Below are positions 1 through 49,839 of a DNA stretch of 49,839 nt, piece by piece. Positions within the stretch are counted from its first letter, which is position 1, and each line of letters starts with the position of its first letter. The notes under the pieces are model-generated. The model worked only from the letters and a program-made list of their open reading frames with translations, was not told the origin of the DNA and did no database searches. Made by a program: the position numbers and the translations under genes. Source of the stretch: Pseudobutyrivibrio ruminis (GTDB lineage Bacteria; Bacillota; Clostridia; Lachnospirales; Lachnospiraceae); the NCBI GenBank assembly GCA_015057305.1, contig SVES01000025.1, forward strand, positions 1 to 49,839, read 5' to 3'.

Positions 1-13
1 AAATATAATCTTA

Positions 14-55
14 GAAAAAAGGAAATGATGCTGCAAAACTTAGTTTTGCAGCATC
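14..55 (-). terminator. Rho-independent terminator of the pur operon
   Basis: A perfect 13-bp stem (GATGCTGCAAAAC with its complement, 27-55) is followed on the minus strand by TTTCC and a run of six T (15-20). It sits about 40 bp past the purD stop, so it should end the purE-M-N-D transcript. A second short hairpin (AGACACATGT/ACATGTGTCT, about 74-96) overlaps the purD stop codon. Confidence 0.8.
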
Positions 56-94
56 TTCTTTGTCTACACTCTGAGACACATGTATTACATGTGT

Positions 95-1363
95 CTATGA
101 CAATATTGAGTTTGCTATATCATGTCTCATGTACTTATTTTCAAAATCAATCCATTCAGTAGCCTCGTAAGCCTTTGCTCTTGCCTCAACTAATGTATCT
201 CCAAGAGCTGTTATACCAAGTACTCGTCCACCATTTGTGACAATCTCACCTTTGTCGTTAAAAGCTGTACCAGCATGAAAACAGAAATAATCCTTGTTAT
301 TGAACTTATCAAAGCCTGTAATTGGAAATCCTTTTTTGTAAGACACAGGATATCCATCTGAGGCAAGTACTACACATACTGCGGCCTGGTCAGAGAATTT
401 CAAATCAATCTTATCTAAAGTGCCATCAATGCAAGCTTCCATAACATCAATAATATCATTTTGAAGACGTGGCAATACAACCTGTGCTTCTGGGTCCCCA
501 AATCTTGCATTATATTCAAGCACCTTTGGACCATCCTCTGTAAGCATCAAGCCAAAGAAAATAACTCCCTTAAATTCTCTACCTTCTGATTTCATAGCAT
601 CAACTGTAGGCTGGAAGATATTCTTCTGGCAGAATTCTTCTACTTCTTTTGTAAAGAATGGAGATGGTGAGAAGTTACCCATACCGCCTGTGTTAAGTCC
701 TGTATCTCCATCACCAGCACGCTTATGATCCTGAGCAGAAGACATAATCTTTACAGTGTTTCCATCTACAAATGAGAGAACGGAAACCTCTCGACCTGTC
801 ATAAATTCCTCAATGACCATTGTGTTTCCAGCGTCACCAAACTTCTTGTCCTGCATGATTTCTGCAACACCAGCAACTGCATCCTCATGTGTCTCACATA
901 TAAGTACGCCCTTGCCAAGAGCAAGTCCATCAGCCTTAAGAACTATTGGATACTTGGCTGTCTCTAGATACTTTAGAGCTGCTTCCGGATCTGTAAAATT
1001 CTCATAGCCTGCTGTTGGAATATTGTACTTCTTCATCAAATCCTTAGAAAATGCTTTTGAGCCCTCAAGGATAGCTGCATCCTTTCTAGGACCAAAGCAT
1101 CTAAGACCAGCTTCTTCAAACTTATCTACAACACCACCTACAAGAGGGTCATCCATACCTATAATTGTAAGGTCAATCTCTTTTTCCTTAGCAAAGCTTA
1201 CCAGCTTATCAAATTCCATTGCCTTAATATCTACACATTCTGCAAGCTCAGCAATACCCGCATTGCCTGGTGCACAGTAAATCTTGTCTACCCTTTTGCT
1301 TTTTGAAACAGCAAAAGCTATGGCATGCTCTCTTCCGCCGCTACCTACTATTAAAACCTTCAT
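95..1363 (-). CDS. purD: Phosphoribosylamine--glycine ligase (GAR synthetase)
   Basis: This 422-residue ATP-grasp enzyme joins glycine to phosphoribosylamine with ATP, the second step of purine synthesis. Visible marks are the N-terminal GSGGREHAI loop, the central ATP-grasp strand VLKADGLALGKGV, the NTGGMG motif and the metal/ATP-binding LEYNARFGDPE near residue 280. Length is normal for the family. The ATG at 1363 follows a clear GGAGG. It is the last gene of the purine set, 331 bp after purN, and that gap is filled by a hairpin-repeat array. A strong terminator follows. Identification is secure. Confidence 0.97.
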   Translation of the reverse strand: MKVLIVGSGGREHAIAFAVSKSKRVDKIYCAPGNAGIAELAECVDIKAMEFDKLVSFAKEKEIDLTIIGMDDPLVGGVVDKFEEAGLRCFGPRKDAAILEGSKAFSKDLMKKYNIPTAGYENFTDPEAALKYLETAKYPIVLKADGLALGKGVLICETHEDAVAGVAEIMQDKKFGDAGNTMVIEEFMTGREVSVLSFVDGNTVKIMSSAQDHKRAGDGDTGLNTGGMGNFSPSPFFTKEVEEFCQKNIFQPTVDAMKSEGREFKGVIFFGLMLTEDGPKVLEYNARFGDPEAQVVLPRLQNDIIDVMEACIDGTLDKIDLKFSDQAAVCVVLASDGYPVSYKKGFPITGFDKFNNKDYFCFHAGTAFNDKGEIVTNGGRVLGITALGDTLVEARAKAYEATEWIDFENKYMRHDIANSILS

Positions 1364-1387
1364 GATTTATCCTCCAATATTTACTCC

Positions 1388-1690
1388 TTACCACTAGCAT
1401 TTCTGGCTGTGCCTGGTGGTAGTGGTAATTTTTTGCTAGGTTACCACTAGCATTTCTATTTTTGCTGGTTTCCAGTGGTAATTTCCCGCTTGCTTTACCA
1501 CTGGATTTTGCGCTGGCTGATTTCCAGTGGTAATTTCCCGCTGGTTTTACCACTGGATTTCATGTCTTTCTTCTTACAGTGGTAATCCTACTCTTTTTTT
1601 ACCACTGTATTTCGTGCCTTTCCTCTTACAGTGGTAATCCTACCCTATTTTTACCACTGCATTTTCTATCTTTCTTCATACAGTGGTAAT
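1388..1690. repeat. Array of six 52-bp hairpin repeats between purN and purD
   Basis: This fills the 331-bp gap between purN and purD. Left arms (TTACCACT) start at 1388, 1441, 1495, 1547, 1599 and 1651. Right arms ([C/T]AGTGGTAA) start at 1420, 1473, 1525, 1577, 1629 and 1681, so the right arms repeat every 52 bp (first step 53). Each pair can fold as a hairpin. The first pair is TTACCACTA/TAGTGGTAA while most others are CACTG/CAGTG, a paired change that favours structure. Loops differ in sequence. The plus strand is pyrimidine-rich between arms. The last arm ends five bases before the purN stop codon. The same unit forms a second array at 20248-20648. No convincing gene lies here. Confidence 0.9.
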
Positions 1691-1694
1691 ACAT

Positions 1695-2321
1695 CTATTT
1701 TGCAGCAATATGTACCCTGCCATCTACTACGCTGACACATCCGCGGGCGATTAGGTCGATGGCACGGGGCATGATTATCCACTCAGCCTGCTCCATAACA
1801 CGGCGCTGGAGAATTTCAGGCGTATCGTCTTCCTGAACCTCTACAGCCTTCTGCAAGATAATTGGTCCAGTGTCAGTGCCTTCATCCACGAAGTGACAGG
1901 TGGCTCCAGTGACTTTTACACCACGCTCTAGCACGCCTTCATGTACCTTAAGTCCATAGTAGCCTGTTCCGCAAAAGCTTGGAATCAAGGATGGGTGAAT
2001 GTTGATGATTCTGTTTCTATACTGGCGAATCATTTCCTCTGGAATCACTACTAAAAATCCTGCCAGCACAACTAAATCTACATCATAAGAATTAAGCTTC
2101 TCAAGAAATGCTTTATTAAATTCCGTACGAGATGCATAATCCTTTGGGCTAATGCACACCCCTTCGATTCCAGCAGCTGAAGCTCGTTCTAGAGCATAGG
2201 CATTTTTATTATTTGAGATTACAACTGCAATCTCAGTATTATGAATCTCACCTGAATTTATCTTATCAATAATTGCCTGGAGATTTGTACCGCCTCCAGA
2301 CACACATACTGCAATCTTCAT
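1695..2321 (-). CDS. purN: Phosphoribosylglycinamide formyltransferase
   Basis: This 208-residue enzyme moves a formyl group from 10-formyltetrahydrofolate to GAR, step three of purine synthesis. The N-terminal CVSGGGTNLQAI phosphate loop, the catalytic NIHPSLIPSF block (Asn and His) and CHFVDEGTDTGPIILQ with the catalytic Asp are all visible. Length is typical. The start at 2321 is preceded by GGAGAATAG. It lies 48 bp after purM on the same strand, in an operon-like run. The 52-bp repeat array starts immediately after its stop codon. Confidence 0.96.
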   Translation of the reverse strand: MKIAVCVSGGGTNLQAIIDKINSGEIHNTEIAVVISNNKNAYALERASAAGIEGVCISPKDYASRTEFNKAFLEKLNSYDVDLVVLAGFLVVIPEEMIRQYRNRIINIHPSLIPSFCGTGYYGLKVHEGVLERGVKVTGATCHFVDEGTDTGPIILQKAVEVQEDDTPEILQRRVMEQAEWIIMPRAIDLIARGCVSVVDGRVHIAAK

Positions 2322-2369
2322 CTATTCTCCTAACTACGGTGCCTTCTTACGCTCACTTATGATTAAACT

Positions 2370-3395
2370 TTATACAAGGTCTACGCCCTTTTCACCGTCC
2401 ACAATTTTACCTACTACGTAAGGTGTATCACCAGCAGAACGCATAGCTTCCATTGTCTTATCTACATCAGCTGGGTCAACAGCTACAATCATACCAAGGC
2501 CCATGTTATATGTGTTATACATCATCTGCTCAGAAACATTTCCCTTTTTAGCCATAAGCTTAAAGATTGCTGGGACTTCGTAAGAATTTTTCTCTACAAC
2601 AGCACGCTTGCCTTCTGGAAGCATACGTGGAATATTCTCATAGAAGCCGCCACCTGTAATATGTGAGCAAGCCTTTACCCTAACGCCTGCATCCTTTACA
2701 GCTTTAAGCGCCTTTACATAAATACGAGTTGGAGCGATGAGAGCCTCACCAAGTGTGCAGCCCAATTCATCATAATATGTGTCAAGACTTTCCTTTGTCA
2801 TATCGAAAATCTTTCTTACAAGAGAGAAACCATTTGAGTGAACACCAGTAGATGCCATTCCAATAAGAACATCACCATCCTTAAGGTTCTCACCTGTGAT
2901 GATATCCTTCTTATCTACGATACCTACAGCAAAACCTGCAAGATCATACTCTTCCTCTGGCATAAGACCTGGATGCTCTGCTGTCTCACCACCTACAAGG
3001 GCGCAGCCTGACTGCTTACAGCCCTCAGCAACACCGCTTACGATTGTGGCAATCTTCTCAGGGATGTTCTTGCCGCAAGCAATATAGTCCAAGAAAAATA
3101 ATGGCTCGCCGCCAGCACATGCAACGTCATTCACACACATTGCAACTGCATCAATACCGATTGTATCGTGCTTATCCATAAGAAATGCAAGCTTAACCTT
3201 TGTACCGCAACCATCTGTACCAGACAAAAGAACTGGCTCGTCCATATTCTTAATAGCACTCAAATCGAATGCACCTGAAAAGCCGCCCAGGCCTCCAAGT
3301 ACTTCTGGGCGCATAGTGCCCTTCACAAACTTCTTCATGAGCTCCACTGACTCATATCCTGCCTCAATATCCACTCCTGAACTCTTGTAATCCAT
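2370..3395 (-). CDS. purM: Phosphoribosylformylglycinamidine cyclo-ligase (AIR synthetase)
   Basis: This 341-residue enzyme closes the imidazole ring, turning FGAM into AIR with ATP. The family blocks GTDGCGTKVKLA, GGETAEHPGLM and DLAGFAVGIV are present in the expected order, and the length matches the family. The start at 3395 has AAAGGAG upstream. It is followed by purN and preceded by a 230-bp gap that carries a structured repeat element (3428-3566). Its product feeds the PurE step encoded just upstream. Confidence 0.97.
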   Translation of the reverse strand: MDYKSSGVDIEAGYESVELMKKFVKGTMRPEVLGGLGGFSGAFDLSAIKNMDEPVLLSGTDGCGTKVKLAFLMDKHDTIGIDAVAMCVNDVACAGGEPLFFLDYIACGKNIPEKIATIVSGVAEGCKQSGCALVGGETAEHPGLMPEEEYDLAGFAVGIVDKKDIITGENLKDGDVLIGMASTGVHSNGFSLVRKIFDMTKESLDTYYDELGCTLGEALIAPTRIYVKALKAVKDAGVRVKACSHITGGGFYENIPRMLPEGKRAVVEKNSYEVPAIFKLMAKKGNVSEQMMYNTYNMGLGMIVAVDPADVDKTMEAMRSAGDTPYVVGKIVDGEKGVDLV

Positions 3396-3427
3396 GTTTC
3401 TCTCCTTTTAATAAATTACTTTAATCC

Positions 3428-3566
3428 GCCTGTGCCCCTAGTCTTTCAAGCTCCCGTAAGGCATCTCCCATACCTTCGCATGGGAGCCCTCCCGCCGGTG
3501 TAGGTCCTTCCCATGCTCGGCATGGTACCCCCTTACTCACGCTTGCCAACTTCACTTAACACAGGC
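3428..3566 (-). repeat. Structured dispersed element, copy A (about 139 bp)
   Basis: Read on the minus strand, the element is closed by GCCTGTG/CACAGGC. Inside it has the stems GTAAGG/CCTTAC, CCAT/ATGG and GCATGGGA/TCCCATGC. Conserved blocks include GCAAGCGTGAG, ATGCCGAGC and CTTACGGGAGC. Copy B at 35328-35464 has the same blocks and the same stems with different but still paired bases. It lies between purE and purM in the sense direction of the operon. No coding potential is evident. It could be a MITE-like mobile element or a structured RNA. Confidence 0.85.
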
Positions 3567-3625
3567 TCATTTAAATTTTTATAAATAAAAGGAAACCCTT
3601 GATTAAAGAGTTTCCTTCTACGTAT

Positions 3626-4132
3626 CTACGATAGGAAGGCGTGATAGCCTTCGGATTGTAATTTTGCGTCCTTTGATTCTACAGACTCCTTCTGCTCTAC
3701 GATGAAATCGTGGAGTTTGTCTGCTAGGGACGAATCTGTCATGGCAAGCATTTTAACGGCAAGGATGCCTGCATTGGCTCCACCATTGATTGCAACTGTA
3801 GCTACAGGTACTCCTGTTGGCATTTGCACGATTGAATAGAGGGAATCCACCCCTCCTAAATCACTGGTCTTCATTGGAATGCCGATAACTGGGCCTTCAA
3901 AGATAGCTGCGCACATACCTGGAAGATGTGCTGCCTTGCCTGCACCTGCGATAATTAGCTGAACGCCTCTATCCTTTGCAGTCTTTGCATATTCCACAAA
4001 GATATCCGGCTCTCTATGAGCTGAGATGATTCGCATCTCATAGTCCACGCCAAATCTTTCAAGGATTTCCACCGCCTTTGCCATAACAGGCATATCGCTG
4101 TCGCTTCCCATTACAATACTTACTTTTGCCAT
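3626..4132 (-). CDS. purE: N5-carboxyaminoimidazole ribonucleotide mutase
   Basis: This small class I PurE rearranges N5-CAIR to CAIR in purine synthesis. The MGSDSDMPVM phosphate loop, SAHREP and GAGKAAHLPGM motifs are all present. The ATG at 4132 follows AGGAGGATATGTT, giving 168 residues. A longer in-frame reading to 4195 would add 21 unlikely residues encoded inside a large inverted repeat, so I reject it. No purK lies beside it. It is the first pur gene of the group, preceded by the Y-shaped hairpin at 4154-4239. Confidence 0.95.
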   Translation of the reverse strand: MAKVSIVMGSDSDMPVMAKAVEILERFGVDYEMRIISAHREPDIFVEYAKTAKDRGVQLIIAGAGKAAHLPGMCAAIFEGPVIGIPMKTSDLGGVDSLYSIVQMPTGVPVATVAINGGANAGILAVKMLAMTDSSLADKLHDFIVEQKESVESKDAKLQSEGYHAFLS

Positions 4133-4153
4133 AACATATCCTCCTATTATCTC

Positions 4154-4239
4154 GCCAGTTACGGCAACAAGCATTAGTGTTTCTACGCTTCGCATAAGAA
4201 GCTTTGCTTAAGAAACCTAATAGCTTGTCGCCTACTGGC
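4154..4239. repeat. Long Y-shaped inverted repeat upstream of purE
   Basis: The left arm reads GCCAGT, GGCAACAAGC, ATTAG, GTTTCT and the right arm AGAAAC, CTAAT, GCTTGTCGCC, ACTGGC. These pair over about 28 bp with single bulges and one G-T pair. The apex holds two small hairpins, each with a three-base loop (plus strand TACGC-TTC-GCATA, and AAGC-TTT-GCTT), so the fold is a Y or T shape. It ends about 10 bp before the purE ribosome site. It could be a REP-like repeat or a leader structure. Confidence 0.8.
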
Positions 4240-4287
4240 TATCTATACCTAACCTAATATTGCCCTATGGTCGCCATAACAGGCGGA

Positions 4288-6342
4288 CTACATTTCATCG
4301 AGTACCTTATTCAGCTCCTCGGTGCCAGGCACTACGAAGCGGCCCTGGCGAATGACAGGGAGCTCACGTCCATCCGCTGTGTGGACAGTGATGTCACCAA
4401 GCTCATAATAAGGTATTGTTATATCTGTGTGGCAGTTAAAATATGCCTTTGAAATGTCTTCTTTTCTAAGGAGTGAACATGAGTTATCACGGGCTATGCA
4501 CTCCTTGCCGTCAGGGTTGTACATAGGTACATCCTCAGCGTGTGAGTAGCAGGTATCACCTACTGCAAAGTGAGGTCCTGTCTTTTCTGCAATTAGGATT
4601 GGAAGCTTGTCGGCAATGCCGTACTTTTGCCCCATAACAAATGCTCTGGTATTTGTTCCGATAGCAAACTCTCCCATAGGAAGTGTGTCATGCTTGAACA
4701 ATACGTTGTCGTAAATATATTTCTTATTTTCTTCCTCTGAAGCAAAATTGCTGCATGTATATGAAGTAATCTTGCCATCCTCAAACTTAAGCTCTAGATT
4801 ACGGTAACCAAGCTCGTTGAGATAAACCTGTGTGACATGAAGGACTCCGTTTGTTCCTTCAAGCTCAGGTGATGTGAACACTTCTCCAACAGGGATGTTA
4901 ACATCAGCAACGCAGTTTTCAAAATTAGTCTGCTTTGCAGGGTCATCCAAATGATGAAGCTTAACAGTAATATCTGTGTGATTGTCCCCACGACCTGTTA
5001 CATGAACATATTCACCCTGGTCTAGCACATCGATAATGTGCTGCTGGATGTTCTTGTAAAGCTCGTAATCCATTGTATTAACAGCAACTGTCTCGTTGAA
5101 AATCTCGTTAAAATCCTTGCCGATTTCTGGTATCGGATATGCGATAATTGTGAAGCTTCGCTCCTCACCATGAATGTATTCATTAGTAATCTGACCGTTT
5201 TGGCTAGCATAATAGACATTGAGTTCATTTTGCTTGTCGCTATATTTTGCATTAGCCTCGTGATTTGCTGGCTCAAATGGCACTTCACCAAATGTCTCAA
5301 TAACAGCTGGTCCACCATATACTGCTGCAATTTCTTTATTCTTTTCAAAGGTATTCTTAAGAACCTCAAGCATTCTATCTGCCATGCCCTTATCCCAATA
5401 GTAGGCTCTATCGTCCTTGTGGTCATATTCGCACTGCTTATTTGGCACTGATGAATATAAATTGCGAGATGTAGTACCTCCAAATCTAACAGTAGCAGAC
5501 AGTCCCGCTTCGTTGAAAAGCTTAATTGCCTCTCGAGTCATAAGCTCAAAGCCAACTGGTGCATGAACACCTACGGTATCCTTGATGGAAATATCCTTTC
5601 CAGTAACCTCAAAGCCCTTGATGTACCCTTCTACATAAGTGTGTGCCATAGCAACAACATCTTCATGTGGAAGGCTGCGCAAATGGGCTGCAATTTTTCT
5701 TTCATTTGGTCCAATGTACATACCATACTTGTACATGTATCTGTCATCTGAAAGATCATCCTGCATAATAATCTGAGAATAAAAATCGTAGCCAGGATCA
5801 ATCATGCTGATAATCTGTTCCGAAATGAACAGCTGAGAGTAATCGTGCTTTGCAGAATACATTGCATCAAGTATGCTTTCGCGACGATATTTGTCTTCAT
5901 CTTCTATCTGACATTCACCATATATCTGTAAAAGTAGTTCTATATAAATAGTAAATTTGTCAACTCTGCCTGCAAAAGCCGCTTCTATAATATTTGTTAG
6001 TTCATAAAATACAGCTGATAAAGGACCACCCAGTTCTTCCCCAAGCTTGTCCACAGCATATGTAGGATTTAGGAAGCTTTTCTCATACTTTTCCTTTTCA
6101 TAAATAGAAAATATTCTATCATTATCAGCTTGACATTCCTCTAGGGTTCGGTCTCCTACAGTCCCTTTAATTGCCTGGTTCATAATAGGAAGAACCTTCA
6201 TAACGAATTCGGCAGCCTCAATAAAAAACGCCTGAAGCTGCTCTGGCAAATCCTTATCATCCTTTATTTGTTCAATGCGCTCTGTTGCAAGCTCAAAACG
6301 CTCAATAATATCATCTGTCTCCAGAAAAAAAGTTTTACTCAT
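4288..6342 (-). CDS. M29-family aminopeptidase with N-terminal extension
   Basis: The C-terminal part (from about residue 230) matches M29 metal-dependent aminopeptidases, which remove N-terminal residues from peptides in the cytoplasm. The metal-site region is visible as PVGEVFTSPELEGTNG, LPMGEFAIGTNT, KTGPHFAVGDTCYSH and a GRGDNHTD segment. At 684 residues it is far longer than the roughly 400 usual for the family. The extra N-terminal ~230 residues are helical-looking and unassigned. The start at 6342 follows GAGG with good spacing. It is followed by purE and closely preceded by a small membrane protein gene. Peptidase activity is likely; the role of the extension is unknown. Confidence 0.85.
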   Translation of the reverse strand: MSKTFFLETDDIIERFELATERIEQIKDDKDLPEQLQAFFIEAAEFVMKVLPIMNQAIKGTVGDRTLEECQADNDRIFSIYEKEKYEKSFLNPTYAVDKLGEELGGPLSAVFYELTNIIEAAFAGRVDKFTIYIELLLQIYGECQIEDEDKYRRESILDAMYSAKHDYSQLFISEQIISMIDPGYDFYSQIIMQDDLSDDRYMYKYGMYIGPNERKIAAHLRSLPHEDVVAMAHTYVEGYIKGFEVTGKDISIKDTVGVHAPVGFELMTREAIKLFNEAGLSATVRFGGTTSRNLYSSVPNKQCEYDHKDDRAYYWDKGMADRMLEVLKNTFEKNKEIAAVYGGPAVIETFGEVPFEPANHEANAKYSDKQNELNVYYASQNGQITNEYIHGEERSFTIIAYPIPEIGKDFNEIFNETVAVNTMDYELYKNIQQHIIDVLDQGEYVHVTGRGDNHTDITVKLHHLDDPAKQTNFENCVADVNIPVGEVFTSPELEGTNGVLHVTQVYLNELGYRNLELKFEDGKITSYTCSNFASEEENKKYIYDNVLFKHDTLPMGEFAIGTNTRAFVMGQKYGIADKLPILIAEKTGPHFAVGDTCYSHAEDVPMYNPDGKECIARDNSCSLLRKEDISKAYFNCHTDITIPYYELGDITVHTADGRELPVIRQGRFVVPGTEELNKVLDEM

Positions 6343-6346
6343 ATAT

Positions 6347-6682
6347 CTAACCTCTAACTAATCCTATTACAAGGGCAGCCGCCCATACAATCATAGCAAC
6401 CGAGCTAATCACAAAGCATATAATACGATATTTAAATTCTGTCTTTGTTTTCATTTGTCCTATATTAAAGATAAAGGCACAAAGTGAAACCAAAAAACCA
6501 ATGGTACCTAGACCACCAATCCATCTTGGTGTTTCCCCTGCAAAATATACCGCTGCAACTATTATTCCTGCAAACATAATCAATGATGCTAAGGAAACGC
6601 CTGCTGCATACATTGCCTCGATTGGCAATGCCTTTAATTGGTTGCCATAAGAACTGCGCCTACGAAAACGTCCTCGAGCCAT
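6347..6682 (-). CDS. Small membrane protein of unknown function
   Basis: The product is 111 residues with a basic N terminus (RGRFRRRSS) followed by three hydrophobic segments near residues 26-48, 56-73 and 86-108. It resembles small uncharacterised Lachnospiraceae membrane proteins (possibly the DUF6142 group, a weak memory-based match). Its ATG overlaps the pyrE stop as TAATG, so it is probably translationally coupled to pyrE. The peptidase gene starts 5 bp downstream. I cannot assign a function. Confidence 0.7.
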   Translation of the reverse strand: MARGRFRRRSSYGNQLKALPIEAMYAAGVSLASLIMFAGIIVAAVYFAGETPRWIGGLGTIGFLVSLCAFIFNIGQMKTKTEFKYRIICFVISSVAMIVWAAALVIGLVRG

Positions 6683-7368
6683 TATTTAACTCCATATTCC
6701 TTGTAATAATCATCGATACGTGCTTTCATTTCATCATCAATCACTACACGTCCCTGGCACTGTCTGTTGTATAAATGCTCTACAACCTCGCTCATTGAAA
6801 CGATAGCACCTGTTTTAAAGCCATATGTATCTGCCACTTCATCAAGAGCTGTCTTAGAATTGTCTCCTGATAAGCCAACCTCCTGACGATTAAGAGAAAC
6901 CATTAAGCCTACGATTGTAACATCTCCCTGTGCTCGCACGATTGGCACTGTTTCTTCCATACTCTTGCCTGAGGTAGTAACATCCTCTATCATAACTACT
7001 CTATCGCCGTCTTTAATCTTGTAACCTAAAAGTGAACCCATATCTGCGCCATGGTCCTTTTCTTCTTTTCGATTACTGCAATATTTGATTTCCTTGCCAT
7101 ATAATTTATAAAATGCCTCTGCAGTAATTACAGCAAGAGGAATTCCCTTGTAGGCAGGTCCAAATAATACATCAAAATCCTCGCCATAAGCATCATGGAT
7201 AGCCTTAGCATAATACTCACCAAGACGCATAAGCTGACTACCTGTAACATATGCTCCTGCATTCATAAAAAAAGGAGACTTACGCCCTGACTTTAGTGTA
7301 AAATCACCAAATTTTAGGACATCAGACTCCACCATAAACTCTATAAATTCTGACTTATAGTTTTCCAT
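6682..7368 (-). CDS. pyrE: Orotate phosphoribosyltransferase
   Basis: This 228-residue enzyme adds ribose phosphate from PRPP to orotate, giving OMP in pyrimidine synthesis. The PRPP loop VVMIEDVTTSGKSMEE, the substrate block FGPAYKGIPLA and the N-terminal LKSGRKSPFFMNAG are clear. The start at 7368 follows GGAGAGTTTTAT. It heads a run of minus-strand genes and has its own promoter in the 96-bp divergent gap with nth. I see no PyrR-type attenuator in the short leader. Confidence 0.96.
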   Translation of the reverse strand: MENYKSEFIEFMVESDVLKFGDFTLKSGRKSPFFMNAGAYVTGSQLMRLGEYYAKAIHDAYGEDFDVLFGPAYKGIPLAVITAEAFYKLYGKEIKYCSNRKEEKDHGADMGSLLGYKIKDGDRVVMIEDVTTSGKSMEETVPIVRAQGDVTIVGLMVSLNRQEVGLSGDNSKTALDEVADTYGFKTGAIVSMSEVVEHLYNRQCQGRVVIDDEMKARIDDYYKEYGVK

Positions 7369-7407
7369 ATAAAACTCTCCTATTTAAAAGTTCTCACAAA
7401 CAATGCG

Positions 7408-7436
7408 ATTGTACCATAGAAGAATTTTGTTTTCAA
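7408..7436 (-). promoter_or_regulatory. Promoter of pyrE
   Basis: On the minus strand TTGAAA (7431-7436) and TACAAT (7408-7413) are separated by exactly 17 bp, close to the sigma-A consensus. Transcription should begin near 7401, about 30 bases before the pyrE start. Confidence 0.75.
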
Positions 7437-7464
7437 TGAAAAAAGGGAATGATATGATAATTAC

Positions 7465-8097
7465 ATGAGGAAAAAAGAATTAGCACTAATAGTTATTGAA
7501 AGATTAAAAAAAGAATACCCTAGCAGCGATTGCACTCTAGACTATGATGATGCCTGGAAGCTTTTAGTATCTGTCAGGCTTGCAGCACAGTGCACCGATG
7601 CCAGAGTTAATGAAATCGTCCCACTGCTTTATCGCAAATATCCAACTATAGATGATTTGGCAAATGCAGATGCCGCTGATGTGGAAGCCATTGTCCGACC
7701 TTGTGGTCTGGGCAAATCAAAAGCCAAGGATATCGTTGCCTGCATGAAAATGCTTAGAGACGTCTACAATTCAAAGGTTCCAGCAACCATGGAGGAGCTT
7801 TTGGCGTTACCTGGTGTTGGGCGTAAATCTGCCAATCTTATATTGGGGGATGTTTTCGGGCAGCCTGCAATAGTTACGGACACTCATGCCATTAGACTTT
7901 CTAATCGAATTGGCTTGGTGGATAATGAAAAAGACCCCACAAAGGTTGAAATGGCTCTTAGAAAAATAATACCACCAGATGAGGGCAATGATTTATGCCA
8001 TCGTCTGGTGGATCATGGGCGTGCTATTTGCACTGCACGCACCGCCCCTTACTGCGACAAATGTTGCCTTGAGGACGTATGCAAAAAAAGAATATAA
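7465..8097 (+). CDS. nth: Endonuclease III (DNA glycosylase/AP lyase)
   Basis: This 210-residue base-excision repair enzyme removes oxidised pyrimidines and cuts the abasic site. The helix-hairpin-helix LPGVGRKSANLILG carries the catalytic Lys, and VTDTHAIRLSNRIGL carries the catalytic Asp. Four Cys near the C terminus (CTARTAPYCDKCCLEDVC) form the 4Fe-4S site. The first gap is seven residues, against the six I recall for the E. coli enzyme. It is transcribed away from pyrE and ends 14 bp before the convergent permease gene. Confidence 0.95.
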   Translation: MRKKELALIVIERLKKEYPSSDCTLDYDDAWKLLVSVRLAAQCTDARVNEIVPLLYRKYPTIDDLANADAADVEAIVRPCGLGKSKAKDIVACMKMLRDVYNSKVPATMEELLALPGVGRKSANLILGDVFGQPAIVTDTHAIRLSNRIGLVDNEKDPTKVEMALRKIIPPDEGNDLCHRLVDHGRAICTARTAPYCDKCCLEDVCKKRI

Positions 8098-8111
8098 GCA
8101 AAATCCCTTTG

Positions 8112-9398
8112 TTACTCATACCTTAGGGCATCAATCGGATTGAGCTTAGCCGCCTTATTTGCAGGATAATATCCAAAGAACACTCCGATTCCCATTGAGA
8201 ATGCAACAGCAACAATAACAGCTGAAATTGAAACTGATGCTGAATATCCCATATATGTGGCTGCAACAGAGCCCAGCACTACACCAAGCACTATTCCTAT
8301 AAGTCCGCCCATGATACAGATTACAACAGACTCTGTAATAAACTGCAGACGTATTGAACCGTTTGTTGCCCCAAGGGCCTTTCTAGTTCCAATCTCTTTT
8401 GTACGCTCTGTAATAGATACAAGCATAATATTCATTACACCTATACCACCTACAACCAAGGAGATGCCTGCAATTATGGCCAACGCCAATTCAATAGTTG
8501 CAATCATAGTTGTCATGGACTCTATCATACTTGCCATACTTGTAACAGTCACCTCGTAGTCCTCGTTATTTGCATAATACATTGTGTTAAAGTAGGCCTC
8601 AACAGTATCGGCAAATGTCTCGGAATCAGTATCGATAGTAGTAACCAGTGTGATGCTTGAGTATCCATCATTGGTTGTGTGCAGCTGATTTCTGGCCGTA
8701 TCATATGGTATATAAAAGTCAGTGGTAGTATCCTCAGTAGAATCGCTAGACCAGGTGCTATCATCATATTCATAAACACCTACTATATAATATGTATAGT
8801 ACTTATTGTTTATGCTGATTTCTACAGCAGACCCCAAAGCAGCGGAAGTATCCCCACCAAACATATTATTGACAAAGTAATCTGAAACAATACAAACCTT
8901 TTGAGCATTTTCATAATCCTTTTCTATAAAGCTACGTCCAGCCAATAGTTCCAATCCAGTATAATCCATGTAATCTTCGTTATACCCTATTACATTAACA
9001 TAGGCGTACAAATCTCCATCGCTTGCTGTTCCAGACCCTACCGTAGAGGATAAAAGTGTATATTTTATATTGTCACCATATTCCTCTAAAAAAGAATCCA
9101 ACATATCGTCAGTTAAATAGTCCTCAGTATCCATTGTACGTCTATTTCCAGCTCCGAAATGTAAGCCTGAGGACGTAGTCTCCTCGGATGTACTTTTTGC
9201 TGACACGCCGACAGTCAAATTATTTGCACCCATTTCTTGCATTTGGGTATTTACCATAACTGTTATGGAATTACCTACTGTCATAATAGCAATGACAGAG
9301 GCAATACCTATAATAATTCCAAGCATTGTTAAAAGTGAGCGCATGATATTTGACTTAAGTCCAGCCAGAGCAAGGAGAATATTTTCTGTAATTAGCAT
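8112..9398 (-). CDS. MacB-type ABC transporter permease, cassette 1
   Basis: This 428-residue FtsX/MacB-like membrane protein has an N-terminal membrane helix (about 15-42), a large extracellular domain, and three C-terminal helices with the conserved GISLVVGGIGVMNIMLVS and TERTKEIGTRKALGA blocks. It should act with the ATPase and fusion protein encoded just upstream to export a substrate such as a peptide or drug. Its ATG overlaps the ATPase end by 7 bp. It is a clear paralogue of the permease at 11833-13122, most alike at both ends and diverged in the extracellular domain. The substrate cannot be read from sequence. Confidence 0.9.
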   Translation of the reverse strand: MLITENILLALAGLKSNIMRSLLTMLGIIIGIASVIAIMTVGNSITVMVNTQMQEMGANNLTVGVSAKSTSEETTSSGLHFGAGNRRTMDTEDYLTDDMLDSFLEEYGDNIKYTLLSSTVGSGTASDGDLYAYVNVIGYNEDYMDYTGLELLAGRSFIEKDYENAQKVCIVSDYFVNNMFGGDTSAALGSAVEISINNKYYTYYIVGVYEYDDSTWSSDSTEDTTTDFYIPYDTARNQLHTTNDGYSSITLVTTIDTDSETFADTVEAYFNTMYYANNEDYEVTVTSMASMIESMTTMIATIELALAIIAGISLVVGGIGVMNIMLVSITERTKEIGTRKALGATNGSIRLQFITESVVICIMGGLIGIVLGVVLGSVAATYMGYSASVSISAVIVAVAFSMGIGVFFGYYPANKAAKLNPIDALRYE

Positions 9399-10123
9399 GC
9401 CAATTCCTCCTTAATCTCTTGCCATCTGCCCTGAGTTTCACCCTTAATATCTCCATCCCTCAGAGTAATAATCCTCTCGGTTTCTAAAGACAGTTCTGGT
9501 GAATGGGTAATTAGAACTATGGTCTTTCCCTGCTCCTCGTGAAGCCTGTGAAAGATATCCATTATCAATCTACCTGTGGCAGAATCCAGCGCACCAGTAG
9601 GCTCATCCGCCAATATTATAGCTGGATCATTTGCCATTGCTCTAGCGATTGCAACTCTTTGCTTCTGACCACCTGATAACTCGTCTGGATTATGCATCAT
9701 TCTATTTGTCATTCCAACCTGCTCTAGCAGCATTTTGGCACGCTCATTTCTCTCGCTGCGACCAACACCCGCATACATCATTGGGAGCTCTACATTTTTG
9801 ATGGCATTGGTACGCGCAATTAAATTGTATGTTTGGAATACAAATCCTATTTTCTTATTTCTTAAGATAGATAATTCATGATCCTTTGCTTTTTCAATAT
9901 CCACTCCGTCCAAGGTATATTCCCCACTGGTGGGTCTATCTAGGGCGCCGATTATATTCATAAGTGTGGACTTTCCTGAGCCTGACTGTCCAACTATTGA
10001 TACAAATTCACCTTCATGTACAGTAAAATTTACTCCATGCAAAACCTCGAATTCATTTGGAGTTCCGATAAAAAAGCTTTTATGGATATCACGAAGATCT
10101 AACATAATATCTCCTGCTGCCAT
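9392..10123 (-). CDS. MacB-type ABC transporter ATPase, cassette 1
   Basis: This ATPase subunit has Walker [10 protein letters not shown], the signature [14 protein letters not shown], Walker [14 protein letters not shown] and an H-loop THS. It energises the permease encoded downstream. The ATG at 10123 follows AGGAGGTGTAAT and gives 243 residues starting MAAGDIMLDLRDIHKSF, matching the paralogue in cassette 2. An in-frame extension to 10201 would run into the glycine-rich end of the fusion protein gene and is rejected. It lies 10 bp after that gene. Confidence 0.93.
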   Translation of the reverse strand: MAAGDIMLDLRDIHKSFFIGTPNEFEVLHGVNFTVHEGEFVSIVGQSGSGKSTLMNIIGALDRPTSGEYTLDGVDIEKAKDHELSILRNKKIGFVFQTYNLIARTNAIKNVELPMMYAGVGRSERNERAKMLLEQVGMTNRMMHNPDELSGGQKQRVAIARAMANDPAIILADEPTGALDSATGRLIMDIFHRLHEEQGKTIVLITHSPELSLETERIITLRDGDIKGETQGRWQEIKEELAC

Positions 10124-10133
10124 ATTACACCTC

Positions 10134-11678
10134 CTAGAATCCACCTGGGCCACCTTGACCACCGCCGCCTGGGCCTCCGCCCATATCGCCGCCTTGGCCA
10201 CCTTGACCTCCCATTTTCAGCATAGAATCTTCTGAATTACTCTCTGATTTTGAAGAAGTGCTTGCAGCTGTAGCTTTTACTGACATACCCTCAGTAATCT
10301 CGTCACTTATAATCTGAACATAGTAGTCACTCTCTAGACCTAACGTAACGTCTATCTTAGTTTCATTTCCTTGTTCATCAACTGCTGTTACATAGCTATT
10401 GCCGTCAGCATCTGTTTCAACGCAATCGTATGCTACTGCATAGGCATCTGTAACTGATTCAAGAATGACAGAGGCTTTTGCTGTCATACCCACTCTCAAT
10501 CTTTCATCAGCGCTATCCAAGGTTATTTTCACCTCGTAGCTTGTGGATGAGCTAGACGAACCAGAACCACTGCTAGAACCACTGCTTGAACCACCACTTG
10601 AAGAAGATGATGAAGATGAGGTTGATGTTGTTGAGTCCGCTGTTACAGCAACATATGTAAGAGTTCCTGTAAACTCCTCATCATCTGTAGCGTCAAATTT
10701 TACAACTGCGCTTAGGCCCTCTGAAAGGGACGCTATGTCATACTCATCTACAGTAGCCTCTACTACAAATGAATCTGTATTTGCTATGGTAAATACGGTA
10801 TTACCCTGAGTATAATTGTTGCCCTCAGACACATTTATTGCTGTAATGTAGCCTGAAAATGGTGCAACAACCTGAGTACCAGACTGGCTTTCTGTTACTG
10901 ATTCATACTCATCGCTTTTTGTATAAGTAGTATCATATTCCTGCTGCAAAAGTGCCAATTCATAATTGTACTGAGCCTCTGCAATACTATCTTGAAGATC
11001 TTCGATTTCCTCTTGCTTTTCCTCATAGCTGTCAATATCAAATCCGTATAAGGACTTAACTATAGAGGACTGCTCCTCATATCTGGATTTTGCATCTGAA
11101 TCGTATGAATACTTTTGATAATTAGTGTAAGCGTCAACCAAGTCATCATAGTAGATTTTGTATTCGTCTAACCATTCTTGAATTTCTGTAATCTCTGCCT
11201 GATACTCTTCAATCTCATCCAAATAATCTTGAAGCTCTTTTGCATTCTTTATATCAGTGATATTGTACTTGGCATTTAACTCTGCCAATTTAGTTGCATA
11301 ATCATCTGAATCAAATTCAACTACAACAGTGCCAGCTTCTACATAATCTCCTACCTCATAATATACTGCCGATACCTGGGTACCTGTGGAAACAGTGGAG
11401 GTAACACTTTGGGACTGTCCAGCTTCAAGGGTACCAGTCACACTGATAGAAGACTGTAAATCCATTACTTCAACCTCCGCAGTGAGAGTAGTCTCTTCTA
11501 CCTCCTGAGATGTCTTTGTTTTTTCATAATATTTAACACCAAAAAGAGCACCTGCAACTATAAGCACAATAATTATTATGCATAGTAGCAGATGCCGCTT
11601 TATAAAATTGCCAATACGAGAAAAAAATCTTTTTACTCTTCCTGGCTTCTTTGTTTCGCTTTTTGCCTCCTTGGACAT
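10134..11678 (-). CDS. Membrane fusion (HlyD/MacA-like) protein, cassette 1
   Basis: This 514-residue protein has one membrane helix (about 30-52), a barrel-sandwich region around VTGTLEAGQSQSV, a long coiled coil (about 125-245) and beta domains, as in adaptor proteins of MacAB-like exporters. Residues about 348-378 are a Ser/Gly-rich linker, and the last ~25 residues are almost pure Gly/Gln/Pro, both of low complexity. Cassette 2 lacks the glycine tail. The start at 11678 follows GGAGGATTTTGAA. It leads the three-gene cassette. Confidence 0.88.
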   Translation of the reverse strand: MSKEAKSETKKPGRVKRFFSRIGNFIKRHLLLCIIIIVLIVAGALFGVKYYEKTKTSQEVEETTLTAEVEVMDLQSSISVTGTLEAGQSQSVTSTVSTGTQVSAVYYEVGDYVEAGTVVVEFDSDDYATKLAELNAKYNITDIKNAKELQDYLDEIEEYQAEITEIQEWLDEYKIYYDDLVDAYTNYQKYSYDSDAKSRYEEQSSIVKSLYGFDIDSYEEKQEEIEDLQDSIAEAQYNYELALLQQEYDTTYTKSDEYESVTESQSGTQVVAPFSGYITAINVSEGNNYTQGNTVFTIANTDSFVVEATVDEYDIASLSEGLSAVVKFDATDDEEFTGTLTYVAVTADSTTSTSSSSSSSSGGSSSGSSSGSGSSSSSTSYEVKITLDSADERLRVGMTAKASVILESVTDAYAVAYDCVETDADGNSYVTAVDEQGNETKIDVTLGLESDYYVQIISDEITEGMSVKATAASTSSKSESNSEDSMLKMGGQGGQGGDMGGGPGGGGQGGPGGF

Positions 11679-11726
11679 TTCAAAATCCTCCTATATATGT
11701 TTTGCCTTTCAAAATTGACTTCACAT

Positions 11727-11755
11727 AATATAGATTGATTTTTTTACCAAGTAAA
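11727..11755 (-). promoter_or_regulatory. Candidate promoter of export cassette 1
   Basis: Minus-strand TTTACT (11750-11755) and TATATT (11727-11732) lie 17 bp apart in the 154-bp gap before the cassette 1 fusion gene. The match to the sigma-A consensus is moderate. Confidence 0.45.
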
Positions 11756-11832
11756 TAAAATACACATAGGATTCATAATTATTCAGGCGTTCGTCACAAT
11801 TATTCTAGAAAAATTCATTTTTTATCCTAATA

Positions 11833-13122
11833 CTATTCATATCTAAGAGCATCAATAGGGTTGAGCTTGGCTGCCTTATTAGCAGGATAATAGCCAAAGA
11901 ACACTCCTATTGCCATAGAAAATCCTACCGCAATTATGATACTCTGGATAGACACAGCAGCTTCGTATCCCATTACCTTAACCGCCACCGTTCCAAGAAT
12001 AACTCCCAGAATAATTCCTATAATACCTCCAATGAGACATATTACCACCGATTCAGTAATAAACTGTAGCCTTATTGAACCGTTGGTTGCACCAAGAGCC
12101 TTTCTTGTACCGATTTCCTTTGTACGTTCTGTAATTGAAACCAGCATAATATTCATAACGCCAATTCCACCAACCACTAAAGAAATTCCTGCAATAACAG
12201 AAAGTGCAAGCTGAATCGTGCCAATCATGGAATTCATAGAATCCATCATGGATGCCATTGAAACAACCATTACTTCATAAGCATCATTTCTTGAATAGTA
12301 ATTAACGTTAAAAAAGTCTCTTGCCTTAGTGGCAAATTCATCATTATTAGTATTTACAGATGTAACAATTGTAAAATAATAATCCCCTTTATTTTGATTA
12401 TGATTTTCATAACGGGCAGTTTCGTAAGGAATTACCAGCTCGGTAGTAGGGTTATCAGAAACACCAAAGGAAAACTGCTCCTGTACGTATTCATAAACAC
12501 CAACTATATAATAGGTGTGATAGGTTCCACCAACATTAACCTCTATCTCCTGGCCTAATGCGGCTTCGTTGTCACCACCATAGATTCGCTCCACAAGTTT
12601 ATCAGTTACAAGGCATACCTTTTTGGCATTTTCAAAATCCTGGTTTAAAAACTGTCGTCCAGTTATAAGCTTGTTGTCCTTAAACTCAAACTGATCCTTG
12701 TTATAACCAACGATACGCACATTTGCGCTCTTACTTCCTTTGCTAACAACGCCCTTATCTCCTACGTTTTCTGACTTTAAAACATATTTAACATCATCAG
12801 GATATTCCTGACAAAATGCATCCAGCATTTCCTGTGTAATCATATCCTTATCAGTCATTTCACGCACATAGCCTGCGCCATAACTTGTACCTGAATCGGT
12901 AGTTACAGAATCTGCAGTTTTTTGCATGACACCCATTTCAAGATTGTTAGCACCCAAATCCTGCATGGTAGTGTTGACAATAAGTGTAATTGAATTACCT
13001 ACTGTCATTATTGCTATTACAGATGCAATACCAATAATAATACCAAGCATGGTTAGAAGAGAGCGCATGATATTGGCCTTTAAACCAGCCAACGCAACGA
13101 GGATATTTTCAGTAAATAGCAT
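11833..13122 (-). CDS. MacB-type ABC transporter permease, cassette 2
   Basis: This 429-residue permease is a paralogue of the one at 8112-9398, with the same N-terminal [19 protein letters not shown] and the same C-terminal TERTKEIGTRKALGA region. The extracellular domain differs more, as expected if the partners or substrate differ. The ATG at 13122 overlaps the ATPase stop (TAATG) and has AAAGGAGG upstream. A reading to 13152 would start within the ATPase gene and is rejected. Confidence 0.9.
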   Translation of the reverse strand: MLFTENILVALAGLKANIMRSLLTMLGIIIGIASVIAIMTVGNSITLIVNTTMQDLGANNLEMGVMQKTADSVTTDSGTSYGAGYVREMTDKDMITQEMLDAFCQEYPDDVKYVLKSENVGDKGVVSKGSKSANVRIVGYNKDQFEFKDNKLITGRQFLNQDFENAKKVCLVTDKLVERIYGGDNEAALGQEIEVNVGGTYHTYYIVGVYEYVQEQFSFGVSDNPTTELVIPYETARYENHNQNKGDYYFTIVTSVNTNNDEFATKARDFFNVNYYSRNDAYEVMVVSMASMMDSMNSMIGTIQLALSVIAGISLVVGGIGVMNIMLVSITERTKEIGTRKALGATNGSIRLQFITESVVICLIGGIIGIILGVILGTVAVKVMGYEAAVSIQSIIIAVGFSMAIGVFFGYYPANKAAKLNPIDALRYE

Positions 13123-13850
13123 TACCCTACCTCCTTTGCTGACTTGTTCCAATTGCCTGTTGATTGACCAATTATATCCCCATCCTTTAGGGTAATAATT
13201 CTCTGGGTTTCCTGCGACAATTCAGGTGAATGTGTTATTAGTACAATTGTCTTGCCCTGCTCCTCATGAAGCTTGTGAAAAATGTCCATAATCATCCTGC
13301 CTGTAGCAGAATCCAGGGCACCAGTAGGCTCATCCGCTAATATTATGGCTGGGTCGTTTGCCATAGCTCTGGCAATTGCCACACGCTGCTTTTGTCCACC
13401 TGAAAGTTCATCCGGGTTATGATGCATTCTATCGCCCATTTCAACCTGTTCTAAAAGCATCCTTGCACGTTCTGTTCTTTCATTTCGTCCCATTCCTGCA
13501 TACATCATCGGAAGCTCCACATTTTTCAATGCATTGGTACGAGCAATCAAATTATAGGTCTGAAAAACAAACCCGATTTTTTTATTTCTAAGAGCTGAAA
13601 GCTCATGGTCTTTAGCCTTCTCGATATCAACTCCATCCAGGGTATATTCCCCTTCTGTAGGTCTATCTAAGGCACCGATAATATTCATAAGAGTTGATTT
13701 ACCAGAGCCCGATTGACCAACTATGGAAACAAACTCTCCTTTATTGACAGTTAAATTAAGTCCATGGAGTACCTCGAACTCATTTGGTGTGCCAATAAAA
13801 AAGCTTTTATGGATATTTCGAAGGTCTAACATAACATTTGAATCTTCCAC
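13122..13850 (-). CDS. MacB-type ABC transporter ATPase, cassette 2
   Basis: This 242-residue ATPase has Walker [24 protein letters not shown] and [13 protein letters not shown], and is nearly identical in its core to the cassette 1 ATPase. The start is GTG at 13850 after GGAGGAAAAA. An internal ATG at 13832 is possible but lacks such a site. It is translationally coupled to the permease by a 1-bp overlap and lies 23 bp after the fusion gene. Confidence 0.93.
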
Positions 13851-13873
13851 TTTTTCCTCCTCAATATCCTAAA

Positions 13874-15328
13874 TTACTCGAAATACATGTAATCCATAAT
13901 ATCAGTGCTTGGTGCATCTGAGACAATTGCCTCCACAGTCATGCCTTCCTTAATGCCATCTCCGCTTATTTCTACGTAGTAGTCGCTTTCCAAACCTTTT
14001 GTCACTGGAACATCGGTTTTTGTTCCGTCATCCGCAATTACGGTTACAAAATTGTTTCCATCGTCGTCTGTTTGAATGCAATCATAAGGGACTGACAAAA
14101 CATCTGAAACAGAATTGAGAATGACACTGGCCTTTGCTGTCATGCCAACTCTAAGTCTTTCATCATTTTCTGTAAGCTTAATTTTAATCTTATAGTTTGC
14201 AGTTCCTGTGCTTGTAGCTGCTGTGGCACCTGCACTAGAGTATGCAGCTGCAGCTGAATTATTGCTAGATACGGTAGCCTCTGATGCAACAGAAACAAAT
14301 GTTACCTGACCTTCAAATTCTTCATCACCAGTTGCTTCAAATTTGATATTTGCTGGCAAATCTGTTTTGATATTTGAAACATCATATTCATTTACAGTTG
14401 CTTCCACAACAAACTCACTTGTATCTGCTATGGTAAATACGGTATTTCCCTGAGTATAGTTGTTGCCTGCCTCTACGTTCATTGTAATAATGTAGCCAGA
14501 TATAGGTGCAGAAACCTGAGTCTTTTCCATGCTCTCATAGACATCATCCTTTGCATCTACCTGGGTGTAGCTTTGAGCATAATCCTGCTTCAGCTGAGCA
14601 ATTTCTATCAGCTGCTGATAATCAGTGATATTGCCTTGAAGGGTTTCTATCTTATCCTTCATAGTCTCAACTTCTTTTTGCTTTGCCTCATAACTATCGA
14701 TAGTAAAACCATATCTATCTGCAACAATTGCACTTTGCTCAAGATATCTTTCTGTCTCCCCGGAATATGGATTCTTCTGTCCATTTTCAAAGGCATCCTT
14801 TATATCTTTATAATAGATTTCATTTTTATCAAGCCATTCTTGAGCTTCATCAATATCCTTTTGAGTGTCCTCAATGTCCTTTAATGCATCTTCAATTTTC
14901 TTTTGGTAATCTGTTATATCCTTAGCACTTACAGTATTGTCTATATTGTTTTGAGCATTTAATTCTGCAAGCTTTCTATCGAAATCATCACCATCAAATT
15001 CAACTACAACTGTACCAGCCTCAACATAGTCACCCTCTTTGTAATTGACCTTGGAAACCTTTACTCCTGTAACTCCAGTGCCACCAATTGTAGATGTAAC
15101 TGTTGCTGTATCCTTAGCGGTAAGAGTTCCTGTTACAGCTACTGACTGCTGCAAATCCATCTTTTTGATTTCTGATGTAACAGGCTCGTTAGCAGCCGCC
15201 ATCATTTCCTCTGCAGCAACCTTAGCCCTGTGACGTACAAAGAGAATCACTGCCACTATTATCGCAAGAACAATGATTAACTTAAGGTGCTTTTTCAGAA
15301 AACCACCTATTGCCTTTAAAACCTTCAC
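13874..15328 (-). CDS. Membrane fusion (HlyD/MacA-like) protein, cassette 2
   Basis: This 484-residue adaptor has one N-terminal membrane helix (about 13-30), the VTGTLTAKDTATV barrel-sandwich strand, a coiled coil (about 130-245) and C-terminal beta domains. It lacks the glycine-rich tail of its cassette 1 paralogue and has an Ala/Ser-rich linker near residues 355-375. The start is GTG at 15328 after GGAGGATGAAAG. It should link the permease to the cell envelope. Confidence 0.88.
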   Translation of the reverse strand: MKVLKAIGGFLKKHLKLIIVLAIIVAVILFVRHRAKVAAEEMMAAANEPVTSEIKKMDLQQSVAVTGTLTAKDTATVTSTIGGTGVTGVKVSKVNYKEGDYVEAGTVVVEFDGDDFDRKLAELNAQNNIDNTVSAKDITDYQKKIEDALKDIEDTQKDIDEAQEWLDKNEIYYKDIKDAFENGQKNPYSGETERYLEQSAIVADRYGFTIDSYEAKQKEVETMKDKIETLQGNITDYQQLIEIAQLKQDYAQSYTQVDAKDDVYESMEKTQVSAPISGYIITMNVEAGNNYTQGNTVFTIADTSEFVVEATVNEYDVSNIKTDLPANIKFEATGDEEFEGQVTFVSVASEATVSSNNSAAAAYSSAGATAATSTGTANYKIKIKLTENDERLRVGMTAKASVILNSVSDVLSVPYDCIQTDDDGNNFVTVIADDGTKTDVPVTKGLESDYYVEISGDGIKEGMTVEAIVSDAPSTDIMDYMYFE

Positions 15329-15406
15329 CTTTCATCCTCCACTTAATAAAAACTTTTTCATTCATTTATGCCACTGTTCCCTTAAATTAGTAGCATATCT
15401 TCTGAT

Positions 15407-15435
15407 AGTGTAGATATAAATAAATTGTATGTAAA
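15407..15435 (-). promoter_or_regulatory. Candidate promoter of export cassette 2
   Basis: Minus-strand TTTACA (15430-15435) and TACACT (15407-15412) are 17 bp apart in the 140-bp gap upstream of the cassette 2 fusion gene. A weak inverted repeat (AATTGTA/TACAATT) overlaps it and may end the preceding ABC-2 operon. Confidence 0.45.
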
Positions 15436-15468
15436 GCAATCTACAATTATTTTATATAAATTTAAGAT

Positions 15469-16221
15469 TTAGACTGACAATTTATTATCCATTAACCATG
15501 CAGAAATAGCATAAAAACCTACAGAAAGGCAGATATTGTATACAAAATTAAATATAATTTGCTCTGTTGAGTAGCCCCATGAGTATCCAACAATTGCTTC
15601 CAATAAATTATCTGATATGATGCCACTTATGATGACAATGGCAAGGAATATTATAAAGCTAATTAATCCATTGAATTTACGTCCATTTAATAGGGTCGCA
15701 GAAATAACTACTGCAAAAAATCCAATAGTAATAACATAAATCCATCCGACTATGAAACTCATTGAACTAAGTGCAAAGCTTGGAGCATCGATGGCATAGT
15801 CCTCTCCCAACAAATAGTTTATTAATTCTATTACCCCTTTTAATTCGTCACTTTTTGCAGCCCAAGCGGTAATATCAGCAATTGCCAATGCTATATAAAA
15901 TAATCCGGCAATAAATATAGAAATTGCATTTTCTATCATCTTTGAACCAAGAATCTTATAGCTGTTATTTGGTGTCATGAATAACATATAGCTTTGTTTA
16001 GTATTCAAATCCTTGTGCAATGTGATGATTCCCAATACACCTATTAAAAACAAAGCACAGACTGCTGTCAGCGCCAAAAAGGAAACGCCAAAGCCTAGCA
16101 TATCTTCATTATCTGATGCCATTCCAATTAAAAAAATCACTTCAAAAATTGCAGTAATAGCAAGAATGATTCCTTTGACGAACCAACTCTTTCTGAATTC
16201 ATATTTGATTAAGTTAAGCAT
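15469..16221 (-). CDS. ABC-2 type transporter permease
   Basis: This 250-residue protein has about six hydrophobic segments and no soluble domain, the plan of ABC-2 permeases that pair with YtrA-regulated ATPases. It starts at 16221 in a 1-bp overlap with the ATPase stop, so the pair is coupled. The substrate is unknown. Related systems in Bacillus respond to cell-wall antibiotics, which is only an analogy here. Confidence 0.8.
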   Translation of the reverse strand: MLNLIKYEFRKSWFVKGIILAITAIFEVIFLIGMASDNEDMLGFGVSFLALTAVCALFLIGVLGIITLHKDLNTKQSYMLFMTPNNSYKILGSKMIENAISIFIAGLFYIALAIADITAWAAKSDELKGVIELINYLLGEDYAIDAPSFALSSMSFIVGWIYVITIGFFAVVISATLLNGRKFNGLISFIIFLAIVIISGIISDNLLEAIVGYSWGYSTEQIIFNFVYNICLSVGFYAISAWLMDNKLSV

Positions 16222-16931
16222 TATTCCATTCCTCCCATTTCCACATTTGAAAATACCTGACGATATTTATCTGCAAGAGAACAATTTTCTTTTGTCCTTA
16301 ATTCTTCCACATCATACATTCCTGCAAAAACTGAATTCTTTATAAATATTGCTTTGTCTACCACGCTTTCAAGCTCTTCCACCAAATGGCTGGAAACAAT
16401 TAATATTTTATTATCACCAGCTGTTGTCAGAATCATTCTCATAACAGAGTCTCTGGCTAATAAATCAATTCCATTAAGAGGCTCATCAAGCATATAAACC
16501 TGGGCATCTCTAGCCATTGTCACAGCTACCTTGAGTTTTGCCATCATACCTGAGGAAAGAGATTTAACCTTTAGCTTATCAGTAAGTTCCATGTTGGTAA
16601 CCAGCATTTTATACTTATCCATTGAAAAATCCTTAAAGAAATCCTGATAATATTTTCCTACGTCAGCCACTGTCATCCAGTCATAGAAAAATGGTTCAGT
16701 AGACATATATGCTATCTCATTTCGTGTAGAAATATTTATTGGCTCTCCGTTATACTTAATCACTCCACTTGTAGGCTTAATAAGTCCTGCAACCATTTTC
16801 ATCCAGGTTGTCTTACCACTACCATTTGGGCCAAGCAATGCATAAATATGTCCTGGCTCTAATTGCATAGACAGACTATCTACAGCAGTCTTTCCAACGA
16901 ATTTTTTTGTTACATCAATACTTTCTAGCAT
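16221..16931 (-). CDS. ABC transporter ATPase of the YtrA-like operon
   Basis: This 236-residue ATPase has Walker A LGPNGSGKTT, Walker B VYMLDEPLNGID and a slightly unusual signature, LSSGMMAKLKVAVTMA, in which SSGM replaces SGGQ. Such relaxed signatures are common in this transporter group. It overlaps the regulator upstream and the permease downstream by 1 bp each, giving a tight three-gene operon. Confidence 0.9.
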   Translation of the reverse strand: MLESIDVTKKFVGKTAVDSLSMQLEPGHIYALLGPNGSGKTTWMKMVAGLIKPTSGVIKYNGEPINISTRNEIAYMSTEPFFYDWMTVADVGKYYQDFFKDFSMDKYKMLVTNMELTDKLKVKSLSSGMMAKLKVAVTMARDAQVYMLDEPLNGIDLLARDSVMRMILTTAGDNKILIVSSHLVEELESVVDKAIFIKNSVFAGMYDVEELRTKENCSLADKYRQVFSNVEMGGME

Positions 16932-17290
16932 TATTCATTGTCCTCCCTTTGCTTGATTAAACTAATTGCCTCCTCTACAGTTATTCCTAACTCTTTAATG
17001 GTTTTTAGGAATTCTACTATAGCCTCATCAGCCATTTGTTTCCTGATATCCCTTATTACACCCTCATCCTCTGTGACGAAGGTTCCCATCCCTCTTTTTG
17101 TAAAGCATATGCTTTCTCTCTCTAGCTCCTGATAAACCCTTGCAGCTGTATTGGGATTGATTGTGTACTTCACTGCAAGCTCACGGCTTGAAGGAAGCTT
17201 TTGCCCACATTTGATTCGGCCACTGATAATATCCATTTTGATGGAGTTAATGACCTGAATATATATAGGCAGTTTTGAATCATATTGCAT
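16931..17290 (-). CDS. GntR-family (YtrA-type) transcriptional regulator
   Basis: This 119-residue regulator has a winged helix near residues 10-75 (SSRELAVKYTINPNTAARVYQELE is the recognition region) and only a short C-terminal tail, as in the YtrA subfamily. It is the first gene of the ABC-2 operon. A 20-bp palindrome covering its own -10 box lies 27 bp upstream, so it very probably represses itself and the transporter until an inducer or stress is present. Confidence 0.9.
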   Translation of the reverse strand: MQYDSKLPIYIQVINSIKMDIISGRIKCGQKLPSSRELAVKYTINPNTAARVYQELERESICFTKRGMGTFVTEDEGVIRDIRKQMADEAIVEFLKTIKELGITVEEAISLIKQREDNE

Positions 17291-17316
17291 ACTATACTCC
17301 TCCTGTCTTATATCGC

Positions 17317-17357
17317 TGTACTAGGTACATAGTACACTAGCTTCATGGTGCTGTCAA
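17317..17357 (-). promoter_or_regulatory. Promoter and operator of the YtrA-like operon
   Basis: On the minus strand TTGACA (17352-17357) and TACTAT (17329-17334) are 17 bp apart. The palindrome TGTACTA-GGTACA-TAGTACA (17317-17336) covers the -10 box. The arms are perfect 7-bp complements. This is the arrangement of an autorepressed GntR/YtrA operon. Confidence 0.8.
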
Positions 17358-17490
17358 TACTATTTTAAAATTGCATATTTACATTTTTAACCTTACAATA
17401 ATTAACAGTAATCAAATGAAATGGACTGCAATGAGTGACTTTTAATGCCTATTTCATATTATTTATATGTAAGCAATAGGAGGTTTTAGT

Positions 17491-18426
17491 ATGAGGGAAA
17501 TAAATATATCAGACATAGGAAATGTCAAAATAGGGCAAGTTGAAAATTCTGATGCTGGCACTGGTGTTACCGTTATCATTGCACCTGACAGCGCGGCATG
17601 TGGCCTTGATATCAGAGGTGGCGGCCCTGCCAGCAGAGAATCTGGCCTTATGGAGCCTCTTGCGGCTGCAGAAGTAATACATGGAGTTGTGTTAGGTGGT
17701 GGCTCTGCATTCGGCCTTGATGCAGCTGGTGGCGTCATGAAGTACCTTGCAGAAAATGGCATAGGTTTTCCTGTAGGAGATGTTGTAGTTCCCCTTGTTT
17801 GCCAATCAGATATTTTCGATTTAGGCTACAAGTCTTCAAATGTTTATCCAGATAAGGAAATGGGCTACAAAGCTGCTTCACTTGCTTTCGAAGGGAACTC
17901 TGGTAATTTTAAATCCGGCAACTTTGGTGCCGGTTGTGGCGCCACTGTTGGAAAACTACTAGGAATGGAACGCTGCACAAAATCTGGCATTGCCAGCTAC
18001 GCTGTTGCCGTTGGTGAACTAAAGGTTGGAGCAATTGTCTGCACCAATGCTCTTGGAGATATTTATGATTATGTAGACGGTAAACGAATCGCAGGAGTAC
18101 TTAATACCGATGGTTCTGCACTTAATGATTTATCCTGCGAGGAGCTTATGTATGACCTGGTAGCTAACCCACCTGCCGATTTTGCAGCCAACACAACTAT
18201 CGGTATCGTATTTACGAATGCCAAATTCAATAAGACTCAGCTTTGCAAGCTTGCCGGCATGACCCATGATGCATATGCCCGATGCATCCGCCCAGTTCAC
18301 ACATCTATGGACGGCGACAGCATCTATGCTATGTCGTTAGGTAATGTAGATGCATCACTTGATGTAGTTGGAACTCTTGCAAATCATGTTATGTGCGAAG
18401 CGATTAAGAGGAGTGTTAAAATATAA
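17491..18426 (+). CDS. P1-family peptidase (DmpA/aminopeptidase-like)
   Basis: This 311-residue protein belongs to the self-processing P1 (DmpA) peptidase family of N-terminal nucleophile hydrolases. The start IGNVKIGQVENSDAGTGVTV, the glycine-rich VVLGGGSAFGLDAAGG and the cleavage motif N-T-T-I-G (Asn 234, Thr 235) are visible. Thr 235 should become the new N-terminal nucleophile after autocleavage. It probably cleaves small peptides or amides; the substrate is unknown. AGGAGG precedes the start at 17491. It stands alone on the plus strand and ends in a bidirectional terminator. Confidence 0.88.
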   Translation: MREINISDIGNVKIGQVENSDAGTGVTVIIAPDSAACGLDIRGGGPASRESGLMEPLAAAEVIHGVVLGGGSAFGLDAAGGVMKYLAENGIGFPVGDVVVPLVCQSDIFDLGYKSSNVYPDKEMGYKAASLAFEGNSGNFKSGNFGAGCGATVGKLLGMERCTKSGIASYAVAVGELKVGAIVCTNALGDIYDYVDGKRIAGVLNTDGSALNDLSCEELMYDLVANPPADFAANTTIGIVFTNAKFNKTQLCKLAGMTHDAYARCIRPVHTSMDGDSIYAMSLGNVDASLDVVGTLANHVMCEAIKRSVKI

Positions 18427-18467
18427 AAAAAGAATGGCTATTGCCTTTGCAACAGCCATTCTTTTTT
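18425..18467. terminator. Bidirectional terminator
   Basis: The stem AAAGAATGGCT/AGCCATTCTTT has A and T runs on both sides, so it can stop the plus-strand peptidase transcript and the minus-strand zinc-ribbon gene. It overlaps the last two bases of the latter. Confidence 0.8.
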
Positions 18468-19041
18468 ATTCTGCTATAACCTCATCAATATCAATGGAAT
18501 AACCTAATAATTCTCCAACATCTGTGCATTTGCCTTTAATAACAATTGCATCTCCCTTGCTCAATTCCATAATTACAGCTTTTTGCTCATCATTCTTGAT
18601 ATAGCACTGTACATTAACTAATGACCAATCATCCTCACCAGCATTGATAGAAATATATTTTCCATTACTATCAATTGTATCTAGATATCCAGAAATTTCC
18701 AAATATTGTCCCTTGTAGGTTTCCGAAGCCTTCATTGCATTTGCTTGAAGCGCATCAGACAATTCCTGCTTGCTACATGAGATATATTCAATATTTTCTT
18801 CTGCCTTAGCTTCATCTGTATTAGTTTTCTCTACCGTAGTTGAAGCGTTCCCTTCAGATAATGTTGTTTCAGATTTAGAATCACTTCCTCCTCCAGCAAT
18901 TGCACCTATAAGAACTACTACAACTATCACAGCTATAATGATACCTAATGGTCCTTTTTGCTTCTTACGGCAATTAGGGCATATTTTAGCCTCCTTAGGT
19001 ATTTCTGTCTTACAGTACTTGCAAATTTTTTTCTCTTCCAT
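18466..19041 (-). CDS. Zinc-ribbon membrane protein with OB-like domain
   Basis: With the start at 19041 (after GGAGAGGTAAAT) this is 191 residues. An N-terminal zinc ribbon has two CxxC pairs (CKYC and CPNC), then a membrane helix (about 32-52), an acidic/Thr-rich linker, and a C-terminal domain (about 90-190) resembling the tRNA_anti-like OB fold, with YLEISGYLDTI and KGDAIVIKGKCTDVG. It probably displays an OB-like domain at the membrane. Its function is unknown. A longer start at 19071 would put the ribosome site inside the gene. Confidence 0.78.
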   Translation of the reverse strand: MEEKKICKYCKTEIPKEAKICPNCRKKQKGPLGIIIAVIVVVVLIGAIAGGGSDSKSETTLSEGNASTTVEKTNTDEAKAEENIEYISCSKQELSDALQANAMKASETYKGQYLEISGYLDTIDSNGKYISINAGEDDWSLVNVQCYIKNDEQKAVIMELSKGDAIVIKGKCTDVGELLGYSIDIDEVIAE

Positions 19042-19159
19042 ATTTACCTCTCCTTTTCTTTCCATATACATGGATTTATATGCAAATAAATTATAGTCAA
19101 TATATTGAGTATAGTCAATGAATTGACAATGTTATCTTATGTATGAGGTAAACACATAT

Positions 19160-19363
19160 ATGATTTCATACAAACCTTTTTATGAGACTTTAATTCGCAC
19201 TGGGAAAACTGAATATGAGCTTATTTACAAGTATGGTTTATCAGCAAATACCATTCACCGTATGAAGCATTCTAAACCAATCACTACTACCACATTAGAC
19301 ACTCTTTGTTTCATACTTGATTGTGACGTAAGTGATATTATTGAATACATAAAGGAAGAGTAG
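19160..19363 (+). CDS. Small Cro/C1-type HTH DNA-binding protein
   Basis: The product is about 67 residues and is almost entirely one helix-turn-helix domain of the Xre/Cro type: KTEYELIYKYGLSANTIHRM is the core, followed by TTTLDTLCFILDCDVSDIIEY. GAGG lies 11 bp before the ATG at 19160. A start at 19139 adds seven residues but has no ribosome site. Such solitary regulators are common in Lachnospiraceae. No target is visible. Confidence 0.82.
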   Translation: MISYKPFYETLIRTGKTEYELIYKYGLSANTIHRMKHSKPITTTTLDTLCFILDCDVSDIIEYIKEE

Positions 19364-19402
19364 CAACCAGTTTTAGCGAAACTTTGGTTACTACTCTTTT
19401 TT
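19356..19402. terminator. Bidirectional terminator
   Basis: The stem AAGAGTAG/CTACTCTT with inner AACCA/TGGTT is followed on the plus strand by TTTTTT. It lies between the convergent HTH gene and the nuclease-like gene. Confidence 0.75.
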
Positions 19403-20219
19403 ATTTCAAATAGTTGCTAATTATCCAACAAAGATCCTTAATATCCAGCCCATCTGTTCCAGTCTCAAATGTATATAGCAGATTTTTACCATACTCGTAG
19501 CCTAAAGTTCTATATTTTACTATCTTCCTTACAGCCGCTGTGGCATACTCTGGTTTATCCATCATTCCAAAATGTTCATAATAGAAAGTCTCCCGCGTAT
19601 CTATATTAAGCAGCGCAAAATCTGGGTGAAGTGCTTTTTTATTCAAATCACATCCTGGTTCGTAAACATATGGAATATTTTCTTTGGCAAATTTGTCCGC
19701 AATTATCTTTTCTGATTTTGATCTTACGTGTTCTCCGCTTTCAGTATAATACAATGTTTCTATTGGATACTTTTCTGCAAATGCACTATCTGCATTAACA
19801 AATGATGCTTTCCACTTAGCTATATACTGTTCATCATCCATGCAACTACTATCTATCAAAGCTTTTCTTTCTGGAGAGAGATTTGAATACAAATCATTGT
19901 ATTTATTTTTGCGATAATAGTTTAGTAGTGAATTAAGCTTATTGAGTCTTGATACAGTATCAGAATATAGTTTTCTATCAAACTCTGTCTGTGCAAGATT
20001 CTTTGCAATATTTAGGTCACTTTTTCGAATGAAAACCTTTTCAGAACAATTATTGTCCGCCAACCTACTGCATTTATAGTATTGGACATATTTTCCCTTA
20101 TTCTTTTTGATTTCTAGATAGTATCCATTATCTGGAACAAGAATCTTCTCTAATCTTTCCTTTTCAATGATAAGTCGCCCCCTCTCCTTGGCTAAAACTT
20201 CAATTATTTTCCTTTGCAT
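19401..20219 (-). CDS. Orphan PD-(D/E)XK nuclease-like protein
   Basis: This 272-residue protein has a helical, basic N-terminal half (coiled coil about 5-30 and 75-110). The C-terminal half resembles a restriction-endonuclease fold: RSKSEKIIAD (Glu 170), ALHPDFALL (Asp 200) and FYYEHFGMMD (Glu 215, His 216). These fit the E, D and E-x-K-type positions, with H-F in place of x-K. Similar modules occur attached to helicases or alone in Firmicutes. AAGGAG precedes the ATG at 20219. The 52-bp hairpin array begins 29 bp upstream. DNA cleavage is inference; it may be inactive. Confidence 0.65.
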   Translation of the reverse strand: MQRKIIEVLAKERGRLIIEKERLEKILVPDNGYYLEIKKNKGKYVQYYKCSRLADNNCSEKVFIRKSDLNIAKNLAQTEFDRKLYSDTVSRLNKLNSLLNYYRKNKYNDLYSNLSPERKALIDSSCMDDEQYIAKWKASFVNADSAFAEKYPIETLYYTESGEHVRSKSEKIIADKFAKENIPYVYEPGCDLNKKALHPDFALLNIDTRETFYYEHFGMMDKPEYATAAVRKIVKYRTLGYEYGKNLLYTFETGTDGLDIKDLCWIISNYLK

Positions 20220-20247
20220 AATGCTCCTTATCCCATAATTCCTATTT

Positions 20248-20648
20248 TTACCACCGCAAAATCTTTTTCTTCGCCCCAGTGGTATTCCTTTTTTGCTTTA
20301 CCACTGACTTAACCTTTTCCTGGCTTACAGTGGTAATTTCAGTTCTTCTTTACCACTGATTCAACCTTTTCCTGGCTTACAGTGGTAATTTCAGTTCTTC
20401 TTTACCACTGATTCAGCCTTTTCCTGGCTTACAGTGGTAATTTCAGTTCTTCTTTACCACTGATTCAGCCTTTTCCTGGTCTGCAGTGGTAATTTCTGCT
20501 CCTCTTTACCACTGACTCAACCTTTTCCTGGCTTACAGTGGTAATTTCAGTTCTTCTTTACCACTGACTCAGCCTTTTCCTGGCTTTCAGTGGTAATTTC
20601 TGCTCCTCTTTACCACTGACTCAGCTTCTATTCACTTTGCAGTGGTAA
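20248..20648. repeat. Array of eight 52-bp hairpin repeats
   Basis: Left arms start at 20248 (degenerate TTACCACCG), 20298, 20350, 20402, 20454, 20506, 20558 and 20610. Right arms CAGTGGTA start at 20277, 20328, 20380, 20432, 20484, 20536, 20588 and 20640, so the period is exactly 52 bp after the first unit. The best units also carry an inner stem, AGCC-TTTTCCT-GGCT. Both arms and loops are conserved, unlike CRISPR spacers. The related array at 1388-1690 has the same arms and period but other loops. No gene is present in 20220-20844. Confidence 0.93.
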
Positions 20649-20786
20649 TTTAATTGCATACTTAGTCACATATTTATATTAAAAAATTCATTTTTTCCAA
20701 AATCACCACCTTGCTCATAAATTTACCTGTTATCCACATAAATTGCGCCAATGAATAACTATATCCACACTCAATTGATTGAAAAA

Positions 20787-20842
20787 GTTATCGAAATGAT
20801 AACAATTGAAAAAAGAAAACTCACATACAGAAGTATGTGAGT
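20787..20842 (-). terminator. Tandem terminators after tRNA-Leu
   Basis: The stem ACTCACATAC/GTATGTGAGT (20819-20842) is followed on the minus strand by a T-rich tract. A second hairpin, GTTATC-GATAAC (20787-20803), is followed by five T. Both lie just past the tRNA-Leu 3' end. Confidence 0.8.
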
Positions 20843-20844
20843 AA

Positions 20845-20924
20845 TGCGGGTGACAGGACTTGAACCTGCACGGTCGCCCACTAGAACCTAAATCTAGCGC
20901 GTCTGCCAATTCCGCCACACCCGC
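20845..20924 (-). tRNA. tRNA-Leu (anticodon UAG)
   Basis: The minus strand folds as a complete tRNA: acceptor GCGGGTG/CACCCGC with discriminator A, anticodon stem CTAGA/TCTAG around loop TTTAGGT (anticodon TAG), a short extra arm and GGTTCAAGTCC in the T arm. CCA is not encoded. It decodes CUN leucine codons. It is transcribed from a separate promoter through a structured leader. Confidence 0.95.
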
Positions 20925-20936
20925 ATAAGCAATAAA

Positions 20937-21038
20937 GAATTGCCATTTATAATTGCTTCGCAATGGGCAATTCTGGGCAAGTAATTTCACTCACTGAATG
21001 AGCGAAATTACTTACATTAGTCGGCTCATCGACGCTAA
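20937..21038 (-). other. Hairpin-rich leader of tRNA-Leu
   Basis: Three hairpins lie side by side: GAATTGCC/GGCAATTC (20937-20973, with inner ATTGC-TTC-GCAAT), AAGTAATTTC-CTCA/TGAG-GAAATTACTT (20979-21013, one mismatch in 15 bp), and TTAG-TCG/CGA-CTAA (21017-21038). They lie between a good promoter and the tRNA, so they would form a roughly 110-base leader that must be processed away. Confidence 0.7.
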
Positions 21039-21040
21039 CT

Positions 21041-21069
21041 AATATATCATACTCCCCACCTAAAAGCAA
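21041..21069 (-). promoter_or_regulatory. Promoter of tRNA-Leu
   Basis: Minus-strand TTGCTT (21064-21069) and TATATT (21041-21046) are 17 bp apart, and TGA directly before the -10 box forms an extended -10. It partly overlaps the region of the atp terminator. Confidence 0.6.
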
Positions 21070-21070
21070 C

Positions 21071-21099
21071 AAAAAACTGCCAAAAATTTGGCAGCTTTT
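21071..21099 (-). terminator. Terminator of the atp operon
   Basis: The 8-bp stem CTGCCAAA/TTTGGCAG (21077-21094) is followed on the minus strand by six T. It lies 20 bp beyond the atpC stop. Confidence 0.85.
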
Positions 21100-21113
21100 T
21101 GGAATTTGAAATA

Positions 21114-21530
21114 TTAATTATTATGATGACTTGCGCCCTTAAGTCGAGCCATGGCCCTGGCCATATTTGCAATAGAAATCTGGTGTTCAATATAGCTTTG
21201 CTTTTGCTGCAATTCATCCTGAGCACGCTCTAGTGCTTCCTTTGCGCGGAAGGTATCAATATCCTCTGGCTTCTCGCAGGAATATGCCAATATTTTGACA
21301 CTACCATCGGGATATACTGAAAGCAACCCATCAGAAATGATTGCATGCTGCCATGATCCGTCCTCAAGCTTAAAGCGAATTTCGCCAATATCTACAACGC
21401 CTGTCATTTTTTCATGATGATTCATAATAGCTATTTCACCATCATCTGCAGGGTAGATTAACATCTCGCTTGGTCCATCATAAAACACGCCATCGCAAGC
21501 TATTATTTTAAGATTAAATAATGATGCCAT
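21114..21530 (-). CDS. atpC: ATP synthase epsilon subunit
   Basis: This is the 138-residue epsilon subunit of the F1 central stalk, which couples rotation and can inhibit hydrolysis. The N-terminal beta sandwich (FNLKIIACDGVFYDGPSEML, YPADDGEIAI, HHEKM) and the C-terminal helical hairpin (AKEALERAQDEL onward) are both present. The start at 21530 lies 3 bp after atpD. It is the last gene of the operon, before a terminator. Confidence 0.96.
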   Translation of the reverse strand: MASLFNLKIIACDGVFYDGPSEMLIYPADDGEIAIMNHHEKMTGVVDIGEIRFKLEDGSWQHAIISDGLLSVYPDGSVKILAYSCEKPEDIDTFRAKEALERAQDELQQKQSYIEHQISIANMARAMARLKGASHHNN

Positions 21531-21533
21531 AAG

Positions 21534-22940
<1,407 letters not shown>

Positions 22941-22976
22941 TCACCTCTCATTTCCAAGCAATTAGCTCGAAAATAA

Positions 22977-23999
22977 TTATTTATTCTGTAACTTCTTTTT
23001 TTCTTTTTTCTTCTTAAGTGCCTTGGCTCCGCCGATTACCTCGGTGATTTCTTGTGTAATCTGAGCCTGTCGCACTCTATTGTATTCAATAGATAAATCA
23101 TGAAGAATCTCTTCTGCATTATCTGTTGCAGTTTGCATAGCCATCATTCTGGCATTTTCCTCACTGGCTGAACATTCCACCAATGCGCCATAGCAAAAGG
23201 CTGTGAAATGATTATGCACCAGTTTTTCAAGGACAACCTTAAAGGATGGATAAAATGGAATATAATCATCCCCATGAGAGATTGCTTCCATTTCATAGCT
23301 GTTGATTGAATGTACGTGCTTTGTTCCTGCCTTCATTTCCTGGGTCGCCTTTGATGTACCTTCCTCATCAGCTGCTATCTCCTCAGCCTGTTCCTTTATA
23401 AACTTGTGAGTCTTTAGCGGAAGCAGACGTTCAACACACAATTCTTCTGTAATAGAATTAAGCATTTTAGTATAGATTATATCTATCCTGTCTAACTCCC
23501 CCTTATTGTACAAATCAATCATATACTCAGCCATAATTCGGGCACGATGCATTGTAGGATTATTTGATGAAAATTTAAAATTTTCATCCACATTGTAGCC
23601 TCCATTTATGAAAAATGAGCGTCCTACCTCACCTACAACAAAAAGCTTATATTCCTCCTTGGACATACCCTTGATTCGTTCCAAGGTCATCTTAATGGCG
23701 TTGTGATTGTAAGCACCTGCCATTCCCTTGTCACCAGTGAATACAATAAAACCATGTTTCTTAATAGTTTCATTATCATCCTCAACTCTGTTATCAAAGT
23801 AGATATGCCTGATGTCTGGAAAATGTGCCAGGCTTTCAGCAAGTCCAATCTGTGTACCCTTAAAGAAAGGTTCAGTCTCTTCCAGCTTTTTTCTGGCCTT
23901 TCTAAGCTTCATTGAAGACATCATGTACATGGCCCTAGTAATCTTCATGGTATCCTGAATACTATTTATTCTATTTTGGATTTCCTTTGTACTAGCCAT
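22977..23999 (-). CDS. atpG: ATP synthase gamma subunit, enlarged
   Basis: This is the rotating central shaft of F1. The conserved N-terminal helix IQNRINSIQDTMKITRAMYMMS, the TGDKGMAGAYN block and the C-terminal helix IEYNRVRQAQITQEITEVIGGA are present. It has 340 residues against roughly 285-290 in most bacteria. The extra length comes from an acidic/polar insertion near residues 200-245 and a Lys-rich tail (KKKKEKKKLQNK). Those parts are unlikely to disturb the shaft core. It starts 3 bp after the fused atpHA gene. Confidence 0.95.
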   Translation of the reverse strand: MASTKEIQNRINSIQDTMKITRAMYMMSSMKLRKARKKLEETEPFFKGTQIGLAESLAHFPDIRHIYFDNRVEDDNETIKKHGFIVFTGDKGMAGAYNHNAIKMTLERIKGMSKEEYKLFVVGEVGRSFFINGGYNVDENFKFSSNNPTMHRARIMAEYMIDLYNKGELDRIDIIYTKMLNSITEELCVERLLPLKTHKFIKEQAEEIAADEEGTSKATQEMKAGTKHVHSINSYEMEAISHGDDYIPFYPSFKVVLEKLVHNHFTAFCYGALVECSASEENARMMAMQTATDNAEEILHDLSIEYNRVRQAQITQEITEVIGGAKALKKKKEKKKLQNK

Positions 24000-24002
24000 A
24001 GA

Positions 24003-26018
24003 TTACTCCTGATTCTTCTTAAATTCAGTAGCTCCATCAATGATTGCTGCCTTAGTCTCATCTGACAAATCCTTTGTAGATTCAAGCTGGCTAATTATTT
24101 CTGAATGCTCTGTCTTAAAATATTCAAGCAAATCAGCTCTAAATTTCTTCACTTCCGAAAGTGCCACATCACTAAAAATATGTGCATTAGCTGATACCAG
24201 AATAATTACCTGCTCCGCCATTGAAAATGGATGAGAAAGTGGCTGCTTCAAAAGCTCCATAAGAGCACGTCCGTGAGCAAGCTGCTTTTTAGTTGCATCA
24301 TCAAGGTCTGATGAGAACTGAGTAAACACTTCCATTTCTCGGTACTGCGCAAGGTCGATACGAACAGAGCCAGCAGCCTTTTTCATAGCTTTAGTCTGAG
24401 CTGCACCACCAACACGGGATACAGAAAGACCTACGTTTACCGCTGGACGCTGACCAGCGTTGAAAAGCTCTGTCTCAAGGAATATCTGACCATCTGTGAT
24501 GGAGATAACATTGGTAGGAATGTATGCGGACAAATCACCTGCCTGTGTCTCAATAATAGGGAGGGCTGTGATAGAGCCGCCACCTGCTTCTTCTGTAATT
24601 CTTGCACTTCTTTCCAGCAATCTTGAATGGAGATAGAATACATCTCCAGGGTATGCCTCACGTCCTGGAGAACGCTCCAAAAGAAGTGAGATGGCACGAT
24701 AAGCAACTGCATGCTTTGACAAATCATCATAAACAATGAGAACATCTTTGCCTGAATACATGAAGTATTCTGCAAGAGCAGTTCCTGCGTATGGTGCAAT
24801 GTACTGCAAAGAAGCTGAATCTGAGGCAGTAGCGTTAACAATGATTGTATAATCCATTGCCCCATTATCCTTTAATGTATTTACAAGCTTTGCAACAGTA
24901 GATGCCTTCTGGCCAATTGCAACATAAACACAAATAACATCCTTACCCTTTTGATTGATGATTGTATCTGTGGCGATTGATGTCTTACCTGTCTGCCTGT
25001 CTCCAATGATAAGCTCACGTTGACCTCGTCCAATAGGAAACATTGAATCAATTGAAAGAAGACCTGTCTCCATAGGAACACTTACTGACTTTCTATCAAC
25101 GATGCTAGGTGCTGGGCACTCGATTGGTCTATAACCATCTGCTTCAATCTCACCAGCTCCATCAAGTGGTGTGCCAAGAGCATCAACGATTCGACCGAGG
25201 AAACCATTTCCAACTGGAATACCAGCCATTTTTCCTGTACGGACAACTCTAGAGCCTTCCTTGATTTCTGTATCACGGCCAAATAATATTACGCCTATTT
25301 CATCACGGCGGACATCCTGAACCATACCCTTAACACCACAATCAAAGATAACAATCTCACCGTAGAATGCATGGTCAATACCGTCGATATTGGCAATACC
25401 ATCACCAACCCATGTAACGATACCAACCTCATTATCCTTAATCTCAAGCTCAAACTCATCAACGCTTGCCTTTAATATAGACAGTATGCTTTCATCAACA
25501 GATGAAACGCCAACTGCTGCATCGATTTTTGTGGCTAATTGCTTAATACGTCCCTGCTCACTCCAATCGTACTCCTTTGTTCCAACCGAAAGGACAAAAC
25601 CACTTTTTAGTGATTCATCATGAACAAGCTCTACCTGGATATCTGCGTTTCCTGTCTCCTTGGCAAGAAATCGCTTGATGCCATTAAGCTGTTCCTCTGA
25701 TGGAGCTGTAACATATCTAAGCTTTGCCTTTTCCACAATATCTGCCTTGGCAGCCAGACTGGCTTCAAAGGCTTCTTTAATATCATAAAATAAATCAAAA
25801 TCCCCGTTTGAACATAGAAGCTTTAAGAAGTTTCTAATCTCATGTGGAAAGATGCTATCCACTACAATACACTTTTTTGAAAGCTCAACTGTAGGATTAT
25901 TAAGCTCCTCTCCAACTGCAGGCACAGCTTCAAGAATAGAAGCGGCAGACTGCAAGAAAACCTCTGCGTTAGCTATACTATGTAAGCCACGGGCATATTC
26001 TAAAGTTTTTTCTGTCAC
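24003..26018 (-). CDS. atpHA: Fused ATP synthase delta-alpha subunit
   Basis: One open frame of 671 residues holds two subunits that are normally separate. Residues 1-165 match delta (ARGLHSIANAE, CSNGDFDLFYDI, SLKSGFVLSVGTKEYDWSEQGRIKQL), which ties F1 to the outer stalk. From about 170 the chain is alpha (DNEVGIVTWVGDGIANIDG, P-loop GDRQTGKTSIATD, GLSVSRVGGAAQTKAMK). No stop or frameshift lies between. The start is GTG at 26018, near atpF. Operon order is otherwise normal. Delta sits at the top of F1 next to the alpha N terminus, so the fusion is structurally sensible. Confidence 0.95.
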   Translation of the reverse strand: MTEKTLEYARGLHSIANAEVFLQSAASILEAVPAVGEELNNPTVELSKKCIVVDSIFPHEIRNFLKLLCSNGDFDLFYDIKEAFEASLAAKADIVEKAKLRYVTAPSEEQLNGIKRFLAKETGNADIQVELVHDESLKSGFVLSVGTKEYDWSEQGRIKQLATKIDAAVGVSSVDESILSILKASVDEFELEIKDNEVGIVTWVGDGIANIDGIDHAFYGEIVIFDCGVKGMVQDVRRDEIGVILFGRDTEIKEGSRVVRTGKMAGIPVGNGFLGRIVDALGTPLDGAGEIEADGYRPIECPAPSIVDRKSVSVPMETGLLSIDSMFPIGRGQRELIIGDRQTGKTSIATDTIINQKGKDVICVYVAIGQKASTVAKLVNTLKDNGAMDYTIIVNATASDSASLQYIAPYAGTALAEYFMYSGKDVLIVYDDLSKHAVAYRAISLLLERSPGREAYPGDVFYLHSRLLERSARITEEAGGGSITALPIIETQAGDLSAYIPTNVISITDGQIFLETELFNAGQRPAVNVGLSVSRVGGAAQTKAMKKAAGSVRIDLAQYREMEVFTQFSSDLDDATKKQLAHGRALMELLKQPLSHPFSMAEQVIILVSANAHIFSDVALSEVKKFRADLLEYFKTEHSEIISQLESTKDLSDETKAAIIDGATEFKKNQE

Positions 26019-26020
26019 TT

Positions 26021-26503
26021 TTACTCACCTGCTTTATCTATAAACTCATCAAACAAGCTGCTATCAACCTGGGCACCTGTTTGACCTCCAACAACCTTTG
26101 TTGTTGCATCAACAATAATATCTGCAATTTCTTTCTTAGCACTGGCAATAATCTGCTCTTTCTCACGATTTGCCTCAGTAGCTGCTGCAGTCTTTATTTC
26201 AGAAGCACTAGCCTTGGCCTGGGCAACGATTTGCTGATATTGACCATCTGCGTTCTTTCTTGCTTCGGAAAGTATCTGCTTCTTTTCTTCTTCTGCATCT
26301 GCAAGCTTTTCGTCATATTGACGAGCCTTTTCAGCTGCAGTTTCTTCCTTCTCTTTTGCTGACTTAAAAATCTCATTAGCTTCTTCTTGGCGTTTCGCAA
26401 TAATAGCTGCAATAGGCTTGAAGAAAAAGATTTTAAAGGCAATAAAAAGAACAAGAAGATTTACTACCGTCCAAAGAATATTCCAAAATGAAACGTTAAT
26501 CAT
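26021..26503 (-). CDS. atpF: ATP synthase b subunit
   Basis: This 160-residue outer-stalk subunit has one N-terminal membrane helix (about 5-28, ending FKIFFFKPI) followed by a long charged coiled coil rich in Ala, Glu and Lys. That is the normal b-subunit plan. It joins the c ring/a subunit part to F1 through the delta domain of the fused protein. It lies 14 bp after atpE and two bp before the fused gene. Confidence 0.95.
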   Translation of the reverse strand: MINVSFWNILWTVVNLLVLFIAFKIFFFKPIAAIIAKRQEEANEIFKSAKEKEETAAEKARQYDEKLADAEEEKKQILSEARKNADGQYQQIVAQAKASASEIKTAAATEANREKEQIIASAKKEIADIIVDATTKVVGGQTGAQVDSSLFDEFIDKAGE

Positions 26504-26517
26504 AATCCTTCATTCCT

Positions 26518-26742
26518 TTACTGTAACATTACGATAATCATAAGTGCGATAACGAAACCATAAATAGCTGTTGCCTCTGCAAGGGCACAACCTAAAATCA
26601 AGTTCTTCTGAATCTTTCCTTCTGCCTCTGGCTGACGAGCGATACCCTCGCATGCCTTACCTGTTGCGATACCAATACCGATACCTGCGCCAAGACCTGT
26701 TACTACTGCAATACCTGCACCAATTGCTATAAGTGTGTTCAT
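26518..26742 (-). CDS. atpE: ATP synthase c subunit
   Basis: This 74-residue hairpin of two membrane helices joined by the polar ARQPEAEGK loop forms the rotor ring. The ion-binding Glu is in [13 protein letters not shown] of helix two. Compared with the sodium-type ring as I know it from Ilyobacter, the helix-one Gln is Ile ([10 protein letters not shown]) and the Ser after Glu is Ala, while Thr and Tyr remain. The sodium site is thus incomplete, and proton coupling is the better guess. Confidence 0.95.
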
Positions 26743-26759
26743 TTTTAATCCTCCTAAAT

Positions 26760-27452
26760 TTACTCTACTGCTTCTTTAATATACAAAGACGTTAAGAATA
26801 CAAATACGTATGCCTGAAGTAATCCATCAAATATATCAAAATACAAACTGAATACTGCTGGAACTACTGGTGGGAATACGATTTTTAATAACTCCATAAT
26901 TACGAATGCGCCAAGAACGTTACCAAATAGTCGCATACATAGTGATAATGGTCTAGTAAAGACATCCAAAATGTTAAATGGTGTAACAATGGCAACTGGT
27001 TCTGTAAACTTGTGTAACCATTTTTTCACTCCATTTTGATAAATGCCTGCAAATTCTACCAACACTATACTCATAAGTGCCAGCGCTGCTGTAACATTCA
27101 AATCTTTTGTAGGTGATTTGAATCCGAACAAACCAATTATGTTGGACAATCCAATATACAAAAGAACAGTGGTAAGATAACCTGTATAAATCTTGCCCTC
27201 TTCTCCAAGCATACCACCCACAATTCCAGTAAGCTTCTCGTATACGAGTTCAGCAAACGCTTGCCTTTTGCTAATATTCTGCGTTTTTAATCCTCGTGTC
27301 AGTATGATTGCAATCAGTATCAAAACTGCCATTACAATCCACGTGACCACAACCGATTCCATAACCGGAATCTCAAAGCTTCCTAGATGGATGGTGAAGA
27401 CCGTCTCGCAATTTAGCTCTTCTATAAGCCTTTCTGCCAATGACGAACTCAC
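26760..27452 (-). CDS. atpB: ATP synthase a subunit
   Basis: This 230-residue membrane subunit holds the ion half-channels. Five to six helices are visible. The key helix carries [18 protein letters not shown] with the essential Arg, followed by the C-terminal helices. The start is GTG at 27452 after GGAGGTGTTTAT; the ATG one base pair upstream is out of frame. It is the first gene of the operon. I see no atpI upstream. Confidence 0.96.
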
Positions 27453-27603
27453 ATAAACACCTCCTATTCTTTATTGAATAACACTTATTTTAGACTTTTG
27501 TCACAAAAATATAATATACAAATTAAATGATGTGTATAGATTTTTAGACTTGACTTTTTGTTTGTTTACATATCAATAACAATCATATATAAGCTGTAAA
27601 ATG

Positions 27604-27635
27604 AAAAAATGGAGTGGCCAATGTAGCTACTCCAT
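27604..27635 (-). terminator. Terminator of guaD
   Basis: The stem ATGGAGTAGC/GCCACTCCAT (27609-27635, one mismatch) is followed on the minus strand by a T run. It overlaps the guaD stop codon and separates guaD from the atp promoter region. Confidence 0.75.
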
Positions 27636-28919
27636 CCTTGTATAAACTTTTTTTCCTTTAACAAACTTATCCTTTATTATAGCATCCGCATCATTGTATA
27701 CCATACGTTCTATTCTTTCACGGATAGACATATCCCTCATAGAATGCATCTTGCTATCATCAATTACAACAGCATCAAAATCATAGCCATCCTTAAAGCT
27801 ACCAACCTTTCCAAAGTAGCTTCCTCCGCCAGCTGTCGCAAGGTAGAAAACCTCCTCAAATGTAAGAGGCTTCACATTAGAATCAACCAGCCTATAATAC
27901 ATTTTTGAAGCTTGAAGGGTAATGAACATTGTCTTAAGCATGTTCATTGATGAGCCTGCAGCAACATCTGTACCCAAGCCAACATTGATACCAGCTTCAA
28001 GGAATTTCCTGATAGGTGCAATTCCAGAGGTAAGGTTCATGTTGGAATCTGCACAGTGTGCAACATAGGCACCATGCTTTTTAAGTATAGATATTTCCTC
28101 ATCTCCTGAGTATACACAATGTGCCATTATAGTTGGCTGTTGTATTGTACCCATAGTGTCAAATATCTCATAGGCATTTGCATAGCTTGTAGATTCTGGA
28201 ACAAGCTCTTTGACCCATGCAACCTCTGATGGATTTTCTGACAGATGAGACTGAATCCTAAGTCCCCTATCCTTAGACAGCTGTCCAAGACCTTTCATAA
28301 GCTCATTTGAGCATGATGGTATAAACCTAGGTGTCAGAATTGGATTCGTATTTACGTATTTCCCTTCGATAGCAGCCAGCCATTCCTTGGTTGCATTAAT
28401 GGATTCGGCAGCGCTGGCCTCTTGCAGACCTTCCCCACCGTTTCTATCCATATTTACCTTACCAACATATGTAATAACCCCTGTCTTTTCCAGTTGGTTC
28501 ATAAGCTCTATAGTTGCTTCGTTATGCATGGTAGCAAAAACTACAGCTCTAGTGGTAAAGCATCTGCGCAAATCTTCTGAAAAATAATTATAGGATTTTA
28601 TTGCATAATCCATATCAGAGTACTTTGCTTCCTCAGGGAAAGTATAGGTGCTAAGCCATTCTAGCAATTCGGCATCCATACCTATGCCACGGAAAGTATA
28701 TTGTGGGGCATGAACGTGCAAATCTGTCATGCCTGGAATAATAAGACGTTCGCCATAGTCATAAAGCTTTAGTCCCTTATACTTGTCTGGCAAATTCACA
28801 AAAGCACCCTTACATATGCCATCAACGCATACCAAATAGCCTCTGTAATATGTAACTATGCCATTAATATTCTCGGAATAGGCAATTCCACCCCGAAGCA
28901 CAAAACTGTTATCAATCAT
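27627..28919 (-). CDS. guaD: Guanine deaminase (amidohydrolase family)
   Basis: This 430-residue metal-dependent hydrolase should convert guanine to xanthine in purine salvage or breakdown. Metal ligands are visible in order: LHVHAPQY (two His), RIQSHLSE, MAHCVYS and LGTDVAAGSS (Asp). The HAPQY motif followed by FRGIGMD and HCADSNMNL is typical of guanine deaminases rather than related chlorohydrolases. AAGGAG precedes the start at 28919. A stem-loop lies between it and the small upstream gene. Confidence 0.88.
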   Translation of the reverse strand: MIDNSFVLRGGIAYSENINGIVTYYRGYLVCVDGICKGAFVNLPDKYKGLKLYDYGERLIIPGMTDLHVHAPQYTFRGIGMDAELLEWLSTYTFPEEAKYSDMDYAIKSYNYFSEDLRRCFTTRAVVFATMHNEATIELMNQLEKTGVITYVGKVNMDRNGGEGLQEASAAESINATKEWLAAIEGKYVNTNPILTPRFIPSCSNELMKGLGQLSKDRGLRIQSHLSENPSEVAWVKELVPESTSYANAYEIFDTMGTIQQPTIMAHCVYSGDEEISILKKHGAYVAHCADSNMNLTSGIAPIRKFLEAGINVGLGTDVAAGSSMNMLKTMFITLQASKMYYRLVDSNVKPLTFEEVFYLATAGGGSYFGKVGSFKDGYDFDAVVIDDSKMHSMRDMSIRERIERMVYNDADAIIKDKFVKGKKVYTRME

Positions 28920-28932
28920 AAATACTCCTTAA

Positions 28933-28977
28933 TAGCAGACAGGTTCCTCCCGCTAAAGTGGGACCTCCTATCTGCTA
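28933..28977 (-). promoter_or_regulatory. Stem-loop between the FakA-like gene and guaD
   Basis: The minus strand pairs TAGCAGATAGG with CCTGTCTGCTA and has an inner TCCC-GGGA stem. It overlaps the stop codon of the 88-residue gene and ends just before the guaD ribosome site. No T run follows, so it may set relative expression or mRNA stability rather than end transcription. Confidence 0.6.
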
Positions 28978-29241
28978 GCCCTGAAGACCTCTGGCCTGTC
29001 TATCCATATCTTCTACTACGATATCATAGATTTCTCCGAGAGTACGGCAATACTCTAATACCTTCCAAGGCTCATTTGTGTGATAGTGAATTTTGATAAG
29101 CTCCTCATCACCTACTGCAAGAAGGCTATCGCCAACAAAATTTTTTGTGATGTAATCGTTGATTTCGTCCTCATCAAGGTTCTCACCTTCGATAAGAAGC
29201 TGTGTGTCATATCTAAATTCTATTGTCTGTTCTGGTAACAT
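28975..29241 (-). CDS. Stand-alone FakA/YloV-like domain protein
   Basis: This 88-residue protein matches the segment of FakA/YloV-type DAK2 proteins that follows the kinase domain: RYDTQLLIEG, VGDSLLAVGDEELIKIHYHTNEP, LEYCRTLGEIYDIVVEDM. In the full-length family this lies within a ~550-residue chain; here it is free, with its own AGGAGG site and stop, and no kinase-like frame is next to it. It may bind a partner or act as a regulator. An inverted repeat sits in its promoter region. Confidence 0.75.
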   Translation of the reverse strand: MLPEQTIEFRYDTQLLIEGENLDEDEINDYITKNFVGDSLLAVGDEELIKIHYHTNEPWKVLEYCRTLGEIYDIVVEDMDRQARGLQG

Positions 29242-29251
29242 ATTTTCCTCC

Positions 29252-29294
29252 TGATAAAATCATTTACGCTTTAAATGCAAAATAGATTTTATCA
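29252..29294. promoter_or_regulatory. Inverted repeat upstream of the FakA-like gene
   Basis: Perfect 10-bp arms, TGATAAAATC (29252-29261) and GATTTTATCA (29285-29294), flank 23 bp. The left arm touches the ribosome site of the 88-residue gene. It could be an operator or a leader hairpin. Confidence 0.55.
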
Positions 29295-29303
29295 TATCTT
29301 CCT

Positions 29304-29345
29304 AAAAAAAACATCCTCTCTTACCAAGCCGGGAAAAGAGGATGT
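29304..29345 (-). terminator. Terminator of the chemotaxis receptor gene
   Basis: The stem ACATCCTCT/AGAGGATGT (29311-29345) is followed on the minus strand by seven T or more. It lies 18 bp after the receptor stop codon. Confidence 0.85.
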
Positions 29346-29362
29346 GAAAAATTTTATCAATT

Positions 29363-31087
29363 CTATTTTGACATTTGCTCTTGGGTAAGCTGGAATTCCT
29401 TGATAATACCCTTTAACTTATCCGATAAATCCAAGGACTCAAGGGCTATCTCGTTAGCATCGCTTGCAAGCTGAACAATATCTGTTTCCTTAGCAGCCAT
29501 ATCAGTAATACCAGCTGCCGAATCACCCATGGCACTGTTAATATCACCAATAGAATTTTCAATAAGCTCAATAGATTCAGTCAATTCTGATACGTTAGAA
29601 GAAATATCCTTCATAGATTCTTCAAAATATGCAGCATCATCATGATACTGATTGAAGCCATCTTCAAAGGCATGATAATCCTTAAGTACCACATTGTTCA
29701 TCAAATCCAGCATCTGTGAAATGCAATCTGCCATGTTCTGAACTGCGGTATTAACATCACCGATAATAGAAGAAATATCGCCTACTGCCACACCAGTCTG
29801 GTCTGCAAGTGTTCCTATCTCACCAGCGACCACGGCAAATCCCTTACCCATTTCACCAGCTCTTGCAGCCTCTATAGAAGCATTTAATGCAAGAAGGTTT
29901 GTCTGACTTGCAATAGAGTTAATAGTGTCTGTAAGCTCATTAATCCTATTAACAGCCTTTGACTCCTCAATTGCTAAATCAGCACGGGCAGATATCTCTT
30001 TTATGGCATTCTGAGTCTTATCACCAGATGTCTTAGCCTGCACGGCTATCTCCTGGGCTTTGCTTTGAATATCACTGGCAGTCTTCATGCCCTCAGACGC
30101 GTTCTGATTAACATTACGAGCCTTTTCAGTAACATTATTCATGCTATTGGTAATTGAATCTGTCGTAGCGGTTGTTTCTTCCATGAATGCTGCAAGCTCT
30201 TCACTTGTCGCAGAATTAGAAGATGTATTTTGTGATACATGAGCCATGGTATCCTTAAGATGATTGGCTTTGCCATTAAGGTCATCAGAGGAGCTATCAA
30301 GACGTCCTAAAACCTCTATGAGATTATGTCTCATTTTGCGGACGGAACGTGCAATTATGCCAAATTCATCTCTTCTCTGATAAAGCTTGAGTGTAGTAGG
30401 TCTATGGTCTCGTTGCAAATTAAAATCCGCAACACGCTGCACCATTTCCTCAATAACTGCAACCGGCTTAACTACAAAGCCTACAACCATGTATGCCAAA
30501 AGTGCAATTATTATAAGAACAACTACATAGATACCGCTAGATGTCTTAACAAAGCTTGCTGTAATTTCAGCGGTAACTTCATCCTGATTCATTACTGCCG
30601 CCATAATTCGCTTATCATTGGTGATATAGTAAGCAGCAAATTTATCTACTCCATCGATTGTATACTGTGAATATCCGCTGGTTACAGTCTCACCCTTTTG
30701 AAGCTTGGCAGATATTTCCTTGACAGCTGTACTCATAGTTTCCTTTCCCACACGTGAAGAATCGGTGCCATGGAAAAGAACAGTTCCGTATTCATCTGTC
30801 AAAAGCAAATAGCTTGATTCTAGACCTCCAATTTTTACGCCGCTAAAAATGGCATTATAATCAGCTTCTGGAGATTCGTCCAGCAATTTGCCATAGGCAG
30901 TTGCCTGCTCCTCCATTATATTTAGCATAGTAGCTTCCTGATCTGCTACAAATATCTCAAGAGCAATTATTTCGCCAGCCACAGCAATAATAATCATGCT
31001 CACAAGTACCAATAATGCTACTGTAGATTTAATCGACTTAAATCCAGTCATTTTATTGGTATCAATTGCTTTTTCATTTCTTCCCAT
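29363..31087 (-). CDS. Methyl-accepting chemotaxis protein
   Basis: This chemoreceptor of about 574 residues has two membrane helices (about 25-48 and 186-208) around a ~135-residue outer sensor, probably Cache-like, then a HAMP segment and a long coiled coil. The hairpin tip [20 protein letters not shown] and [16 protein letters not shown] is the kinase-control signature. The ATG at 31087 has GGGGGG seven bases upstream; the frame is open to a TTG at 31093. No che genes are nearby. The ligand is unknown. Confidence 0.92.
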
Positions 31088-31117
31088 ACTCAAGCCCCCC
31101 TAGCCTTCTAATTCCTA

Positions 31118-32239
31118 TTACAATTTATCATTACGTTTAATATATGCAGGTGTCGCAGATTCAGAAACAATTTTCTTAACCTTTTTCACCTCTGCCCACT
31201 TATCAATTACGGCATTTTCAATATAAACCCCATCTGCAATATCTACATAAGAAAGAATAATAGAATTCTTTACAACAGCCCCTTTACCAATGTGAACATT
31301 ACGTCCAATAATAGAACCTTCAACAGTTCCTTCTATAAGACCAGCATTACAAACCATAGAATGCTTTACATTAGCCCCATGGAAATACTGAGTAGGACAA
31401 GCATCTGTTGTCTTGGTGTAGAATGGCCAGTCTGCCTTAAAGAAATCCATGGCAATCCCATAATCAAGCAGCTCTATGTTGGCCTTAAAGTAATCATCCA
31501 AGCTTGTAATTGCGGCAAAATAACCTTTATGCTGATAGCCCCTTACATCCAATGTATCGCAGGAAAGAGCAATCATATCTGCAAGTGAATATGCTGATGA
31601 CTCTTTTTTTGCCTTCTTAATTAATTCAATAAAAAGCTCCTTTTTCATAACATAGGTGTCCATGCTAATTAATTTTTCCTTAGCAGTGCCCATGTTTCGT
31701 TCTATGCGTTGTACACCTTTTTGCTTATTTAGTGTAACTACATTGCAGCCTCTGAAATACTCCTTAGCTGAATCAACCTTATGATAAAGAAGTGTAATAT
31801 CTCCGCCCGATTCAATATGGTCCTCTAAAAGCTGCTGAAAGTCCTGCTTGTATACCATGTAGCTTGGAGCAATCACCACATAGTCCTGCTGCTTTCTTTC
31901 GATTTGCTCTAGATTTTCAAGATAACCGTTAATATCAGTGTTATATATAGAACTAGCTCCATTATTTTGGGTAAATAATAGCTGTAAATTACCGCGCTTT
32001 GAGTTGATGTTATAGTGACGACCATCACCTATATGCTCTACTATTGAGCGAGGTCTTGAGTTTAGATAGACATTTATTCTATCAATGCCACTATTACTCA
32101 TGTTTGATATAGGAAAGTCGATAACTCTAAATCTTCCTAAGAATGAGAAGGCACCGATTGGTCGGTAATCATGCAAGCCCTCAACACGGATATAATTTGC
32201 TGCGGAATTAATCACGCCAAATGCTTTCTTATTTGCCAT
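31118..32239 (-). CDS. glgD: GlgD-type ADP-glucose pyrophosphorylase subunit
   Basis: This 373-residue relative of GlgC has the same nucleotidyltransferase plus left-handed beta-helix layout ([23 protein letters not shown], then hexapeptide repeats such as [17 protein letters not shown]). The N-terminal catalytic GGxGxR loop is replaced by [10 protein letters not shown], so it is probably a regulatory partner of GlgC in glycogen synthesis. It overlaps glgC by 11 bp, giving a coupled pair. A GGGGGAGG site precedes the start. Confidence 0.93.
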
Positions 32240-33380
32240 TTTTATCCTCCCCCTTTACATTCTTTGCCACGAGAAGGATGTCCTCGCTTTTCTTGTCACC
32301 AACAGTTGCATTCTTTCCGATTCTCACATTTTCAGCCACTAATGCTCTTGTTATTTTTGCCCCTTCTTCAACGACAACTCCAGGCATCAGCACAGAATCT
32401 ACAACCTCCGCACCAGGCGCAATCTTTACATTTGTAAAAATAACTGACCTTGAGACATTACCGCCAACATGGGCACCCTGATTAATATAGGCACAATCTA
32501 TTTTTGCTGTATCGGCAATGTATTGAGGAATTATTCCTGTATCCTCTGTGTATATTTTCCAGCTTGTATCGTCAAGATTTAAAGCGTTATTGCTATCCAA
32601 AAGATCCATATTGGCTTCCCAAAGAGAATCTATTGTTCCAACGTCCTTCCAGTAACCCGAAAATTCATAGGCAAACAATCTCTTTCCACCATTAATCATT
32701 TTAGGGATAATATCATTACCAAAATCATGGCTAGATTCTGCATTCTTCATATCTTCAACAAGAAGCTTTCTCATGGTTTTCCATGTAAAAATATATATCC
32801 CCATTGATGCAAGATTGCTCTTTGGCTTTGCAGGTTTTTCCTCAAACTCTACTATGCGCCTTTCATCATCTGTGTTCATTATTCCGAAACGACTGGCTTC
32901 CTTCAGTGGAACGCTTCTAACAGCAATAGTTGCATCTGCATTTTTTTCCTTATGGAAAGATAGCATCTTGTCATAGTTCATTTTATAAATATGATCTCCT
33001 GAAAGCACCAATAAATACTCTGGATCATATGAATCTATAAAATCAATATTTTGAGAGATAGCATCTGCTGTACCTCGATATACATCCAGCCCTGAATCAG
33101 CCTTTTCTCTCGGTGTTAAAACAAAGACACCGCTATCTTTGGTATCCAATCCCCATCTTCCACCTGCTGCAACATAGCTATTTAGCAAAACAGATTCATA
33201 CTGGGTGAGTACACCAACAATATCAATGCCACTATTGGCGCAATTACTAAGCGGAAAATCAATAATACGATATTTTCCACCATAGGCTACCGCTGGTTTC
33301 GCCACTTTATTGGTCAAATCATGCAATCTACTGCCTCGGCCACCAGCAAGTATCATTGCAAGCATGTTTGTTTGAGCCAT
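32229..33380 (-). CDS. glgC: Glucose-1-phosphate adenylyltransferase
   Basis: This catalytic subunit makes ADP-glucose from glucose-1-phosphate and ATP for glycogen synthesis. The loop [35 protein letters not shown] and [14 protein letters not shown] are intact, and a C-terminal beta helix follows. The ATG at 33380 follows AGGAGGGGAAAATT, giving 383 residues; six codons upstream are open but unlikely. glgA and glgB are not in this window. Confidence 0.95.
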
Positions 33381-33398
33381 AATTTTCCCCTCCTGCAT

Positions 33399-33630
33399 TA
33401 TTCTTCATTATCTTCTTAAAAATACGTGCCATAAGTCAAAAAATAATTTGTAAACAACACACATTATTACCTATAACACTATATTAATATTTTTGCACAA
33501 TCATATCAATAAATTTACATTTTTTTTGTATAAATTCACAGTTATTTTTCATTTAATCTTTGTCAACTATTGTATTCCATTGTCTTAATTTTCGAATTAT
33601 TCTGAATTTAAAAATATTGTCTATTTCTGC
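33399..33630. other. AT-rich intergenic region upstream of glgC
   Basis: This stretch between glgC and the tRNA-Glu promoter is strongly A+T-rich. It should hold the glgC promoter, but I could not pick one with confidence. No frame, repeat or strong hairpin stands out. Confidence 0.5.
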
Positions 33631-33659
33631 TTGACTAATAAGCCTTTGCATAGTATTAT
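33631..33659 (+). promoter_or_regulatory. Promoter of tRNA-Glu
   Basis: TTGACT (33631-33636) and TATTAT (33654-33659) are 17 bp apart. The tRNA starts about 15 bases after the predicted start site. Confidence 0.8.
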
Positions 33660-33681
33660 ATTTCTTGTCGTTAAGACATAT

Positions 33682-33753
33682 GGTTCCTTGGTCAAGCGGT
33701 TAAGACGTCGCCCTCTCACGGCGAAAACAGCGGTTCGATTCCGCTAGGAACTG
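33682..33753 (+). tRNA. tRNA-Glu (anticodon CUC)
   Basis: This 72-base tRNA has acceptor GGTTCCT/AGGAACT (a G-U first pair) with discriminator G, anticodon stem TCGCC/GGCGA around CTCTCAC (anticodon CTC) and T arm AGCGG-TTCGATT-CCGCT. CCA is not encoded. It stands alone with its own promoter and terminator. Confidence 0.95.
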
Positions 33754-33756
33754 CTA

Positions 33757-33785
33757 AGAGCATCGCAAAAGCGATGCTCTTTTTT
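33757..33785 (+). terminator. Terminator of tRNA-Glu
   Basis: A perfect 10-bp stem, AGAGCATCGC/GCGATGCTCT with an AAAA loop, is followed by five T. Confidence 0.93.
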
Positions 33786-33794
33786 GCATATATT

Positions 33795-33826
33795 AAAAAA
33801 ATGGCGCCAGCTAGAAAGCCAGCGCC
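33795..33826 (-). terminator. Terminator of the xylulokinase operon
   Basis: The minus strand forms a 10-bp stem, GGCGCTGGCT/AGCTGGCGCC, with two G-T pairs, followed by seven T. It lies 13 bp after the xylB stop. Confidence 0.88.
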
Positions 33827-33838
33827 TTAAATTATATC

Positions 33839-35296
33839 TTAGAATAAACTCTTAACTGTTGGGTAAAGCTTCTTGAACTCCTGATATCTCTCTTCGTATT
33901 TACGAATTAATTCTGGGTCAGGCTCAACTGTAGTCTTAACCTTTACAAGCTTTTCGCAAGCCTCTTCTACTGATGCATACTCTCCGCATCCTACTGCTGC
34001 AAGGATAGCACCACCGAGTCCTGGGCCTTCCTCGTTTTCAAGAATATCAAGCTTAAGATTCATAACTGATGCTATAATCTGCTGCCATAATGGACTCTTT
34101 GCACCACCACCGCAAATCTTAGAACGTTCAATCACAATACCCTGGCTTCTAGCAACCTCAAGTGAATCACGAAGACCAAATGCAACACCTTCAAGCACTG
34201 CCTGAGTCATGTCCTCACGGGTTGTATCCATAGACATGCCAATAAACATAGCACGTGCATCTGGATTGTTGTGTGGGCTACGCTCTCCCATAAGGTATGG
34301 AAGATAGAATACACGATTCTCACCAAGATTCTTAATACCTGCTTGCTCAGCTGGATAATCCTTTGTCTTAAGGATTTCATCCATCCACCACTTATTGCAT
34401 GATGCAGCTGAAAGCATGCATCCCATAAGGTGATAGCCACCATCTGCATGATCAAATGAATGAAGTGCGTTAGCAGGGTCTACTGTAAAGTTTTTGCTTG
34501 AGATAAAGATTGTACCAGATGTACCAATTGAAAGATTGCACTTGCCCTCTCCAACTGTACCTGTACCAACAGCTGCTGCTGCATTATCACCTGCACCTGC
34601 AATAATCTTAACATCATTTGTAAATCCAAGCTCTGCGGCTACCTCTGGCTTAATAGTACCGACTACTTCGTAGCTTTCATAAAGCTTAGGAAGCTGAGAC
34701 TCTGAAACGTGGCAGATATCCATCATTTCCTTGCTCCAGCAACGATTCTTTACATCTAAAAGAAGCATGCCGCTGGCATCTGAATAATCTGTACAGAAGC
34801 TTCCAGAAAGCTTGTAAGCAATGTAATCCTTTGGAAGCATAATCTTTGCCACCTTTGCCCAAGCTTGCGGCTCATTTTCCTGCATCCAAAGAATCTTTGG
34901 AGCTGTGAAACCAGCAAATGCAATGTTTGCTGTATACTCTGACAACTTATCCTTACCGATAACATTGTTTAAGTAATCTGTTTCTTTACCTGTACGTCCA
35001 TCATTCCATAGAATCGCTGGACGAATAACATTGTCATCAGCATCAAGAGTAACCAGACCATGCATCTGACCGCCAAATGAAATACCTGCTACTAAAGTCT
35101 TATCTACCTCTGAAGTAAGCTCCTTCATACCAGCTACTACCTGAGTCCACCAATCCTCTGGCTTCTGCTCAGACCAGCCCGGATGTGGGAAGCTAAGTGC
35201 ATATTCTTTTGAAACAATTTTTGCAATCGTGCCATCCCCTGACATCAGGAGTAGCTTAACTGCAGAAGTTCCTAAATCAACTCCAATATAATACAT
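33839..35296 (-). CDS. xylB: Xylulokinase (FGGY family)
   Basis: This 485-residue sugar kinase phosphorylates D-xylulose to feed the pentose phosphate pathway. The N-terminal phosphate loop YIGVDLGTSAVKLLL, the substrate region SFGGQMHGLV and LWNDGRTGKE, and the C-terminal CGGGAKSPLWQQI are typical of XylB. A neighbouring isomerase of the fucose/arabinose family lies upstream, so the true ketose might not be xylulose. A structured repeat element fills most of the 181-bp gap before it. Confidence 0.92.
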   Translation of the reverse strand: MYYIGVDLGTSAVKLLLMSGDGTIAKIVSKEYALSFPHPGWSEQKPEDWWTQVVAGMKELTSEVDKTLVAGISFGGQMHGLVTLDADDNVIRPAILWNDGRTGKETDYLNNVIGKDKLSEYTANIAFAGFTAPKILWMQENEPQAWAKVAKIMLPKDYIAYKLSGSFCTDYSDASGMLLLDVKNRCWSKEMMDICHVSESQLPKLYESYEVVGTIKPEVAAELGFTNDVKIIAGAGDNAAAAVGTGTVGEGKCNLSIGTSGTIFISSKNFTVDPANALHSFDHADGGYHLMGCMLSAASCNKWWMDEILKTKDYPAEQAGIKNLGENRVFYLPYLMGERSPHNNPDARAMFIGMSMDTTREDMTQAVLEGVAFGLRDSLEVARSQGIVIERSKICGGGAKSPLWQQIIASVMNLKLDILENEEGPGLGGAILAAVGCGEYASVEEACEKLVKVKTTVEPDPELIRKYEERYQEFKKLYPTVKSLF

Positions 35297-35327
35297 AACT
35301 ATAATCTCCTATTCGTATAAATAAAAA

Positions 35328-35464
35328 GTGACTGACACATAACCTTAGCAAGCGCGAGCAGGGAAGTATCGTGCCGAGCTAGGAGGGAGCCGCGTAGCGG
35401 AAAGTTGCCTAGCTCGAGTACGAGGGGTGCCCTGCGGGAGCATGTAAAACTACGCGTCAGTCAC
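35328..35464 (+). repeat. Structured dispersed element, copy B (about 137 bp)
   Basis: On the plus strand this is closed by GTGACTGAC/GTCAGTCAC. Inner stems are GCAGGG/CCCTGC, TCGT/ACGA, CGAGCTAGG/CCTAGCTCG and CCGC-GTA-GCGG. The blocks GCAAGCGCGAG, GTGCCGAGC and CTGCGGGAGC match copy A (3428-3566 on the minus strand). It lies between xylB and the isomerase gene, opposite in sense to their transcription. No protein is encoded. Confidence 0.85.
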
Positions 35465-35477
35465 ATCTCAGTTTAAA

Positions 35478-36962
35478 TTATCTCCAAGGATTCTCTGTAG
35501 GGTAGCGTACGCCTGCAGGCTGGTTGTATCCGATTTCATCAACCTCTACTCCGATATACTTGAATACCTCATAGAGAGCCTTTCCGAAGTGTCCGAATGC
35601 AACAGCTCCGTGATGTGGGAATCCCTTTTCGATTAACCAGTGACGATAGAAGCGTCCCATCTCTGGAATAGCAAATACACCGATTGAACCGAATGACTTA
35701 GTTGCAACTGGAAGTACCTCGCCCTGTGCAATGTAAGCGCGAAGGATATTGTCAGCTGTAGACTGAAGTCTGTAGAATGTGATTTCGCCTGGTGCGATAT
35801 CTCCTTCAAGTGTACCATTTGTAACTTCAACAGGAAGTGTACGAGCCATAATCTTCTGATTCTTCATTTCACAGAAGGCAAGCTTCTTAGAGCATGTATT
35901 TCCGCAATGGAAGCCCATGAATGTATCCTGAAGTGTGTAATTTGTCTTATCCTTGATTTCCTCGTTGTACATATCCTTTGGTACTGAGTTGTTGATATCA
36001 AGAAGTGTAACAACATCCTCTGATACAACTGTACCGATAAATTCTGATAGACATCCGTAGATATCAACCTCGCAAGATACAGGGATTCCTTCACCTGTAA
36101 GACGAGAGTTTACATAGCAAGGAACGAAACCAAACTGTGTCTGGAATGCAGGCCAGCACTTGCCAGCGATTGCTACGTATTTACGATATCCTTTGTGATC
36201 TCTTACCCAATCCTTAAGTGTAAGCTCGTACTGAGCAAGCTTAGCAAGAACCTCTGGCTTCTTGTTTCCAGCGCCAAGTTCTTTTTCCATATCTGCAACA
36301 ACCTCTGGAATACGGCTGTCACCTTCATGCTTATTGAATGCTTCGAAAAGATCAAGCTCTGAGTTCTCCTCGATTTCAACACCAAGGTTGTAAAGCTGCT
36401 TGATTGGTGCATTACATGCAAGGAAGTTAAGTGGACGTGGTCCAAAGCTGATAATCTTAAGGTCTGAAAGTGCGATTACGGCACGAGCGATTGGCTCGAA
36501 CTCATGAATCATATCTGCACAATCCTCAGCATCTCCTACTGGATACTCTGGAATATAAGCCTTGATGTTACGAAGCTGTAAGTTGTAGCTTGCATTAAGC
36601 ATACCGCAGTAAGCATCTCCTCTGCCATCAAGAAGGCTGTTACCTGACTCCTCTGCTGCTGCTATAAACATCTTAGGTCCATCAAAATGCTTTGCAAGAA
36701 GTGTCTCAGAAATTTCTGGACCAAAATTTCCAAGGTAAACACAAAGTGCATTACATCCAGCTTTCTTAATATCCTCAAGAGCCTGTACCATGTGAATTTC
36801 GCTCTCTACGATACATACTGGGCACTCATAGATGTGCTCTGAACCATACTTCTTTGTATAGGCCTCAATAAGTGCCTTTCTTCTATTTACTGATAAGCTT
36901 TCTGGAAAGCAGTCACGTGAAACTGCTACTACACCAATTTTTACATTTGGCATATTGTTCAT
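35478..36962 (-). CDS. L-fucose/L-arabinose isomerase-family protein
   Basis: This 494-residue protein resembles the fucose/arabinose isomerase superfamily: an N-terminal Rossmann-like part (VKIGVVAVSRDCFPES, CVYLGNFGPE), a middle domain (CWPAFQTQFGFVPC, GIPVSCEVDIYG) and a C-terminal part with GFHCGNTC and PHHGAVAFGHFG that may supply metal ligands. It is neither XylA nor a standard AraA. Being paired with xylulokinase suggests an aldose-to-ketose step on a pentose. The ATG at 36962 follows AGGAGG; a longer start is open to 36992. Confidence 0.8.
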   Translation of the reverse strand: MNNMPNVKIGVVAVSRDCFPESLSVNRRKALIEAYTKKYGSEHIYECPVCIVESEIHMVQALEDIKKAGCNALCVYLGNFGPEISETLLAKHFDGPKMFIAAAEESGNSLLDGRGDAYCGMLNASYNLQLRNIKAYIPEYPVGDAEDCADMIHEFEPIARAVIALSDLKIISFGPRPLNFLACNAPIKQLYNLGVEIEENSELDLFEAFNKHEGDSRIPEVVADMEKELGAGNKKPEVLAKLAQYELTLKDWVRDHKGYRKYVAIAGKCWPAFQTQFGFVPCYVNSRLTGEGIPVSCEVDIYGCLSEFIGTVVSEDVVTLLDINNSVPKDMYNEEIKDKTNYTLQDTFMGFHCGNTCSKKLAFCEMKNQKIMARTLPVEVTNGTLEGDIAPGEITFYRLQSTADNILRAYIAQGEVLPVATKSFGSIGVFAIPEMGRFYRHWLIEKGFPHHGAVAFGHFGKALYEVFKYIGVEVDEIGYNQPAGVRYPTENPWR

Positions 36963-37005
36963 TGTCAAAATCCTCCTTTTACTAAAAACCACTCCAAAAA
37001 TTTTG

Positions 37006-37065
37006 TAAAAAAATCTCTGTCCGTTACTTGATAATGCAATATTATCAAAATAACTTTGACAGAGA
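37006..37065 (-). terminator. Large terminator or leader attenuator before the isomerase gene
   Basis: The minus strand pairs TCTCTGTC with GACAGAGA, GTTA with TAAC, and GATAAT with ATTATC, followed by seven T (37007-37013). It probably ends the XpaC/TelA transcript. If the isomerase promoter lies upstream of it, in 37070-37150, it would act as an attenuator. A TGTCA-N6-TGACA repeat lies at 37088-37103. Confidence 0.75.
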
Positions 37066-37155
37066 CTTTTAAATCTTTACTATGTGATGTCATTTTTTTG
37101 ACATTTTGATTTTGTTGATTTTTTTATGACAAATGCCTTAATATGCTGGCAAAGA

Positions 37156-38283
37156 TTATGACCTGGATGCCTCTAATAGCTTATTCTTGAGCTCTTGTTC
37201 TATCTGTCCAAGCTCCTGTTCTGCATTTTTGCGTCTTTCCTTGCCCTCAGCCTGAATCTTTAGAACTTCGTCCATAGTGGAAATCAACTGCTCATTTGTG
37301 TGCTTAATGGTTTCTATATCCACAATACCTCTTTCTGATTCCTTGACAGTTTCTATTGTTGCCATTTTCAGTGCATCAGCATTTTTCTTAAGCAGCTCAT
37401 TTGTCATATCGGATACCTCTCGCTGAGCCTTTGCAGCCTGGCTTGAATGCTCAACGCCAATAGCAATTACCATCTGATTCTTCCAAAGGGGTATCGTATT
37501 TACGATAGTAGACTGAATTTTTTCAGCCATCATCGTATCGCTGCTTTGTACCATTCTAATTTGCGGTCCACTCTGGAGGGCAATTGTCCTTGTAAGCTGT
37601 AAATCATATATCTTCTTTTCAAAGCGGTCGCATTTTGCAGCCAAATCCTTTGCAGCCTGTGCATCTTCTGGAAGACCACTTGCCGCTGCCTTGCTTTGAA
37701 GCTCTGCCAGCTGTCCGTTTCTGGTTTCCTCCAGCTTTTTCCTTCCAGCTGCAATATACATAGTAAGCTCTTTAAAATATGCAAGATTGGCATCATACAT
37801 TTGGTCAAGCATGGCTACATCTTTTAAAAGAGTGGTCTCATGCTTTTCCAATTCTGTAGTAATCACATTTACATTTGTCTCGACCTTGGAATATTTGGCT
37901 TTTAGAGAGGCAAGCTTATTTTCTCCTCGTCTGAACAATGCCTTTAGGCCTTTTTGTCCTTCTTCTACATCAAAATTCTTTAGCTGACAAATCAGGTCAG
38001 TAATCATATCACCAACCTGTCCCATATCCTTTGTTCTAACTGAATCCAACGCCTTCTCTGAAAAATCAGATAGCTTTTTTTGAGTACCCACACCATAATT
38101 TAGAATGGCTGTAGAATTAGACAAATCTATTTGCTTTGCAAATTCTTCCACCTGAGCCCTTTCAGATTCTGTAAGTACTATTTCTTCGGTCATCTCGGTA
38201 TTTGTTTCAGCTGGAGGCTCAGTAGTTGTTGCATCCATAACATCCCCAAATACTAAAGTAGGTGTTTCTGTTTTAAGCTCCAT
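37156..38283 (-). CDS. TelA/YaaN-family protein
   Basis: This 375-residue soluble, mostly helical protein matches the TelA (toxic anion resistance) family: the AKQIDLSNSTAILNYGVGTQKKLSDFSEKA region, KYSKVETNVNVITTELEKHE and IPLWKNQMVIAIG are recognisable. Family members are linked to tellurite and cell-envelope stress, though the activity is not well defined. It follows the XpaC gene by 13 bp; the same pair, xpaC-yaaN, occurs in Bacillus. It has an acidic, Thr-rich N-terminal 30 residues. Confidence 0.85.
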   Translation of the reverse strand: MELKTETPTLVFGDVMDATTTEPPAETNTEMTEEIVLTESERAQVEEFAKQIDLSNSTAILNYGVGTQKKLSDFSEKALDSVRTKDMGQVGDMITDLICQLKNFDVEEGQKGLKALFRRGENKLASLKAKYSKVETNVNVITTELEKHETTLLKDVAMLDQMYDANLAYFKELTMYIAAGRKKLEETRNGQLAELQSKAAASGLPEDAQAAKDLAAKCDRFEKKIYDLQLTRTIALQSGPQIRMVQSSDTMMAEKIQSTIVNTIPLWKNQMVIAIGVEHSSQAAKAQREVSDMTNELLKKNADALKMATIETVKESERGIVDIETIKHTNEQLISTMDEVLKIQAEGKERRKNAEQELGQIEQELKNKLLEASRS

Positions 38284-38296
38284 TTTTCTTCTCCTT

Positions 38297-39511
38297 TTAT
38301 AATAATGAATCCTGCTTCATCATTGTTTTCATAACAGATATATCTGAAGTAATATCCCATGCATCATTTTGGAATAGTTGATTCAAAAGCTTTACAAATG
38401 CATCATTTATAACATCTGTTGCTTCCTCAATCTCAGCCTGAGACTTCTTGATATTTTCTAGGCTGTCTGGCTGCTTGCGCAAATCCACATAGCTTTGCAA
38501 AAGCTTTTCTGTAGTAGGCAAATAATATGACATTAGCTTTCTTAACTCCCCAGCTGTATTTGGCTCCTCCTGCAGCTTCTTAAAGATAGAAAGCACTGTT
38601 GCCTCTAGCGTATAAAGCTTGTCTGACATAGGTTCATCATCAGGAATCAAGTCGTTATAGTATCTAATTTTATTTAAGTATTCATTTCCCGATTTCAGGA
38701 TTTCTTTAACATCCTCCGGTAAAGAATCATCAATAGTATAATAATCCTTTTTATACCAAGCATTAGGCTGCATTTTAGATTTATCTATAGCTTCTTCATT
38801 AGACTGCTGGCTAGCAAGCTTTGAATATTGGTCATATACATCCTGGGTAAGCATCAATGTACTATTTTGTCTATCTAACGCAGCTGTTGGAAGATAGCCT
38901 TTTTTAAGCATTGCCTTTAGATTATTTACGACTTTATTCTCGTCTTGGCCAGTTCTATCTGCCAATTCTCTTATGGTTATATACTCTCGTTGGCCTGTAA
39001 TCTTTCCATATTTAGTATAATTATTAATAAGTTTTCTAGCTCGACCACCTGAAATTGTAAGACCCACACCCACTGCAAATATTATCAAGGAAAAAACAAT
39101 AAAACTAATCGGCTCACTCATCGGAAATATTGAATACAAAGAAACAACTCCGCCAATAACCGTCAGGTAAATACCGAACACAAGCCTAACTACTCCAATG
39201 CCCTTATTAACGTGCTTAGAAAAATACGGTGTCTGGTTCTTGCCAAAGTTGAATTTTAATGTATCCACAAAGCCTCTAAACTCTCTGTCTAAAGAATCTG
39301 CGATCTCATTGCCAATACCATTAAGCCCCTGATTTTCATTTTGTGGACGTCCATGATTATGATTTTCAGGAGTTACATCTATAGTATTTCTAGCTTCATC
39401 TACTGCACGACGAACATCCTTGCCTAAATTTGTGAAATTACCTGAATCAACAGCACGAGATATACTTGTTAGAATATCATCTGCTACATCAATAAAATCT
39501 TCTGTTCTCAT
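38297..39511 (-). CDS. XpaC-family membrane protein
   Basis: This protein of about 404 residues has two membrane helices (about 106-128 and 130-150) after an acidic N-terminal part, and a C-terminal helical domain like XpaC (5-bromo-4-chloroindolyl phosphate hydrolysis family). No ribosome site precedes any start. TATAAT lies seven bases before the ATG at 39511, which would suit a leaderless message. An ATG at 39520 and a TTG at 39529 are in-frame alternatives. It is coupled in context to TelA. Confidence 0.78.
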   Translation of the reverse strand: MRTEDFIDVADDILTSISRAVDSGNFTNLGKDVRRAVDEARNTIDVTPENHNHGRPQNENQGLNGIGNEIADSLDREFRGFVDTLKFNFGKNQTPYFSKHVNKGIGVVRLVFGIYLTVIGGVVSLYSIFPMSEPISFIVFSLIIFAVGVGLTISGGRARKLINNYTKYGKITGQREYITIRELADRTGQDENKVVNNLKAMLKKGYLPTAALDRQNSTLMLTQDVYDQYSKLASQQSNEEAIDKSKMQPNAWYKKDYYTIDDSLPEDVKEILKSGNEYLNKIRYYNDLIPDDEPMSDKLYTLEATVLSIFKKLQEEPNTAGELRKLMSYYLPTTEKLLQSYVDLRKQPDSLENIKKSQAEIEEATDVINDAFVKLLNQLFQNDAWDITSDISVMKTMMKQDSLL

Positions 39512-39609
39512 GTGATACATTATAATCAATATGTTTTAAATATTCTATGTCTTTTTGCGGGACAAGAATATGCTTGCTATATATGCAACATCAGCATCAG
39601 TAACCATGC

Positions 39610-40584
39610 CTACTGGCGGTAATCTGCAAGCCTATCTGAAACTCCATTTAAAAATTCTGCCATTTCAAATGGAACCTTAGTTATATCCTGGGATTCGTAA
39701 ATACCTCTGCCCTTAGCCGCCTTTGATTTATCCTTGTATGCCGCATGTTCAGAAGGTACGTATAGGAAATTGATGTTCATGCCCTGTTTTAGATATTGTA
39801 TGCTGGCGTTTATAAAAATTTGAAGCATGTAATCGTCAAGCTTATGAATTTTCTTGAAAGCACCAGAATAATATTTTGCAGGAAGGTTATTATCCTGATA
39901 AATGTGAAGCTGGGTTAGGCCAAGCCTTGAGGCAGCATAAATTGCAAAAAGTGCAGCCAGTTCCTCACCAGCAACATTACTTGCTCTAAAAAGCCAATCA
40001 AAATCTGTTCCCCGCTCCAACGCGTAGCGATACATAGAAATCTGCATTGTTGTAGAATTATATAAAACCACACCAAAAAGGATGCGTGTGCTCTCATAGT
40101 TAGCCCCTACTTTATCACCGCCACCGTCTACAAAGGCAATATTTTCCTCAGCCTGCAAATCTGAAAAATCATATCCATATCGGCTTTTAAGTGTCTGTAC
40201 CGCTTCATTTGTGCTGATTAATTCAACATCAACAGGATTTGAAAATGCTTTCCTAAAAGCTTTAGAAATTAGGGCAACCTTGTCCATGCATTGATTCTTG
40301 ATTGTTTCGTCTAAAATATTATATTTGCCACCATCTTCAACAATTACATTTTGCAGATTTTTTAAGGCATCCCCTGGAGCAACGATATCAGTTTTTGCAG
40401 TAATCGTTTTGTTAACGCTTGAAGTCGCATCAGCTCCATCCATAAAAGCTTTAGCTTCTTCCATAGAAGTAAAGCCCTTGTATATTGCACCCTTGAAGCC
40501 ATCTACTTGAAGCTTGGCTTCTTCCCATGTGTTATATATTCCAGGCTTTTTTCCTACTTTTATTGCGTATACCTTTTTTGCCAT
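39610..40584 (-). CDS. Viroplasmin/RNase H-like protein
   Basis: Residues 1-48 form a caulimovirus-viroplasmin/hybrid-binding domain (KVYAIKVGKKPGIYNTWEEAK and YKGFTSMEEAKAFM). A ribonuclease H fold follows, with acidic residues in FVDGGGDK (Asp), AGEELAAL (Glu), IYQDNN (Asp) and a late HAAYKDKSKAAKGR segment. It probably cuts RNA in RNA-DNA hybrids. It has 324 residues, with a larger spacer than standard RNase HI. Its start at 40584 overlaps the AraC gene stop by 1 bp. Confidence 0.83.
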   Translation of the reverse strand: MAKKVYAIKVGKKPGIYNTWEEAKLQVDGFKGAIYKGFTSMEEAKAFMDGADATSSVNKTITAKTDIVAPGDALKNLQNVIVEDGGKYNILDETIKNQCMDKVALISKAFRKAFSNPVDVELISTNEAVQTLKSRYGYDFSDLQAEENIAFVDGGGDKVGANYESTRILFGVVLYNSTTMQISMYRYALERGTDFDWLFRASNVAGEELAALFAIYAASRLGLTQLHIYQDNNLPAKYYSGAFKKIHKLDDYMLQIFINASIQYLKQGMNINFLYVPSEHAAYKDKSKAAKGRGIYESQDITKVPFEMAEFLNGVSDRLADYRQ

Positions 40585-41417
40585 TATCTCTCATTTCTCC
40601 TTCTATATTCACTTGGAAGAATTCCGTATTTATCCCTAAAAGCATTTGAAAATGCCTTCGAATTAGGGAAGCCGTTTCCTAATGCAATATCAACAATTTG
40701 CCCATTGGTTTCCTCAAGCTCACGTACTGCATGTTCTAGTCTGATGCCTAGAAGATAATCTTTGAAATTAATTCCCGCATGCTTTTGGAACATTCTAGAA
40801 AGATACGACGGCGAATAATTAAACTGTTCGGCCATGGACTCCAGGGTAAGACTATCAGCGTAATGATCCTTCATATATCTAGTTATATGGGAAAGCTTTT
40901 TTAGCTGCTTATTGCTTTTAAGTATTTCTTCATTGACGTTAAATTTGCGATATTTCGTAACCAGAATATACAACAACTCATAATACAAGCTAAGCACCTG
41001 TAGCTTGTTGGCTTCTTCGCCATTTTTGTATATTAGAAACATTTCTTGAAGCAGTGTAAAAACCCTGTGGTCAGTTTCTCTATCTCCATGGGAAAACCAT
41101 ATAAACTGGTCGTCTGTAAAATACTCAGCAAAGGTATCATGTGGAATTTGCAACACTACAGTTTTGTTTGGATTAGGTGCAACTATGCTATGAACCTCAT
41201 TACTATTTACAATGACAAACTCCCCGCCATTCAATGGAAACTTTTTATCGTGGAGAGTAAAATCCAGCTTTCCTTCCCAGACAGCAAAAATCTCAATAGA
41301 ACGATGCCAGTGCTTGGCCCTTATATAGTTTCCCTCTTGCCCTTCAAAAGAAAAAAGTTTAAATGGCAACCCCTCATCAGTCACAATAACCTCATGCTGA
41401 TATTCTTTTAAATCCAT
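40584..41417 (-). CDS. AraC-family transcriptional regulator
   Basis: This 277-residue regulator has an N-terminal cupin-like sensing domain (KHWHRSIEIFAVWEG, GGEFVIVNSNEVHSI) and a C-terminal double helix-turn-helix (LESMAEQFNYSPSYLSRMF and GFPNSKAFSNAFRDKYG, ending PSEYRR). Such proteins usually sense a sugar or small molecule and activate nearby genes. It is coupled with the RNase H-like gene, which is not an obvious target. Confidence 0.9.
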   Translation of the reverse strand: MDLKEYQHEVIVTDEGLPFKLFSFEGQEGNYIRAKHWHRSIEIFAVWEGKLDFTLHDKKFPLNGGEFVIVNSNEVHSIVAPNPNKTVVLQIPHDTFAEYFTDDQFIWFSHGDRETDHRVFTLLQEMFLIYKNGEEANKLQVLSLYYELLYILVTKYRKFNVNEEILKSNKQLKKLSHITRYMKDHYADSLTLESMAEQFNYSPSYLSRMFQKHAGINFKDYLLGIRLEHAVRELEETNGQIVDIALGNGFPNSKAFSNAFRDKYGILPSEYRRRNER

Positions 41418-41420
41418 ACA

Positions 41421-42173
41421 TTAAATCTCCCTAAAAAATCTTAAATCTCCATCTTCTTCATAACCGTCCCCAGAAAATCCCAGTTTTTTAAGCAGCCTTA
41501 TGCTGGCGTTATTTTTAGGATCACATCTGGCTATCAAACTATTTAGCTCAAATTCCGTTTTAGCAATTTCAATTATCTTGGAGCAAACCTCATAGCCAAG
41601 GCCTTCCCTCCATCTATTTGACGCAATGGCGAACCCTAATTCTGCTTGTCCATCTCTATCACAGGTCTCTCGAATTTCAATTCCAGCTCTACCTATTAAT
41701 TTACCCGTGAATCTGTCGAAAATCAACCACATTCCAAAGCCATAAAGCTTATAAATATATTCTATATAATTCTTTTCATACTCTCGTTCACTGTCATACT
41801 CAAAAAGAGGCTCCATGTAATCGGTCATACTTGGCATTGAATACAGTGAAAACAAATCATCTAAATCTTCCTCCCCATATTCTCTTATAAAGCAACGCTT
41901 CGTATATGCGATATCCAGAGGAATGCCTACACATCTTCTGTACATTTTTTCAAAGTCCTTGGCTTCCACATCCTCAGGATTGAAAATAATCTGACTACAA
42001 TTCAATCTATTATTCTCAGTTTCCACGCCAACAACAGGGATAGATTTATTTACGCATTCATCAATAACAGCCTGGTCATGAGACAGAACCAGTGTTCCAT
42101 CCTCATAATCAGGCTGCAAATCATTTATATTGTCTATATTTATTATTTTGCGGAGAAAATGTCTTGTAGTCAC
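41421..42173 (-). CDS. GNAT-family acetyltransferase
   Basis: This 250-residue protein has a C-terminal GNAT domain (about 95-245) with the acetyl-CoA region WREGLGYEVCSKIIEIA and the downstream RCDPKNNASIRLLKKLGF motif, typical of RimJ/RimL-like enzymes. The N-terminal ~90 residues are an unassigned alpha/beta part. The start is GTG at 42173 after GGAG. The acceptor substrate is unknown. It lies 3 bp before the AraC gene and 9 bp after the surface protein gene. Confidence 0.85.
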   Translation of the reverse strand: MTTRHFLRKIINIDNINDLQPDYEDGTLVLSHDQAVIDECVNKSIPVVGVETENNRLNCSQIIFNPEDVEAKDFEKMYRRCVGIPLDIAYTKRCFIREYGEEDLDDLFSLYSMPSMTDYMEPLFEYDSEREYEKNYIEYIYKLYGFGMWLIFDRFTGKLIGRAGIEIRETCDRDGQAELGFAIASNRWREGLGYEVCSKIIEIAKTEFELNSLIARCDPKNNASIRLLKKLGFSGDGYEEDGDLRFFREI

Positions 42174-42182
42174 TATATGCTC

Positions 42183-43445
42183 CTAGGTCACATCAATTCG
42201 ACAAGTCATAGTATAAATTTTGCCATTTGATTTTTTCATTCTGACAGTTAAGCTTGCAGTACCCGTGCCAGTTGATGTGATTTTTCCATTGGAATCAACT
42301 GTGAATACATTTGCATTGGAAGATTTATATGTCACAGTATACTGCTTATCAGTACTATTCAAATAATCCATGTCAATGGCAACCTGGGCTGTGCTTCCCG
42401 ATTTCATTGAATATGAAGAATCATCTGGCAAATTGATGTTTCCTATATTAGTTGCGTTATTGGCATAGTTCTTTTGCGTAACTGCCTTTTGAGAGCTACT
42501 AGAGCTTGTTGTGCTACTGGTTGAGCTTGAATCTGTAGTGCTGCTTGTGTCAGTAGTGGTTGTACTTGCACTCGATGTGCTGGATGTATCCGTAGTCGTA
42601 CTTGTTGATGTAGCGGTACTACTTGAAGCAGTTGTAGAGCTTGTTGTGGTGGTATCAGTGGTTGTGCTGGTATCTTCTTCCACCAAACCACCAAGATTCA
42701 CATACATAGCCGGCCTTATAGCATCGCCACCATAATAATAGCCTCGCTCAATAAGCTTAGTAGAATCGTTTACAAACAAAGTCTGATTAGGATCATCATA
42801 TGCATTTGTTCTAAGTGGCCAAGTGGTAAGTGTTTGTGCCTTTATCTTGTCCTTGTGCTCAGTATATTCATCTGATGATAAAAAGAAAATGTAATCCGTC
42901 GTAGTGGTCTGATTATTGTACACATCCATATACATGGAATTCTTTGTTTTGTTTGCAACATAATATGCATCCAAAGTAGTGTCATGATAAAAATTCATCA
43001 AACTGTTTTGAGCTGCATTTGCTGTCAAGGTTGTCTGTTGAATCCTTGCCTTTTCATCCTCTGTAAAGCAGTTGTTGTAAAAATATTCATTACACCAGCT
43101 TCTCCAATAGTTTTCAGCCCATCTAACGTAGCCTGCTTTACTGCCAGAGCTTCTATACATGCTGTCTATGGCTCTACGATAATTTGTTATTGTTATTGAA
43201 TTTATACCCTTGCTTGCCACAATGAAGGCTGTCTTAGTGGAATCATCATAGCTTAGTATTGTCCAGCTGATAAGATTATTGTCTATACGTCCAAAGGCAA
43301 CATTATCTCCCTCTGCATAAGCTGCATCCTTTGAAGATTTGCTTTTTGCCTTTGCTGAAAGGGACAAGCCCACGCAAGATACTCCTATAAACACAACCAA
43401 TGTGATTGCTAATATTCTTTTTAGTCTCTTGTATAATCTTGGCAT
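42183..43445 (-). CDS. Secreted or surface protein with DUF6273-like and Ig-like domains
   Basis: This 420-residue protein has a signal/anchor helix (about 10-30). A domain of about 215 residues resembling DUF6273 follows (VAFGRIDNNLISWTILSY, NYWRSWCNEYFYNNCFTEDE, AIRPAMYVNLGG). Then come a ~70-residue Ser/Thr linker, likely flexible, and a C-terminal bacterial Ig-like (BIG_2) domain (YKSSNANVFTVDSNGKIT). It is probably exported and held at the cell surface. No sortase motif is visible. Its function is unknown. Confidence 0.75.
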   Translation of the reverse strand: MPRLYKRLKRILAITLVVFIGVSCVGLSLSAKAKSKSSKDAAYAEGDNVAFGRIDNNLISWTILSYDDSTKTAFIVASKGINSITITNYRRAIDSMYRSSGSKAGYVRWAENYWRSWCNEYFYNNCFTEDEKARIQQTTLTANAAQNSLMNFYHDTTLDAYYVANKTKNSMYMDVYNNQTTTTDYIFFLSSDEYTEHKDKIKAQTLTTWPLRTNAYDDPNQTLFVNDSTKLIERGYYYGGDAIRPAMYVNLGGLVEEDTSTTTDTTTTSSTTASSSTATSTSTTTDTSSTSSASTTTTDTSSTTDSSSTSSTTSSSSSQKAVTQKNYANNATNIGNINLPDDSSYSMKSGSTAQVAIDMDYLNSTDKQYTVTYKSSNANVFTVDSNGKITSTGTGTASLTVRMKKSNGKIYTMTCRIDVT

Positions 43446-43572
43446 ACCTTACTCCTCAAAAAACGAAAGAATCCTTTGTACTTTTATAGTAATTCTCCAG
43501 TTTTTCAAAGTCAAATAAATGCCCCATTTTTAACAAAAATATCATAGATTATTGAAAAACATCAGTTTTTCA

Positions 43573-44070
43573 TCATGATAGCTTTGAAATCACTTCCTTT
43601 AATGTGCTTTCCAAATCTAATCCACCCTCATCAACAATGATATCCGCATACTGTTGATATAATGGAACTCTTTCCTGGTATAAGCTTTTTAAATCCTGCC
43701 CATCCTTAAGCACTACGCCTCGTCCTTTGAGACTGCCTAATCTACCATCAAGTGTATCAAAATCAAGCTTGAGATATACCACAGTTCCAATCTCCTTTAG
43801 GTGAGCCATAGCTTCTTTTCCGTATATTACACTACCACCTGTAGCTATAACTGTTTTATCGGCGCATATGCTAGCATTTACCTCATTTTCTATCTCTAGA
43901 AAGCCCTCTACTCCTTTAGAAGCTATTATCTCCTTTAAAAGGCAATTTTCACGCTTTTGAATAAGCAAATCTGCATCAACAAACTCATAGCCAAGCTGCT
44001 TTGCCAACACTACTCCCAAGGTACTTTTTCCAACTCCAGGCATGCCGATAAGTACAATATTATTTTTCAT
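43573..44070 (-). CDS. aroK: Shikimate kinase
   Basis: This 165-residue kinase phosphorylates shikimate in aromatic amino acid synthesis. The P-loop IGMPGVGKST, the substrate Asp region EFVDADLLI and IATGGSVIY are clear. The ATG at 44070 follows GAGGAGAACAAG; the longer frame to 44097 begins inside an inverted repeat. It is isolated from other aro genes. Confidence 0.92.
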   Translation of the reverse strand: MKNNIVLIGMPGVGKSTLGVVLAKQLGYEFVDADLLIQKRENCLLKEIIASKGVEGFLEIENEVNASICADKTVIATGGSVIYGKEAMAHLKEIGTVVYLKLDFDTLDGRLGSLKGRGVVLKDGQDLKSLYQERVPLYQQYADIIVDEGGLDLESTLKEVISKLS

Positions 44071-44093
44071 CTTGTTCTCCTCTAAAACGCAAA

Positions 44094-44122
44094 TCATGCT
44101 GGTAACTAAATTACCAGCATGA
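44094..44122. promoter_or_regulatory. Perfect 12-bp inverted repeat upstream of aroK
   Basis: TCATGCTGGTAA and TTACCAGCATGA flank CTAAA. It lies 24 bp before the aroK ATG and about 54 bp after the stop of the upstream gene. On the minus strand it is followed by ATTTGCGTTTT, a weak T tract, so it may be a poor terminator, an attenuator or an operator. Confidence 0.65.
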
Positions 44123-44175
44123 CCTTTCTTAAAATGTTAGGGGTATTTTACATTATTTAGATGAAAAGGGAAAGA

Positions 44176-46074
44176 CTAGAGTTTTCCTTTTTTATAAAAA
44201 ATTGCAAATCCTAGACCTGCTATAAGTACAACTAATGACATTCCTAGAAGTATCCAGGTTTCTGCATCTACTTCTGATAATGATTGGGTTGTCTCAGTTG
44301 TTTCTTCTGTATCGGCAACCTGTTGTTCTTCAAACATTCCCATGCCGCCTCCAGGACCTTGCATCATGCCTGTCCTGCCTGTCATGCCACCGTCCTGTGG
44401 CATTGTCATATCTTCTGAAGACTCTGGCGCTGTCATGTTTTCCGACTCCTCAGTGGTTTCTGCATTTTCAGTATTACCAGCTTCCAACTGCTGTCCCTGG
44501 TTCATCCTTCCCATGCCGCCTTCCATCTGACCCATGGCCCCCATTTGGCCCATGCCACCTGTTTGGCTGGCAGCGGTATCTCCTGCCGTAGTAACCACTT
44601 CTTCTATGGTTACAACTTCTGAATTATCACCAATTTTTATGGTATAAGAATCACCTACTGTGAGATCTGGGCTACTTATTTGTAATGACGAAAAACTATA
44701 TGGCACAGTCCATGAAAGAACTGTATTTCCACTGGAGTCTTCTACCGAAACTACGGTTCCTGCCTCAGTACCAGCACTGTATGTATAAAGAATTGACGCC
44801 TGAGTAGAAGAACTATCAAATTGCTCTACCATTCCACTGCTTCCAGCTGCTATAATAGTGCCGCCTGTAACTACACAAATTGCACCATTTTCACTTGCGT
44901 AATCAATAGCATTATTCATTCCTCCATTAGTCATACTTACCAGTATGGTTCCACCTGAAATATAAATATCGCCATTAGAATCAATACCATCAGCGTCATT
45001 TCCGTTTTCATTATAAATAGTTAATGTTCCTCCACTAATGCTGATGTATGTTTCCTCTTCCTCCTCACTGTCCTCGCTTGCTTCTGTTTCATTAGAATCG
45101 GAAGCTATCTCTACTGGTGTAGTCGTATCACTAGATTCTGCCCCAGCTGCTGCACCAAAATTTGCCATACCATTGCCCATATTACCGCCCATGGCAAAGC
45201 TATCTGTACCACCATTTGCATTTAGTCCATCATCTGAAGCGTAGATTGTAATATCACCACCTACTATATCAATAATTAAAGCCTCAATACCTTCATAGCT
45301 GTTTTCTATTAATATAGTGCCGCTTTCAATATATACATTGCCATCTGAATTTATTCCATCATCTTCTACATTAATTGTGATATCGGCCTCTGCAATTTTA
45401 AGTGCATCATTTGCCTTTAAACCGTCTTCAGGTGCTGTTACAGTGATGGTTCCACCAGTGATAACCAAATCATCCTTGGAAACAATACCATGCTTGTATT
45501 CTGTATTAACGGTTAAAGTTCCACTTCCATTTATTGTTAAATCATCATGTGAAAATATAGCTCCGCTTGTGCTATCCTCTAGCGCCTCGTCAGAATATTC
45601 ACTTCCTGTTGATATCGTATTTACGGAATCCTCAGCCAATGTCAAAAACACCTTATCAGCCTGATCTACTATAATTCCTGCGTCATCTTCACAATATATG
45701 TCAACGCCATCCAGCATTATCCATATTTTTGAATACTGCTCCGCATCAACCACGATACTTCCATCTGTAAGTGTTCCACTCACAACGTAGTAGCCAGTCT
45801 GGGTTATATATAGGTTTCCGTCATTAGCATATGCGCCTGTGCCAGAAACACTGATGTCATCTCCATCTAGTGTAATTACTGTTGCCTCAGAGGTATCCCA
45901 ATCTCCATTCAAGTCATTTGATGTGAAATTTTCCGATGAGCTATTCGCCTCGGAATCCTCGTCGACAACAACAGTTACTCCCAGCTTTTCACCATTCATA
46001 AAAAGGACAGTTAAAACAATGGCACAAATCAAAACCACTACGCAGATGATGTCAATTTTTTTGTTAGTTGACAT
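44176..46074 (-). CDS. Cthe_2159-like carbohydrate-binding surface protein
   Basis: This 632-residue protein has an N-terminal anchor helix (about 8-27), a long repetitive beta region (about 50-440) with right-handed-helix style repeats such as GDDISVSGTGAY and SGGTLTIYNENGNDADGID, and a C-terminal membrane helix (about 607-627). This fits the Cthe_2159/pfam14262-like carbohydrate-binding family. Acidic and Gly/Met-rich linkers interrupt it. It sits 12 bp after DUF4956 and with VTC, a recurrent cluster. It probably acts at the cell surface; ligand unknown. Confidence 0.75.
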   Translation of the reverse strand: MSTNKKIDIICVVVLICAIVLTVLFMNGEKLGVTVVVDEDSEANSSSENFTSNDLNGDWDTSEATVITLDGDDISVSGTGAYANDGNLYITQTGYYVVSGTLTDGSIVVDAEQYSKIWIMLDGVDIYCEDDAGIIVDQADKVFLTLAEDSVNTISTGSEYSDEALEDSTSGAIFSHDDLTINGSGTLTVNTEYKHGIVSKDDLVITGGTITVTAPEDGLKANDALKIAEADITINVEDDGINSDGNVYIESGTILIENSYEGIEALIIDIVGGDITIYASDDGLNANGGTDSFAMGGNMGNGMANFGAAAGAESSDTTTPVEIASDSNETEASEDSEEEEETYISISGGTLTIYNENGNDADGIDSNGDIYISGGTILVSMTNGGMNNAIDYASENGAICVVTGGTIIAAGSSGMVEQFDSSSTQASILYTYSAGTEAGTVVSVEDSSGNTVLSWTVPYSFSSLQISSPDLTVGDSYTIKIGDNSEVVTIEEVVTTAGDTAASQTGGMGQMGAMGQMEGGMGRMNQGQQLEAGNTENAETTEESENMTAPESSEDMTMPQDGGMTGRTGMMQGPGGGMGMFEEQQVADTEETTETTQSLSEVDAETWILLGMSLVVLIAGLGFAIFYKKGKL

Positions 46075-46086
46075 AACCTGTCCTCC

Positions 46087-46758
46087 TTATCCCATGTAAT
46101 CGCCATTGTAGCTAACTAATACAGCACTCTCTACTCCTTGCATATCTGATAATTCGTTTATAAAATCTGTGTTGTCTTCTTTTAGTCTGATTTCAAGGTT
46201 CAACTCAATCTCACCTTTTCTGGCTGTTTTACTCTTTACTGCGCACTTTGTTGTCATTTCCTTTAAATATCCAACTGCATCCTTTTCAGCAGCTGCACTA
46301 TCACATCTAAGTACTACAATATAAGGATTTACATTTGATTTTCTATTTGCGAAAATTGTAATAATAACACCAATTAAAATACTTCCAAATACTGCAAGAG
46401 GAATCATTCCTGCTGCTAAAACAATACCTGCTGCTATTGCCCAAAATAGAAAAGCAATATCAAGCGGTTCCTTGATTGCTGTTCTAAATCTTACGATAGA
46501 TAAAGCACCGACCATACCTAATGAAAGAACCACGTTACTTGTTACTGCTAAAATAACGAAGGTTGCAATCATGGTCAAGGCAACTAATGTTACTCCAAAA
46601 TTTGAGGAATACATAACGCCTGCGTATGTCTTCTTATAAATAAAGAAAATGAATAAACCAATCGCGAATGACAACGTCATTGCAATTACCATATCTAAAA
46701 TTGTTACGCTTGTAACGTTCTCTAAAAAATTTGATTTAAAAATATCACTAAATGTCAT
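46087..46758 (-). CDS. DUF4956-family membrane protein
   Basis: This protein of about 223 residues has four hydrophobic segments in its first ~120 residues (VIAMTLSFAIGLFIFFIY, TLVALTMIATFVILAV, the SLGMVGALSIVRFRTAI block, then AIAAGIVLAAGMIPLAVFG), followed by a soluble alpha/beta domain. LSIVRFRTAIKEPLD is typical of DUF4956. The ATG at 46758 has AGGAG eight bases upstream; a GTG at 46767 is too close to that site. Family members accompany VTC polymerases and may help move polyphosphate. Confidence 0.85.
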   Translation of the reverse strand: MTFSDIFKSNFLENVTSVTILDMVIAMTLSFAIGLFIFFIYKKTYAGVMYSSNFGVTLVALTMIATFVILAVTSNVVLSLGMVGALSIVRFRTAIKEPLDIAFLFWAIAAGIVLAAGMIPLAVFGSILIGVIITIFANRKSNVNPYIVVLRCDSAAAEKDAVGYLKEMTTKCAVKSKTARKGEIELNLEIRLKEDNTDFINELSDMQGVESAVLVSYNGDYMG

Positions 46759-46777
46759 AATTTTCACTCCTTCTTAA

Positions 46778-47455
46778 TTAACCATATATTCTACATTGTG
46801 CATATTTTGAAAATGCTTGTACTCTTGTTCCTGGTATTTGCACCGCATCCCTTATTATTTCAGGAAGGTATGCATCCCATTTGACCTCCAAAATGATAGG
46901 TGCTTCGCCAGCCGGTATTGTAATACATTCTGGATTTAGAAAATCCGTTTTGTTTAATCCGGTTCTTATGTCATAGTCCAAAGTAACTCTTACATTTCCA
47001 GGTCCATATATAAATGGCTCTCTTGTGTAATCAACAATTGTTACTGGTCTCATCCCCTGATAATGCATTTTGCAATATAATTCTTGTATTAGTGAATGAG
47101 GAGAATCAATCATCCAATCAATATCTCCATCCACTATTTTTTGAGTTTCTTCTTTAGTAAGTGGGGCGCTATATTTTGTCCCCAAGCCATTCAATTTACT
47201 TTTCTTTTCCAAATGAATAAGAGATGTATCAAAATTGTAAAATCTTATGCGGAATTTTTCTCGCCTGTTCACACCGTCTACCTTTTCTCTAAGAGCCTTG
47301 TCATCTATGTTGTCAAAATAAAGACTTCTGATTAGGTACTTTCCATCAATAGTATGAGGATCTGGTGTGGCTACAGCTGACATCCTACTTCGTAAGGTCA
47401 ACAGGTCTGCATAGCTTATAGCATGCTTCCATTCGTGCCGATACCGTTTTTCCAT
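46778..47455 (-). CDS. VTC-domain polyphosphate polymerase-like protein
   Basis: This 225-residue protein matches the VTC catalytic tunnel domain: YRHEWKHAI (basic), IRSLYFDN, RIRFYNFD, HLEKKSK, VTLDYDIRT, ILEVKWD and SKYAQCR line up in the expected order. In yeast the domain makes polyphosphate from ATP; a similar reaction is likely but not proven here. It is the first gene of the three-gene cluster with DUF4956 and the surface protein. Confidence 0.86.
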   Translation of the reverse strand: MEKRYRHEWKHAISYADLLTLRSRMSAVATPDPHTIDGKYLIRSLYFDNIDDKALREKVDGVNRREKFRIRFYNFDTSLIHLEKKSKLNGLGTKYSAPLTKEETQKIVDGDIDWMIDSPHSLIQELYCKMHYQGMRPVTIVDYTREPFIYGPGNVRVTLDYDIRTGLNKTDFLNPECITIPAGEAPIILEVKWDAYLPEIIRDAVQIPGTRVQAFSKYAQCRIYG

Positions 47456-47626
47456 ATTTCACTCCTATCTGCTTTGCACTTTTGTCTTAAATTAGGCTAA
47501 ATATTAAAGCCCTTCAGTGTATGTAGCATGTCTGTAATGTGAACAAATCGGTATAGGTTTTGTGTTTTTTATGTTTCCTTGGGTTTTTATTTGATGTGAT
47601 AAATAATGCTAGTCAATAGAAAAATA

Positions 47627-47657
47627 GAAAGCTCAGCCTAGTTACCGGTTGAGCTTT
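47627..47657 (-). terminator. Terminator of the glutaredoxin-like gene
   Basis: The stem AAAGCTCA/TGAGCTTT, with inner CC-GG pairing, is followed on the minus strand by CTATTTTTC. It is moderately strong. Confidence 0.7.
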
Positions 47658-47675
47658 GAAAAAAATCATTTTATA

Positions 47676-47987
47676 TTAGCAGCCTTTCTTTCCTGCTTTG
47701 TGGTCTTCAATTGAGCATGAAGATGCGCCACCATATTCCACTAGTCCTGCATCTGCTGGGTCAAGACTGATTCTGCCATCCTCGAAAAGGAAGCAAGGAA
47801 TTCCAATATCTCCTATCTCCTTTGAATGATCAAATTCTGGTCTATTGTCTCTTAAATCCATAAACTCATGCATATATCTTACATGCTCGCCTATATCAAT
47901 GTATTCGTATTTATCTTCTTTCCCTGCAATCTGTGGTTGAAGAAAATCACAATAAGGACATGTGTGTAATCCATAAATCTTTATCAT
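47676..47987 (-). CDS. Glutaredoxin-like protein
   Basis: This 103-residue thioredoxin-fold protein has a redox motif CPYC at residues 10-13, an IGIPCFLFEDG strand with the cis-Pro, and a C-terminal extension with three further Cys. Classic glutaredoxins use CPYC with glutathione. Many Lachnospiraceae lack glutathione, so the reductant is uncertain. It stands alone on the minus strand. Confidence 0.82.
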   Translation of the reverse strand: MIKIYGLHTCPYCDFLQPQIAGKEDKYEYIDIGEHVRYMHEFMDLRDNRPEFDHSKEIGDIGIPCFLFEDGRISLDPADAGLVEYGGASSCSIEDHKAGKKGC

Positions 47988-48057
47988 AGTATTGGCCTCC
48001 TAAACTTATTATTTTTTTCTTTGCAAATTCATCAGCTATTTTTAATTGTGCTTTATT

Positions 48058-48936
48058 TTATTGTACACCATTATCGTCAATTTCAGAAACAGTCTCTATC
48101 AATTGCGTCACCGCCTCATTCAATTGAATTGCATTCTGACTTGTTATGATTGATTTACCTGTTTCTTGTTCTATCTCACGTCTCGCGTTTCCTGCAACAC
48201 TGCCACCCTTTTGAGCAATCTTTTGATTTTCTTCTAACCCGCTAGGATTATGTACCTTAGTAAGCTCAGTTGTAGTAGCCTCAGCTAGCATATTAAGAGC
48301 TAATTCTAGGGTGGACATATTATCACGTAGATTTTCTTTCTTTAATCCTTTAAGATTTTTATACTGTCTAGTACTCATCCCCGACCAAGCTCTTGTCACT
48401 TCATCTGTCAAAATAGCAAATTCTCTACCCTGTTCTACACCATGGGCTTTCCATTGATCGGTAAGCTCTTTTCTAGCTCTAATAGTTTGTAATCTCTGAT
48501 TAATCCAATCAGCATCATATCCCAGCCTAGAATATGTTTCTAAGGCCCTATCAATTGTTAATTCAGGGTCAATTGTCTCCTCTATCCTCTCACGCCCTAC
48601 TTGAGCTAGCCACATTTTGAATGGCTCTGCTTTTTTTGATGGAATAGATTGAATAATACGGAGTAATTGTTCTGTGTTTGCTACGTCAGTATTATATCTT
48701 TTCCCATCTTTTGGAGACTTTAATTTCAGTTGGTTACAATTTGTAACCGACTGATTACCTTCATCTTTGAGACGCTTTTTAGTAACTTTCCAATAATTTT
48801 TTGCAGAATCATAATCTTTTTGTTCAGTTAACACCCCTACTACATCTACAATCGAAAAATACCATTCTTCCTCTTCTTCAACCCATGCTGTTCGAATTGG
48901 CTGATTTTCAAATAATTCTAACTTGTCTTCTGCCAT
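48058..48936 (-). CDS. BRO/antirepressor-like protein
   Basis: This 292-residue protein has an N-terminal BRO-N-like domain (IRTAWVEEEEEWYFSIVDVV, NTEQLLRIIQSIPSKKAEPFKMWLA) and a C-terminal region with AWSGMSTRQYKNLKGLKKEN and KGGSVAGNARREIEQETGK. The full-length form is common in Firmicute genomes and resembles phage antirepressors and DinD-like proteins. It may be a phage relic or a stress regulator. It has a clear promoter and sits next to a tRNA-Lys-bounded islet. Confidence 0.83.
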   Translation of the reverse strand: MAEDKLELFENQPIRTAWVEEEEEWYFSIVDVVGVLTEQKDYDSAKNYWKVTKKRLKDEGNQSVTNCNQLKLKSPKDGKRYNTDVANTEQLLRIIQSIPSKKAEPFKMWLAQVGRERIEETIDPELTIDRALETYSRLGYDADWINQRLQTIRARKELTDQWKAHGVEQGREFAILTDEVTRAWSGMSTRQYKNLKGLKKENLRDNMSTLELALNMLAEATTTELTKVHNPSGLEENQKIAQKGGSVAGNARREIEQETGKSIITSQNAIQLNEAVTQLIETVSEIDDNGVQ

Positions 48937-48990
48937 TTATTATTCTCTCTTTCTATGTTTATTTTCAATTGTAGCATGCAGTTACGTCCA

Positions 48991-49018
48991 TATATAAAGA
49001 CACCGATAAGACTGTCAA
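48991..49018 (-). promoter_or_regulatory. Promoter of the BRO-like gene
   Basis: Minus-strand TTGACA (49013-49018) and TATATA (48991-48996) are 16 bp apart, about 55 bp before the start codon. Confidence 0.7.
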
Positions 49019-49076
49019 AAGGATTTTGCAAACAATTCTAAAACTCTTATCTAATATTACTATAGATATAAACAAG

Positions 49077-49106
49077 AAAAAAGCCTCCAGACGAATCTGA
49101 AGGCTT
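49077..49106 (-). terminator. Terminator after the tRNA-Lys remnant
   Basis: The stem AAGCCT-CAGA/TCTG-AGGCTT has one mismatch and is followed on the minus strand by a T run. It is probably the original terminator of tRNA-Lys, now cut off by the islet. Confidence 0.75.
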
Positions 49107-49109
49107 CAA

Positions 49110-49134
49110 CGCTGAGGCTGAGGAGGCGCGAACT
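49110..49134 (-). repeat. Partial tRNA-Lys 3' end (att-like direct repeat)
   Basis: These 25 bases match 49641-49665, the 3' end of tRNA-Lys with three flanking bases, at 24 positions (G at 49128 against T at 49659). The copy stops inside the T arm. It is the expected scar of an element that integrated at the tRNA 3' end. Confidence 0.85.
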
Positions 49135-49145
49135 TAAGCATTTTT

Positions 49146-49171
49146 AAAGAGACCTTTTCGGGTCTCTTTTT
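49146..49171. terminator. Terminator of the islet gene
   Basis: The perfect stem AAAGAGACC/GGTCTCTTT has T runs on both strands. It lies about 45 bp after the stop of the 102-residue gene. Confidence 0.75.
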
Positions 49172-49213
49172 ATTTCTCTTCTGGAGTGAAATCGCTAAAA
49201 TTCATAATAGCTC

Positions 49214-49522
49214 CTATTCTACTTCTGCAAAGGCAATATTAAGCCTTCGGAATCTCTGCCTAATATCATTTGATTTAATATCAAATGGAATCCTCTCTTG
49301 ATTTGATGCGAGACGCTTTAAATCATCATTATCACTCTGATTAATGACTTGAATAATATCATCATAATCGGCTTCTGTATAAATCAGCTGTGTTCCACTT
49401 GGAACAGTTATTTCTTTGTCACCGATCACCGTTTTCTTTTGAAGGCTTGCTTCAAAACCTGCCTTTTTTAATTCATCAATAATCTCTGAAGAATACCCAA
49501 CATATGCAATAAATACATTCAT
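49214..49522 (-). CDS. Hypothetical protein in the tRNA-Lys islet
   Basis: I do not recognise this protein. It has 102 residues when started at the ATG at 49522, which follows GGAGGGTTTTAAA. It begins with a hydrophobic strand (MNVFIAYVGYSSEIIDEL), contains ADYDDIIQVINQSDNDDL and ends in a basic helix-like RQRFRRLN. It looks like a small soluble alpha/beta protein. It is the only gene between the two copies of the tRNA-Lys 3' end. The longer frame to 49576 has no ribosome site. Confidence 0.7.
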   Translation of the reverse strand: MNVFIAYVGYSSEIIDELKKAGFEASLQKKTVIGDKEITVPSGTQLIYTEADYDDIIQVINQSDNDDLKRLASNQERIPFDIKSNDIRQRFRRLNIAFAEVE

Positions 49523-49603
49523 TTTAAAACCCTCCGTAATCGAAATTATAACATAAAGCACACCTGATAAGGTCAATAAAGATCAATAAGATTTTTATAA
49601 AGA

Positions 49604-49638
49604 AAGAACCACGGAAACGTTGAATTTCCGTGGTTCTT
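49604..49638 (-). terminator. Terminator of the intact tRNA-Lys
   Basis: A perfect 14-bp stem (AAGAACCACGGAAA and its complement) is followed on the minus strand by TCTTTATAAAAA. It lies five bases past the tRNA. Confidence 0.8.
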
Positions 49639-49643
49639 ATCGC

Positions 49644-49716
49644 TGAGGCTGAGGAGGCTCGAACTCCCGACAACCTGATTAAAAGTCAGGTGCTCTACCA
49701 GCTGAGCTACAACCCC
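49644..49716 (-). tRNA. tRNA-Lys (anticodon UUU)
   Basis: This 73-base tRNA has acceptor GGGGTTG/CAGCCTC (two G-U pairs), D arm GCTC/GAGC, anticodon stem CCTGA/TCAGG around CTTTTAA (anticodon TTT) and T arm GGGAG-TTCGAGC-CTCCT. CCA is not encoded. Its 3' end is repeated 531 bp away. Confidence 0.96.
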
Positions 49717-49767
49717 ATAATGATTATTAACTTATCGCCTAACATACAAAAAGGCCTAGACAAGAAA

Positions 49768-49839
49768 CTGGGCTAGCTGGATTCGAACCAGCGAATGCCA
49801 GAATCAAAATCTGGTGCCTTACCGCTTGGCGATAGCCCA
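49768..49839 (-). tRNA. tRNA-Gln (anticodon UUG)
   Basis: The minus strand folds with acceptor TGGGCTA/TAGCCCA and discriminator G, anticodon stem CCAGA/TCTGG around TTTTGAT (anticodon TTG) and T arm GCTGG-TTCGAAT-CCAGC. It reaches exactly the window edge and looks complete. It precedes tRNA-Lys in the same transcript direction. Confidence 0.95.

Follow-up and report, generated by a model that had tools for sequence, protein, structure and literature searches.

The closest described kind of sequence to the elements reported here is that of the YPAL/RU-2-type palindromic elements, a likeness drawn from published descriptions rather than from comparison of sequences. The available portions of the work on Yersinia describe YPAL/RU-2 as ~168 bp long, intergenic, furnished with internal inverted repeats, and filled in one species at sites that are empty in another (PMC2229807); the element also figures in the available part of PMC2267715. 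Its targets span or adjoin regions of dyad symmetry and are duplicated over 3–26 bp (PMC2229807). The family described below, R1, shares with YPAL the intergenic palindromic form and the filled and empty sites. The hosts are unrelated, and whereas YPAL duplicates its target, no duplication was found in the linkers of R1; unlike YPAL as portrayed in these portions of the source, R1 copies each possess their own outer stem in a nearly fixed register (PMC2229807).

Other short repeats resemble R1 in part, as far as the accessible sections of the respective reports describe them. The GC clusters of yeast mitochondria are palindromic, merge and shuffle, and are flanked by short direct repeats, GC42 being 42 bases long (PMC4478555, PMC2800124). 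Like R1, these clusters and the repetitive hairpin elements of sponges are short hairpins with constrained stems and no named machinery, but they belong to organelles (PMC4478555, PMC2800124). The pneumococcal BOX, RUP, and SPRITE repeats are likewise bunched, inserted into each other, and in part terminator-like; the terminal inverted repeats of RUP resemble those of its proposed helper, IS630-Spn1, whereas the ends of R1 are its least conserved part (PMC10969869, PMC2229807). ISPsy8 is described as entering REP sequences where a predicted hairpin has its symmetry axis, much as R1 seems to lie in the loop of a hairpin at two sites; REP-inserting insertion sequences, however, are coding and have a defined REP target, whereas R1 is non-coding and its enclosing stems are unrelated in sequence (PMC1525189). 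Overlap of R1 with the 250 palindromic candidate RNAs from human microbiomes, as presented in the accessible part of that survey, is possible (PMC8040213).

Two folded copies and their relatives in the genus

The window analyzed here is a stretch of 49,839 nucleotides of Pseudobutyrivibrio ruminis DNA. A preliminary description had proposed that it contains two copies of a structured element, one on each strand, in which four stems differ in sequence but remain paired. Both copies are present at the places and on the strands then given. Copy A (3428..3566, minus strand), delimited from sequence, alignment, and folding, comprises the element and a copy-specific outer stem; it lies between purE and purM and runs in the same direction as purM. 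Its core (3435..3552) matches the covariance model R1 with 113.4 bits, copy A being among the sequences used to build the model. The outer stem has its 5′ arm, GCCTGTG, at 3560..3566 and its 3′ arm, CACAGGC, at 3428..3434; a base motif, read like the arms directly from the sequence, is represented by TTTAAATGAGC on the 5′ side (3565..3575) and by GCGGATTAAA on the 3′ side (3420..3429), upstream of the purM ribosome-binding site, all on the minus strand. Copy B (35328..35464, plus strand), again the element with its outer stem, is antisense to both of its neighbors, which, from their protein sequences, we take to be a sugar isomerase gene (35478–36992, minus strand) and a kinase gene (33839–35296, minus strand). 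Its core (35342..35456, plus strand) scores 114.6 bits against R1, copy B also having contributed to the model, and the arms of its outer stem are GTGACTGAC (35328..35336) and GTCAGTCAC (35456..35464), both on the plus strand. Read in the operon direction, this stem is followed by a terminator-like run of five T's (35323..35327, minus strand).

The four stems are indeed paired in both copies: GCCTGTG/CACAGGC in copy A versus GTGACTGAC/GTCAGTCAC in copy B for the outer stem, GTAAGG/CCTTAC versus GCAGGG/CCCTGC, CCAT/ATGG versus TCGT/ACGA, and GCATGGGA/TCCCATGC versus CGAGCTAGG/CCTAGCTCG. The outermost stem calls for a refinement: instead of being one more conserved helix, it varies in sequence at nearly every locus. 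The alignment of the two copies, flanks included, contains 92 identical letter pairs of 161, and none of 200 dinucleotide shuffles folds as well as either strand of A or B (z −5.1 to −7.4). A 32-base pattern with up to three mismatches finds only copies A and B in the window and nothing in 100 shuffles, which, the pattern having been built from these two copies, indicates rarity and not independent support. Because two copies alone are thin evidence, the covariation test was extended to 113 aligned copies.

A and B are members of a family, apparently undescribed, of short intergenic elements that are non-coding and fold strongly. Model R1, a covariance model of 28 aligned copies, was searched against the genus with 127 candidates scored per genome. 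With E no higher than 1e-4, its 382 matches (table sum) are spread over 27 of 29 Pseudobutyrivibrio genomes, so related Lachnospiraceae do contain many copies. Numbers per genome range from 0 to 48: the genome of the window itself has 24, G010 has 48, G013 39, and G020 29, and G014 and G018 have none at this threshold. A pattern search allowing up to three mismatches located copies in 25 of the 29 genomes. Across 299 Lachnospiraceae genomes R1 matched three, two of Pseudobutyrivibrio and one of another genus (G062), the absences in this set being soft because stricter filters were applied and 12 candidates were scored per genome. The match in G062 is weak (E 3e-5; L037, 35–135, at a contig end) and retains CGCGAG-CAGGG...CCCTG-CGGGAG, including the CGCGAG/CGGGAG internal loop; the stretch looks like a possible diverged relative of the family. 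Among the matches listed in a database search (at least 80 records), 74 are from Pseudobutyrivibrio, two are from Butyrivibrio fibrisolvens 16/4, and four are from distant phyla and were taken as chance matches. No viral contig contained the exact family pattern, no phage matched copy B, and the single plasmid match (37 bases, E 0.009, a Cupriavidus plasmid) was also taken as chance. As far as searched, R1 is peculiar to Pseudobutyrivibrio, bar the one weak match in another genus, and searches of openly licensed PMC papers turned up no account of it.

Gene context was analyzed for 128 copies (134 matches minus the six weakest), whose matched cores are 102–190 bases long. Ninety-nine are clear of mechanical ORFs of at least 70 aa (overlap cut-off 40 bases), six overlap only the 5′ extension (the first ~14–31 codons) of a real gene whose Pfam domain begins past the element, and 23 overlap ORFs of 70–112 aa, none of the 22 scanned containing a Pfam domain. 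No gene, of the iscB type or any other, was seen in the 128 matched cores, although copies split by a long insert would escape the model. The copies run along both neighbors in 76 cases and against both in 28, lie between convergent genes in 11 and between divergent genes in 5, and have one neighbor unseen in 8. At L088, L067, L078, L079, L025, L089, and L092, two R1 matches stand 47–103 bases apart in divergent orientation (minus, then plus).

At curated thresholds, neither the R1 element nor eight further loci match any Rfam 15 family, and with many copies in related Lachnospiraceae this bears out the proposal of an undescribed, MITE-like structured family. At E up to 5, no Rfam family matches copy B or L010, and for copy A five matches fall below threshold (E 0.006 to 4.2). 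They are to microRNA, human lncRNA, and caiA families, those overlapping the element being to two lncRNA families (E 0.37 and 2.3); we take these sub-threshold matches as chance. HEARO/omega RNA, to which the element had been suggested to be related, does not turn up when copy A, copy B, and L010 are searched at this permissive threshold. HEARO/omega RNA is a structured mobile RNA, and R1 resembles it in being structured and probably mobile but has no Rfam match and no associated ORF was seen. Separately, CCATGCCGAGC suggested kinship with 5S rRNA, which was discarded when a search of the whole window against Rfam returned four tRNAs and no 5S.

A second structured family, R2 (~94 positions, GTAGCTATCAAGCTCTTAG...CTAAGGCTTGAGAGCGTAAC), uses the same sites and the same kind of private stem as R1. 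Its model, built from 36 copies, finds at least 1,678 matches (table sum) in 28 of the 29 genomes, a lower bound because 146 candidates were scored per genome. Loci carrying R2 have no Rfam match at curated thresholds, and a permissive Rfam search with one R2 copy returned sub-threshold microRNA matches only, likewise taken as chance.

A conserved core within a copy-specific stem

The core fold, aligned over 113 copies, consists of 21 pairs in three helices. In the alignment, 97.7% of cells are paired, compared with 86.9% in shuffles (0 of 500 reach this value); 13 pairs change on both sides (9.7 in shuffles; 1 of 500 reaches it), cells with changes on both sides number 241 (55.9; 0 of 500), and the covariation score is 0.381 (0.180; 0 of 500), figures that are not probabilities because related copies were used and aligned so as to fit the structure. 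Slid structures leave 30–44% of the same 113 copies' cells paired. The ratio of G-U to A-C in the core is 224:14, and 43:12 without three pairs that are often G-U. Since G-U stands far above A-C, the sense strand is the one that folds, either as RNA or as single-stranded DNA, which could look alike. Compensatory changes and tolerance of G-U on one strand, the marks of a structured RNA, are thus both found.

The unpaired bases of the core are conserved as well and are nearly invariant in the GCGYGAG and CGGGAGC internal loops. The tip of the core is variable; in L004, L029, L034, and L115 it contains 50–75 extra bases that read as further hairpins. Hairpin-like inserts of ~50–75 bases are also seen in L160, L164, L168, and L179, mostly at the tip and in some cases alike between copies. 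Such hairpin inserts within the element form a third level of nesting.

The outer stem encloses the core, from which ~11 bases separate it on either side; this spacing is nearly constant, the register shifting by a few bases. Of 102 non-orthologous loci, 100 form six or more Watson-Crick pairs over 8 positions in the best register, a level reached by 533 of 3000 combinations of arms from mixed loci. The mean is 7.4 Watson-Crick pairs of 8 for a locus's own arms versus 4.7 for arms from different loci. Among 100 loci there are 98 distinct outer stems. Mismatches comprise G-U and A-C at 12:3, plus 38 others, all small numbers. Beyond the stem, the base motif TGAG../..GCGGA or a similar one is found on both sides in a permissive search at 20 of the 102 loci, and copy A has one too. 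Of 94 loci with both neighbors classed, 10 have a T-run after the stem and 14 have an A-run, which is a T-run on the other strand, before it; thus most outer stems are not classical terminators.

The linkers between stem and core have a loose consensus (ACAYAAYCTWGG on the 5′ side, NAAAACTWGGA on the 3′ side) and show no excess of pairing with each other. Both resemble NCTWGG and were considered as a target-site duplication, which was rejected because the 7-base distance is 3.38 within copies and 3.38 between copies; this test covers the linkers only, and duplications elsewhere or eroded ones could remain. Conserved terminal inverted repeats of the MITE type were not found, the arms being inverted yet different in each copy, and, in contrast to a classical MITE, the element is least conserved at its ends. 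The family is nonetheless short, non-coding, dispersed, intergenic, and present in many copies, as MITEs are.

Filled and empty sites between related genomes

The R1 family behaves like a mobile element. Copies of equal length with core identity of at least 90% form 137 pairs, orthologs included, and among the pairs listed many stand at unrelated places. For instance, L106 and L107 of G020 have cores that are 99% identical and flanks that are 26–30% identical, with identity ending just outside the core. Sister species often lack the element at a given site, so that filled and empty sites occur between related genomes, as described for YPAL.

At the isomerase-kinase site, for which 27 of 29 rows were read, the element is present in 11, a plain stem-loop followed by T's in three (G003, G005, and G017), another repeat in nine, another hairpin in three, and none of these in one. 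The stem GTGACTGAC/GTCAGTCAC followed by T's encloses the element in antisense orientation in eight genomes and in sense orientation in G020; related stems enclose it in sense orientation in G015 and antisense in G011. Opposite orientations within one stem need not mean fresh insertion, as the loop could also have been inverted. The other repeat, GGCTTCCCC... ...CTGACTGATGAGG, occupies the site in G004, G006, G008, G010, G013, G021, G023, G024, and G026, and the GGCTTCCCC repeat often occurs with a partner, CCTCATCCACCGC....

The purM site was read at 26 of 28 loci. It holds the element in 15 (in G025 cut by the contig end), R2 in the same base motif in three, and neither in eight. The 14 outer stems with both arms in view differ and yet are paired, examples being GCTAGCAC/GTGCTAGC, GCTGACAC/GTGTCAGC, GCTAACACA/TGTGTTAGC, and GCCTGTG/CACAGGC.

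For nine other sites, the comparison covered between one and four of G002, G005, G019, and G027. At L114, G020 reads CTATTTGCA-element-TGTAAATAG followed by T's, and the corresponding stretch of G005 is a plain terminator of the form CTATTCACA-loop-TGTGAATAG, again with T's; G027 has R2 there, antisense and within another stem. At L107 the element of G020 lies in a hairpin beside a terminator, while G019 has the terminator only and G027 a terminator filled by R2. No such hairpin is present at L103, L106, L111, or L113 in any empty species shown. The first site of L131 has no hairpin in three species and another insert in G002; its second site has no hairpin in G005 and G019 and contains R2 in the same base motif in G027 and in another stem in G002. 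L132 has another insert in G002. Three G020 sites, compared in 8–10 species, contain no insert, R2, other inserts, or small hairpins, and the latter look like deletion remnants of R2. L108 is bare, without a hairpin, in 6 of 10 species at site 2 and in 4 of 10 at site 3. In terms of the dyad symmetry reported for YPAL targets, plain hairpins occur in other genomes at the isomerase-kinase site and L114, and none occurs in the empty species at six other sites. Because empty species have no hairpin at L103, L106, L111, L113, both sites of L131, and part of L108, hairpin loops do not emerge as the usual target. At L111 and L113, the filled site of G020 has a new purine-rich, ribosome-binding-like stretch (GGATTAGAGG; GGATTAAAGATTGGAG) beside the start codon, and the empty species (G005, G019, and G027) have a tight gene junction instead.

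Mobilization by a Y1 (IS200/IS605, RAYT) transposase or by a reverse transcriptase was considered and rejected, as neither gene tracks copy number. The Y1 transposase domain PF01797 occurs in 10 of the 29 genomes and is absent from G004, G006, G007, G010, and G023, which carry 18–48 copies (48 in G010, 28 in G023, and 26 in G004); repeat-carrying genomes thus do not consistently possess the Y1 partner that marks REP/RAYT systems. Reverse transcriptase (PF00078, RVT_1) occurs in 15 of 29 genomes, is absent from G004, G006, G007, and G020, and is present in copy-less G018.

Mobility and competing explanations

We favor the interpretation, at a probability of roughly 0.6, that R1 copies are non-coding, non-autonomous mobile elements of ~130–140 bases that end inside a palindrome and whose fold is conserved. 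The mobile unit would comprise the core (GCAAGCGYGAG...CGGGAGCAYG) and, on either side, a loosely conserved linker of ~11 bases. It would settle in an intergenic palindrome, its register there being nearly fixed, and element and palindrome would together form a single long hairpin. At both the isomerase-kinase site and L114 the palindrome seems to be an older terminator-like hairpin with the element in its loop, and it is at these two sites that terminator-like hairpins find support as landing places. Most of the other sites compared show no such hairpin in the empty species; there it may have come with the element, been made at insertion, or come earlier. We infer that the fold is kept because a putative trans-acting machinery recognizes the sense strand in the form of RNA or single-stranded DNA, and also because a hairpin within a hairpin would spare host terminators and ribosome-binding sites.

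A bolder extension, which we regard as tentative and rather doubtful, is that R1 and R2 represent nested structured mobile elements, forming two or more large families, whose movement depends on recognizing structure and not sequence. The element would enter or build a palindrome and so be left with a private stem around it at a nearly fixed register, the target staying unduplicated; the stem itself might be made at insertion by inverted copying of one flank. If true, such structure-guided nesting would constitute a new integration route.

Mobility is not the only process that would multiply a folded intergenic sequence. A cis-acting regulatory RNA of operons, in leader or inter-cistronic positions, could control translation or termination and be duplicated because it is useful. 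The 76 of 128 copies that run along both neighbors, many of them ≤~50 bases from the next start codon, are what such an RNA would show, as are the excess of G-U over A-C in the core (224:14) and the persistence of the element upstream of purM in 15 of 26 genomes with compensating outer stems. Against it, the identified neighbors are unrelated (for example tRNA synthetase, ABC transporter, sugar kinase, and purine synthesis), 28 copies are antisense to both neighbors and 11 lie between convergent genes, and the element is absent from related species, occurs in opposite orientations at one site, and varies from 0 to 48 copies. We judge this explanation unlikely for the family; the sense bias (76:28) and the long persistence at purM nevertheless also fit a regulatory role, above all at purM. 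Improbable, in our estimate, is a REP/BIME-like role, in which intergenic hairpins protect mRNA or end transcription and the core sequence matters little. Operon and convergent settings and the outer stems that in some cases run on into T-runs would suit it, but the near-invariant internal-loop bases (GCGYGAG and CGGGAGC) exceed the needs of a simple stabilizing hairpin.

Template-switch repair is known to perfect quasi-palindromes, and mutation of this kind alone, without selection on structure, might produce outer stems as near perfect and as copy-specific as those seen here. This would predict equal numbers of G-T and A-C mismatches, however, and the core shows 224:14 (43:12 without the three often-G-U pairs); the outer stems show 12:3 besides 38 other mismatches, which are small numbers, and unpaired core bases are conserved too. 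Mutation alone is thus a very improbable source of the fold. A kinship of R1, as an ORF-less form, with HEARO/omega RNA or IS200/IS605-type elements, which comes to mind because mobile structured RNA elements are familiar there, is largely refuted and scarcely credible, given that the Rfam searches found no HEARO and that Y1, present in 10 of 29 genomes, is missing from G010, G023, and G004.

As an abundant family in a common rumen and gut genus, the mobile elements proposed here supply natural presence/absence data on the spread of gene-less palindromic elements. The private stem in nearly fixed register, together with both orientations in one terminator-like hairpin, makes targeting of folded nucleic acid directly testable, and the R1 and R2 covariance models are able to annotate the whole genus.

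Two further features of the window lie near copy A. A terminator-like hairpin, AGGAAACTC...GGGTTTCCT followed by TTTTATTT (3582–3616, minus strand), stands between purE and copy A, and an R2 copy, located by an approximate pattern match, is found at the 5′ side of purE (4158..4234, minus strand).
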